From positions 1-43,411 of the forward strand of contig CAJXOU010000023.1 of assembly GCA_913057645.1 (NCBI GenBank): 43,411 nucleotides of DNA. The letters run 5' to 3'. Under the pieces are notes generated by a model. It worked only from the letters and a program-made list of their open reading frames with translations. It had not been told where the DNA came from and did no database searches. Made by a program: the position numbers and the translations under genes. Below are positions 1-43,411 of this stretch, piece after piece (within the stretch, counting starts at the first letter, position 1; each line of letters starts with the position of its first letter). Source of the DNA: an uncultured Rhodobiaceae bacterium. GTDB taxonomy: Bacteria > Pseudomonadota > Alphaproteobacteria > Parvibaculales > Parvibaculaceae.

Positions 1-1
1 C

Positions 2-106
2 GACGACGGGCTCTGGCATGTCATCTTCGCAAGCCGCCATATCGCAGAGATCGACCTGCGAAATGGCTCGTCAAAAACTGTCACCCATGTCTCCGAACAC
101 CTGTAA
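2..106 (+). CDS. C-terminal fragment of a probable IS transposase (partial)
   Basis: An open frame enters from the left edge and ends at TAA 104-106. Its last 34 residues begin DDGLWHVIF and end VTHVSEHL. This resembles the C-terminal tail of integrase-core (DDE) transposases of IS481-like elements, whose final codons run into the terminal repeat. The identification rests on tail style and on the tandem terminal repeats at 79-121; no catalytic residue is inside the window. It could instead be the end of an unrelated gene. Confidence 0.4.
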   Translation, partial: DDGLWHVIFASRHIAEIDLRNGSSKTVTHVSEHL

Positions 107-121
107 CCCTTGTCTCCGGTC
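79..121 (+). repeat. Tandem 20-bp near-identical repeats, probable IS end
   Basis: Positions 79-98 and 102-121 match at 16 of 20 bases (tgt, accc and tgtctccg are conserved) and are offset by 23 bp. Tandem TGT-starting repeats overlapping the transposase stop codon are typical of IS481-like termini, so the right end of the element probably lies near here. Confidence 0.4.
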
Positions 122-158
122 CATACAAAGGGGAGGGTGGGAGAAAGCCGCCCGTTTT

Positions 159-578
159 CTAACCCCGGCCCGCCGCTTCCTCGATCGCGTGCATGTCGTC
201 GTCGGAGAGGCCCATGTGGTGGCCGATCTCGTGCACCAGCACATGCGTGACGAGGCCGCCGAGCGGTTCGTCATATTCCGCCCAGTAGTCGAGCATGGGG
301 CGGCGGTAGAGAAACACCATGTCCGGCATGTGGACCGGTTCCATCACCGAGCGCTCGACATGGGAAATGCCCTGATAGAGACCGAGCAGCTCGAAGGGAC
401 TTTCGAGTTCCATTTCGGCGGCGATCTCGTCGTCCGGGAAATCCTCGACGCGGATGATCAGCCCCTCGCAGCGCGCGCGGAAACTCTCCGGCAGGCGGGC
501 GAAGGCCTCGTCGGCGATCCGCTCGAAATCGGCGAGCGAGGGCGCGCGTACATTGTCCCAGTCCATATCCGAGCCCAT
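159..578 (-). CDS. Small zinc metallopeptidase (MetalloproTx/DUF1025-like zincin)
   Basis: A 139-residue cytoplasmic protein of the PF06262 type. The C-terminal part carries HEIGH at residues 116-120, extended to HExxHxxGxxD with D126, which is the full zinc-ligand set of minimal zincins. No signal peptide or membrane segment is seen. Start: ATG at 578 has a GAGAGG about 8 nt upstream, whereas ATG 584 sits too close to it. It is divergent from phhB across a gap of about 77 bp. Substrates of this family are unknown. The family assignment is firm; activity is inferred from the intact motif. Confidence 0.85.
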
Positions 579-655
579 CGTCATATCCTCTCTTGCGCGG
601 CGAGCTTAAGAGCGCGAGGCTCTGGCCGCAAACCACACCCATCGAGGAGGCGAAG

Positions 656-970
656 ATGAGCGGCAAGCTGAGCGGAAAAGAGCGGGAGAAAGCGCTGGCG
701 GGCCTCAAGGGCTGGACCAAGGTGAAGGGCCGCGACGCCATCGAGAAGAGCTACAAGTTCAAGGATTTCAACGAGGCCTTCGGCTTCATGAGCCGCGTCG
801 CGCTCGCCGCCGAAAAGGCGGACCACCATCCCGAATGGGCGAATGTCTACAACCGCGTCGATGTGATCCTCACGACGCATGACGCGGGCGGCGTGACCGA
901 GAAGGATGTGAAGCTTGCAACGCTGATGGACAAGTGGGCCGGGAAGGCGGGCAAGGCGGCAAAGAAGTAG
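656..970 (+). CDS. phhB: 4a-hydroxytetrahydrobiopterin dehydratase (pterin carbinolamine dehydratase)
   Basis: A 104-residue protein of the PCD/DCoH family, which dehydrates 4a-hydroxytetrahydrobiopterin so that the pterin cofactor of aromatic amino acid hydroxylases can be recycled. The signature is visible: KADHHPEW at residues 54-61 and THDAGGVT near 74-81 supply the conserved histidines. The start at 656 follows GAGGAGG, so an upstream in-frame extension is unlikely. ndh starts 9 nt after the stop, so the two genes are probably co-transcribed. No phenylalanine hydroxylase gene is in the window. The lysine- and alanine-rich tail ([11 protein letters not shown]) is a local extension. Confidence 0.93.
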
Positions 971-979
971 GGGTCCGTC

Positions 980-2257
980 ATGGACGGCTCTCCCCTTGCG
1001 CCCGGCACGCCCAAGGTCGTGATTCTCGGCGCCGGCTTCGGCGGGCTGACGGCTGCCCGGTCGCTGAAGAATGCCGATGTCGAGATCACCCTGATCGACC
1101 GGCAGAATTATCATCTCTTCCAGCCGCTGCTCTACCAGGTCGCGACGGCGACGCTTTCGCCGGCCGACATTGCGGTGCCGGTGCGCTCGACACTGCGCGA
1201 CCAGAAGAACACGCGCGTGCTGCTCGGCGAGGTGGTCCATGTCGACCGGGCGCGCCATCTCGTCGATCTTTCGGACGGGCGGCACGTTCCCTATGACTGG
1301 CTGATCGTGGCGACCGGGGCGCGGCATGCTTATTTCGGTCATGACGAATGGGAGCCCTTCGCGCCGGGCCTGAAGAAGATCGACGATGCAACGGAGATCC
1401 GGCGGCGCGTGCTGCTCGCCTTCGAGAAGGCGGAAACGGAACCGGACGAGGAGGCGCGGAAGGCGCTGCTCACCTTCGTGATCGTCGGCGGCGGCCCGAC
1501 CGGTGTCGAGATGGCCGGTGCGATCATCGAGCTCGCGCGGAAGACGCTGGTGAGCGACTTCCACCATATCGATCCGTCATCCGCGCGCGTGCTTCTGATC
1601 GAAGCGGGGCCGCGCATCCTGCCGGCCTTCGCCGAGGACCTGTCGGCTTTCGCGCAAGCCTCGCTTGTCCGCAAGGGCGTGGAGGTCATGTGCGGCGAGC
1701 CCGTGACGGAATGCGGGGCGGGCGGCGTCGCGATGAACGGAACGAGGATCGCCGCGCGCACGATCGTCTGGGCGGCCGGCGTCGAAGCCTCGCCCGCTGC
1801 AAAATGGCTTGGCGTCGAAGGCGACCGCGCGGGCCGCGTGCCGGTGAACGAGCGCCTGACGCTTGACGATGACGAGCGCGTCTTCGTCGTCGGCGACACG
1901 GCAGCGGCGAAATGGGACGAGGATCGCATCGTGCCGGGCATCGCGCCCGCCGCAAAACAGATGGGCGCTTACGCCGCGAAGGCGATCAGGGCGGCGCTGA
2001 AGGGCGAGACCGCCGCGCCCTTCCGCTACTGGCATCAGGGCAACCTCGCCACCATCGGGCGGAAGAGCGCCATCGTCGATTTCGGCCGCTTTCATCTCAA
2101 GGGCTTTCTCGCCTGGCTCGTCTGGGGCGCGGCGCATATCTACTTCCTGATCGGCTTCCGCAACCGCCTCATCGTGATGCTGCACTGGATCTGGGCTTAC
2201 GTGACGATGCGCCAGGGCGTACGCCTGATCACCGGCTCGACGGACCTCCCCGAATGA
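980..2257 (+). CDS. ndh: Type II NADH:quinone oxidoreductase (NDH-2)
   Basis: A 425-residue FAD-dependent pyridine nucleotide-disulfide-family oxidoreductase that passes electrons from NADH to quinone without pumping protons. The N-terminal FAD-binding GAGFGG (about residues 14-19) is followed by the NDH-2-typical NYHLFQPLLYQVAT. A second Rossmann motif, VGGGPTGVE (near 170), binds NADH. FVVGDTA near 304 contacts FAD. The C-terminal 60 residues are hydrophobic and aromatic (LAWLVWGAAHIYFLIGF), matching the membrane-anchoring helices of the family. It lies 9 nt downstream of phhB and ends at a strong hairpin terminator. Confidence 0.93.
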   Translation: MDGSPLAPGTPKVVILGAGFGGLTAARSLKNADVEITLIDRQNYHLFQPLLYQVATATLSPADIAVPVRSTLRDQKNTRVLLGEVVHVDRARHLVDLSDGRHVPYDWLIVATGARHAYFGHDEWEPFAPGLKKIDDATEIRRRVLLAFEKAETEPDEEARKALLTFVIVGGGPTGVEMAGAIIELARKTLVSDFHHIDPSSARVLLIEAGPRILPAFAEDLSAFAQASLVRKGVEVMCGEPVTECGAGGVAMNGTRIAARTIVWAAGVEASPAAKWLGVEGDRAGRVPVNERLTLDDDERVFVVGDTAAAKWDEDRIVPGIAPAAKQMGAYAAKAIRAALKGETAAPFRYWHQGNLATIGRKSAIVDFGRFHLKGFLAWLVWGAAHIYFLIGFRNRLIVMLHWIWAYVTMRQGVRLITGSTDLPE

Positions 2258-2258
2258 A

Positions 2259-2286
2259 AAAGCCCCGGCGTTTCCGCCGGGGCTTT
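2259..2286. terminator. Bidirectional intrinsic terminator between ndh and the SDR gene
   Basis: A perfect 12-bp stem (aaagccccggcg, 2259-2270, with cgccggggcttt, 2275-2286) and a 4-nt loop. It has A-rich sequence on the left and CGTTT on the right. It begins two bases after the ndh stop and lies 22 bp from the end of the convergent SDR gene, so it can serve both. Confidence 0.85.
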
Positions 2287-2307
2287 CGTTTATCGAATGC
2301 GTTTCGC

Positions 2308-3090
2308 TTAGCGCGGCGCCATGCGGATCGCGCCGTCGAGACGGACGGTTTCGCCGTTGAAGTAGCCGTTCCGGATCATCTCGCAGGCAAGCGAGGCATA
2401 TTCGTCCGGATTGCCGAGGCGGGAGGGATAAGGCACCTGCGCACCGAGCGCCTGGCGAACCTTTTCCGGCGCGCCCGCGAGCAGCGGCGTGTCGAAGATG
2501 CCCGGCAGGATCGTGTTGACGCGGATGCCTTCGCGGCTGAGGTCGCGCGCGATGGGGAGCGTCATGCCGACGACACCGGCCTTGGACGCCGAGTAAGCGG
2601 CCTGGCCGATCTGGCCGTCCTGCGCGGCGACGGAGCCGGTGTTCACGATGGCGCCGCGGTCGCCGCCCTCGAGCGGATCGAGGGTGAGCATGCCCGCCGC
2701 CGACTTCGCGATGCAGCGGAAGGTGCCGACAAGGTTGATCTGGATGATGAGGTTGAACTTGTCGAGCGGGAAGGACTCCGGCTTGCCGGTTTCCTTGTTG
2801 CGGCTCGCGGTCTTGATCGCGTTGCCGGTGCCGGCGCAGTTCACGAGGATGCGCTCCTGGCCGATCGCGGCGCGGACCTTCTCGAAGCCCGCATCGACGC
2901 TCGCCTCGTCGGTCACGTTCACCTTCGCGAACACGCCGCCGAGTTCCTTCGCGAGCGCCTCGCCCTTGTCTTCCTGCAGGTCGAAGATGCCGATCTTCAC
3001 ACCTTCCCTGGCGAGCGCGCGCGCGGTCGCCGCGCCGAGGCCCGAAGCGCCGCCGGTGATGATGGCGCTGATGCTGCTGTCGAGTTTCAT
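2308..3090 (-). CDS. SDR-family 3-hydroxyacyl-CoA dehydrogenase (HSD10-like)
   Basis: A 260-residue classical short-chain dehydrogenase. Visible are the TGGASGLG NAD-binding turn (12-19), NCAG (84-87), catalytic Ser153, and YSASK with Tyr166 and Lys170. The sequence style (IFDLQEDKGEALAKELG, and a long loop around 97-108) matches type 2 3-hydroxyacyl-CoA / 2-methyl-3-hydroxybutyryl-CoA dehydrogenases, which act in beta-oxidation and isoleucine breakdown. The start at 3090 has GAAGGAA upstream; longer in-frame extensions lack family similarity. It is convergent with ndh and monocistronic. The exact substrate is inferred. Confidence 0.85.
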   Translation of the reverse strand: MKLDSSISAIITGGASGLGAATARALAREGVKIGIFDLQEDKGEALAKELGGVFAKVNVTDEASVDAGFEKVRAAIGQERILVNCAGTGNAIKTASRNKETGKPESFPLDKFNLIIQINLVGTFRCIAKSAAGMLTLDPLEGGDRGAIVNTGSVAAQDGQIGQAAYSASKAGVVGMTLPIARDLSREGIRVNTILPGIFDTPLLAGAPEKVRQALGAQVPYPSRLGNPDEYASLACEMIRNGYFNGETVRLDGAIRMAPR

Positions 3091-3342
3091 GGGTTCATTC
3101 CTTCTCTGCGACGGACCGGAGGGCCCCGCGTTTCCCTGTCTGCGGGCGTGGGAGCCGCCCGATTGGCGCCGATTTAACAAATTCGGGGACCAAAGAGCGA
3201 GCCAAAAATGGCCTGAGAATGCGGCATCCGGCGCATGCGCCCATTGACGCAACGTCGCCTTGGCTTGCAAGGCGCGGCCTTCCGCCCCATCTTGCTCGGG
3301 AAACCGAAAAGGGGTGGGGCGGCACTGGACGGAGGGAAATCG

Positions 3343-3759
3343 ATGTCCTCTTCACGGGGAAATCCGGGCGCGGATAACGCCGAAAGCGAGCTTCTCGACC
3401 CGAAGCACCAGCTCCCCGCCGTCATGGCGCGGAACGAGAAGACGGTGGATGACGGCTTCTGGAAGAAGATGGTGCGCGTGGCGGGCAAGATTCCCTTCGC
3501 GGAGGAAGCCGCCGCCGCCTGGTATTGCGCGCGCGACCCCGAAACGCCGACACGCGTGCGCGCGACGCTCTTGGCCGCGCTCGCCTATTTCGTGATGCCC
3601 GTCGACTTCATTCCCGACATCGTCGCCGCCTTCGGCTTCACCGACGACGCGACCGTGCTGATGGCCGCCATAGGTCTCGTGTCGAGCTACATGAAGCCCC
3701 GGCACCGGGAAGCCGCGCGGAAGGCGCTCGGCCTTCCGCCCGCCGACGAAAAGAACTGA
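3343..3759 (+). CDS. DUF1232 (YkvA-like) small membrane protein
   Basis: A 138-residue protein with a DUF1232 core around residues 55-120. It shows PETPTRVRATLLAALAYFVMPVDFIPDIV followed by a second hydrophobic stretch (DDATVLMAAIGLVSSYM). The LAYFVxPxDxIPD signature defines the family; its function is unknown. The start at 3343 is preceded by GGAGGG; the open frame extends upstream to 3235 without similarity. The next gene begins 22 nt downstream. The 252-bp divergent spacer to the SDR gene shows no convincing promoter. Confidence 0.85.
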   Translation: MSSSRGNPGADNAESELLDPKHQLPAVMARNEKTVDDGFWKKMVRVAGKIPFAEEAAAAWYCARDPETPTRVRATLLAALAYFVMPVDFIPDIVAAFGFTDDATVLMAAIGLVSSYMKPRHREAARKALGLPPADEKN

Positions 3760-3781
3760 CGCCCCCCTGACGGAGAAGATC

Positions 3782-4393
3782 ATGACCGGGTTTGCGAGCG
3801 ATATCGCCTTCACGCCAACGGTGAAGGCACTGCAGGAAAAGCGCGGCAGCCGCAGCCACTACGAGGACAGGGATTTCCGCGAGAAGATCGACGCGAACAT
3901 CGCCGCCTTCATCGCCGAGCGGGACTCCTTCTATCTCGCGACCGCGAATGCGGAAGGCCAGCCCTATATCCAGCATCGCGGCGGACCGAAGGGATTTCTT
4001 CGTGTGCTCGACGAGACGACGCTCGCCTTTGCCGACTACACCGGCAACCACCAGTACATCACCAGCGGCAATCTCGCCGACAACGACCGCGCCTATATCT
4101 TCCTGATGGACTACGCGACACGTGCGCGCGTGAAAATCTGGGGCCGGGCGAAAACCAGTAGCGACAAGGCGGTCATCGCGCAACTGATGCCGGACGGCTA
4201 CCGCGCGCGGGCATGGCAGGCGATCGTCTTCAAGGTGAGCGCCCTCGATACGAACTGCTCAAGCCACATTCCGCAGAAATTCGACGCGGACGACGTCCAA
4301 GGCTCGCTTGCCCATCTGCAGGCGAAGATCGATGCCCTGGAAGCCGAACTCAGCCGTTACAAGGCCCAGACACCCGATGCATTGGAGCGGTAG
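3782..4393 (+). CDS. Pyridoxamine 5'-phosphate oxidase-family FMN-binding protein
   Basis: A 203-residue split-barrel flavoprotein. The PNPOx-like domain spans about 35-165, with FYLATANAEGQPYIQHRGGPKG, the usual strand pair contacting the FMN phosphate, and TGNHQYITSGNLADNDRAYIFLMDY. The C-terminal 35 residues (LAHLQAKIDALEAELSRYK) form a predicted short coiled coil typical of this subgroup. It is not the vitamin B6 enzyme itself; the substrate is unknown. Its last 37 bases overlap, tail to tail, the end of the serine hydrolase gene on the other strand. Confidence 0.82.
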   Translation: MTGFASDIAFTPTVKALQEKRGSRSHYEDRDFREKIDANIAAFIAERDSFYLATANAEGQPYIQHRGGPKGFLRVLDETTLAFADYTGNHQYITSGNLADNDRAYIFLMDYATRARVKIWGRAKTSSDKAVIAQLMPDGYRARAWQAIVFKVSALDTNCSSHIPQKFDADDVQGSLAHLQAKIDALEAELSRYKAQTPDALER

Positions 4394-5580
4394 CCGAGCG
4401 CGGTATAGGCCGCGTCGACCAGCGCCTGCCCGCGGTCGTTGAGAAGGATGCCCGCGCCCATGCGGTTCATGTTGTAGCCGAAGCTCAAATGGGCTTCCGG
4501 ATCGGCGAAGCCGATGGAGCCGCCCATGCCGACATGGCCGAAGGCGGTGTCGCCCAGGATGCAGCTCGAATTCGGCTCGCTCGCGAGCACGCGATTGTCC
4601 ATCGACTTCATGAAGCCGAGCGCGAAGCGCGACGGGATCAAGAGCGTCGCATCCTCATGCGTCGCCATCGCGACACGGCCCATGCGCGCCAGCGTGTCCG
4701 GGCCCACAAGCTTGCCGCCGCCATTCGCGAGCGGCTGATACATGGCCGCGAGACCGCGGCCATTGGTGATGCCGTTCGCCGAACCGATTTCGGCGGCGTG
4801 GCAGGCGCGCGAATTGAAATCCATGCCGCCGCTGTTCAGCAGGAAGAGATGCGCGGGGCTCGACGGGTCGTTCATGAGCGCCTGCGTGAATTTCGAATTG
4901 GCGGCAGCGGGGTCCGGATCGGCGAAGATCATCGCCGCGATGCGCGGCTCGACCTCTTCCGGCGTGCCGATATGGAAATCGAGACCGAGCGGCTTCGCCA
5001 CTTCATCGGCAAAGAACTGTCCGAGCCGCTTTCCCGACGCGCGATGCACGAGTTCGCCGACCGTCCAGGCGAAGGTGACGCCGTGATAGCCATTGCGCGT
5101 GCCCGGCTTCCAGAACGGCTCTTCGCTCTCGAGAAGCTTCACCATGTAGTCGTAGTCGCAATAGCCGCTGTCCTTCAGCGGCGTGCGGACATGCGGCATG
5201 CCCGCCGAATGATCGAGCATCATGGAGACGGTGGTCTCCTCCTTGCCGTTCTTGGCGTATTCCGGCCAGTAATCCGCGACCTTCGCATCGAGATCGAGCT
5301 TGCCGCGGTCCGCGAGCATATGCGCGCAGAGCGCGGTCGCGCCCTTGGTGCAGGAAAAGACGATGGAGACGGTGTCCTTGTCCCACGCATCGCCGCCGCG
5401 CGCCTTCTTCCCGCCCCAGATATCGAGCACGGACTTGCCTTCAAGCGTGATCGCGACATTGGCGCCGACCTCGTCGCGCGTCTCGAAATTCTCGACGATG
5501 GCATCGACCACCGGCTTGAACTTCGCATCATAGGTGCCTTCGAGTTTCCCCGCCTTCGTTTCTCTGGAAAACTTTTCCAT
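4357..5580 (-). CDS. Beta-lactamase-fold serine hydrolase / esterase (family VIII, EstB-like)
   Basis: A 407-residue protein with intact class C-type catalytic motifs. SCTK gives Ser76 and Lys79, and the PGTRNGYHGVTFAW region gives Tyr165 in the YH form used by EstB and LovD-like acyl hydrolases. A late HVGMGGS near 355 replaces the KTG box. No signal peptide is seen, so it is probably cytoplasmic. A GGGAGAGAG ribosome site precedes ATG 5580. The SGNH-like gene lies 39 bp upstream on the same strand, likely in one operon. The substrate (short acyl ester or lactone) is inferred from the family. Confidence 0.88.
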   Translation of the reverse strand: MEKFSRETKAGKLEGTYDAKFKPVVDAIVENFETRDEVGANVAITLEGKSVLDIWGGKKARGGDAWDKDTVSIVFSCTKGATALCAHMLADRGKLDLDAKVADYWPEYAKNGKEETTVSMMLDHSAGMPHVRTPLKDSGYCDYDYMVKLLESEEPFWKPGTRNGYHGVTFAWTVGELVHRASGKRLGQFFADEVAKPLGLDFHIGTPEEVEPRIAAMIFADPDPAAANSKFTQALMNDPSSPAHLFLLNSGGMDFNSRACHAAEIGSANGITNGRGLAAMYQPLANGGGKLVGPDTLARMGRVAMATHEDATLLIPSRFALGFMKSMDNRVLASEPNSSCILGDTAFGHVGMGGSIGFADPEAHLSFGYNMNRMGAGILLNDRGQALVDAAYTALGYRSNASGVWAL

Positions 5581-5619
5581 CCCGTCTCTCTCCCTGTCGT
5601 TTTTCTTCTGTTTCGTTTT

Positions 5620-6342
5620 TCAGCGGCTGGAGCGCAGGCCCCCGTAGCCCGCCTCGATGAGTACCGGCTTGATCGCTTCGGCGAGCGCCGCATAGCCCTT
5701 GTCGTTCAGCGTCAGCCCGTCCCAGCGGTAGAGGTCGTCGCGGATGTTTCCGCGCTGATCCAGCATGACGGGCGTCACGTCGATGAAATACATGCCCCGC
5801 TCGCGGGAAACATAATCCGCGATCAGCGCATTGGCGCGCTGCGCGCCGTACCAGCGCTCCTCGCGCGCGGGCGAGGGACGGAGCGAGACGAAATAGACCG
5901 GTGCGTTCTCGTCTTCCGCGCGGAGCGAGAGCACCAGCGTGCGGAAATCGTCGAGCAGGTCTTCCGGCCGTCTTCCGTGCACGTCGGAAAGATCGGCCTC
6001 GCCCGCCATGACGACGATGGCGCGCGGGTCGTAAGGAAGGATGATGCGCGCGCGGTAGTGATTGATATGCGGGATCTGCGCGCCGCCGAAGCCGCGCTGG
6101 ATGATCGTAACGGGCGCCATGTCCCGGGCAAGCGTCTCCCAGAGCCGGAGATCGCGCCCGCCGACGAAGAGAACCGCGTCTTCGGGCGGCGGGTTCGAGA
6201 CGTCGCGGCGCTCGAAAGCGGCGATCTCGCCTTCCCAGTATTTCGGGTCGCCCGACGCAAGCAGCACATAGATGAGAAAGGCGAAGAGCGCGAGAACGGC
6301 GGCGCCGAACAGTGCGCCGAGCGCCACCAGTCCCCGTCTCAT
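5620..6342 (-). CDS. SGNH/GDSL-hydrolase-fold protein lacking the catalytic residues
   Basis: A 240-residue protein with an N-terminal membrane anchor (8-29) and an otherwise recognisable SGNH domain: LFVGGRDLRLW (58-68), RGFGGAQI (83-90), AGEADLSD (113-120) and DGLTLNDKGY (208-217). Relatives read GSSSIRLW or GDSxT, GxND and DGxHLN. Here block I has no serine (R63, D64), the block III Asn is Ala116, and the catalytic His is Thr211. Overall fold and spacing are kept, so this looks like a membrane-tethered pseudoenzyme, not a decayed pseudogene. It lies upstream of the serine hydrolase in a probable operon. Confidence 0.78.
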   Translation of the reverse strand: MRRGLVALGALFGAAVLALFAFLIYVLLASGDPKYWEGEIAAFERRDVSNPPPEDAVLFVGGRDLRLWETLARDMAPVTIIQRGFGGAQIPHINHYRARIILPYDPRAIVVMAGEADLSDVHGRRPEDLLDDFRTLVLSLRAEDENAPVYFVSLRPSPAREERWYGAQRANALIADYVSRERGMYFIDVTPVMLDQRGNIRDDLYRWDGLTLNDKGYAALAEAIKPVLIEAGYGGLRSSR

Positions 6343-6386
6343 TCACGCCCCCCGCTTTTCATCGCCGTCCCCCGCTTCGAACCCGC

Positions 6387-7391
6387 TCAGCGCGAGGGAA
6401 CGATGACGATCTTGCCCTTGACCTTGCGGGCCGCCATGTCTTTCAGCGCCTGCGCCGCTTCCTCGAACTTGTAGGTCTTCGAGACGTGCGGCTTGAGCTT
6501 GCCCTGCTTGAACCAGGTCATGAGCTCCTTCAGGTTTTCCTGATGGCGCTTCGGCTCGCGGCCGGTGAAGGCGCCCCAGAAGACGCCGACGATCTGGCAG
6601 CCCTTGAGAAGCGCGAGGTTGAGCGGAATTTTCGGGATCGGCCCGGCGGCGAAACCGACGACGAGGAAACGCCCTTCCCAGTTCGTCGCGCGCAGCGCCG
6701 CTTCCGAATAGTCGCCGCCGACGGGATCGTAGACGACATCGGCGCCCTGCCCGCCCGTCAGTTCCTTGATCTTTTCCGACAGCGCCTTCTGCGCGTCGCG
6801 GTCGAGCGCGCCGGAAGGATAGAGAAGCGTCTCGTCCGCGCCGTGTTCCCTGCAGACGGCGAGCTTGTCTTCCGAGGACGCGGCCGCGATGACGCGCGCG
6901 CCCATCGCCTTGCCGAGCTCGACGGCGGCAAGCCCGACGCCGCCGGCCGCACCGAGCACGAGAAGGCTCTCGCCCGGCTTGATCGCCGCCCGGTCCTTCA
7001 GCGCGTGATGCGAGGTGCCATAGGTCATGAGGAAGGCGGATGCGGTCACATAGTCCATTTCGTCGGGGATCGGCGTGACGCGGGCCTCGTCGAGCGCGAT
7101 CTCCTCCGCGAAACCGCCCCAGCCGCACGACCCGATGACGCGGTCCCCGGCCTTTACCTTGGTGACGCCTTCGCCGACCTTCCTGATGATGCCGGCCACC
7201 TCGCCGCCCGGCGAGAACGGCAGCGGCGGCTTGAACTGGTATTTGTTCTCGATGATGAGGACGTCCGGGAAATTGACCGCCGCCGCATGAACCTCGAGCA
7301 GGACCTCGCCCTTTTTCGGCTCCGGGCTCGGCACCTCTTCGATGACGAGGCTGTCCGGCGGCCCATACTCCTTGCAAAGAACGGCTTTCAT
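6387..7391 (-). CDS. NADPH:quinone oxidoreductase-family MDR protein
   Basis: A 334-residue medium-chain dehydrogenase/reductase of the zinc-independent quinone reductase type. The N-terminal GroES-like domain shows VNFPDVLIIENKYQ and PFSPGGEVAG. The nucleotide-binding Rossmann domain shows LVLGAAGGVGLAAVELG near 145-161. No structural zinc cysteines are present, consistent with the family. The C-terminal half carries DVVYDPVGG and the usual end (GKIVIVPSR). It probably reduces a quinone or enoyl-type substrate with NADPH in the cytoplasm. An AGGGAGA site precedes ATG 7391. SGNH-like and esterase genes follow on the same strand, 44 bp downstream. Confidence 0.87.
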   Translation of the reverse strand: MKAVLCKEYGPPDSLVIEEVPSPEPKKGEVLLEVHAAAVNFPDVLIIENKYQFKPPLPFSPGGEVAGIIRKVGEGVTKVKAGDRVIGSCGWGGFAEEIALDEARVTPIPDEMDYVTASAFLMTYGTSHHALKDRAAIKPGESLLVLGAAGGVGLAAVELGKAMGARVIAAASSEDKLAVCREHGADETLLYPSGALDRDAQKALSEKIKELTGGQGADVVYDPVGGDYSEAALRATNWEGRFLVVGFAAGPIPKIPLNLALLKGCQIVGVFWGAFTGREPKRHQENLKELMTWFKQGKLKPHVSKTYKFEEAAQALKDMAARKVKGKIVIVPSR

Positions 7392-7691
7392 GGTCGTCTC
7401 CCTGTTGCTTCGCGTGGTTTCCCGCGGTTCCGAAATATCGCTGCCTCTCCCTTAGCACGATGAGGCCGATATTCGCCAGATTGGCGCGGGAAGGCGGAAC
7501 GGGGAGCCTTTCTGCCACGGTTCCGCCACATGAATCGGGGAGCTTGCCCGGGTTCCGGCCGTACCCGCGGCCGGAAGAGGGGGACTTTTGAGGGGCGGTA
7601 TCTGGAAATCGCGCGCCCGTGCCGTTAAGGTCAGGCGCGAATCCCGGGCCGGATCGTTCGAACTGCCCCGTTCGGAGAAGAGTTGGAGATC
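7392..7691. other. 300-bp divergent intergenic region
   Basis: This holds the promoters of the MDR gene (left) and the IalB-like gene (right). I see no small ORF with a ribosome site and no convincing -35/-10 pair. Its only clear structure is a perfect 8-bp inverted repeat (ttccggcc 7553-7560, ggccggaa 7569-7576) with an 8-nt spacer, a possible operator or hairpin. Confidence 0.4.
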
Positions 7692-8255
7692 ATGCCGAGA
7701 CGTTCGTTTCTTTCCTCGACCTTGACCTGCGCCATTGCGGCCCTTGCCCTCACCTTCGGTGCGGCGGGATTTGCCGGCAGCGCGAGCGCGCAGAACGCGC
7801 CGAAGCTGCTCGGCAAATATGACGACTGGTCCGCCTACAGCTACGGCTCCGGCAACGAGCGCATGTGCTATGCGATGACGACGCCGACGAAGATGCTGCC
7901 GGCCGGTGCGAACCGCGGCGACGTCTACTTCATGGTGACGCACCGCCCGGCGCGCAACACCCGGAACGAGGTGAGCATGCGGATCGGCTACCCCTTCAAC
8001 CCGACGAGCCGCCCCTTCGCCACCATCGGCTCCGACAAGTTCCAGATGTTTTCCGGCGTGAAGGAAGGCGGCGAGCACAAGTTCTGGGCCTGGCTCGAGA
8101 ACCCCTCCGAGGAAGGCAAGATGGTGCAGGCGCTCAAAGCCGGAAGCTCCATGGAGATCAAGGGCACCTCCGAGCGCGACACGCTGACGACCGACACCTA
8201 TTCGCTGAAGGGCTCGGCGGCGGCGCTGAACAAGATCGACGACGCCTGCAAATAG
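7692..8255 (+). CDS. Invasion-associated locus B (IalB)-family secreted protein
   Basis: A 187-residue periplasmic protein. It has a signal peptide MPRRSFLSSTLTCAIAALAL with a likely cleavage after ASA near residue 33. The mature part has the IalB-family pattern: a DDWSAYSYGSGNERMCYA opening, a central TIGSDKFQMF strand and a C-terminal cysteine (DDACK). The two cysteines, one early and one at the penultimate residue, probably form a disulfide. The start at ATG 7692 follows GGAG; an upstream TTG is less likely. The family is widespread in alphaproteobacteria and its role outside Bartonella is unclear. Confidence 0.82.
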   Translation: MPRRSFLSSTLTCAIAALALTFGAAGFAGSASAQNAPKLLGKYDDWSAYSYGSGNERMCYAMTTPTKMLPAGANRGDVYFMVTHRPARNTRNEVSMRIGYPFNPTSRPFATIGSDKFQMFSGVKEGGEHKFWAWLENPSEEGKMVQALKAGSSMEIKGTSERDTLTTDTYSLKGSAAALNKIDDACK

Positions 8256-8407
8256 GCGGAACCGCGCAAATGCCCGGAAAACCGGCCGAATTGGCGCCGG
8301 TTGCCCCCTTTGTGATATGAGAAGCGTCTGGAACCGCGCTGCCCCGGGGCAAGCGCGGCCGGACCTATTTCGCGCAACGAACTGACACCGGACGGCGGCA
8401 GACGCAG

Positions 8408-9604
<1,197 letters not shown>

Positions 9605-9642
9605 CCGCACGTTAAATCTGCGAACAGGAAACCGGAGCCGCC

Positions 9643-9969
9643 ATGAAAGCCGCCATCTATCGCTGGAAGGTCGCGCCCGGTGACGAGGAATACTTCGCGC
9701 GGCGCTGGCATGAGATCACGCAAGACATCATGCGCGATCATGGCGGCGGCGGCTCGCGGCTGCACCGCGCGGAGAATGGCGACTTCGTCGCCTATGCGCG
9801 CTGGCCCTCGAAGGAAGCCCGCGACAAGGCTTTCGCCGATTATTCGAAGGACCCGAACCGCGCCATTCCGCAGCGCGAGGGCAAGGCGGAACTCATCGAG
9901 GAAGTCTGGCTCGACATCGAGGACGACCTGCTGACCCCGGAAGCGGACCTGCCCGACCGTTTCAAATAG
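9643..9969 (+). CDS. Small dimeric alpha/beta-barrel (antibiotic biosynthesis monooxygenase-like) protein
   Basis: A 108-residue protein with a ferredoxin-like ABM pattern: a first strand with the IYRWKVAPG opening, a long helix (YFARRWHEITQDIMRDHGG), a second strand pair (SRLHRAENGDFVAYARWPSKEARDKAF) and a last strand (AELIEEVWLDIEDDLL). Such proteins act as cofactor-free monooxygenases, heme-degrading enzymes or simple binders; no diagnostic residue decides here. An AAACCGGAG site precedes the ATG. Its stop is one base from the stop of the convergent GST gene. Confidence 0.65.
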   Translation: MKAAIYRWKVAPGDEEYFARRWHEITQDIMRDHGGGGSRLHRAENGDFVAYARWPSKEARDKAFADYSKDPNRAIPQREGKAELIEEVWLDIEDDLLTPEADLPDRFK

Positions 9970-9970
9970 C

Positions 9971-10606
9971 TCAGGCGGCGCGGGGCGCGAGCTGATCCGT
10001 CGCGGCAAAGCTCGGCCGCGCGCGCATCGCGTCGAGCCATGCGGCGGTCTTCGGGAAACGCGCGAGCAATGCCTGACCCTCCGGCGTCATCGACGTGAAA
10101 TGGAGATGCGGGAAGAGGAAACAGTCGGCGATGGAAAGCGTGCCGCCGACGAGGAAGGGATGTCTGTCGAGGTCGGCGGAGATCACTTCCATCTGCAGCT
10201 CTGCTTCCTTCACCGCCGCCGCGACGCGCGCCTCATCCGTCTTTCCGCCCTGCGAGGGCACGAGAAGCCGCTCCTTCGCGATGCCGTTCGTCATCGACGG
10301 GAAGATGAAGGAATTGACGAGGCTCGCCCAGCGCAGCACCCGCGCTTGCCCCACCGCATCGCCGGGCTGGAGCGCAGGACCGTCAAAGGCGCGGTCGATG
10401 TAATGCGTGATGGCGAGCGTCTCGTAGAGCCGGACTTGCCCATGTTCGAGAACGGGCGACTTCGTGAAGGGGTTGAGTTTCCGGTGCGTGTCGCTTCCCG
10501 CTTCGATGGCATTCACCGACCAGCCGATGCCCTTCTCCTCGGCGGCAAGCGTTGCCGTCCAGAGATAGACGCTCATGGGCTGCGAATGAAAGACGATGGC
10601 GCTCAT
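9971..10606 (-). CDS. Glutathione S-transferase
   Basis: A 211-residue two-domain GST. The N-terminal thioredoxin fold carries the cis-proline region (KSPVLEHGQVRLYETLAITHYI) with Glu-Thr in place of the common Glu-Ser contact to the glutathione gamma-glutamyl group. The C-terminal helical domain has the folding motif LSIADCFLFPHL. Start: ATG 10606 has an excellent CAGGAGGG site; the frame continues to 10663 without it. The DsbA-type isomerase gene lies 99 bp upstream on the same strand. A class cannot be assigned safely. Confidence 0.9.
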   Translation of the reverse strand: MSAIVFHSQPMSVYLWTATLAAEEKGIGWSVNAIEAGSDTHRKLNPFTKSPVLEHGQVRLYETLAITHYIDRAFDGPALQPGDAVGQARVLRWASLVNSFIFPSMTNGIAKERLLVPSQGGKTDEARVAAAVKEAELQMEVISADLDRHPFLVGGTLSIADCFLFPHLHFTSMTPEGQALLARFPKTAAWLDAMRARPSFAATDQLAPRAA

Positions 10607-10705
10607 GGAAATCCCTCCTGTCGTGTTCTGGAGCGAGATTGGGCGCGCGGCGCGAAGACGCAAGAGACGGCACGCAGCGGCTCTGCGCGTTTCCCCGAAT
10701 TGGTC

Positions 10706-11293
10706 CTAACGCTTCGCCCATAAGAGCGCCGCCTCGAGACGGTCGTTGCCCCAGAAGAGTTCGTCGCGGACAAGGAAACTCGGCGCGCCGAAGATGCCGC
10801 GCCTGATGGCTTCGTCCGTCTGCGACTTCAGGCGCTCCTTGTTTTCAGGCTCGTTCGAGCGCGCGAGAAGCTTCCCCGCGTCGAGATTGAGCGAAGAGAG
10901 AATGCCGGAGAGCACGGCCTCTTCCGAAATGTCCTTCTGTTCCGAGAAATTCGCGAGATAGACGCGGCGCGTGAAGTCCGGCCCCCAGTCCTCCTCCTGC
11001 CCGAGAAGCGCGAGCCGCGCCGCCTTGAGCCCGTTCTGCGGGAAGCGGACGGGCTCTTTCAGCGCGAGGCCCTGCGCCTCGCAGAGCCGCGCCATGTCGC
11101 GCCACATGTATTTTCCCTTGGCGGGATAGATGTTGAAGGGGCTGTCGTTCCAGCCCTGCGCGCCGAAGATCGGGCCGAGCAGAAAGGGCCGCCAGAGAAG
11201 TTCGACGCCCGCCGATCTTGCGGCCGCTTCCACGCGCATCGCGGCCGGATATGAATAGGTGCTCGCGAACTCGTACCAGAATTCGACTTTCAT
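10706..11293 (-). CDS. 2-hydroxychromene-2-carboxylate isomerase-family (DsbA-like) protein
   Basis: A 195-residue thioredoxin-fold kappa-class GST relative. The N-terminus MKVEFWYEFASTYSYPA places Ser11 at the glutathione-contact position that replaces CxxC in this family. The cis-proline segment GIFGAPSFLVRDELFWGNDRLE is typical of HCCA isomerases, which use glutathione in naphthalene-type aromatic breakdown. No other naphthalene genes are nearby, so the real substrate may be another glutathione conjugate. It is adjacent to a GST gene, which fits a shared glutathione role. The start at 11293 follows GGGAGA. Confidence 0.85.
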   Translation of the reverse strand: MKVEFWYEFASTYSYPAAMRVEAAARSAGVELLWRPFLLGPIFGAQGWNDSPFNIYPAKGKYMWRDMARLCEAQGLALKEPVRFPQNGLKAARLALLGQEEDWGPDFTRRVYLANFSEQKDISEEAVLSGILSSLNLDAGKLLARSNEPENKERLKSQTDEAIRRGIFGAPSFLVRDELFWGNDRLEAALLWAKR

Positions 11294-11379
11294 GGGCGTC
11301 TCCCGATCAGCGATGCGAGAGCCTGCCGCAGGACGGTGCGAAAGCAAAGCGGCGCGCGCGCAACGCGCCTTGCGCGAAG

Positions 11380-12318
11380 CTAGACCCGCGTCTCCGTATC
11401 GAGCTTCAGCACTTCGGCGATTTCGCGGATGAAGGCGATGTCCTCCACGAAGTCGTGGATATGATCGTTGCGGCGGAGATCGCGCCAGGGCGAGGGTTGC
11501 GCGAAGTAGCCCCGCCGCCCGTCGATGGCGAGAAGAAGTTCCTCGCCCGCAAAGGCGGCCTGCATCGGCCCGCCGCTTACATCCGCGAGGCGCACGAGCC
11601 GCTCCATGAATGCGGGCGTCAGGAGATAGCGGGCTTCCACCTGATCGTCCGAGAAAACCTCGAACCGCTCCTCGAAGCGGGGATCTTCAAGCCGGACACG
11701 CTCGCTCCCGCCGCCCGCATGGGCGAGCGCATTGAGGATGCCCCTGTCGCCGAGCACGTAAGTGCGGCCGGAAAACCGTTTCGGAAAGCGGTAGCGCGCG
11801 ACGAGCCCGCGAAAGACGAGATCGTAATCGTCGCGCTTGTCGCGCCGGACTTTCCGTTCGAGAAAGGCTTCGGCAAGCTCGAAGGGCACGCCGCCCACTT
11901 CGCCGCGCACGTGGTCCTCCAGCGATTGGCGGTCGTGGCCAGGCAGCAGACGGCACGCTTCGAAGGGACGGAGAAAACCATCCGGCGGCTCCGCCGCGTA
12001 TTCATAGCCGAAATGACCGAAGACTTTGGCGGAGAGTTCCTCGGCGAACTCTCGTCCCCAGGTGAGGACCGAGGTGAGGAGGAGCGCGCCGCCGATCATC
12101 ACCGCGATGCTGGCAAACAGTCCGAAGCCGCGCGTGTCCTCGTCGGCGATCAGTTCACCGGACGCGACAAAGCAGGCAAGGCCGAATGCGATCACCGGCA
12201 GCGCCCGCCAGAGCGAACGGCGAAGTACCGCCTTGCGCTCGGTTTCCTTTTCCTCGATCCAGGGGGCGATCTCGCGCGCGAAGAAGCCTTCGAAGCCTGC
12301 GCCCGGCTCCGCCGTCAT
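11380..12318 (-). CDS. DUF3137 membrane protein (LemA partner)
   Basis: A 312-residue protein with two adjacent transmembrane helices near residues 37-56 and 65-84, then a large cytoplasmic DUF3137 domain (FGHFGYEY, FRGLVARYRFPKRFSGRTYVL, FEERFEVFSDDQVEARYLLTP). The EERFEVFSxDQVEARYLL segment is the family hallmark. The function is unknown. It starts 7 nt after the stop of lemA, an association seen in many bacteria, so the two probably act at the membrane together. No signal peptide. Confidence 0.85.
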   Translation of the reverse strand: MTAEPGAGFEGFFAREIAPWIEEKETERKAVLRRSLWRALPVIAFGLACFVASGELIADEDTRGFGLFASIAVMIGGALLLTSVLTWGREFAEELSAKVFGHFGYEYAAEPPDGFLRPFEACRLLPGHDRQSLEDHVRGEVGGVPFELAEAFLERKVRRDKRDDYDLVFRGLVARYRFPKRFSGRTYVLGDRGILNALAHAGGGSERVRLEDPRFEERFEVFSDDQVEARYLLTPAFMERLVRLADVSGGPMQAAFAGEELLLAIDGRRGYFAQPSPWRDLRRNDHIHDFVEDIAFIREIAEVLKLDTETRV

Positions 12319-12325
12319 GACGGCC

Positions 12326-12907
12326 TCACGCCATCAGCTTGTTGACGTCGACAGGCTCGCGCGCCGCCGGGTCCTCGATCTCGTAGAACGGGAAGGGCTG
12401 CACATTGGCCAGGCGCGCAATGATGGAACCCGGGAAAATCTCGACCGCGTTGTTGAGCCGCGTCACCGCCGAATTGTAGAAGCGCCGCGCGGCAGCGATG
12501 TTGCCCTCCACTTCCTCGAACGTCGCCTGTGCACGCGTCACCGTCTCGGCGGAGCGAAGCTCTGGATAGTTCTCGGCGACGGCGAAGAGCTGCATCATGC
12601 CCGCCTCGAGCTTCCTCAAAGCGTCGAGATGCTCCTCGACCGCCTTCGGATCGTCCTTCGCGTAAGGCGTCTCGACCTTCGCACGGAGCGCCGTCAGACC
12701 CTCCAGAAGGCCCTTCTCATGCGTCATGAACTTCTGCGCCAGCGCGACGATGTTGGGCAGGAGGTCGAAGCGTTTGCGGAGCTGGACGTCGATCGAGCCC
12801 ATCGCCTCGCGAACGTCGTTCCGCCGCGTGATGAGGCTCGCATACCAGACATAGCCGCCAATGAGAATGACGGCCGCGAGCAGCAGCAGAATGACCGAGA
12901 AATTCAT
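12326..12907 (-). CDS. lemA: LemA-family membrane protein
   Basis: A 193-residue protein with a single N-terminal transmembrane helix (about 4-26) followed by a long helical bundle. RFDLLPNIVALAQKFMTHEKGLLEGLTALRA matches the LemA core (RxDLIPNLVxxVKGYxxHE). ENYPELRSAETVTRAQATFEEVEGNIAAARRFYNSAV is the second conserved block. LemA proteins are membrane-anchored with unknown biochemical function. It is the first gene of a lemA-DUF3137 operon. No strong -35/-10 pair is evident in the short upstream gap to 13000. Confidence 0.9.
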   Translation of the reverse strand: MNFSVILLLLAAVILIGGYVWYASLITRRNDVREAMGSIDVQLRKRFDLLPNIVALAQKFMTHEKGLLEGLTALRAKVETPYAKDDPKAVEEHLDALRKLEAGMMQLFAVAENYPELRSAETVTRAQATFEEVEGNIAAARRFYNSAVTRLNNAVEIFPGSIIARLANVQPFPFYEIEDPAAREPVDVNKLMA

Positions 12908-13000
12908 GGATTATCCCCAAAATATCCGCACCAGGGTCGATTATGACAGGCAAATCGCGTCCCGTCGCCTTCCCTGCGGTACAGGCGGCGACGCCCGCTC

Positions 13001-13606
13001 TCAGCCGTGAGCGATGCCCGCCGCGCGTTCGACGTATGACCAGATTTCTTCCTGCGCCGAAGCGAGGGGCATCGGCGGTTTTACCCTCAGCGCATGGCTG
13101 ACGCCCGCCGTCACGCCGCCAAGGATCATGGCAACGAGAAGGGCCGGATCCTGAGCCTTGTCGATATCGCCCGCTTTCTGTGCCGCGGCAATGTTGCGCG
13201 CGCCGAGCAGGTTGAGCCTGCGGCGTCGCTCTGATTCTTCCGCCGCAAAGGCGGGGTCGGCGCGGACCACATCGACGACAAGCGGCGCCACGGGATCCTC
13301 ATACATCAGACGGACGAATTCATGGGTGCGCGCCTTTTCGCGCTCCTTCCAGCTCGCGCCTTCATAGGGGATGGCAAGCACCGCCTCGTCGAGACGTTCA
13401 TAGAAGTCCCGGACGACCGCGTTGAGAAGCCCGGACTTGTTGCCGAAGTGATAATAGGCGAGCCCTTCGGACACGCCCGCGCGCCGCGCCACCTCCGCCA
13501 TCTCGAGATCGCCCGCGCCTTCCAGAAGACTCGCGCGCGCGGCCGCGACGATGAGGCTGCGCGCCTCGCGCGGCGAGCGCCGCTTGCGCGGCTTCTGTTC
13601 CGTCAC
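13001..13606 (-). CDS. TetR-family transcriptional regulator
   Basis: A 201-residue repressor-type protein with a basic N-terminus (KPRKRRSPREARSL) and the TetR helix-turn-helix at about 30-62 (MAEVARRAGVSEGLAYYHFGNKSGLLNAVV). The C-terminal ligand domain is unclassified. Its ATG overlaps the PhyH-family stop (ATGA, 13603-13606), so it is translationally coupled to that gene. The likely operator is the perfect palindrome at 14491-14509 in the shared promoter, which implies autoregulation and control of the dioxygenase by a small lipid or acyl-CoA ligand (inferred). Confidence 0.9.
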   Translation of the reverse strand: MTEQKPRKRRSPREARSLIVAAARASLLEGAGDLEMAEVARRAGVSEGLAYYHFGNKSGLLNAVVRDFYERLDEAVLAIPYEGASWKEREKARTHEFVRLMYEDPVAPLVVDVVRADPAFAAEESERRRRLNLLGARNIAAAQKAGDIDKAQDPALLVAMILGGVTAGVSHALRVKPPMPLASAQEEIWSYVERAAGIAHG

Positions 13607-14478
13607 GAAGGGCCGCCCTCATCAAGTATCCGCTTCGGATGCATGCCGTTCACCATGCCCATAAAGGGCGGATAGATGCTGTAGCCGAGCATCCGCTTCA
13701 TGTCTTCCGACACGGCTTGCACGGTATCCTTCGACATGGACAGGAAATAGTTTTCCTGCGTCCGGAGCCAGGGCTCGCAGTACTGGCAGGTGACCGCGAG
13801 ACGCGGCGTGGCGGAAAGATTGGCGCCGCCGCCATGCCAGAGCGTGCCCGGATAGAAGATCACGGAACCTGCTGGCATCACCGCCTTGACCTTCCGGTCT
13901 CCGTCGCCCGGCATGCGCCCGTCCGGCCATGTGTGGCTGCCGGGAACAACGACGGTCGCACCATTTTCCTCGGTAAAATCGTCGATGGCCCAGACCGTCG
14001 CCGCGCCGAGCGGCGGACGCGGACGCGGCACGCGGTAGAAGCCGTCATCTGAATGGAGATACTGGGCTTCCTCTCCCGGCATGATGTTGATGGCCTGACA
14101 TTGCGAGAGAAGATAGTTGGGCAGAAACATCCGGTCGAGCAGCGCGAGGATGCGGGGATGCTCGATCAGCCGGTCGGTGGCACGAGTCTTCTCCGGTACC
14201 CCGTAGAGCCGCTGCGTGTTGACCCCCTCGAAGGCATTGCGCCCGGTATGACCGAGCAGCGGCAACAGCGCCGCCTTGATCTCGGCGATCTCCTCGTCGT
14301 TCAGCAGGGATTCGATGACGACATAGCCGTCGTCCTCGAGCTTTCGCACATCTTGCGCCAACTGGCCGGGATCGATCTTCCGGACGGCCTCGCTGCGGCT
14401 TGCCTTGTACGTGCCCGCCAGATCGCTTCCGAGCGCCTGCAGCGTTTCAACCTTGGGAAAGGCCTTCTCCCCGGACAT
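13603..14478 (-). CDS. Phytanoyl-CoA dioxygenase-family Fe(II)/2-oxoglutarate enzyme
   Basis: A 291-residue PhyH-fold oxygenase. The iron facial triad is complete: His142 and Asp144 (LHSDDG) and His215 (LWHGGGAN). Arg226 (TPRLAVT) is placed to bind 2-oxoglutarate. The family hydroxylates the alpha carbon of branched acyl-CoAs or related small molecules; the substrate here is not known. AAAGGAGG precedes ATG 14478. It is the first gene of a two-gene operon with the TetR regulator, whose start it overlaps by 4 bp. Confidence 0.86.
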   Translation of the reverse strand: MSGEKAFPKVETLQALGSDLAGTYKASRSEAVRKIDPGQLAQDVRKLEDDGYVVIESLLNDEEIAEIKAALLPLLGHTGRNAFEGVNTQRLYGVPEKTRATDRLIEHPRILALLDRMFLPNYLLSQCQAINIMPGEEAQYLHSDDGFYRVPRPRPPLGAATVWAIDDFTEENGATVVVPGSHTWPDGRMPGDGDRKVKAVMPAGSVIFYPGTLWHGGGANLSATPRLAVTCQYCEPWLRTQENYFLSMSKDTVQAVSEDMKRMLGYSIYPPFMGMVNGMHPKRILDEGGPS

Positions 14479-14490
14479 GCCCGCCTCCTT

Positions 14491-14509
14491 TATTGAGTTA
14501 AACTCAATA
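14491..14509. promoter_or_regulatory. Putative TetR operator (perfect 19-bp palindrome)
   Basis: tattgagtt-a-aactcaata: 9-bp arms around one central base, without mismatch. It overlaps the candidate -10 of the phyH-tetR promoter and abuts the ribosome site (14484-14489), an ideal position for repression. Binding is inferred from position and from the adjacent TetR gene. Confidence 0.7.
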
Positions 14510-14533
14510 TAATTGGGCCGTCCTGCCGGTCAA
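14506..14533 (-). promoter_or_regulatory. Candidate sigma-70 promoter of the phyH-tetR operon
   Basis: On the minus strand, TTGACC (14533-14528), a 16-bp spacer and TATATT (14511-14506). The -10 shares bases with the palindrome at 14491-14509. Confidence 0.55.
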
Positions 14534-14574
14534 GAGGAATCCGGGCGCCGCCCTCGCTCGCCCCAATCCCTCCA

Positions 14575-14602
14575 TTGTCTCCCTTCCACTTTTCCCTATA
14601 GT
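14575..14602 (+). promoter_or_regulatory. Candidate promoter of argG
   Basis: TTGTCT (14575-14580), a 16-bp spacer and TATAGT (14597-14602), giving a predicted leader of about 28 nt before ATG 14637. The region carries no obvious leader peptide or ARG-box-like repeat. Confidence 0.5.
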
Positions 14603-14636
14603 GCGCCGCAAAATCGACCCTCCATAAGGTAGCGAA

Positions 14637-15866
14637 ATGAGCGCCGAGAAATCCGTGAAAAAGGTGGTGCTGGCCTACTCGGGCGGCCTCGACACTTCGG
14701 TCATCCTGAAATGGCTGGAGGAGACCTATGGCTGCGAGGTGGTGACCTTCACCGCCGACCTCGGCCAGGGCGAGGAGCTGGAGCCGGCACGGAAGAAAGC
14801 CGAGATGCTCGGCGTGAAGGAAATCTACATCGAGGACCTGCGCGAGACCTTCGTCCGCGACTATGTCTTCCCGATGTTTCGGGCGAACGCGCTTTACGAA
14901 GGCGTCTACCTGCTCGGTACCTCGATCGCGCGGCCGCTGATCGCCAAGCGCCAGATCGAGATCGCCCATGAGACGGGGGCGGACGCCGTCTGCCACGGCT
15001 CGACCGGCAAGGGCAACGACCAGGTCCGCTTCGAGCTCGGCTATGGCGCGCTCGACCCCGACATCAAGATCATCGCGCCCTGGCGCGAATGGGATCTGAC
15101 CTCGCGCACGAAGCTCATCGAATTCGCCGAGAAGCACCAGATCCCGATCGCGAAGGACAAGCGGGGCGAAGCGCCCTTCTCGGTCGACGCGAACCTTCTC
15201 CACATCTCCGCCGAGGGCAAGGTGCTGGAAGACCCGGCGGAAGAAGCGCCGGAATATGTCTATTCCCGTTCCGTCTCGCCGGAAGAAGCGCCCGACAAGC
15301 CGACCTATGTCGAAATCGGCTTCGAAAAGGGCGACGCGGTTTCCATCGACGGCGAAAGGCTCTCGCCCGCCTCGCTGCTGACGAAGCTCAACAAGCTCGG
15401 CGGCGACAACGGCATCGGCCGCCTCGATCTCCTCGAAAACCGCTTCGTCGGCATGAAGTCGCGCGGCATCTACGAGACCCCGGGCGGCACGGTGCTGCTC
15501 GCCGCCCATCGCGGCATCGAGTCGATCACGCTCGACCGCGGCGCGGCCCACCTGAAAGACGAGATCATGCCGCGCTATGCGGAACTCATCTATAACGGCT
15601 TCTGGTGGTCGCCCGAGCGCGAGATGCTGCAGGCCCTGATCGACAAGAGCCAGGAAATGGTGACGGGCACGGTGCGCGTGAAGCTCTACAAGGGCTCGGT
15701 CGCGCTTGTCGGCCGCTCCTCGCCCTATTCGCTCTATTCGGAGGCTCATGTGACCTTCGAGGAAGATGCGGGCGCCTACGACCAGAAGGACGCGAGCGGA
15801 TTCATCAAGCTGAACGCGCTGCGCCTGCGCCTTCTCGCGGCCCGCAACAAGAGGGTGACGAAGTAA
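14637..15866 (+). CDS. argG: Argininosuccinate synthase
   Basis: A 409-residue ATP-pyrophosphatase-family enzyme that joins citrulline and aspartate to form argininosuccinate, the penultimate step of arginine synthesis. The N-terminal P-loop AYSGGLDTS (residues 14-22) binds ATP, and [12 protein letters not shown] (about 122-133) is the conserved aspartate/citrulline-binding segment. The length is normal. Its TAA overlaps the ATG of ppa by one base (TAATG, 15864-15868), which couples the two genes. Confidence 0.96.
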
Positions 15867-16402
15867 TGCGTATCGACGCCATTCCCGCCGGCAAGAACCC
15901 GCCGAACGACATCAATGTGATCGTCGAGGTGCCGCATGGCGGCCATCCCGTGAAATACGAGATGGACAAGGAATCGGGCGCGATGTTCGTCGACCGCTTC
16001 ATGCATACGGCGATGCAGTATCCGGCGAATTACGGTTTCATTCCGCACACGCTGTCGGATGATGGCGACCCGGTGGACGTCCTCGTCGTGAGCCGCATCC
16101 CGGTCGTGCCCGGCGCGGTGATCCGATCGCGGCCCATCGGCGTGCTGATGATGCATGACGAGGCGGGCGGCGACGAGAAGCTGCTGGCGGTGCCGGTCGA
16201 GAAGCTCAATCCCTATTACAAGAATGTCCAGAATTACACGGACATGCCGGAAATCCTGATCCAGCGCATCACCCATTTCTTCCAGCACTACAAGGACCTG
16301 GAAGAAGGCAAATGGGTGAAGGTCGACGGCTGGAAGGATGCGGACTTCGCCCGCGAGATCATCGTGAAGGCGATCGAGGCGGAAAAGCAGAAGAACGGTT
16401 AG
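15866..16402 (+). CDS. ppa: Inorganic pyrophosphatase (family I)
   Basis: A 178-residue soluble pyrophosphatase. The hallmark [10 protein letters not shown] (about 65-74) supplies the metal-binding aspartates; [24 protein letters not shown] and the late KKY-equivalent [14 protein letters not shown] are in place. It hydrolyses the pyrophosphate released by biosynthetic ligases such as ArgG, which gives a metabolic reason for the one-base overlap with argG. Start: ATG 15866 within TAATG. Its stop overlaps the stop of the convergent tag gene by 4 bp. Confidence 0.95.
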
Positions 16403-17073
16403 TCGGGGTCGGCCGACATCGCCAGCGTGCGGCTGATCGCCATCAACGGACGGCCGCTTTCCTTTCGCCAGACATTGAACGCTTCCTGCACCGCCCGCAT
16501 CGCCTTTGCAGAAGTCGGCGCTTTCTCGACCACGCCGGCCTGAACGAGCGCGGCGGCGACCGACGGCGACATTACCCAGCCATCGACACCCATCTGTCTG
16601 AGGAAGAACTGCGCGCTCGCCCCCGACAGGCGGTTGCCACGCTTCTTCATGGTGTCGAGAAGTCCGGCGAAGTTTTCCGGCTTCGATCCGCCGAAGAAGG
16701 CGCCCGCCGAGCCGAACTCCTCCGCAAGATCGCAGACGAAGCGCGCATTGTCGCGCGTGGCCAGAATCTTCGCGCCGTTGCGCACGATCCGCGTATCGCC
16801 CGCGAGACGTTCGATATCCTCTTCGGCATAGAAGGCGATGCGATGCGGATCGAAGCGGTCGAACGCGTCCTCGAAGCCCGGCCACTTGTTCTCGATCACA
16901 CGCCACACGAAACCGGCCTGAAAGACCGCCTTCGTCATGCCCGCCAGCCAGCGGTCATCCGGAATTTTCTTCAGCGCAGCGGCACTTTTCGGCTTCGGCA
17001 GTTCCGCTTCGACGGCCTTCGCACCGCCATGCCGCTTCGCCGCACGCGCAAATATCTTCTCGAACTTTTCCAT
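16399..17073 (-). CDS. tag: DNA-3-methyladenine glycosylase I-family protein
   Basis: A 224-residue helix-hairpin-helix-fold base-excision enzyme of the Tag family. Segments such as [31 protein letters not shown] and [29 protein letters not shown] follow the Tag core. It lacks the N-terminal CGW segment and the C-terminal His/Cys pair that bind zinc in E. coli Tag, so it belongs to a zinc-free branch; activity on 3-methyladenine is inferred. GGAGG precedes ATG 17073. It is convergent with ppa, overlapping by 4 bp. Confidence 0.82.
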
Positions 17074-17111
17074 TCGCTCCTCCCGAGGCCGCAGACAAGT
17101 CTAGGCGAGGC

Positions 17112-18614
17112 TCAGGGAAGCTGCCACGGCGTTTCCGGCCCGAGCACATGGCCCGCGACCTCGTGCATCAGCACCTTGCCGCTGTCGGAATTCGTGAGCA
17201 CGACGATGCCGCTCCGCCGCGCGGGGTCGATCACCATGAGCCCGCGCAGGCCGATATTGGCCGTGCTGTGCCAGATCGTCAGGCCGTCCGGGCGTTCGCG
17301 CGTGCCGAAACCGAGTCCCCAGCCATAGACGTCGCGCCCATCGCCGCCGATCTCGATGCGCTCGTCGACGATGCGCGCCCGCGCCGAGGGCCCGATGAGG
17401 CCGCCATCGATAAAGGCGGAAACGAAGAGACCGAGATCATGCGCGCTGGAGCGAAGGGAAAGCGCGGCGTTGAAGTCATGCCCGTCACGCGCGGGCAACG
17501 GCACCTGCCACGTCATGAACAGCAGGCTCGCCAGAAAGACGATACCGAACGAGAGCGGGCTGAGCGGCGCGCGGCGCGCACCGCGCGAGATCACACCGTC
17601 GTACCGTCCCCTGTCGAAGATGAAACGCAGATACTGGAGCAGCGCCGCCAGCACGGCGACTCCCGCGATCCAGACCATGAAATAGCCGAGACAGAACAGA
17701 AGCGCCCAGCCGCCCTGCAGATAGTAGAGAAACAGGCCCGCCCCGATGGGCGCCGCCGCGGCGGCAGGGACGAGATCGAAAGGTTCGAGCCTCAGCCGGT
17801 GAAAGCCGAGCCGCACCACCAGGATCGTCGCGATGGCGAGAACAAGGAAGATCGCAATCAGCGGTCCGGCGAAGGCGAGGATCGGCACCCAGAGGGCATG
17901 ATGGCCGCGTGCGACTTCGCTCACCAGCGCTTCGGGAATGATGTAGCCGGAAGACGACATGCCGAGCGGCTGGAAAACACGCTGCCGCATCAACCGGTCG
18001 AAGGACATGCCCTCCACTTCCGACATGACATCGGCGAGATAGACATAGCCCATGCCGGAATAGGAGAACGCGCTTCCCGGCTCGAAGCCGACCGAGCGCG
18101 AGCCGAGCCGGACGCGGTCGGAAAGACCTGAACGGTGGGTAAGCACATCCCGCAGCGTGATCTTCGCGGACGCCTCGTCATTGGGGAGCCAGGGCTCTTC
18201 CAGATTTTCCGAAAGCGGGGCGTCGAGGGAAAGCTTCTTCTCCTTTACGAGGAGCAGCGCGCCATAGGCTTCGATCGGAAGGCCGATGCCGCCTGCCTCG
18301 AACAGCGTGTTCTCGGTCACCGGCTGGTCGCCGTCCGTGTCGGCGACGCCGTAGCCTTTCTCGAGAATGATTTCGCCATCATCGATGATGGCGATGGCGA
18401 CACCCGGCACGTCGAGCTCTTCCATCCGCCGCTCGATCAGATAATCGAGCGCACCGCGCATTTCCTCCCGCGGCCAGTCGAGCATGTTGTCTTCACGCGC
18501 TGTCGCCGCTGTAGCCGAAAAGCCACAGAGGAGAAGCACAACAAGACCCGCAAGCGCCGCCGCATATTGACGGCGCAGCGCACGAGCGGCTAAGGAAAGA
18601 GCTTCACGCCTCAA
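17112..18614 (-). CDS. Membrane beta-lactamase-fold protein lacking SxxK (probable pseudoenzyme)
   Basis: About 500 residues from a TTG start. It has a signal-like helix (15-36), then a beta-lactamase/PBP4-like domain. The catalytic SxxK is replaced by G109-I-G-L112 (FEAGGIGLPIEAYG), and YxN is YSG (185-187). A late His449 (WHSTANIGLRG) remains. A membrane insert of about 130 residues with four predicted helices (about 241-266, 283-299, 302-327, 353-370) splits the domain before SSAHDLGLFVSAFIDGG. Length, fold and reading frame are intact, so I read it as a structural or binding homologue. The start is uncertain: the frame runs open to 18923 and no good ribosome site is seen. Confidence 0.75.
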   Translation of the reverse strand: MRREALSLAARALRRQYAAALAGLVVLLLCGFSATAATAREDNMLDWPREEMRGALDYLIERRMEELDVPGVAIAIIDDGEIILEKGYGVADTDGDQPVTENTLFEAGGIGLPIEAYGALLLVKEKKLSLDAPLSENLEEPWLPNDEASAKITLRDVLTHRSGLSDRVRLGSRSVGFEPGSAFSYSGMGYVYLADVMSEVEGMSFDRLMRQRVFQPLGMSSSGYIIPEALVSEVARGHHALWVPILAFAGPLIAIFLVLAIATILVVRLGFHRLRLEPFDLVPAAAAAPIGAGLFLYYLQGGWALLFCLGYFMVWIAGVAVLAALLQYLRFIFDRGRYDGVISRGARRAPLSPLSFGIVFLASLLFMTWQVPLPARDGHDFNAALSLRSSAHDLGLFVSAFIDGGLIGPSARARIVDERIEIGGDGRDVYGWGLGFGTRERPDGLTIWHSTANIGLRGLMVIDPARRSGIVVLTNSDSGKVLMHEVAGHVLGPETPWQLP

Positions 18615-18774
18615 GGAGCGTTGATGTCTGTGTTCGGAGAAAAGCGCGGCCGCTGAGAGGAACGATCCCTCTCCGCAAGGCCGGCAAGCAGGACGAAGCC
18701 CCTTCCCCGCGGAGCGATTGCCCGTGAGCGGAAATGTGGCCGTCCCGGCATGGCTTTTTTCCGGATTCCTACCC

Positions 18775-19032
18775 ATGAATATCTCGAAGTTCGAACAGCG
18801 AGCGCTGCATGCGCTCGCGCGCGGCGGCCATATTCTCGTTGAGAAGGACGAAAAGGGAAAAGTCGCGGAGGTTACCTGCGTCACGCGGGAAGGCTGGATC
18901 CTCAGCGACTGCACGCTTCTCACCTTCCGCCGGTTGCGGCACCGCAGGCTGATCGCCTCGAAGGACGGAAGCCCCTACCGCATCACGCGGCGGGGCCTTC
19001 ATGCCGTGCGGGCGCAGCTCGACAACCGCTGA
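18775..19032 (+). CDS. yjhX: YjhX-family (UPF0386) small protein, toxin-like
   Basis: An 85-residue protein closely matching E. coli YjhX in length and pattern: [18 protein letters not shown], then [19 protein letters not shown], and an ending of [16 protein letters not shown] (the E. coli end is also VRAQLDNR). E. coli YjhX is described as the toxin of the YjhX-YjhQ pair. No YjhQ-type acetyltransferase lies beside it here. The family is common as single genes in proteobacteria, so toxicity should not be assumed. An in-frame extension upstream to 18718 is not part of the family length. Confidence 0.85.
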
Positions 19033-19053
19033 CGCGCAGGCGGCGCGGGGCAT

Positions 19054-20070
19054 CTAGAGCGTATCCTCGCCGTCGATCGGCATGCGCGGTATCTGGAAGT
19101 TGAGGCGGAGCGCATCGATGCGCTTCACGATCTCTTCTTCCAGAGGACCGCGTGCTTCCGCATCGAGGATGGCGGTGAGTTCCGCGCGATTCTTCACACC
19201 AAGAACGAGCGTATCGACGCCGGACATGCCGAGCGCGTAGCGGTGCGCGACGATGGCGGGGTCTTCGCCGAGTTCGGCACAAAGCGCGCGGAAGGGTGCC
19301 GCCTTCTCGTAGTCCTTCACTTCCGGGTCGTTGGCATCAAGCGGCCGGTCGATGGCAGAGGTGAGTGCACCCGCCTGCACGGCGCGAATCCCCATCACGC
19401 CGACATCGTTGTTCTTCGCGGTGCGGATGACGTTGCGCGGCTCCGCGGGCTCCTGGTAGCGCCGCATGCCGCCCGGCGAATCGAGAAGGTTCGTCACCGC
19501 CTGCACGACGGCGGGCTTCGGCTCGCCGCGCAGCACATCCATGATGCTGCGCGGAAGCCCCGTCCCGGTGATGCCCCAGGCGCCGATGAGCCCCTTCGCC
19601 TTCAGGGCCTCGAAGGCCGGCACGACCTCGCCCATGAACATCGACCGGGGGACGACGCCGTTCTGCTCGAAGGCAGGATCGTTTTCATAGACGTAATCGT
19701 CCGGACAGATGTTCGAATGCAGGAAGAAGAGATCGGCCTGGTCGCGCTTCAGCGTGTCGAGGCTGCGTACCAGCGATTTTTCGAGCCTCTCCGCGATGCC
19801 GGGCAGATGCCGCCGCCCGACCATGCATTTGGTCGTGACGCGGACACCGTCCGGCCAGGCGCCGCCGAACGTTTCCCCGACCACGGCTTCCGCCTCGCCG
19901 CGCCCGTAAAGCGGCGCAAGATCGATCAGCGTGATGCCGCGTTCGACGGCGAGACGGACCGTCGCCATCGCTTCCTCGCGCGAGGTCTCGCCCCAGATCT
20001 GGCCGAGTCCGCCGCCGCCCAGCGTCAGCGCGCTGACGGGCCATAATTGTCCGAGTGTGCGCGTTTCCAT
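19054..20070 (-). CDS. Aldo/keto reductase
   Basis: A 338-residue TIM-barrel oxidoreductase using NAD(P)H. The catalytic Asp-Tyr pair sits in LIDLAPLYGRGEAEAVVGE (about 49-67), the Lys in VTTKCMVG and the His in FFLHSN. VDTLVLGVKNRAELT near 284-298 is the cofactor-phosphate-binding segment. This style resembles L-fucose/D-threo-aldose or pyridoxal-type dehydrogenases; I cannot choose. A GGGGGAG site precedes its ATG, 12 nt after folD, so the two are one transcript. Confidence 0.87.
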   Translation of the reverse strand: METRTLGQLWPVSALTLGGGGLGQIWGETSREEAMATVRLAVERGITLIDLAPLYGRGEAEAVVGETFGGAWPDGVRVTTKCMVGRRHLPGIAERLEKSLVRSLDTLKRDQADLFFLHSNICPDDYVYENDPAFEQNGVVPRSMFMGEVVPAFEALKAKGLIGAWGITGTGLPRSIMDVLRGEPKPAVVQAVTNLLDSPGGMRRYQEPAEPRNVIRTAKNNDVGVMGIRAVQAGALTSAIDRPLDANDPEVKDYEKAAPFRALCAELGEDPAIVAHRYALGMSGVDTLVLGVKNRAELTAILDAEARGPLEEEIVKRIDALRLNFQIPRMPIDGEDTL

Positions 20071-20082
20071 GAGCTCTCCCCC

Positions 20083-20991
20083 TTAGAAGTCCGCCGGCAG
20101 GGCAATGCCCTTGCTGCGGCAGGCGGCAATGACGGTGTTGCGCAACAGGCAGGCGACCGTCATCAGGCCGACGCCGCCCGGCACCGGCGTGATCGCACCC
20201 GCGACTTCGGCAACCTCCGCGAAATCGACATCGCCGACGAGCCGCGTCTTGCCTTCGCCCTTCTCGGGCGCCGGCACGCGGTTGATGCCGACATCGATGA
20301 CAACGGCGCCGGGCTTCACCCAGTCGCGCTTCACCATGTTGGGACGGCCGACGGCGGCGACGAGAATATCCGCCTCGCGCGCAATCGCGGGCAGATCGCG
20401 CGAGCGGCTATGCGCGATGGTGACGGTGCAGTTTTCCCGGAGCAGCAGTTGCGCGACCGGCTTGCCGACAAGGTTCGAGCGGCCGATCACGACGGCATGC
20501 TTGCCGGAGAGGTCACCGCCCGCCTTCTTCGCCATGATCAGGCAGCCTTCCGGCGTCGCGGGCACCATCGCGGGCAGACCGCTTGCGAGGCGGCCCGCAT
20601 TGAGCGGATGCAGCCCGTCCGCATCCTTTGCGGGGTCGATCGCGTCGATCACGGCCTGCTGGCTGATTTGGTCCGGCACCGGGAACTGGACGAGAAATCC
20701 GTGTACGGCGGGATCGGCATTGAGCTCGCGCACTTTCGCGAGGAGATCGGCCTCGCTCGTCTCGGCGGGCAGCTTGTATTCATAGGAATTCATGCCCGCC
20801 TCGCGCGTCGCGATGCCCTTGTTGCGGACATAGACCTCGCTCGCGGGATCGTTGCCGACGAGAATGACGGCGAGGCCGGGCGTGAGACCGTGCTCCGCCT
20901 TGAGGCGCGCGACTTCGGCGCCGACGCGCGCGCGCAGCTCGGCCGAAATGATCTTGCCGTCGATGAGAGTGGCTTTCGCGGATGTCGTCAT
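20083..20991 (-). CDS. folD: Bifunctional methylenetetrahydrofolate dehydrogenase / cyclohydrolase
   Basis: A 302-residue FolD that interconverts 5,10-methylene-, methenyl- and 10-formyl-tetrahydrofolate using NADP. Tyr54 and Lys58 (SEVYVRNKG) are the conserved catalytic pair. [11 protein letters not shown] and [17 protein letters not shown] match the family signature. [18 protein letters not shown] binds NADP, and [16 protein letters not shown] forms the C-terminal signature. It is preceded by a 154-bp spacer with nested inverted repeats and followed by an aldo/keto reductase 12 nt downstream. Confidence 0.95.
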
Positions 20992-21014
20992 GGGGCACCT
21001 CGTTGTCTGGATAG

Positions 21015-21124
21015 GGGTGCCCAGGCGAGCGGCGCGAACGGGGCCCTGCGCTCCACGGTGGTCGTCTCCACCTTATTCTCGCCAGTCACGCAGGGTGGCC
21101 GCACTATAATAAGGTCGGGCACCC
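21015..21124. repeat. Nested inverted repeats in the folD leader
   Basis: Outer arms gggtgccc (21015-21022) and gggcaccc (21117-21124) enclose inner arms accttatt (21070-21077) and aataaggt (21108-21115), all perfect 8-mers. They lie directly upstream of folD on its transcript and could form a structured leader. No known riboswitch consensus is recognised, and chance cannot be excluded. Confidence 0.3.
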
Positions 21125-21145
21125 TCGGACAAGGCCGCGCGCGGC

Positions 21146-21466
21146 TCAATCGTTCCCGAGACGGGTCGCCCAGGCCTCGAGCTTCGCGGCGAGAACCTCC
21201 GGATCGCCCGAAACCGTCACCGCCTTGTTGCGGCCCGTCTCGCCCGAGGAAATCGACAGCGAAGAGCGGGGCAGGCCCCAGGCCTTGGCGAGCAGCTTCA
21301 GCACGGCCTCGTTCGCCTTGCCCTTTTCGGCAACGGCGGAAACGCGGAGCTTCAGATGCGTCTCGCCCTTCGCGTCCCTGGCCAGCCCGTCGATCCGGTC
21401 GGCGCCGCCGCGCGGCGTTACCCGCAGACGCGCCGAAACGCCGCCCGGTACCGGCCTGAAAAACAC
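21146..21466 (-). CDS. yggU: DUF167 (YggU-family) protein
   Basis: About 106 residues from GTG 21466. The core pattern is intact: RLRVTPRGGADRIDG, HLKLRVSAVAEKGKANEAVLKLLAKAWGLPRSSLSISSGETGRNKAVTVSG. The function is unknown. An alternative ATG at 21511 would overlap yggT by 38 bp and add a cysteine-rich segment that does not resemble the family, so I prefer the GTG lying 7 nt after the yggT stop. The yggT-yggU pair is a widespread neighbourhood. Confidence 0.82.
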   Translation of the reverse strand: MFFRPVPGGVSARLRVTPRGGADRIDGLARDAKGETHLKLRVSAVAEKGKANEAVLKLLAKAWGLPRSSLSISSGETGRNKAVTVSGDPEVLAAKLEAWATRLGND

Positions 21467-21473
21467 GGAACGG

Positions 21474-21776
21474 TCAGTAGCGGCCGTAGCCGAACCACAT
21501 CGGCACGTCATAGGTGAGCAGGTTCTGGAGGAAGACCAGAAGCAGGATCAGGATCACCGGCGAGATGTCGATGCCGCCGAGATTGGGCAGGATGTTGCGG
21601 ATCGGCCGGAGCGCCGGTTCGGTCAGCCGGTTGATCGTGTCCACCACGAGGTAGACGAAGCGGTTATGCGTGTTGATGACGTTGAAGGCGATGAGCCAGC
21701 TCAGCACCACGCCGATAACGAGGACCCAGATATAGAGCGTGATCAGGGTAACAATCAGATTCAGGAGGGCAATCAT
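21474..21776 (-). CDS. yggT: YggT-family membrane protein
   Basis: A 100-residue integral membrane protein with two hydrophobic helices (about 3-30 and 72-92). The connecting YggT motif LTEPALRPIRNILPNLGGIDISPVI is essentially canonical. Homologues are implicated in osmotic-stress ion uptake and in envelope biogenesis; the exact role is unsettled. The upstream side faces the tRNA-Ala gene on the opposite strand. No strong ribosome site precedes the ATG. Confidence 0.88.
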   Translation of the reverse strand: MIALLNLIVTLITLYIWVLVIGVVLSWLIAFNVINTHNRFVYLVVDTINRLTEPALRPIRNILPNLGGIDISPVILILLLVFLQNLLTYDVPMWFGYGRY

Positions 21777-21938
21777 GGGGGCTCGCCGGTTGATGGTTCT
21801 TGGGATGGGCGGCTCACGCGTCGGCCGGAAAGACGGTCATACCGGCCGCGAACCGATGAGGCCGCGACCCGGCCACTCCAGATGTAAACGGGCCGGAGGC
21901 AGGGTTCAAGGACCCCGTTTCGGGCGGCCACGGTTCTC

Positions 21939-21967
21939 TTGACACCTCGCCCGCCGCCGCCTAAGAA
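21939..21967 (+). promoter_or_regulatory. Candidate promoter of tRNA-Ala
   Basis: A perfect -35 TTGACA (21939-21944), a 17-bp spacer and TAAGAA (21962-21967), ending 33 bp before the mature tRNA 5' end. Confidence 0.6.
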
Positions 21968-22000
21968 GCGGCCTCCGGCGCTGTAAATGCGCAGGGCTCC

Positions 22001-22076
22001 GGGGCCGTAGCTCAGTTGGGAGAGCGCCTCGTTCGCAATGAGGAGGTCAGCGGTTCGATCCCGCTCGGCTCCACCA
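22001..22076 (+). tRNA. tRNA-Ala (CGC anticodon)
   Basis: A full cloverleaf. The 7-bp acceptor stem GGGGCCG/CGGCTCC contains the G3-U70 wobble that identifies alanine tRNAs. The D-arm is GCTCAGTTGGGAGAGC, the anticodon loop TTCGCAA has anticodon CGC at 22034-22036, and the T-arm is GGTTCGATCC. Discriminator A and an encoded CCA (22074-22076) are present. It reads GCG codons. No integrated element is seen next to it. Confidence 0.97.
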
Positions 22077-22121
22077 TTCCCGGAGCCCCCGGCACCCCCC
22101 GAATACCGCTATATGCGAGTG

Positions 22122-22856
22122 TCAGCGCCCGTCCGTGACGGCCTGCGGCGCCTGCCCGCCCTCCTGCCGGTCGGCCGGCAGCCAGTGGTCGAGGAAACGG
22201 TTGAGCCACGCGCGCAGCGTTCCGTCATGCTGGTAGCGCGCCATGCGGTGGATATGGGCAGGCTGGGCGCCCGGCTGGGTGAGCCTGTGGCGCGCATAGA
22301 CGAGCCAGGCATTCATCATCTGTGTGGTGAGTTCGGGATGGAACTGGATGCCATAGGCGTTGGGGCCATAGCGCATGGCCTGAACCGGGAAATCCTCGCC
22401 CGCGGCAAGCTGCACCGCGCCCGACGGCAGATCGAAGCCCTCGCGGTGCCACTGATAGACATATTGCGGGTTTTCGAAGAGATGGCCGCCTTCTGCCGTC
22501 GGCCGGATCGGGTAGTAGCCGACCTCCACGCGCTCGTCCTCGCGGCCATAGACGCGGGCGCCGAGATGCCGCGCCATGAGCTGCGCGCCGAGACAGATGC
22601 CGAAATAGGGCTTCCCCTCCTTGAGAGGGACACCGATCCACTCCGTCTCGGCCTTGATGAAGGGGAGATCGTCATTGGCGCTCATCGGCCCGCCGAAGAT
22701 CACCGCGGCATCGTGCTCCGCCATGGTCCCCGGCAGGGGATCGCCGAGCGAGGGGCGGCGAATGTCGAGCACGCAGCCCCGGCGAAGCAGCTCCTGCGCC
22801 ACCCGTCCCGGGTTCGAGCGCTCCTGATGGAGAATGATGAGGATGCGGCGTGCCAT
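22122..22856 (-). CDS. Class I glutamine amidotransferase (GATase1, GMP-synthase-like)
   Basis: A 244-residue stand-alone amidotransferase domain. The catalytic triad is complete: Cys88 in GICLGAQ, and His173 with Glu175 in IQFHPELT. The GGPMSANDD oxyanion-side loop lies at 55-63. No synthase domain is attached; relatives of this size act on small gamma-glutamyl compounds or donate ammonia to a partner. The upstream gene is the SDR on the same strand, 95 bp away, so it may be read through from the catabolic operon. The substrate is unknown. Confidence 0.87.
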   Translation of the reverse strand: MARRILIILHQERSNPGRVAQELLRRGCVLDIRRPSLGDPLPGTMAEHDAAVIFGGPMSANDDLPFIKAETEWIGVPLKEGKPYFGICLGAQLMARHLGARVYGREDERVEVGYYPIRPTAEGGHLFENPQYVYQWHREGFDLPSGAVQLAAGEDFPVQAMRYGPNAYGIQFHPELTTQMMNAWLVYARHRLTQPGAQPAHIHRMARYQHDGTLRAWLNRFLDHWLPADRQEGGQAPQAVTDGR

Positions 22857-22951
22857 GTCGCATCAATGTGGGCCGGGTCCTGTTGCAGCGCAAGATGGAC
22901 CGCCGCTCGGGAATTCCCGCCTGCCCGTTCGGAAACGGACAGGCGGGCCGT

Positions 22952-23737
22952 TTACATGGCGCTGATGCCGCCGTCGATCTTGATTTCGGAACCGGTGATG
23001 AACTTCGATTCGTCCGAGGCGAGATAAAGTACGCAATAGGCGACGTCGTCCGGCTCGCCGACCACGCCGAGCGGCACCTGCTTGGCGAGCTTCCTCACCA
23101 GTTCTTCCTTCGGCATGCCGCGCGTCATGCCGTCGAGGATCGGCGTGTCGATGAAGGTGGGATGGATCGAATTCGAGCGGATGCGGTAACCACGCTTGGC
23201 ACAATGGAGCGCCACCGATTTCGAGAGCAGCCAGACGCCCGCCTTGGCTGCGTTGTAGGCCGCCATGTTGTGACCGGCGATCAGCCCCGCGATGGAGGAC
23301 GTGTTGATGATCGAGCCCGGCGCATGGGGAACCATGTAGGGCAGCGCATATTTGCAGCCCAGAAAGACCGAATCGACGTCGACCGCCTGCACCTTCTTGA
23401 AGGTCTCGAAATCCGTTTCCTCGACCGTCGTGCCGCCGCCGATGCCGGCATTGTTGAAGAGCACGTTGAGGCCGCCCATCGCCTTGTCGGCTTCGGCGAG
23501 CGCATCCTTCCAGTGATCCTCGCGCGTCACGTCGAGGCCGACGGCGAAGGCCATGCCTGGATAGTCCGCATTGATCTCGGCGGCGACGTCGGCCGCGCCC
23601 TTCTCGTTGATGTCGGCGAGCGTCACCTTGGCGCCCTCGCGCGCGAGCATGACGGCGGACGCCTTGCCGAGCCCCTGCGCGCCGCCTGTAACGAACGCCA
23701 TCTTGCCTTCGACGCGGCCTTTTCTTTCCCGGGTCAT
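22952..23737 (-). CDS. SDR-family oxidoreductase (last gene of the acyl-CoA operon)
   Basis: A 261-residue classical SDR. The cofactor loop TGGAQGLG (17-24), NNAG (95-98), Ser147/148, and Tyr161 with Lys165 (YNAAK) are all present. The acidic residue of ADI (41-43) predicts NAD over NADP. The style is close to cyclopentanol/3-alpha-hydroxysteroid-type dehydrogenases. It lies 39 bp downstream of the ACAD-like monooxygenase gene and closes a four-gene minus-strand operon, where it would oxidise a hydroxyl produced upstream (inferred). Confidence 0.87.
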   Translation of the reverse strand: MTRERKGRVEGKMAFVTGGAQGLGKASAVMLAREGAKVTLADINEKGAADVAAEINADYPGMAFAVGLDVTREDHWKDALAEADKAMGGLNVLFNNAGIGGGTTVEETDFETFKKVQAVDVDSVFLGCKYALPYMVPHAPGSIINTSSIAGLIAGHNMAAYNAAKAGVWLLSKSVALHCAKRGYRIRSNSIHPTFIDTPILDGMTRGMPKEELVRKLAKQVPLGVVGEPDDVAYCVLYLASDESKFITGSEIKIDGGISAM

Positions 23738-23776
23738 TTTCTCTCCGTTTCTTGATAGTTTAGTTGTTTCAATGAC

Positions 23777-24970
23777 TTACAGCATGGCCGTGTTGGTCGG
23801 CACGCCGAGCAGCAAACGGCCCGTCAGTTCCAGCGTCGCGTCCGACACCATCATGTGCTGGGTCGCGACATGCACGTCGCGGAACTGCCGCTGCAGCGGC
23901 GAGCTGCGATAGACCGAGCTGCCGCCGCCAAGCGTATACATGAGATCGACCGCGCGCACGGCCGACTGCACGGCATGCGTCGTCGCGAGACGGATGTCGC
24001 GGCGATGCGCGACCGTGATCTCGCCGTCGCGCACGGCCGCTTCCCATGCGGCTTCGATCGTCTCCATCAGGAAGGCGCGGGCGGACCGCGTCAGCGCATC
24101 GGCCTGCGATACGTCGAGATGCGCCTTGGCGCGCAGCGCAAGCGGCTTCGACGAGCCTTGCGGGGTCTTGCCGCCGGCGAGATCGACCAGCGTGTCGATG
24201 GCACCGCGCGCGAGGCCGAGCGCGACAGCGGCGATACCGATGCCGAGAAGACCGAAAGTCGGGAAGCAATAAAGCGGTCGGGCAATCGGCTTGTCGCTGA
24301 TGAGACTGACCGCGCGCGAGGCCGGTACGAAGAGGTCCTTCACCTCGAAATCCGTGCTGCCTGTGCCGCACAGGCCCGACACGTCCCATGTGTCGTGAAG
24401 TGTGACGTCTTCGGCGCGGAACATCGTCATCCGGTTCTGCGGTACGCCCTCCGCCGCCATCTCGGGCTTGCCGTCCTCGCCGACGATCATGCAGCCGCCC
24501 GAAATCCACGATGCGTTGCGCGAGCCCGATCCCCATTGCCAGCGCCCACTGACGCGGTAGCCCTCGACGCCGCCTTCGCTTGCATGCACGGCCTTGCCGC
24601 GCGGCGCGAAGACACCCGCCGTGATGGTCATGGGATCGCCGAAGACATGTTTCGCTTCCGACGGTTCCAGAAAACCGGCGACGAGACCGGAAGTCGCGCC
24701 AATGAAGACGCACCAGGCGGCCGAGCCGTCGGCACGCGCGAGGCGCTCCACCACCTTGACGAGTTCGCCGGGATGCGCCTCGAAGCCGCCATAGGCTTCC
24801 GGCACGCAGAGCCGGTAGAGCCCCGCTTCCGCGAAACGCTGCGCGATGTCCTGCGGCAGAAAACGGTTTGCCTCGATCTCGCCCGCGCGTCTCGCGATTT
24901 CATCCGCAAACCCCTCGGCGGCAGCGACGAGATCCTCGCGCCGCGCCTGCTTCGTTCCCGTAGCCGTCAC
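23777..24970 (-). CDS. Acyl-CoA-dehydrogenase-fold protein, probably a group D flavin monooxygenase
   Basis: A 397-residue ACAD-fold protein. Its N-terminal (FADEIARRAGEIEANRFLPQDI), middle (GRWQWGSGSRNASW) and C-terminal (QRQFRDVHVATQHMMVSDATLELTGRLLLG) segments resemble HsaA/DszC/HpaH-type two-component oxygenases more than true dehydrogenases. The catalytic Glu of the YEGT motif is absent and the late His in DVHVATQH is where such enzymes place theirs. It would need a separate flavin reductase, and none is in the window. It lies 16 nt after the preceding ACAD gene. It could still be a dehydrogenase on an unusual acyl substrate. Confidence 0.75.
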   Translation of the reverse strand: MTATGTKQARREDLVAAAEGFADEIARRAGEIEANRFLPQDIAQRFAEAGLYRLCVPEAYGGFEAHPGELVKVVERLARADGSAAWCVFIGATSGLVAGFLEPSEAKHVFGDPMTITAGVFAPRGKAVHASEGGVEGYRVSGRWQWGSGSRNASWISGGCMIVGEDGKPEMAAEGVPQNRMTMFRAEDVTLHDTWDVSGLCGTGSTDFEVKDLFVPASRAVSLISDKPIARPLYCFPTFGLLGIGIAAVALGLARGAIDTLVDLAGGKTPQGSSKPLALRAKAHLDVSQADALTRSARAFLMETIEAAWEAAVRDGEITVAHRRDIRLATTHAVQSAVRAVDLMYTLGGGSSVYRSSPLQRQFRDVHVATQHMMVSDATLELTGRLLLGVPTNTAML

Positions 24971-24986
24971 GTGTCCTCCTCCGGCA

Positions 24987-26174
24987 CTACTGGCCGAGCT
25001 TCAGCCGGTTTGCGATATTGTTCTTCTGCATGTTGGACGATCCGCCGACGATCGGCAGGCTCACCGCATCGCGCACATAGCGTTCCATGTCCATCTGGTC
25101 GGAAAGACCATAGGCGCCGGTGACGCGCATGCACATCTGCGTGACCTCGGCCGCACCCTCGCAGCAGAAAAGCTTTGCCATCGAGGTTTCGACGGAACAG
25201 GGCCTGCCCTGATCCGCAAGCCAGGCGGCGCTGTAGAGCATCAGCCGCATGGCGCGCACACGTGTCTGCGCCTCCGCAAGCGTGTGGCGGATCGCCTGAT
25301 GACCGGCAATGGCGCGGCCGAATTGTTCGCGCTCTTCTGCATAAGTCCAGGCGTCGGCAAGGGCGGCTTCCGAAAGGCCGAGCGCGCAGGCGGACAATTC
25401 GAGCTTCTCGACTTCGAGCGCGCGACCGGCGAGCTGTTGCCAGCCCTTGTTCCACATCGCTTCGCCGCCGAGAATGCTGGACACCGGTACGCGGACATCC
25501 TCGAAAGTCACATCCTTCGTCTCGACACCACGAATGCCGAGATGGCCGAGCGGCGAGATCGAGATGCCGGGAAGCGACGGCGGTATGAGAACGATGCTGA
25601 GGTTCTTGTATTTCTCTTCCTTCGGTCCCGACCGCAGCAGGCAGAAGATGTAGTCCGCAATGTGAGCGCCCGTGCACCAACGTTTTGTCCCGTTGATGAC
25701 AAGTTCGTTGCCGTCGCGCCGCGCGGTTGTCTCGACCGTGGCGAGATCGCCGCCGACATTCGGCTCCGAAAGACCATAGGCGAAAAGGAGATCACCGGAA
25801 GCGACCCTCGGCAGCAACTCCTGCTTCTGTTCCTCGCTCGCGCTTTCGCCGAGATTCATGCCTGCGTAGCAGACTGCCATGATGTACGGGCAGGCGACGG
25901 CGACGGAACGCTTTGCCAGCTCCTCGATGACGGCCATGGTCGCATAGATGTCGACGCCCGCGCCGCCATACCGCTCCTCGACGGTGAGCCCCATCATGCC
26001 CATGGCGCCGAGCTTCTTCATGACGTCGGCGGGATAGATGTTTCCCCTGTCCCATTCACGCGCCTTCGCACGCGGCATCTCCGCCGCGACGAATTTCCGT
26101 GTCGCATCGCGAAGCATGCGCACATGCTCGGGCTCGTCGAAATTGAGAGGAAGGTCCTGCATCGTCGCGTCCAT
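24987..26174 (-). CDS. Acyl-CoA dehydrogenase
   Basis: A 395-residue FAD-dependent acyl-CoA dehydrogenase with typical blocks: LTVEERYGGAGVD, AYGLSEPNVGGD, NGTKRWCTGAHIAD, REQFGRAIAGHQAIRHTLAE. The usual catalytic Glu (YEGT) is Gly377 (PIVGGSSNMQK). A Glu at residue 256 (ALEVEKLEL) aligns with the helix-G base of isovaleryl- and long-chain acyl-CoA dehydrogenases (inferred by eye). The start at ATG 26174 has GGTGAGG upstream; a GTG at 26183 overlapping the crotonase stop (GTGA) is the alternative. It is the second gene of the catabolic operon. Confidence 0.88.
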   Translation of the reverse strand: MDATMQDLPLNFDEPEHVRMLRDATRKFVAAEMPRAKAREWDRGNIYPADVMKKLGAMGMMGLTVEERYGGAGVDIYATMAVIEELAKRSVAVACPYIMAVCYAGMNLGESASEEQKQELLPRVASGDLLFAYGLSEPNVGGDLATVETTARRDGNELVINGTKRWCTGAHIADYIFCLLRSGPKEEKYKNLSIVLIPPSLPGISISPLGHLGIRGVETKDVTFEDVRVPVSSILGGEAMWNKGWQQLAGRALEVEKLELSACALGLSEAALADAWTYAEEREQFGRAIAGHQAIRHTLAEAQTRVRAMRLMLYSAAWLADQGRPCSVETSMAKLFCCEGAAEVTQMCMRVTGAYGLSDQMDMERYVRDAVSLPIVGGSSNMQKNNIANRLKLGQ

Positions 26175-26179
26175 CGGCC

Positions 26180-26983
26180 TCACCGTCCGGTAAAGGCGGG
26201 TTTGCGCTTTTCGAGAAAGGAACGAACGGCTTCCTTGTGATCCTCGGTCGTGAAGGTGAGCATCTCATAGCCGATCGATGTGTCGAGGATCGAATGAGCG
26301 AGTTGCTTGAGTCCGATATTGACCGAAACCTTGCTGTACTTGATCGCCTGTGTTGCACCGCCGGCGAGCTTCGCCGCAAACGCATCGACGCGCGCGTCCA
26401 GCTCGGCATCCGGCACGACGTGATTGATGAGGCCGATCCGCTCCGCTTCCTCGGCGGACACGGGATCGCCTGTCATGAGGTATTCCTTCGCGCGCGCATA
26501 GCCGACAAGTTGCGGCCAGATGATCGCGCCGCCGTCGCCCGCGACGATGCCCGCACGCACATGCGGATCGGCAAAGCGCGCGTTGTCGCTTGCAAAGATT
26601 ACATCGCACATCAGCGCGATGGTCGCGCCGAGACCGACAGCCGGTCCGCGCACCTTGGCGATGATCGGTTTTTCGAGGTCGAGCAGAGAAAAGACAATGC
26701 GTTTCGCTTCCGCTGCATCCGGTCCCTTTTCACCGGCTTCGAAGCCGCGCTTCATCCAGTTGAGATCCCCGCCCGCTGAAAAGGCCGCGCCTTCGCCGGT
26801 CAGCACGACAACATCGGAATCCGGATCGTCCGCCGCGTCGAGAAAGAGACTCGAAAGCTCGCGGTGCATGTCGCCATCGACCGCATTCATGAGGGCGGGA
26901 TTGCTGAGCGCCAGCGTCAGCACACGCCCCTGCCAGCTTGCCTTGACGCGCGTGTATACGCTGAAATCGACGCTCTTTCCCAT
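26180..26983 (-). CDS. Crotonase-fold protein without the hydratase glutamates (enoyl-CoA hydratase/isomerase family)
   Basis: A 267-residue crotonase-superfamily protein. The oxyanion-hole segment FSAGGDLNWM (68-77) and the second hole around GPAVGLGATIALMCD (113-127) are present. The two catalytic glutamates of enoyl-CoA hydratase (rat E144, E164) correspond to Thr121 and His141 (ADPHVRAG), so ordinary hydration is unlikely; isomerase, hydrolase or C-C lyase chemistry is possible. GGGAGG precedes ATG 26983. It is the first gene of the operon with two ACADs and an SDR, sharing bases with the next gene's GTG/ATG start region. Confidence 0.85.
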   Translation of the reverse strand: MGKSVDFSVYTRVKASWQGRVLTLALSNPALMNAVDGDMHRELSSLFLDAADDPDSDVVVLTGEGAAFSAGGDLNWMKRGFEAGEKGPDAAEAKRIVFSLLDLEKPIIAKVRGPAVGLGATIALMCDVIFASDNARFADPHVRAGIVAGDGGAIIWPQLVGYARAKEYLMTGDPVSAEEAERIGLINHVVPDAELDARVDAFAAKLAGGATQAIKYSKVSVNIGLKQLAHSILDTSIGYEMLTFTTEDHKEAVRSFLEKRKPAFTGR

Positions 26984-27057
26984 CTTGTCCTCCCTTTGCA
27001 CAAGGCTATTGCGATGCCTTTGCGACCGATTGTGACCCGCGGCTCGTACAAAGAAAA

Positions 27058-27083
27058 GAGCCCCGGTCGCAAGACCGGGGCTC
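27058..27083 (-). terminator. Intrinsic terminator after the YCF48 gene
   Basis: A perfect 11-bp stem (gagccccggtc 27058-27068, gaccggggctc 27073-27083) with a 4-nt loop. On the minus strand it is followed by TTTTCTTTG. It separates the YCF48 gene from the crotonase operon, which therefore needs its own promoter in 26984-27057. Confidence 0.88.
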
Positions 27084-27109
27084 CGAATACAAGCGATGCG
27101 TTCGGGATG

Positions 27110-28180
27110 TCAGCTGTCGCTGTCCGCCGGCGTCGCAGTGATCTTGGCGCCGACTTCCTCGCGCGCCCTTTCCATATCGTCGGGCATCAGCTTCGCCCCG
27201 GGCTCGCCGAAAACGACGATCTGGCCTTCGGGACCATCGGCGACTGCCGCATAACCAAGACGGTCGGCGCGCGTAACTTCGACGAAGCTCTGGCCGCCAT
27301 TGTCGCTGTAGCCGACATAGCCCTGCAGACCGACGAGAATGATCTTGCCGTTGCCGAGCTGCACGCCGCCGGCAATCGATTTGTCCGTGCCGGTATCGAC
27401 CTTCTCCCAGGTCTGACCCTTGTCATAGGAGCGGAACGCGTTGCCGCGCATGCCGAACACCATGACGGAACCGTCGGCCATGCCGAAGCCGCCCCAAAAG
27501 GAACCTTCATACTGCGTCTGGATGCGATTGAAGGTACGGCCCTTGTCCGTCGAGTGATAGACGACGCCGAACTCGGCGGCGATGAAGAGATCGCCGTCCT
27601 TGTCGGAGAAGAGCTTGTTCAAGTGGTAATCGTCGAGGACACCGTCGCTGAGCGAACGCTCTTCCCAGGTGTCGCCGCCGTCATTGGTCTCGACCATGAA
27701 GGAGAAAGCGCCCATCGCGAAGCCGCGCTTCTCGTTCTCGAAATAGACCGTCATGAAAGCCATTTCGGATTCGGTGTCGTTGTAGACCAGCTTCCAGGTC
27801 TCGCCCGCATCGGTCGTGCGCAACACGGTCGCATCGTGGCCAACCGCAAATCCGGTCTTGTCGCCGATGAAGGTCACGCCTGTGAGCGTTGCCTGGGTGG
27901 GCACTTCCTTGGCTTGATGCCAGGTCACACCACGATCGTCCGAAAGAACGACGTGACCGAATTCGCCGACGGCAACGAGCCTGTCGCCCGCATAGGTTGT
28001 GTCGAGCAGAAGCGACTCGGCGGCAAGGTCGGACGGTACGGCGTATTCAGCGCCGGACTCTGCTTCTTCCTGCGCTGCCGCGGGCCCGAAGGAAAGCGCG
28101 ACGGCGCAAAGGCCGGCGACGGATGCGAGGCGCAGACGATGCACCCAACTCGAGACGATCGGGAAAATAGACGAAGACAT
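27110..28180 (-). CDS. Periplasmic YCF48-like Asp-box (BNR) repeat protein
   Basis: A 356-residue secreted protein with a signal peptide (VAGLCAVALSFGPAAAQ, cleavage near 36). The body is a predicted seven-bladed propeller with at least six Asp-box motifs of the form S/T-x-D-x-G-x-T-W: SDDRGVTW, TTDAGETW, TNDGGDTW, STDKGRTF, SYDKGQTW, SDNGGQSF. YCF48/HCF136 homologues help assemble photosystem II in phototrophs. In heterotrophs this type accompanies DUF1302 and DUF1329 genes in lipid, steroid or terpenoid clusters, where the role is unknown. ATG 28180 follows CAGGAG. Confidence 0.87.
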   Translation of the reverse strand: MSSSIFPIVSSWVHRLRLASVAGLCAVALSFGPAAAQEEAESGAEYAVPSDLAAESLLLDTTYAGDRLVAVGEFGHVVLSDDRGVTWHQAKEVPTQATLTGVTFIGDKTGFAVGHDATVLRTTDAGETWKLVYNDTESEMAFMTVYFENEKRGFAMGAFSFMVETNDGGDTWEERSLSDGVLDDYHLNKLFSDKDGDLFIAAEFGVVYHSTDKGRTFNRIQTQYEGSFWGGFGMADGSVMVFGMRGNAFRSYDKGQTWEKVDTGTDKSIAGGVQLGNGKIILVGLQGYVGYSDNGGQSFVEVTRADRLGYAAVADGPEGQIVVFGEPGAKLMPDDMERAREEVGAKITATPADSDS

Positions 28181-28321
28181 GAACTTCAGCTCCTGCACTC
28201 GGGCGTTTCCGGTCGCCGCGCCCCCATCGGGGCCGGTCTCCCGGGCCCCCCGATGCCGAGAAGGCGGCGAGCCTCCTGTTTGGCGATTTCTTATATCGTT
28301 TTTCTGAGTTTATAGCGCATT

Positions 28322-28354
28322 TTTGACGGCGCGTCTTGGACTCTCGGCGTCAAA
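28322..28354. repeat. Inverted repeat upstream of the YCF48 gene
   Basis: tttgacg (28322-28328) and cgtcaaa (28348-28354), perfect 7-bp arms centred 26 bp apart, about 140-175 bp upstream of the start. A possible operator; no regulator can be named and no clear -35/-10 pair is recognised nearby. Confidence 0.3.
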
Positions 28355-28394
28355 GCGAGGCGCTTGCGCCGATGGTTAAGAAGCCTGACAGCAG

Positions 28395-28424
28395 AAGGCC
28401 GGACCCGTTTCCGGGCCCGGCCTT
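28395..28424 (-). terminator. Hairpin terminator after the DUF1329 gene
   Basis: A 13-bp stem (28395-28407 with 28412-28424) around a 4-nt loop; its one non-Watson-Crick pair becomes G-U in the minus-strand RNA. The following T-tract is poor, so termination may be partial and allow read-through to the YCF48 gene. Confidence 0.6.
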
Positions 28425-28445
28425 GCCGATCGTTGCAATCGCTTC

Positions 28446-29801
28446 TTAGCGGACGCCGAGCTGACGGATCGCGTTCGGCGTGTAGCGGGACTTGTCCAGC
28501 TCGTCGGCGAAGTAGTTCACCGGCGGCTCTTCGTTCTGCAGCGCGAGCGCGAGGTAGCGGCCGGCCTGCAGATCGTAGACGATTTCGCCCGCGGAACCGC
28601 AGAGCGGCACGTTGTAGCGCTGGATCTGGTGCATTTCCTGTACGCGCCAGAGCTGGCCACGGCCGTCATAGAGTTCCACCGTCGACATCTGCCACGCGTC
28701 TTCCTCGTTGTGATAGACGCGGCGCGAATAGACGTGGCGGGTGTCGGGACGAAGCTTCGCTTCGAACTCCCAGACGCGGCGCTTCTCGTAGCGCACCTTG
28801 TCCTGGTTCAGGTGGAGCGCCTGGAGGTAATCCGCATAGGGCGTGGACTCACCGTCATAGGCGTTCGCCGAAACGAGGCGGACGTTCTTGCCGAGGAAGG
28901 TCCAGTCATAGCGGTCCGGAGCGCCGTTATAGCCGTCGAAGCTGTCCGACGTGGACAGACCGTCCGAGTTCGTGCCGGGATTGTCATACGCGATGTTCGG
29001 CGCACGACGCACGCGGCGGGTACCCGGGCTGTACTGCCAGGCCTGACGCGGCTGCACTTCGGCGTTGAGGGCTTCGTACACCAAGATCACGTTACCCGCG
29101 GCACGCGCCGGGGCGATCGTGTTCGCGATGTAGTAGATCGAGATGTTGTCGAGGTCTTCGGCGCGCTGAGCCGTCGGGTCGGACCAGGTGAGGATCGCTT
29201 CGTCCTGCACGATCTGCAGCGTGTAGTCACCGCCACGCGTCACCGGCGCCGCAGCGAACTGACGCACCGCCTTGAACGAGCGATAGCGCAGCGTGTGGTT
29301 CCAGATCATCTCGAGCGCGTTGTTCGCGATCGGGAACGGCGAACCGAAGATCGCTTCGCTGATGCCCGAGCCGCCGCCGACGAGTTCGCCGACGGCCGCA
29401 TTGCGCTTGTTGGCTTCATAGAACTTGTCCGGGAAGGCGCAAGTACGGCGCGTTTCATAGACGTTCATCTTGTACGACGGATAGGCCTTCAGCATGGCCG
29501 CGTAGCCGGGCGTCAGGATATCGCTGTACTGATCCGCGTTCTGGCCGGTGACCGTGAACTTGATCGGGTCGCTGGCGAACGGGTTGGCGAGCTTGTCGCC
29601 GGGCTTGTAGCTGACATTGCTCGGCACGGTCGCGAGACCGCCGGTCCAGGCGGGGATGTCACCCTCGCCGGCCTTTTCCGAACCCATCGGGGTCAGGTCC
29701 TGACCCAGACGATTTACCTGGGCTTCCGGAACCTTCGCGAGCGCGCCGCTAGCAACGACGCTAAACGCAAGGGCGGACACCAAAAAGGTCGTCCTTTTCA
29801 T
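28446..29801 (-). CDS. DUF1329 periplasmic/outer-membrane-associated protein
   Basis: A 451-residue exported protein with signal peptide MKRTTFLVSALAFSVVASGALA. The mature start KVPEAQVNRLGQDLTPMGSEKAGEGDIPAWTGG and the late TRHVYSRRVYHNEEDAWQMSTVELYDGRGQLWRVQE are DUF1329 hallmarks; the fold is related to LolA-type lipid carriers by published family classification. It probably binds or shuttles hydrophobic substrate with the DUF1302 barrel. ATG 29801 is chosen because GGAGGG is about 7 nt away; ATG 29807 would be too close. Confidence 0.9.
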   Translation of the reverse strand: MKRTTFLVSALAFSVVASGALAKVPEAQVNRLGQDLTPMGSEKAGEGDIPAWTGGLATVPSNVSYKPGDKLANPFASDPIKFTVTGQNADQYSDILTPGYAAMLKAYPSYKMNVYETRRTCAFPDKFYEANKRNAAVGELVGGGSGISEAIFGSPFPIANNALEMIWNHTLRYRSFKAVRQFAAAPVTRGGDYTLQIVQDEAILTWSDPTAQRAEDLDNISIYYIANTIAPARAAGNVILVYEALNAEVQPRQAWQYSPGTRRVRRAPNIAYDNPGTNSDGLSTSDSFDGYNGAPDRYDWTFLGKNVRLVSANAYDGESTPYADYLQALHLNQDKVRYEKRRVWEFEAKLRPDTRHVYSRRVYHNEEDAWQMSTVELYDGRGQLWRVQEMHQIQRYNVPLCGSAGEIVYDLQAGRYLALALQNEEPPVNYFADELDKSRYTPNAIRQLGVR

Positions 29802-29911
29802 ATACATTCCCTCCACTGGATTTCTTTTTAGGCTTTCGATACGAGCGCTGGACTTTTTCTGAGCTGTTGCACTGCATATCGAGGCCGGTTTCCCCGCCTT
29901 AATCGAAACCG

Positions 29912-29939
29912 ATGATAGCAAATTGCCTCAAGGGCGCAA
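29912..29939 (-). promoter_or_regulatory. Candidate promoter of the DUF1329 gene
   Basis: On the minus strand, TTGCGC (29939-29934), a 16-bp spacer and TATCAT (29917-29912), about 110 bp before the start codon. Confidence 0.45.
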
Positions 29940-30143
29940 ATCGGGCGAGGGCGATTCTGTTGCCCCTGAGCCTCTATTACCCTCGTTTTTCAGGCGCTTT
30001 GCCCCTTGTTTCCATTAAATCTTTTTAATGTGACGCCATGATCGCCGAGAGACGCCAAACCAGTCAACCATCAGCCCACGGATGAATAGCGGCACGCAGC
30101 GGAATGGTGCACCGCAACATCACTGGGTGTCCCCCAAAAGAAA
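29940..30143. other. Remainder of the spacer between the DUF1302 and DUF1329 genes
   Basis: The full gene-free stretch is about 410 bp (29802-30212), including the promoter at 29912-29939 and the terminator at 30144-30169. It is more AT-rich than its surroundings around 29990-30040 (attaaatctttttaatg). No ORF with a ribosome site was seen. Confidence 0.4.
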
Positions 30144-30169
30144 AACCCGGCAGCCGAAGCTGCCGGGTT
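30144..30169 (-). terminator. Intrinsic terminator after the DUF1302 gene
   Basis: A perfect 11-bp stem (aacccggcagc 30144-30154, gctgccgggtt 30159-30169) with a TTCG tetraloop in the minus-strand RNA, followed directly by TTTCTTTT. Very strong. Confidence 0.92.
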
Positions 30170-30212
30170 CATTTGTTTCACACGATCCCGAGGGATCGGA
30201 ACATGCCTTCGC

Positions 30213-32237
30213 TCAGAAAGCGTAGGAGACGGTCGCCGTCACGAAGTCCTTGTCACTGGAAAAGTTTTTGAACTCGTTACCAAAACTGTTGGTGTACTGG
30301 ATATTGGCACGCCAGGTATTCTGTAGGTTGGCGTTGAGCCCGATGCTGATCGTCTTCTTGCCTTCGACGAAACCGGGGCCGACCGGACCGGCTGACACGC
30401 CGTTCACATCATGCGCCCACTGAAGAACCGGTGTGAGCGTCCAGGCCGTTCCGAAAGCATTGTTGTAGTCCGCTGTAGCTGCGAGGCGGTAGCCCCAGGA
30501 ACGAGACGTTGCGTAAGCCAGTTTGCAATCCGGAACCAGCGGGCTGGCCGCGGCCGCACCGCAAGCCGAATCGCCGAGGATCAACGCGGCGGCCAGATCG
30601 GGGTGCGTATTCGCCGACCGCGGAGCGGCCAGCCTGTTGGTGCTGTCCGAGAGATCGGGAAGATACTGGAAGCCGACATTTGCGACCAGGATCATCAAGT
30701 CCGAACCGATCAGGGACGGAAGAGCCGCCGACGGGTTGAGCGTGCTGATTGTCGCAAGCTGACCCGTTATGACATCGAACTCGTCATAGCCCCGGATCAC
30801 GTCGCCCGGCGCATAGGCGAATCCGGCGTTCTGGCTTCCCTGGCTGAGACAGCCGGGCGGCAATCCCGCAAAGGAACAGGCACCGATGGCATCCAGCTCG
30901 GCGGAATTGATTTCCACATCGCTGAGTGAAAACGGCATGTCGGGCGTAAACGCCACTTCGCCGGAAAAGGCCGACCCGCCGAAAAGCGGAATCGAGGTAT
31001 TGAAGCTGGCACCGACGGTCTGGACGTCTTCGGGATACTGCATCAGGTAGTTCTTTGTTGCTGCCGTGGCGCCCACGCCCGCCGTCAGGCCCGTCAACCC
31101 GCCAAGCGCCGGAACCGGAAGTGTCGCGCAGCCGAGGAATGTCGCTGTCCCTGGACTGCTGCCCGGCAACCCCGCAAGGGTGCCGCAAAAAGATGCCAGG
31201 TCGGCAGACGGTGCGCCGAGAATACCTGCCGTCGCGGCGCCGAAATCGCCCAGCGTGAACGTGCCGACCGGCACGACCAGGCTCTGCTGCGTGAAATACA
31301 GACCGAGATCGGTGCCCGCTCCGAGGTTTTCAGCGTAATGCTTGATCGCCACGCCGAAGGTGCCCGTATCGTCGCCCTCCTCGGACGCAATCCGGGGAAT
31401 CAGGACGGGGCCCGGATATTCTGCGCCGGTCATGACGTATTGACCGCCTTCGCAAGCGGCGTCGGTGGTGCTGAAGAAGGTGCCGCAGGCGTCCAGTTCC
31501 GTTTTCTGCCACCCGAACTGCCAGAAAGCCTCGACCGTTACGCTGCCCGGCAGACCGATGGACGCGAACACGGAAGGCGTAGGCATCAGCGCCTCCTTCA
31601 GTTCCGAACCGGGCGTGCGGATGGCCGTCACGTCGATCGGCAGAAAGGAATTGATACCGCCCTGAATGAAGAGGCTTTCACCCCAGTTCACAACCTGCTT
31701 GCCGACGCGGACATTCAAGGGCATGCCCGAAACGTCGAAATTCCCGTACACGAAAGCATCGAGAATATCGAAGCTTCTCCCACCGAAATCCCGCGCCTGG
31801 TCGCCACGCGCCGCGTCAACGAGAGGACGGCTGCCAAAGCGGTTGTTCCTTGTACCAAGTTCTTCGTTTACCCAATAATCGTAGAACGCCTTGGTACGAA
31901 CGAATGCCCCGAAATTTTGCCATCGAAGATCGAAGTCGGTCGTGATCTTGACGGTTGTGGTGTAGGGATCCCACTGGTCAGTATTGATGTTGCCGTCATC
32001 GTCGTTGATGCCCATGCCGGCCCCGTTTCCGGCGGAGCAGCCACCGTTCGGCTTCGAAACGTGGCTGCAATCCTGTTTAGAGGTCCGGAATCCGGCACCG
32101 ACCGAAACCAGATTGTCGATCTGGAGATTGGCTTCCCCGAACTTGAATTCAACGGCTTGGGCCGTTCCGACGGTCAGCAGCATTGCCGCACCCGTCATGC
32201 CGCCCAAAAACACTCTTTGGGCAATTTTTCTTTTCAT
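30213..32237 (-). CDS. DUF1302 outer-membrane beta-barrel protein
   Basis: A 674-residue protein with signal peptide MKRKIAQRVFLGGMTGAAML (cleavage near TAQA, residue 28). The mature N-terminus FKFGEANLQIDNLVSVGAGFR and the segment VRVGKQVVNWGESLFIQGGIN are DUF1302 hallmarks. It ends in a barrel-type strand with a terminal aromatic residue (TVSYAF), the outer-membrane assembly signal. Alternating amphipathic strands fill the body. Relatives are induced with hydrocarbon, terpene or steroid catabolism, so substrate uptake is a reasonable inference. GAGGAGG precedes ATG 32237. Confidence 0.9.
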   Translation of the reverse strand: MKRKIAQRVFLGGMTGAAMLLTVGTAQAVEFKFGEANLQIDNLVSVGAGFRTSKQDCSHVSKPNGGCSAGNGAGMGINDDDGNINTDQWDPYTTTVKITTDFDLRWQNFGAFVRTKAFYDYWVNEELGTRNNRFGSRPLVDAARGDQARDFGGRSFDILDAFVYGNFDVSGMPLNVRVGKQVVNWGESLFIQGGINSFLPIDVTAIRTPGSELKEALMPTPSVFASIGLPGSVTVEAFWQFGWQKTELDACGTFFSTTDAACEGGQYVMTGAEYPGPVLIPRIASEEGDDTGTFGVAIKHYAENLGAGTDLGLYFTQQSLVVPVGTFTLGDFGAATAGILGAPSADLASFCGTLAGLPGSSPGTATFLGCATLPVPALGGLTGLTAGVGATAATKNYLMQYPEDVQTVGASFNTSIPLFGGSAFSGEVAFTPDMPFSLSDVEINSAELDAIGACSFAGLPPGCLSQGSQNAGFAYAPGDVIRGYDEFDVITGQLATISTLNPSAALPSLIGSDLMILVANVGFQYLPDLSDSTNRLAAPRSANTHPDLAAALILGDSACGAAAASPLVPDCKLAYATSRSWGYRLAATADYNNAFGTAWTLTPVLQWAHDVNGVSAGPVGPGFVEGKKTISIGLNANLQNTWRANIQYTNSFGNEFKNFSSDKDFVTATVSYAF

Positions 32238-32564
32238 GGAGCGATCCTCCTCGATCCTCGATGGCTTCACTAACTTTGCAGCCTGATCGGGAGGTTGAAT
32301 CGGAAAGCGTATCGACTGTTCCCCCCGGCCAGTCAGCATCCCTCACCGCCTAGCCGACATTTATTGCGGGTTTGAGTCAAGACCGTGTGCTGTCGTTGCC
32401 TCACACCGTCGCAACATTGCGCGGCGGTATGGCATTTATGACACGGCCGTAATGATCTTTGGCACAGTAACGCCGCCGGAAGTTAATTTTATTGCACCGC
32501 ACACTGATTATATGCGCCGCAACAAATACCGGAGCCGAATCAATCAATAGGTTGCTTTGGGAAG
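32238..32564. other. AT-richer promoter region upstream of the DUF1302 gene
   Basis: 327 bp without a gene. A perfect minus-strand -10 TATAAT is at 32507-32512 but lacks a good -35, and a TTGACT near 32379-32384 lacks a good -10. I cannot fix the promoter. Regulator binding is likely here but no clear palindrome was found. Confidence 0.4.
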
Positions 32565-33017
32565 CTAGTGCGCCATCTGTCCGGCGGGTCGTACCGGCGC
32601 GGAAACCTCGATCTCACCGGCACTTTCGAAGACAAGCGTCAACGGAACCGTCATCCCTTCGGACAGGGGTTCCACGAGCCCGATCAGCATGATGTGCTTG
32701 CCGCCCGGCGCCAGCGCCACGCTCTCGCCTGCCGCGACCGGCAGGGCGTCCAGCCGGCGCATCTTCATCACCATGCCGTCCATGGTCATGTCGTGGATTT
32801 CGACCTTTTCAGCCGCCCGCGAACGCACTTCGAGAAGCAGGTCGTCCTTGTCCCCGCTATTGGAAACCGTCAGATAGGCCGCGCCGGTCGCGGTAACGCT
32901 GGCCCGTGCCCAGGCATCGGAGACCGCAATCTGGCTGACACCCTCGTCTCCGCAGGAAGCAAGGAGGGGCATTGCCAAAAGCAGGGCGGCAACGGAAAGC
33001 CGAAACGGTCGGAACAT
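32565..33017 (-). CDS. Copper chaperone PCu(A)C lipoprotein
   Basis: A 150-residue periplasmic cupredoxin-like chaperone. The copper signature H-x10-M-x21-H-x-M is exact: His75, Met86, His108, Met110. A lipobox LASC (19-22) after a hydrophobic signal predicts lipid attachment at Cys22. The family binds Cu(I) and passes it to the CuA or CuB site of cytochrome oxidase. No Sco or oxidase gene is adjacent. The extra methionines (MTMDGMVMKM) may widen metal binding. The ATG at 33017 is chosen for the signal peptide. Confidence 0.9.
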   Translation of the reverse strand: MFRPFRLSVAALLLAMPLLASCGDEGVSQIAVSDAWARASVTATGAAYLTVSNSGDKDDLLLEVRSRAAEKVEIHDMTMDGMVMKMRRLDALPVAAGESVALAPGGKHIMLIGLVEPLSEGMTVPLTLVFESAGEIEVSAPVRPAGQMAH

Positions 33018-33138
33018 GAGATGGCCTCGCCTGACGCGGGAAACGGGAGACGCCAGCATAGCGTCACGTGCCCCTCGCCGCATCCGTCCGGAAGCCGATA
33101 TGTCAGGGCCATCTGTCGCAGGAAGACGCGGGGTGGGC

Positions 33139-34848
33139 CTAGCCCTGGTTCCGTTCGCGTCCGGCCTGGCGCCACCGCGAGACAATGGCCTCGAGCCCGG
33201 CCCGGTCCAGGTTGGGTTTGCTCCATGACTGCGAGAAGCCGGCATTCAGATTGCGCGGCACGCCCCTGCTGGCGATATCGGCAAACTTGATGCGCATCGG
33301 CATGCCGACGCCCTGCCCGAGCACGATGGCCTCCCTGTCGCCAAGCAAAGGCAGGAAATCGAGCAGATCGAGAGCGCCATCATGTGTATTCGAGCGCATC
33401 ACCTGCTGGTCCCGTTCGGTCGAGAGCCGCATCGCGACAACGGTGCTGCACTGGGAAAGGATCGTCGTGTCGAGTTCGGAAGGCCGCTGGGTGACAAGTG
33501 CGAGCGAGAGGCCGTATTTCCGTCCTTCCTTGGCGATACGCGACAGCGCCTGACGTGTCGGCTCGAACCCCTGACCGGCATTGGCGGGGGCGTAGCGATG
33601 CGCTTCCTCGCAGACCAGAAGCATCGGCAATCCGCCCTTGCTCCAGACCGCAAGGTCGAAGGCGAGACGCGAGATAACCGAAATCACCACGTCGAGAATT
33701 TCCGGCGGGACCGTCGACAGATCGATCACTGTGATCGGCCGTCCATCGTTCGGTACACGGAACAAACGGCCGAGAATGTCCGTCATCGTGTCCTGTACGG
33801 TCAGGCTGCCGAACATGAAGCTGTATCGCTGATCGCTCGCCAGCGTCTCGATCCGGTTCTTCAGCCGCCGGTAGGGAAGCGTCTTCTGCGTGCGTTCGAG
33901 CTTGCCGAGCTGCTCATCGATAAATGAGAGAACATCGGAAAGACGGAAGGGCGTCGGCGCATCGACCGTCACGCCGCCAGAGTCTCCGGCGCGCCGCGCG
34001 ATCTGTCGGTTGGACGAAGCGTCGGAATAACGGCGCTTCGCGGCGATCACCGCATCGCTGAGAATTTCGATTTCCGCATCATGATAGGCATCGCCACTGG
34101 TAAGCGCCGCCGACAGTTCCTGGAAGTTGAGAAGCCAGAAAGGCAAATTCAGATTGGTCGGATCGATCAGTTCCGCCTGGTCGCCAAAGGCCGTCGGATA
34201 CTCGTTGTGTACGTCGAGCATGACGATATGCGCATGGTTATGCGCCTCGAGCACGCGCTGGAGAATGGCGGTGAGCGCACAGGACTTGCCGCACCCCGTT
34301 GTCCCCACGACGATGAAATGTTTCGCAAGCAGATCGTCGACCAGAAAACGCGCGGGCACCGCAGCATCCTGAAACAACGATCCGACTTCGATGGTCGCGA
34401 CATTCGGTTGCGTATAGACGCGCGTGAGATCGTAGCGGTCGGCGAGAAGCACCGCATCGCCGATCGTCGGCAGATGGGATACGCCACGCCGGAACGACAG
34501 CCGCCCGTCTTTCGGGTCGTCCACGACTTCTCCGGCGAGATTGATTTCGATCAGACGGATATCTTCCGCACCGCCGCCGCTTGCCGGGGTCGGTGCACTG
34601 ACTGCGGAAACAAGACCGACGACGGTCGCAAGCGGTGTCGGCACCTTGACGAGCTGCCCGATCTCGACCCGCGCTTCGTCCTGATTGCCGCTTTCCCTTT
34701 CGAGGACGGCAACCGCCTGCGAACCCGAAACGGACACGACATGAGCGATGCGCCTCGGCGGCACAGCGGGCTTGCCGCGGCGCTCTATGAAGGGCGGCGC
34801 TTCCGGTTCGTCGGCCCTCGCTCCGGGTGCGGATACGGGAGTGTTCAT
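33139..34848 (-). CDS. HerA-like ATPase (helicase HerA/DUF87 family)
   Basis: A 569-residue ATPase with an N-terminal HAS-barrel-like region (about 34-160). Walker A GTTGCGKS is at 182-189. The HerA-typical VMLDVHNEYPTAF and a Walker B with glutamate (LLVCEEAHRYAPAN) follow, then the sensor/arginine region (LVTQRPSELDTTILSQC, RLSTERDQQVM). HerA proteins are hexameric DNA translocases, best known with the nuclease NurA in archaea; no NurA or other nuclease is adjacent. Its ATG overlaps the stop of the histidine kinase gene (ATGA), so the two are co-translated. Confidence 0.87.
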   Translation of the reverse strand: MNTPVSAPGARADEPEAPPFIERRGKPAVPPRRIAHVVSVSGSQAVAVLERESGNQDEARVEIGQLVKVPTPLATVVGLVSAVSAPTPASGGGAEDIRLIEINLAGEVVDDPKDGRLSFRRGVSHLPTIGDAVLLADRYDLTRVYTQPNVATIEVGSLFQDAAVPARFLVDDLLAKHFIVVGTTGCGKSCALTAILQRVLEAHNHAHIVMLDVHNEYPTAFGDQAELIDPTNLNLPFWLLNFQELSAALTSGDAYHDAEIEILSDAVIAAKRRYSDASSNRQIARRAGDSGGVTVDAPTPFRLSDVLSFIDEQLGKLERTQKTLPYRRLKNRIETLASDQRYSFMFGSLTVQDTMTDILGRLFRVPNDGRPITVIDLSTVPPEILDVVISVISRLAFDLAVWSKGGLPMLLVCEEAHRYAPANAGQGFEPTRQALSRIAKEGRKYGLSLALVTQRPSELDTTILSQCSTVVAMRLSTERDQQVMRSNTHDGALDLLDFLPLLGDREAIVLGQGVGMPMRIKFADIASRGVPRNLNAGFSQSWSKPNLDRAGLEAIVSRWRQAGRERNQG

Positions 34849-35717
34849 GACTGCTTGTCCTGATGATTCGGAGAAGACTTGCCGGATTTGGCGGGCGGTA
34901 GCGTGAAGAAGACCGTCGTTCCCTTGCCGGGTTCGCTGTAGATCTGAAACTCACCGCCATGAAGTTTTGTCAGTGCGCCCGCGATCGGGAGCCCGAGGCC
35001 CGTTCCCTCGTGGCCACGGGCATAGCTCGATTGCACCTGACCGAACGGCGTCATCGCATGATCGATCTGTTCCTTGGACATGCCGATACCGGTATCGGCA
35101 ACGGCGATGGTCGCTCCGTTGTCGGGCGTACGCGTGGCGACGAGAACGATGCGGCCGCCTTCGGCCGTGAACTTGTGTGCGTTCGACAGAAGATTGATGA
35201 GGACCTGCTTGATACGGCGGACGTCGATCGGCACGTTCGGCAGAACGGGATCCGCCTTGATGTCGAGAACCTGCTTCTTCTCGCGAATACGCGGCTCGAT
35301 GAGCACGATGCACGCGTCGATGAGTTCCCGCAGGTCGTACATCTCGGTCGCCAGCGAAAACGTCCCGCTTTCGATTTTCGAGATGTCGAGAATGTCGGAA
35401 ATGATGTTCAGAAGGTGCCGTCCGGCGCCGGCGATATGCTCGGCATATTCACCTGTCTTGTCGGACGGCGTCCCGCTCGCGGCGATGTGCTGGATGAATT
35501 CCGAAAAGCCGATAATGGCATTGAGCGGTGTGCGGAGTTCATGGCTCATATTGGCGAGGAACTCGGATTTCGTCCGGCTCGCCATGTCGGATTCGACCTT
35601 GGCCGAGCGCAACGCAGCCTCCGACTGCCGGCGGGACAGAAGCTCGCCGAGATTCGTCGAATAGTCCGCCAGAAGGGTCTTCCGGCGGCCCCGCGCTATG
35701 GACCTGTGGCCGTGCAT
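34845..35717 (-). CDS. Sensor-less cytoplasmic histidine kinase
   Basis: A 290-residue kinase: about 45 residues of leader helix, a HisKA domain with phospho-acceptor His59 (FLANMSHELRTPLNAIIGF), and a HATPase_c domain with N-box (RIKQVLINLLSNAHKF), G1 (VADTGIGMS) and G2 (GHEGTGLGLPI). There is no membrane segment, PAS, GAF or HAMP domain, and no response regulator nearby. The frame closes at a stop upstream without an alternative start, so the short N-terminus seems genuine, though a truncated ancestor is possible. It overlaps the HerA-like gene by 4 bp. Confidence 0.87.
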   Translation of the reverse strand: MHGHRSIARGRRKTLLADYSTNLGELLSRRQSEAALRSAKVESDMASRTKSEFLANMSHELRTPLNAIIGFSEFIQHIAASGTPSDKTGEYAEHIAGAGRHLLNIISDILDISKIESGTFSLATEMYDLRELIDACIVLIEPRIREKKQVLDIKADPVLPNVPIDVRRIKQVLINLLSNAHKFTAEGGRIVLVATRTPDNGATIAVADTGIGMSKEQIDHAMTPFGQVQSSYARGHEGTGLGLPIAGALTKLHGGEFQIYSEPGKGTTVFFTLPPAKSGKSSPNHQDKQS

Positions 35718-36012
35718 GGAAGCCGTGTTGCCCCGCCTTACGATTTCCTCGCTTGAAGATAGCCGCCGCTTCCTTGCGAGCGAGTAAACGCCGCGTTAGG
35801 GAAACTTGCGGTTTTCGCAAGAATCAGTCTGCCGGAAGGCGTCTTGGCAACGCACCGAAGCCCCTTTTCCGCAGTTTCCTGCGGGATCGACCTCGAAAGC
35901 CTCACGGCGAAAAGGTTAAAGCGCTGACGGACAATCGACAGGATCGTTACCGGCGCTCATTCTTGCGCCCACAAACAAAACCCGCCCGAAGCGGGCTGGA
36001 GGGGAGGAATCC

Positions 36013-37227
36013 ATGGTGGAAACGGGAAGTCTGTTCGGGGACCTGCTGGTTCTCGACTGTGCGAGCTTTATTGCCGGGCCGGCGGCCGCGACGATCATGT
36101 CGGATTTCGGCGCCCGGGTGATCAAGATCGAACCCCCGGTGACGGGCGACAGCTACCGTCAGCTCATCCATGTCCCCGGCATGCCGCCCGCGGAACGGGA
36201 TTACTTCTGGCTTCTCGACAACCGCAACAAGGAAAGCCTGGCGCTCGACCTGAAGCACCCCGATGCCCGGCCGGTGCTCGAAGCCCTGATCGCCAGGGCC
36301 GACGTCTTCATCACGAATTTTCCGGGACCGATCCGCGAGAAGCTGAAGCTGACGCCGGATGATGTCCTGCCGCTCAACGAGCGCCTCGTCTATGCCTCGC
36401 TCACACCCTATGGCGAGGAAGGTCCGGAGAAGGACCGGACCGGCTACGACGCGACCGCCTGGTGGGCGCGATCCGGACTCATGGACAGCGTGCGCGCCAA
36501 TCCGGATACGGAGCCCGCGATATCGGTGCCGGGGATGGGCGATCATCCGACGGCCGTCGCGCTTTTTGGCGCCATTATAGCCGCGCTCTACCGCCGCGAA
36601 AAGACCGGCAAGGGCGGTGTCGTCTCGACCTCGCTTCTCGCCAACGGCCTCTGGTCGAACGGCTTGTGGATGCAGGCCGTGCTCTGCGATGCGGATTTTT
36701 CCGTGCGCCTGCGGCGCGGCCAGCGCGGCGCGCTGACCGAACTCTACAAGTGCCGCGACGGACGCTGGTTCATGCTGGCACTGTTGAACTATCTGCGCGA
36801 ATGGCCGCTGCTCGCGAACTGCGTCGGACACCCGGAATGGGTCGAAGATCCGCGCTTCGCGACGCCGGAGGCGCGGAAGGAAAATACGCCGGTCCTGTTG
36901 AAGCTGCTGGAAGAGATCTTCGTCACGGCGGACTGGCCGGAGTGGCGCGAACGCTTCACCGAGGCAGGCATCACCTTCGGACCGATCGCGCAGCCCGACG
37001 ATCACCTGGAGTGCCGGCAGGTGGCGGCGAACAACATGCTGCCCGAGATCGCCGGTGGCGAGGGGCTACGCACTGTCGACAGTCCAATCCGTCTCGCAGA
37101 CGAGCAGAAGGCCGTGCCGCGCCGCGCGCCCTCTATCGGCGAAAACACGCGTCGGATTCTTTCGGACATCGGGCTCGCGGAGGCCGATATCGAGCGGATG
37201 ATCGCGAGCGGTGCCGCCGCCGGCTGA
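36013..37227 (+). CDS. CaiB/BaiF-type CoA-transferase (family III)
   Basis: A 404-residue family III CoA-transferase. The N-terminal segment shows VLDCASFIAGPAAATIMSDFGARVIKIEPP, followed by DNRNKESLALDLKHP. The catalytic Asp lies in GMGDHPTAV (about 178-186), and the C-terminus carries RRAPSIGENTRRILSDIG. These enzymes move CoA between organic acids and often activate substrates of carnitine, bile-acid or aromatic routes. A GGAGGGGAGG site precedes the ATG. It stands alone on the plus strand and could activate a substrate for the nearby acyl-CoA genes (inferred). Confidence 0.9.
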   Translation: MVETGSLFGDLLVLDCASFIAGPAAATIMSDFGARVIKIEPPVTGDSYRQLIHVPGMPPAERDYFWLLDNRNKESLALDLKHPDARPVLEALIARADVFITNFPGPIREKLKLTPDDVLPLNERLVYASLTPYGEEGPEKDRTGYDATAWWARSGLMDSVRANPDTEPAISVPGMGDHPTAVALFGAIIAALYRREKTGKGGVVSTSLLANGLWSNGLWMQAVLCDADFSVRLRRGQRGALTELYKCRDGRWFMLALLNYLREWPLLANCVGHPEWVEDPRFATPEARKENTPVLLKLLEEIFVTADWPEWRERFTEAGITFGPIAQPDDHLECRQVAANNMLPEIAGGEGLRTVDSPIRLADEQKAVPRRAPSIGENTRRILSDIGLAEADIERMIASGAAAG

Positions 37228-37240
37228 AACCCCGAAAGGC

Positions 37241-37738
37241 TTAGCCGATCGCCATCTCGTTGGTCTCGCCGGTGCGGATGCGCACGACCTGCTCCAGCGG
37301 CTGCACGAAGATCTTGCCGTCGCCGGTCTTGCCGGTATTGGCGGCCTTTTCGATTTCGCGCACTGCCTTCTCGACCAGCTCGGCGCTCACCGCCACGTCT
37401 ATCCGGACCTTCGGAACCTCCATCACCTGGTATTCCGCGCCCCGGTAGATTTCCGAATGGCCCCGCTGACGGCCAAATCCCTGCACCTGGGTGACGGTGA
37501 TGCCCTCGATGCCGATGGCGACCAGCGCGTCGCGCAGCTCTTCATACTTATGGGGACGGATAATCGCGGTGATCATGCGCATCGGATAGCTCTTTTCATA
37601 TTCGAGACCATGAAGGACCAGGCGCCGGATGGCCTCCGACCGGGACGGCAGATCCGCCTGATCGCGGCGCCAGCGGTCCACCACATTGTTGAACTCCGCA
37701 GAGGCAACAAGCTGAATTCTCTGGTCAAGTTTTTCCAT
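37241..37738 (-). CDS. Ribbon-helix-helix / PII nitrogen regulatory fusion protein
   Basis: 165 residues in one continuous frame. Residues 1-48 are a ribbon-helix-helix DNA-binding domain (strand RIQLVAS, then the PSRSEAIRRLVLHGL helix pair). Residues 53-165 are a complete PII domain: AIIRPHKYEELRDAL, the T-loop GFGRQRGHSEIYRGAEYQV with the uridylylation-site Tyr at 103 (E. coli GlnB Tyr51), the TGKTGDGKIFV signature and RIRTGE. GAGG lies 6 nt before ATG 37738. An internal ATG at 37582 (Met53) could give a free PII. PII senses ATP/ADP and 2-oxoglutarate, so the fusion would be a nitrogen- and energy-responsive DNA binder (inferred). Confidence 0.88.
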   Translation of the reverse strand: MEKLDQRIQLVASAEFNNVVDRWRRDQADLPSRSEAIRRLVLHGLEYEKSYPMRMITAIIRPHKYEELRDALVAIGIEGITVTQVQGFGRQRGHSEIYRGAEYQVMEVPKVRIDVAVSAELVEKAVREIEKAANTGKTGDGKIFVQPLEQVVRIRTGETNEMAIG

Positions 37739-37787
37739 ATTCAGCCTCATACACACAAATTGGATTCGGCCAGCTAACCCTGAAGAA

Positions 37788-37801
37788 GCGATAAAAGTGC
37801 C
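37788..37801 (-). promoter_or_regulatory. Possible sigma-54 promoter of the RHH-PII gene
   Basis: On the minus strand GG-N10-GC with exact spacing, reading GGCACttttatcGC (37801-37788). It matches the -24 GGCAC fully but has TCGC in place of TTGC at -12. Predicted leader about 38 nt. Sigma-54 control would fit a nitrogen regulator, but the match alone is weak. Confidence 0.35.
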
Positions 37802-37809
37802 GGAAATCC

Positions 37810-37871
37810 AAGGAATTACGCTCTTTCTAGCAGCCGGGCGCCCGGCTGTCGAAAAAAATGTGTAATTCCTT
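37810..37871. repeat. Inverted repeat pair in the RHH-PII/DUF4278 intergenic region
   Basis: aaggaattac (37810-37819) and gtaattcctt (37862-37871) are perfect 10-bp arms. Their centres are 52 bp apart, close to five helical turns, so both would face the same side of DNA. Candidate operators for the RHH domain. Confidence 0.55.
37831..37848. repeat. Perfect 18-bp palindrome between the two repeat arms
   Basis: cagccgggc joined directly to gcccggctg, no spacer, lying nearly midway between the arms at 37810 and 37862. No T-tract follows on either strand in the terminator sense, so an operator or architectural site is more likely than a terminator. Confidence 0.5.
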
Positions 37872-37883
37872 CTTTTAAGCAGA

Positions 37884-37912
37884 TTGACAAACTTACACAT
37901 GTTACGCATATT
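37884..37912 (+). promoter_or_regulatory. Candidate sigma-70 promoter of the DUF4278-like gene
   Basis: Perfect TTGACA (37884-37889), a 17-bp spacer and CATATT (37907-37912), 38 bp before the start codon. It lies 12 bp from the right repeat arm. Confidence 0.65.
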
Positions 37913-37950
37913 GAGCGTCAAGACGCGAGACGCAAACACAGGAGGCAGCC

Positions 37951-38124
37951 ATGAGCGATCTGACCTACAGGGGTGTGAACCACCACGGCGACAAGAACGA
38001 CGCACAGTCCAGGGACGCGGTGCTCAACTACCGCGGCGCGAGCTATCACTCCGCCGAAAGCCACAAGGGCAAGCCCCAGGCGAATCGCACCGGCCTGCGC
38101 TACCGCGGCGTTCCGCAGCGCTAA
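37951..38124 (+). CDS. Small triple-YRG (DUF4278-like) protein
   Basis: A 57-residue basic protein: MSDLTYRGVNHHGDK, then LNYRGASYHS, and LRYRGVPQR at the C-terminus. Three copies of the hydrophobic-x-YRG motif (Y6, Y27, Y51) match the DUF4278 style, small proteins of unknown function. It has a strong GGAGG site 6 nt before the ATG, its own sigma-70-like promoter and a terminator at 38200-38231, so it is a real gene despite its size. Divergent transcription from the RHH-PII gene suggests control by it. No membrane segment or cysteine. Confidence 0.78.
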   Translation: MSDLTYRGVNHHGDKNDAQSRDAVLNYRGASYHSAESHKGKPQANRTGLRYRGVPQR

Positions 38125-38199
38125 AGGGAGACTGCCGCTACCGCCGTCTGAGGGTTGCCTTCCCCAGCGCGTAAACCGGCGAGCAGCCTCCGTTAGGCG

Positions 38200-38231
38200 A
38201 AAGGCCGTGCCCTCTCGGGGGGACGGCCTTT
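38200..38231. terminator. Terminator after the DUF4278-like gene
   Basis: aaaggccgt (38200-38208) pairs with acggccttt (38223-38231) around a loop that can pair further (ccc with ggg), followed by CTGTTTGTT. It is usable in both directions, also for the homospermidine synthase gene ending at 38257. Confidence 0.75.
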
Positions 38232-38256
38232 CTGTTTGTTCGGAACGCGAAGCCGG

Positions 38257-39678
38257 TCAGACGACGCGGAAATTCTTGAACTGCCAGGGATCCTCCTCGT
38301 CGAGGTCCTCTTCGAAGAGAAGGCCCCGGTCGAGCAGCGGCGTCCAGTCGCTATAGGCGCCGATCATATTGCCGAGATAGGGCCGCGCGATTTCGAGAAT
38401 GCGTTCGAAATTCATCTCCTCCGGCTCGGTGATCCAGCGGCCGGGATTCTCGATCGCCCAGACGACGCCGGCGAGCACGGCGACGGTCACCTGCAGGCTC
38501 GTTGCATTGTTGTGGGGCGCGCAATGGCGCGCTTCCTCGATGGTGAGCTGCGAGCCGTACCAGTAGGCGCCCTTGGCGTGGCCCATCAGCAGCACGCCAA
38601 GCTCGTCCATGCCGTCGGAAATCTCCTCCATCATCAGCCGTCTGGACTTCTGGATCTTCCAGTTCTTGCCCGCAAGTTCGTGCAGCGACAGCACCGCGAC
38701 ATGGCACGGATGATAGGCGTAATGAACGGTGGGCCGGTATTTCGCCTGGCCGCCTTCTTTCACCGTCAGATAATCGGCGAGCGAGATCGACTCGCCATGC
38801 GTGATGAGCCAGCCATGGAACGGCCCTTCATTGGGCGTCCAGCTTCTGACCCGCGTCGATGCACCCGGCCGCGCGAGATAGATCGCGCAACCCGTTCCCG
38901 AGGCGTGTGTATGGCCATCCACCGGAAAATGCTTCTCGTGCGTGCCCCAGCCGAGTTCCGCCGGCTGGCAGCCCTCGCCTACGAAACCGTCAACGGACCA
39001 GGTGTTGACGAACTCGCCGATTGCTTTGGGAATTGGCGATACCTGCGTATCGCGTTCCGCGATATGGATCGACTTGATGCCGAGACGCGACGACAGCCGG
39101 GCCCATTCCTCGCGCGTTTTCGGGGTGGCGGTCTCGACGCCCGTATCCCGCGCGATATCGAGGAGCGCCCGTTTCACGAAATGCGAAACGAGGCCGGGAT
39201 TGGCGCCATGCGTAAGGACGGCCGTCGGGCCGCCATCGTATTTCGTCCGGAGCGCCATCGCCTTTTCGCGCAGCGCATAATTCGAACGCTGTGAGGGCGA
39301 CTGCGACGTGTCGGTATATTGCCCGCTCCAGGGTTCGATACAGGTATCGAGATAGAGCGCGCCCTTGGAGCGGCAGAACTCGACAAGCGCGAGCGAAGAG
39401 ACGTCTACCGACAGATTGACAAGGAAATCGCCGTCGCCCAGCAGCGGATCGAGAACGGAGAGATAGTTCCCCTTGCGGAGCGGCATCACCGTGAACTTGA
39501 TGCCATAGGCCTCCGCTTCCGCACGGCCGGCCTCTTCTGCCGTCACGATCGAAATCTGGCCCGGCTCGATATCGAGGTGCCGCAGGAGAAGCGGCAATAC
39601 GCCCTGCCCGATACTGCCAAAGCCCACCATGACGATGCGGCCCGCAAAGCGGGTGAGTTTGCTGTCGGTCTCGGCCAT
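38257..39678 (-). CDS. hss: Homospermidine synthase
   Basis: 473 residues from ATG 39678, near the 477 of the Blastochloris viridis enzyme. The NAD-binding VGFGSIGQGVLPLLL is at about 18-32. YLDTCIEPWSGQY and THGANPGLVSHFVKRAL are family blocks. The enzyme condenses two putrescines (or putrescine and spermidine) with bound NAD+ to sym-homospermidine, the major long polyamine of many alphaproteobacteria. GAGG lies 6 nt before ATG 39678; the ATG at 39690 has no ribosome site. Monocistronic. Confidence 0.93.
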   Translation of the reverse strand: MAETDSKLTRFAGRIVMVGFGSIGQGVLPLLLRHLDIEPGQISIVTAEEAGRAEAEAYGIKFTVMPLRKGNYLSVLDPLLGDGDFLVNLSVDVSSLALVEFCRSKGALYLDTCIEPWSGQYTDTSQSPSQRSNYALREKAMALRTKYDGGPTAVLTHGANPGLVSHFVKRALLDIARDTGVETATPKTREEWARLSSRLGIKSIHIAERDTQVSPIPKAIGEFVNTWSVDGFVGEGCQPAELGWGTHEKHFPVDGHTHASGTGCAIYLARPGASTRVRSWTPNEGPFHGWLITHGESISLADYLTVKEGGQAKYRPTVHYAYHPCHVAVLSLHELAGKNWKIQKSRRLMMEEISDGMDELGVLLMGHAKGAYWYGSQLTIEEARHCAPHNNATSLQVTVAVLAGVVWAIENPGRWITEPEEMNFERILEIARPYLGNMIGAYSDWTPLLDRGLLFEEDLDEEDPWQFKNFRVV

Positions 39679-39794
39679 GGCGAACCTCATTGGCGGTCAT
39701 GGAGAACGGGCGCGGCCGCGGAACGCCGCCACACAGGTAGCAACCTAGGTGCCTCAACCGCCCAAAACCAGCAACCGGGAAAATGTCGGGGAAG

Positions 39795-39870
39795 TGGTGC
39801 CGCTTGGGTGACTCGAACACCCGACCCCCTCATTACGAATGAGGTGCTCTACCAACTGAGCTAAAGCGGC
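39795..39870 (-). tRNA. tRNA-Thr (CGT anticodon)
   Basis: On the minus strand: acceptor GCCGCTT/AAGCGGC, D-arm AGCTCAGTTGGTAGAGC, anticodon loop TTCGTAA with anticodon CGT (plus-strand 39835-39837), T-arm GGTGTTCGAGTCACC, discriminator A and encoded CCA (39795-39797). It reads ACG codons. Confidence 0.97.
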
Positions 39871-39910
39871 TCCGGGGACGGCGGAAAAACCGCCAGCCCG
39901 CAAGGGCCCT

Positions 39911-39939
39911 CAGATACCCTGCCACGCCCTCTTTGGCAA
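39911..39939 (-). promoter_or_regulatory. Candidate promoter of tRNA-Thr
   Basis: Minus strand TTGCCA (39939-39934), a 17-bp spacer and TATCTG (39916-39911). A small GGCGG/CCGCC hairpin (39880-39894) lies in the leader. Confidence 0.55.
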
Positions 39940-39975
39940 CAGGCAGAAACGCGACGGGAACTTCGAAGCGAGAGC

Positions 39976-41025
39976 CTATTCGGCGGCCTCCGGGACGGCT
40001 TCGCCGCCCTCGTTTACCGCCGCCCCGGCGGGCGGAGAGGCGGGGGACGTGGAGGACGAAGCGGCAAGCGCCGAGGCGAGGAAGTCCCTCACGGCGGCCG
40101 CACTCGCCGCCGGCACTTCCTCCATCGGAACATGACCGACATTCTCGAAGATCGCGAGTTCGGCCTGCGGAATGCGTTTCTTGAATTCATGGGCAGCCGA
40201 AACGGGGATCAGCCCGTCCTTGTCGCCCCAGATGACGAGCACCGGCACCTCGATCTCGCCAAGCCGCGCCGCGAAAGCTTCCTCGTCGCGCGACGCATAG
40301 CTCCGGAAACGCATCCGCGTCGCATCGCGATTGCCTTCGTGAAGCGACAGATCGAAATAGCGCGACACCATCTCGTCCGTCACCTTGGATTGGTCGACGA
40401 AGACCTTGCGCACGCCCTCCTCGACGACCGAGCGCGGCAGCACATAGCGCATCACGTTGCTCACGACGGGCATGCGCGCGAGACGGAAGGCAAGCGGCAC
40501 ATCCTCTTCCTTGCGCTCGACGGGAATGCCGGCCGAGTCGACCAGGATCAACGCGGAGATGCGGCCGGGATGCTCGAGCGTGTGTTGAGCCGCAACGCCG
40601 CCGCCCATCGAGTTGCCCGCAATCGCAAACCGGTCAACGTTGAGCACGTCCATCAGCTCGCCGACGAAATCCGCCATGCCCTCGCGCGTGTAGTCATCGC
40701 CCGGCACACGGCCCGTGAGTCCGTGACCCGGCAGGTCCATGCTGACGATGCGGTAGCTGTCCCCGAGTTCTGCAACCCAGGGCTCCCACGTATGAAGGGA
40801 GGCGTTCGAGCCGTGGATGAGCACAAGTACCGGGCCGTCCGGATTGCCCTCGTCGCGCATATGTGCGCTCGCCCCCGAAGGCAGCGTCACGAACTGCGAT
40901 GCGCCACCCGCATATTGGCCGACAAGCTCCTCGCGCGGCACGTCGAACTGGACGACCGAGATGACGATGACGGCAAACGCCAGCGCGATCAGCGTCAGCG
41001 TGCCGAGCAATATTCTCCTCACCAT
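39976..41025 (-). CDS. Membrane-anchored alpha/beta hydrolase
   Basis: A 349-residue alpha/beta-hydrolase with an N-terminal membrane helix (4-26). The oxyanion loop is LIHGSNASLHTW, the nucleophile elbow GNSMGGG (Ser about 143), the acid IWGDKDGLIP and the His VGHVPMEE. The C-terminal tail of about 35 residues is low-complexity (Ala, Ser, Pro, Glu). It resembles haloalkane dehalogenase/epoxide hydrolase-like esterases, but the substrate is unknown. Its start overlaps the end of hemY by 7 bp, so it is co-transcribed with hemY and the Mic60-like gene. Confidence 0.87.
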   Translation of the reverse strand: MVRRILLGTLTLIALAFAVIVISVVQFDVPREELVGQYAGGASQFVTLPSGASAHMRDEGNPDGPVLVLIHGSNASLHTWEPWVAELGDSYRIVSMDLPGHGLTGRVPGDDYTREGMADFVGELMDVLNVDRFAIAGNSMGGGVAAQHTLEHPGRISALILVDSAGIPVERKEEDVPLAFRLARMPVVSNVMRYVLPRSVVEEGVRKVFVDQSKVTDEMVSRYFDLSLHEGNRDATRMRFRSYASRDEEAFAARLGEIEVPVLVIWGDKDGLIPVSAAHEFKKRIPQAELAIFENVGHVPMEEVPAASAAAVRDFLASALAASSSTSPASPPAGAAVNEGGEAVPEAAE

Positions 41026-42545
41026 TTCTTCTCCCCCTGCGCCTCGTCGGCGTCTTCATCCGGGCCCGGATCGTCGGGCAGCGGGGGACGAAAGGCAAGC
41101 ACTTCGCCAGGCCGGAGCTCTTCCGCCTCGGTAATCTGTCCGGTCGGGGGCAGGACCTCATCCTCGGACGAGGGTCCGGACGGCGGAGCGGGCGCAGCCG
41201 CCGTCTCTTCCTGCGCAATCGATGCGACAGGCGCCGTCCATGTCAGTCCGTCGAACTCGCCGGTAACGGGATTGATCGGCGACCAGCGATGCGACCGGTA
41301 CCCGGTGCCCGTCCATTGCGGGTCCTCCGGTGCATGAAGAGCCCGGCTGAGCCAGCTCCGCGCGGCGCCGCGATCGCCGAACTCGCCTTCTTCGATCTCC
41401 GCCATCAACTCGCAAACGCGCTGCGACGGCGCTTCGGTCGCGGCGGGTCCGGCATAGGATGCAAGCGCCGTGCGCGCGGCCGCCCAGTCGCGCGCGCCAA
41501 TAGCGCCGCGCGCGACGAGAATATGGCTCTCCACATGATCGGGATTGCGCGCGGCAAGCGTCTGCGCGCGGACTGCCCGATCATAACCACTCTCGCCATC
41601 GATCATGTCGAGCCAGACATCGGCAAGATCGGGATGCGGCGTTGCCTTCCACGCCTCTTCGATGAACTTCATGCCCTTGCGCTGATGGTTTGTCTCGGCG
41701 GCAAGATGCGCAGCAAGCGCGACGGCGGGAGCGAAATGCGGTTCGAGCGCCACGGCTTCCGACGCGAGCTTCGCCGCTTTCTCAAGCGCCGACTGTTTCG
41801 CATCGCCCACCTGACCGCGCGCGGCCTCCGCTGCCGTCATCGCCTGGGCAGTCAGCAGCACGGCGCGGCGGCGGCGCGCATCGTCGCGGGGAATGAGCTT
41901 TGCGGAAACGACCTTGTCGAGCGTCTTGAGCGCGGCATCCCAGTCTTCTTCTGCCGCCTCGATTTCGAACACGGCCTGCGCCGCCCAGGGCGTTTGCGGC
42001 CTCAGCTGAAAAGCGCGGCGCGCATGGGCGAGCGCACCGTCGCGGTCGCTCGCGCGGCGCGCCTGGATGAAAAGACCGCGAAGACCGAGAAATTCCGTTT
42101 CGGGGGCGCCGAGCATCCGTTCGAAATATTTGGTGGCGCTCGCCTCGTCGCCCTCAAGCTGTGCCGCCTGCGCTGCAAGAAGGAGCGTCAGCGGTGGCGC
42201 ATCGAGGAGCTTGTGTGCCTGCGAAGCGTACCGTTTCGCGTCGGTGGCATCGCCCGCCGCGACCGCGACCATGCCACGCGACAGTGCGAGAAAACCCTTC
42301 TGCTGCCGGCGTTTTTCGAGATAGCGCGAAACGCTCGCCGGCGTCTCGATGAAGCTCACCGCGATCCGGTAGGCGAGGAGAACGAGAAACGCCGCGATTG
42401 CCATCGCGGCGACACCGACAACGAAGCTGGTTCGGATCTCGTAGCCCCGCCAGTTCATGACGAGGTCGCCCGGATTGTCGGCAAGCCAGATCGCAATGCC
42501 GCTCAGGACGGCGACGATGAGAAATGTGTAAAGCGCGCGCAGCAT
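41019..42545 (-). CDS. hemY: HemY-family TPR membrane protein
   Basis: A 508-residue inner-membrane protein. The first 75 residues hold two transmembrane helices (about 2-20 and 38-62) around the conserved DNPGDLVMNWRGYEIRTS segment that defines HemY_N. A long helical region with TPR-like repeats follows (GDATDAKRYASQAHKLL, GDEASATKYFERML, EDWDAALKTLDKVV). The C-terminal 100 residues are Pro/Glu-rich. This proteobacterial HemY is not the protoporphyrinogen oxidase of Bacillus with the same name; its exact role is unknown. It starts 5 nt after the Mic60-like stop. Confidence 0.9.
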   Translation of the reverse strand: MLRALYTFLIVAVLSGIAIWLADNPGDLVMNWRGYEIRTSFVVGVAAMAIAAFLVLLAYRIAVSFIETPASVSRYLEKRRQQKGFLALSRGMVAVAAGDATDAKRYASQAHKLLDAPPLTLLLAAQAAQLEGDEASATKYFERMLGAPETEFLGLRGLFIQARRASDRDGALAHARRAFQLRPQTPWAAQAVFEIEAAEEDWDAALKTLDKVVSAKLIPRDDARRRRAVLLTAQAMTAAEAARGQVGDAKQSALEKAAKLASEAVALEPHFAPAVALAAHLAAETNHQRKGMKFIEEAWKATPHPDLADVWLDMIDGESGYDRAVRAQTLAARNPDHVESHILVARGAIGARDWAAARTALASYAGPAATEAPSQRVCELMAEIEEGEFGDRGAARSWLSRALHAPEDPQWTGTGYRSHRWSPINPVTGEFDGLTWTAPVASIAQEETAAAPAPPSGPSSEDEVLPPTGQITEAEELRPGEVLAFRPPLPDDPGPDEDADEAQGEKKW

Positions 42546-42550
42546 CGGCG

Positions 42551-43411
42551 TCAGCCCCTCGCCTTGGCGAGTTGCTCGCTCACCCGCGCGCTCAACTCGC
42601 GCACAAGCCGATCCGTTTCCAGCCGTGCTTTCGCATCCGCGATCCACGGAGCGGCCGCGTCCGCCGCGGGCCCCGAAAGCGTTTCGGCCTCCGCCACAGC
42701 GCCCTCAAGATCGTGGACTTTCAGGCGCTCTTCCATGCGCGCAACGATCGCTTCCGTCGTATCGCCTGAAATTTCGCCCGTGCGCCGGATCGTTACCAGC
42801 GACTTCGCATTGGCCGTGAGCCGCAACCACCAGTTGTCGTCATTCGCATGCCGCTCCGCATCGAATATGCCTTGTGCAAGAGACGGGAAGCGCGCTTCGA
42901 GCGCGGCCCGTGTCGGCACGCCACCCGCCGCCGCGTCCGAAAGCTCTCCAAGTGCCGCTTCGTCCGGCAGGAAGGTTTGCACGACGCCGAGTTCCGTTTC
43001 GAAGGAGCCGGAGCTTTCCGCTGCCCGCGCAAGATTGGCGAGCGCCAGGCCGAGCGCCGCACGGGCGGCCGCATCCGGATCTTCTGCTTCTTCCTCGAGA
43101 GCGGCGACGCGGCTTTCCATCTTTTCGATTTCGGGCGCGAGCGAGGCGAGGCGGAGATCGAGCGCCTTGACGAGGGAATCGAGCGCCCCGACCTGGTCGC
43201 CGATCCCGTCCGGAGGCAGGCGGCCTTCGATACCCTCAACCTTCTGTCCGAGTTCGCTCATCGTGCCGCGGGTATCGCTGAGGGCGGCCTCGATCTCCTG
43301 CAGGTCGCTCGCGAGCGCGTCGAGTTGTTCACCGATGGCGGCAGCGCTGTCCGGCCGTTCCGCGGCGGCGGCAAGCCCCTCTTCCGCGGCGCCGACTCGT
43401 ACCGTCAACGC
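42551..43411 (-). CDS. Mic60/mitofilin-like inner-membrane protein (5' part beyond the window)
   Basis: 287 codons of open frame run off the right edge; the N-terminus, with its expected membrane helix, is missing. The visible part has a coiled coil (LDALASDLQEIEAALSDTRGTMSELGQKVEGIEGRL, then IEKMESRVAALEEEAED) and a C-terminal helical domain (WWLRLTANAKSLVTIRR, a mitofilin-type segment). In alphaproteobacteria a Mic60 homologue sits between hemD and hemY, which matches this position. Mic60 shapes cristae and intracytoplasmic membranes. Confidence 0.83.
   Translation of the reverse strand, partial: ALTVRVGAAEEGLAAAAERPDSAAAIGEQLDALASDLQEIEAALSDTRGTMSELGQKVEGIEGRLPPDGIGDQVGALDSLVKALDLRLASLAPEIEKMESRVAALEEEAEDPDAAARAALGLALANLARAAESSGSFETELGVVQTFLPDEAALGELSDAAAGGVPTRAALEARFPSLAQGIFDAERHANDDNWWLRLTANAKSLVTIRRTGEISGDTTEAIVARMEERLKVHDLEGAVAEAETLSGPAADAAAPWIADAKARLETDRLVRELSARVSEQLAKARG

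Follow-up and report, generated by a model that had tools for sequence, protein, structure and literature searches.

NikR combines an RHH (ribbon-helix-helix) DNA-binding domain with a nickel-binding ACT sensor domain. Within a stretch of 43,411 nucleotides from an uncultured Rhodobiaceae bacterium, hereafter called the window, we examined a gene (37241..37738, minus strand) that shares with NikR the single-chain order of an RHH domain, here a likely one, ahead of a ferredoxin-like ligand sensor, but whose C-terminal half is a P-II domain rather than a nickel-binding ACT domain. A PDB profile search yielded no significant sequence link between the RHH profile of this protein and NikR (E 2.2). 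The PII proteins GlnB and GlnK resemble the fusion in having a complete, collinear PII domain with the T-loop tyrosine and the ligand residues, whereas they lack the 52-aa N-terminal RHH-like extension and belong to a separate clade. Another RHH-family DNA-binding protein, CdbA, binds the nucleotide messenger c-di-GMP but is concerned with nucleoid organisation, and the accessible portion of the source does not mention a PII domain (PMC7156744). In cyanobacteria, gifB/DUF4278 genes are under nitrogen-status control, as we propose here for a DUF4278-family gene, but the available part of that report describes a glutamine riboswitch and NtcA as the means (PMC6316151). Among the matches listed in open-licence PMC text, none described an RHH-PII fusion, and the terms 'ribbon-helix-helix' and 'PII protein' occurred together only in PMC7354497, in which the accessible RHH passage addresses a proline-utilisation enzyme. 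The combination of RHH and PII is new to us; its architecture resembles that of NikR, and its parts are those of PII.

The gene forms one open frame with an ATG start that encodes 165 aa and a stop, with an RHH-like domain at residues 1-50 (37589..37738, minus strand) and a PII domain at residues 53-165 (37244..37582, minus strand). As read from this open frame, the chain is not a free-standing PII protein, which agrees with the preliminary description of an RHH domain and a full PII domain in one frame, although the RHH part is likely rather than proven. There is hardly any linker between the two parts, as helix 33-50 joins PII strand 53-60 in the predicted model, and an internal start at Met53 could give free PII as well. 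Residues 1-50 are under purifying selection, with dN/dS of 0.018-0.158 in the six of seven pairs with unsaturated dS and pN/pS of 0.079 in the seventh pair, for which dS was saturated. The PII half is likewise under purifying selection.

The PII assignment is supported along the full length of the domain. Pfam P-II matched residues 53-158 with an E-value of 9.2e-29 and 100-101.1 bits (cut-off 25), covering positions 1-102 of the 102 in the model, and the best 50 rows of a Foldseek search with the whole predicted model were all PII-type entries. A profile built from 19 fusions aligned with solved PII/GlnK proteins collinearly and at a constant offset of 52, which indicates that Tyr103 corresponds to T-loop Tyr51 and bears out the earlier claim of a complete PII domain with its T-loop tyrosine. 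In five diverse fusions, residues R38, Q39, R40, Y51, K58, T83, G84, K85, G87, D88, G89, R101, and R103 (PII numbering) were invariant, and we take R38, Q39, K58, the TGK-GDG loop, R101, and R103 to be the ATP/2-oxoglutarate residues of PII. Their invariance and the purifying selection on the PII half argue against a reading that we consider unlikely, in which the RHH part binds the operator while the PII part no longer senses metabolites and instead serves as a scaffold for oligomerisation or partner binding. Such a reading would accommodate the replacement of the canonical Lys40 by Arg in all fusions aligned, the loss of PII Lys90 in three of them (L050, L051, and L052), and a T-loop base that reads xEVPK in the fusions as opposed to DFLPK or NFLPK in GlnK. 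We favor instead a PII domain that would sense ATP/ADP and 2-oxoglutarate, possibly with uridylylation at Tyr103. The latter modification is possible because the genome encodes a GlnD candidate (GlnD_UR_UTase, 164 bits, in a 937-codon frame).

The fusion is an extra PII paralogue that accompanies the ordinary PII genes of the genome, in which four P-II matches exceeded the cut-off, with scores of 115.7, 108.8, 101.1 (the fusion), and 59.6 bits. By eye, the 115.7-bit gene adjoins glnA, and the 108.8-bit gene adjoins an Amt-type transporter gene. The weakest match, at 59.6 bits, lies at G000:C1:12555-12839 (L004). In a tree of PII domains, which comprised 18 fusion and 21 canonical rows after a motif filter left out three canonical loci and for which the program warned of long branches, the fusions formed one side of a branch apart from GlnB/GlnK (support 99/97). 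Because the fusion PII domains form one clade, these sequences would fit a fusion that arose once and was subsequently spread or lost.

The N-terminal half required a broader comparison, because the fusion protein itself scored below the cut-off of Pfam RHH_1 (16.1 vs 20.5 bits, with residues 31-46 alone matched), so that the RHH assignment leans on relatives and profile comparison. Another Parvibaculum genome encodes a relative with a stretch that is 48% identical to the RHH part (E 6.6e-8); this stretch belongs to an RHH-YfbU protein, which exceeded the RHH_1 cut-off with 23.7-27.7 bits. The RHH-YfbU protein (L178:604-1314, plus strand; G019:C135) represents a second architecture, in which a larger protein carries an RHH module of the same type N-terminally, and it differs from the fusion in that the partner domain is YfbU, not PII. 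By eye, L065 resembles the RHH-YfbU protein. Profile-profile comparison using hhalign aligned a widened RHH alignment of 30 rows (A6) with 17 RHH_1 proteins across 38 columns (P 1e-4, probability 58%), whereas a control using the PII part gave P 0.076 over 10 columns; the narrower, fusion-only alignment (A3) gave a weak result (P 0.013, 15 columns, probability 3%). The predicted model of the RHH part features helices at residues 14-25 and 33-50 with high confidence, and the ribbon (residues 1-9) was absent as a strand from the monomer models. PDB searches with RHH profiles returned no significant RHH chain, and the structural match of the RHH part was weak, with 6kyt (MazEF-mt1 complex) as the best Foldseek entry (E 1.0; VIA Z 4.8, rmsd 3.7 over 49). 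Near the N-terminus, the stretch DQRIQLVAS was invariant in 12 diverse fusions, and the entire RHH part was identical in one related record. Based on the relatives, the profile comparison, and the two predicted helices, residues 1-50 likely constitute an RHH domain.

The preliminary description had raised a frameshift or sequencing error joining two genes as a concern and had proposed a domain-architecture search across genomes, which we conducted. The 164-165 aa architecture recurs in several families, and the fusion was encountered in several alphaproteobacterial groups. We therefore rejected a frameshift or assembly artefact, which is ruled out by full-length fusions in many genomes of several families and by the purifying selection on residues 1-50, as well as an assembly joint, which is ruled out by the recurrence of the fusion in two named strains, Parvibaculum indicum DSM 25305 and Henriciella mobilis M65, and among MAGs from several families. 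Within the family, 16 of 40 genomes encode the full-length fusion, and a 17th (G021) has it split between the ends of two contigs. All 17 belong to one genus, Parvibaculum, which is represented by 27 genomes, including 10 without the fusion. Fusions of 165 aa were also found outside the family in a Hyphomonadaceae MAG, Henriciella mobilis, two Neomegalonema MAGs, and a Rhodobacteraceae MAG. In the small-genome family f49, a P-II match was located in a frame of 166-174 codons in 14 of 18 genomes, with the remaining four genomes 62-83% complete, and the fusions are 164 aa in the nine loci read. At four f49 loci (L056-L059), the fusion is followed by two genes, by eye one thioredoxin-like and one LON-domain-like, and a tRNA and a cobalamin riboswitch are nearby. 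Broader sampling showed the fusion in 6 of 385 genomes of the class; in the phylum sample, an RHH match was present in 17 of 398 genomes, with a PII motif nearby in the genome of the window only.

Divergent from the fusion gene is a 57-aa gene with three YRG repeats (37951..38124, plus strand) that matched the DUF4278 family (Pfam PF14105, 44.5 bits, cut-off 25.3) at residues 4-54. A DUF4278-type frame with YRG repeats adjoins the fusion in all 16 unbroken loci of the genus and in all five loci of other named groups. In f49, such a frame is found upstream of the fusion and on the same strand in six of the nine loci read, and the flank examined contained no DUF4278-like gene at L058, L059, and L097. 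Outside f49, the DUF4278 gene is divergent from the fusion and does not form one operon with it. Five of eight neighbors from outside the close relatives of the window passed the DUF4278 cut-off, and those below it were L049 (21.9 bits), L052 (24.0 bits), and L056 (15.1 bits). DUF4278 was detected in 17 of 40 family genomes, which are exactly the fusion-bearing ones, and the other 23 have neither gene. Mapped onto an rpoB tree that covers those 14 of the 27 genus genomes with a full match, the shared fusion/DUF4278 state changes at least three times; with one presence vector for both genes, the independent pairs (3/3) restate an identical distribution and cannot reach significance alone. Of the six fusion genomes in the class sample, three gave a DUF4278 match at E 0.001, and a fourth (G382) contains a DUF4278-like frame that was recognized by eye and is too weak for the model at 15.1 bits. 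The class sample also included three genomes of family f121 with DUF4278 but without the fusion (L077, L078, and L079), and DUF4278 is thus not bound to the presence of the fusion. The other neighbors of the fusion in the window (33139-41025) include a HerA-type ATPase, a histidine kinase, a CoA-transferase III, a saccharopine-dehydrogenase-like protein, and an alpha/beta hydrolase, with no obvious nitrogen regulator among them.

A connection between DUF4278 and nitrogen is independent of the fusion, because it is known from cyanobacterial gifB and riboswitch genes. According to the available part of one report, DUF4278 covers the N-terminal part of IF17 (gifB), the cyanobacterial factor that inactivates glutamine synthetase, this part is dispensable for IF17 function, and glutamine-riboswitch aptamers in cyanobacteria are mainly located at DUF4278 genes (PMC6316151). 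A second source, in its accessible portion, identifies gifB homologues as DUF4278 homologues (PMC11288750). The 57-aa neighbor does not contain the IF17 part beyond DUF4278, which is the part needed for IF17 function. An Rfam scan of 12 loci at E 0.1 yielded nine matches, comprising four cobalamin riboswitches and five tRNAs, and no glutamine riboswitch, and we therefore rejected such a riboswitch at these 12 loci. Among 45 YRG repeats in 15 proteins, position +5, which is Y in PII, was occupied by H or Y in 24 cases and by F in another 4. DUF4278 repeats often read YRG-x-x-[Y/H/F], and the tip of the PII T-loop reads YRGAEY; T-loop mimicry by DUF4278 would be speculation from a short motif.

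The strict pairing within the family and the divergent or neighboring layout could also arise if DUF4278 were a direct effector, such that the fusion is constitutively bound to DNA and the DUF4278 protein, produced when nitrogen is in excess, binds the T-loop of PII as an anti-repressor or co-repressor in a feedback loop. There is precedent in the small cyanobacterial protein PirA, which binds PII according to the accessible text (PMC8092223). We regard a direct effector role as highly unlikely, as DUF4278 also occurs without the fusion, and we prefer to view DUF4278 as the target of repression by the fusion.

We also considered mobile elements. In a phage collection, 15 records matched the fusion, and nine of the best 10 of these 15 begin at query residue 30 or beyond, in or near the PII half. 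A near-full match (H10) reads as an Amt-PII fusion, not an RHH-PII fusion. By eye, MT835884.1 10989-11480 (L121), labelled bacteriophage, encodes an Amt transporter that ends in a PII domain and may be bacterial DNA. Plasmids contained a single weak RHH match. Of 24 viral-contig loci, 23 contain a small RHH frame of the same type (VDxWRRxQxDxPSRxEAIRRLV), and stand-alone RHH relatives are present in genomes as well, which makes it plausible from these sequences that the RHH half originated when a small RHH gene was captured by a PII gene. RHH antitoxins are common. Their commonness and the viral-contig relatives would be in keeping with a toxin-antitoxin-like or phage-derived module whose RHH protein regulates its own gene as antitoxins do, but we find this barely credible, given that the RHH part is joined to a complete PII domain and that the partner is the nitrogen-linked DUF4278 gene, which outside f49 is divergent rather than part of one operon. 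A metabolic regulator of DUF4278 remains our preferred reading.

The region between the two genes contains a candidate site for such regulation. A promoter scan returned one sigma-70-type promoter for DUF4278 (TTGACA, 17 nt, CATATT; 10/12; 37884..37912, plus strand) vs 0.3 expected, and this promoter is conserved in relatives. Comparison across the genus revealed a candidate operator, TTACACATGTTACGCAT, which is a direct repeat with a 9-bp period located in the -35/-10 spacer (37893..37909, plus strand); the pattern between -35 and -10 is TTACACAT-n-TTACnCAT. A third copy of the box (TTACACAT) is inverted (37858..37865, minus strand) and lies just upstream of a possible promoter for the fusion gene (TTCGAC, 17 nt, CTAGAA; 37825..37853, minus strand). 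The latter promoter was assigned by eye, appears in relatives as TTGGAC...CTAGAA or a close form, and was not returned by the promoter scan. The position of the inverted box suggests that the fusion may regulate its own gene. A perfect 18-bp palindrome, CAGCCGGGCGCCCGGCTG, is also present at 37831-37848, within the probable fusion promoter, and among the aligned loci is common only to the near-identical L005.

Among the 27 genus genomes, the site TTACACATSTTACNCAT with at most one mismatch occurs once per genome in 15 of the 17 that encode the fusion and in none of the 10 that do not, and the reversed control occurs in none of the 27. The site is beside the fusion in 14 of these 15 genomes, and in G021 it shares a contig with the N-terminal half. 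The two fusion genomes that lack it, G013 and G025, contain diverged copies (L018 and L008). In 16 of 17 representative loci (vs 0.03 expected), the 200 bases upstream of DUF4278 contain a core, AAsTTACACA, which was defined with the sequences already in view, whereas TTACACAT had been fixed earlier from genus loci alone. Overall, 25 of 26 loci have the core, which occurs nowhere else within those 26, and L018 is the locus without it. The orientation of the core is flipped relative to the DUF4278 gene in the five f49 loci tested, which favors a protein-binding site over a polymerase signal. The operator could in principle belong to another regulator of DUF4278, with the fusion acting mainly on proteins and its RHH part merely a dimeriser, and the RHH_1 score below the cut-off, from which DNA binding does not follow directly, leaves room for this idea. 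We give it very little credence, because the genus site occurs only where the fusion does and beside it, and because the N-terminal DQRIQLVAS stretch is invariant. We infer instead that the fusion itself binds this site. A scan of its own genome with up to three mismatches identified six sites, namely that of the window and five with three mismatches, vs eight for the reversed control, which gives no evidence for a larger regulon. Because the genome has no other site with fewer than three mismatches, the regulator looks dedicated. Of the preliminary description, the reading of the fusion as a real, complete, and probably DNA-binding PII protein stands, on the basis of its conservation across families, its ligand residues, and the candidate operator; the direct control by ATP/ADP and 2-oxoglutarate and the hexamer suggested there are putative, and the partner gene DUF4278, the operator, and the status of the fusion as an extra PII paralogue had gone unnoticed.

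Taken together, we propose with reasonable confidence that the fusion is a one-component, nitrogen- and energy-sensing repressor of DUF4278, and probably of itself too. Pairs of RHH domains would bind the 9-bp-spaced TTACACAT repeats in the -35/-10 spacer and thereby block DUF4278, and in Parvibaculum the inverted box would probably mediate self-repression. An altered ligand state of the PII domain would shift the RHH pair and release the DNA. The likeliest sign, by analogy, is that the protein would occupy the DNA when 2-oxoglutarate is high (nitrogen shortage) and leave it at nitrogen excess, because the cyanobacterial DUF4278 riboswitch raises expression at nitrogen excess. Upon release, the DUF4278 protein would be made and may restrain nitrogen assimilation. 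A bolder version, which we hold to be quite unlikely, is that a PII trimer and RHH dimers assemble, perhaps as a hexamer with three RHH dimers for three boxes, into the first PII transcription factor, wired to a DUF4278 protein whose YRG repeats mimic the T-loop tip and compete for GlnD, GlnE, or AmtB, which would constitute a self-contained alternative nitrogen circuit.

If our proposal is true, this PII sensor would act on a gene itself, without a partner protein as intermediary, and the joining of PII to a DNA-binding domain would make transcription answer to 2-oxoglutarate and ATP/ADP within a single chain. The fusion would also pose a symmetry problem, as a trimer is set against a dimer, within a small circuit that has a defined candidate site. 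For the poorly understood DUF4278 family, the locus would provide a second, independent link to nitrogen, outside of cyanobacteria.
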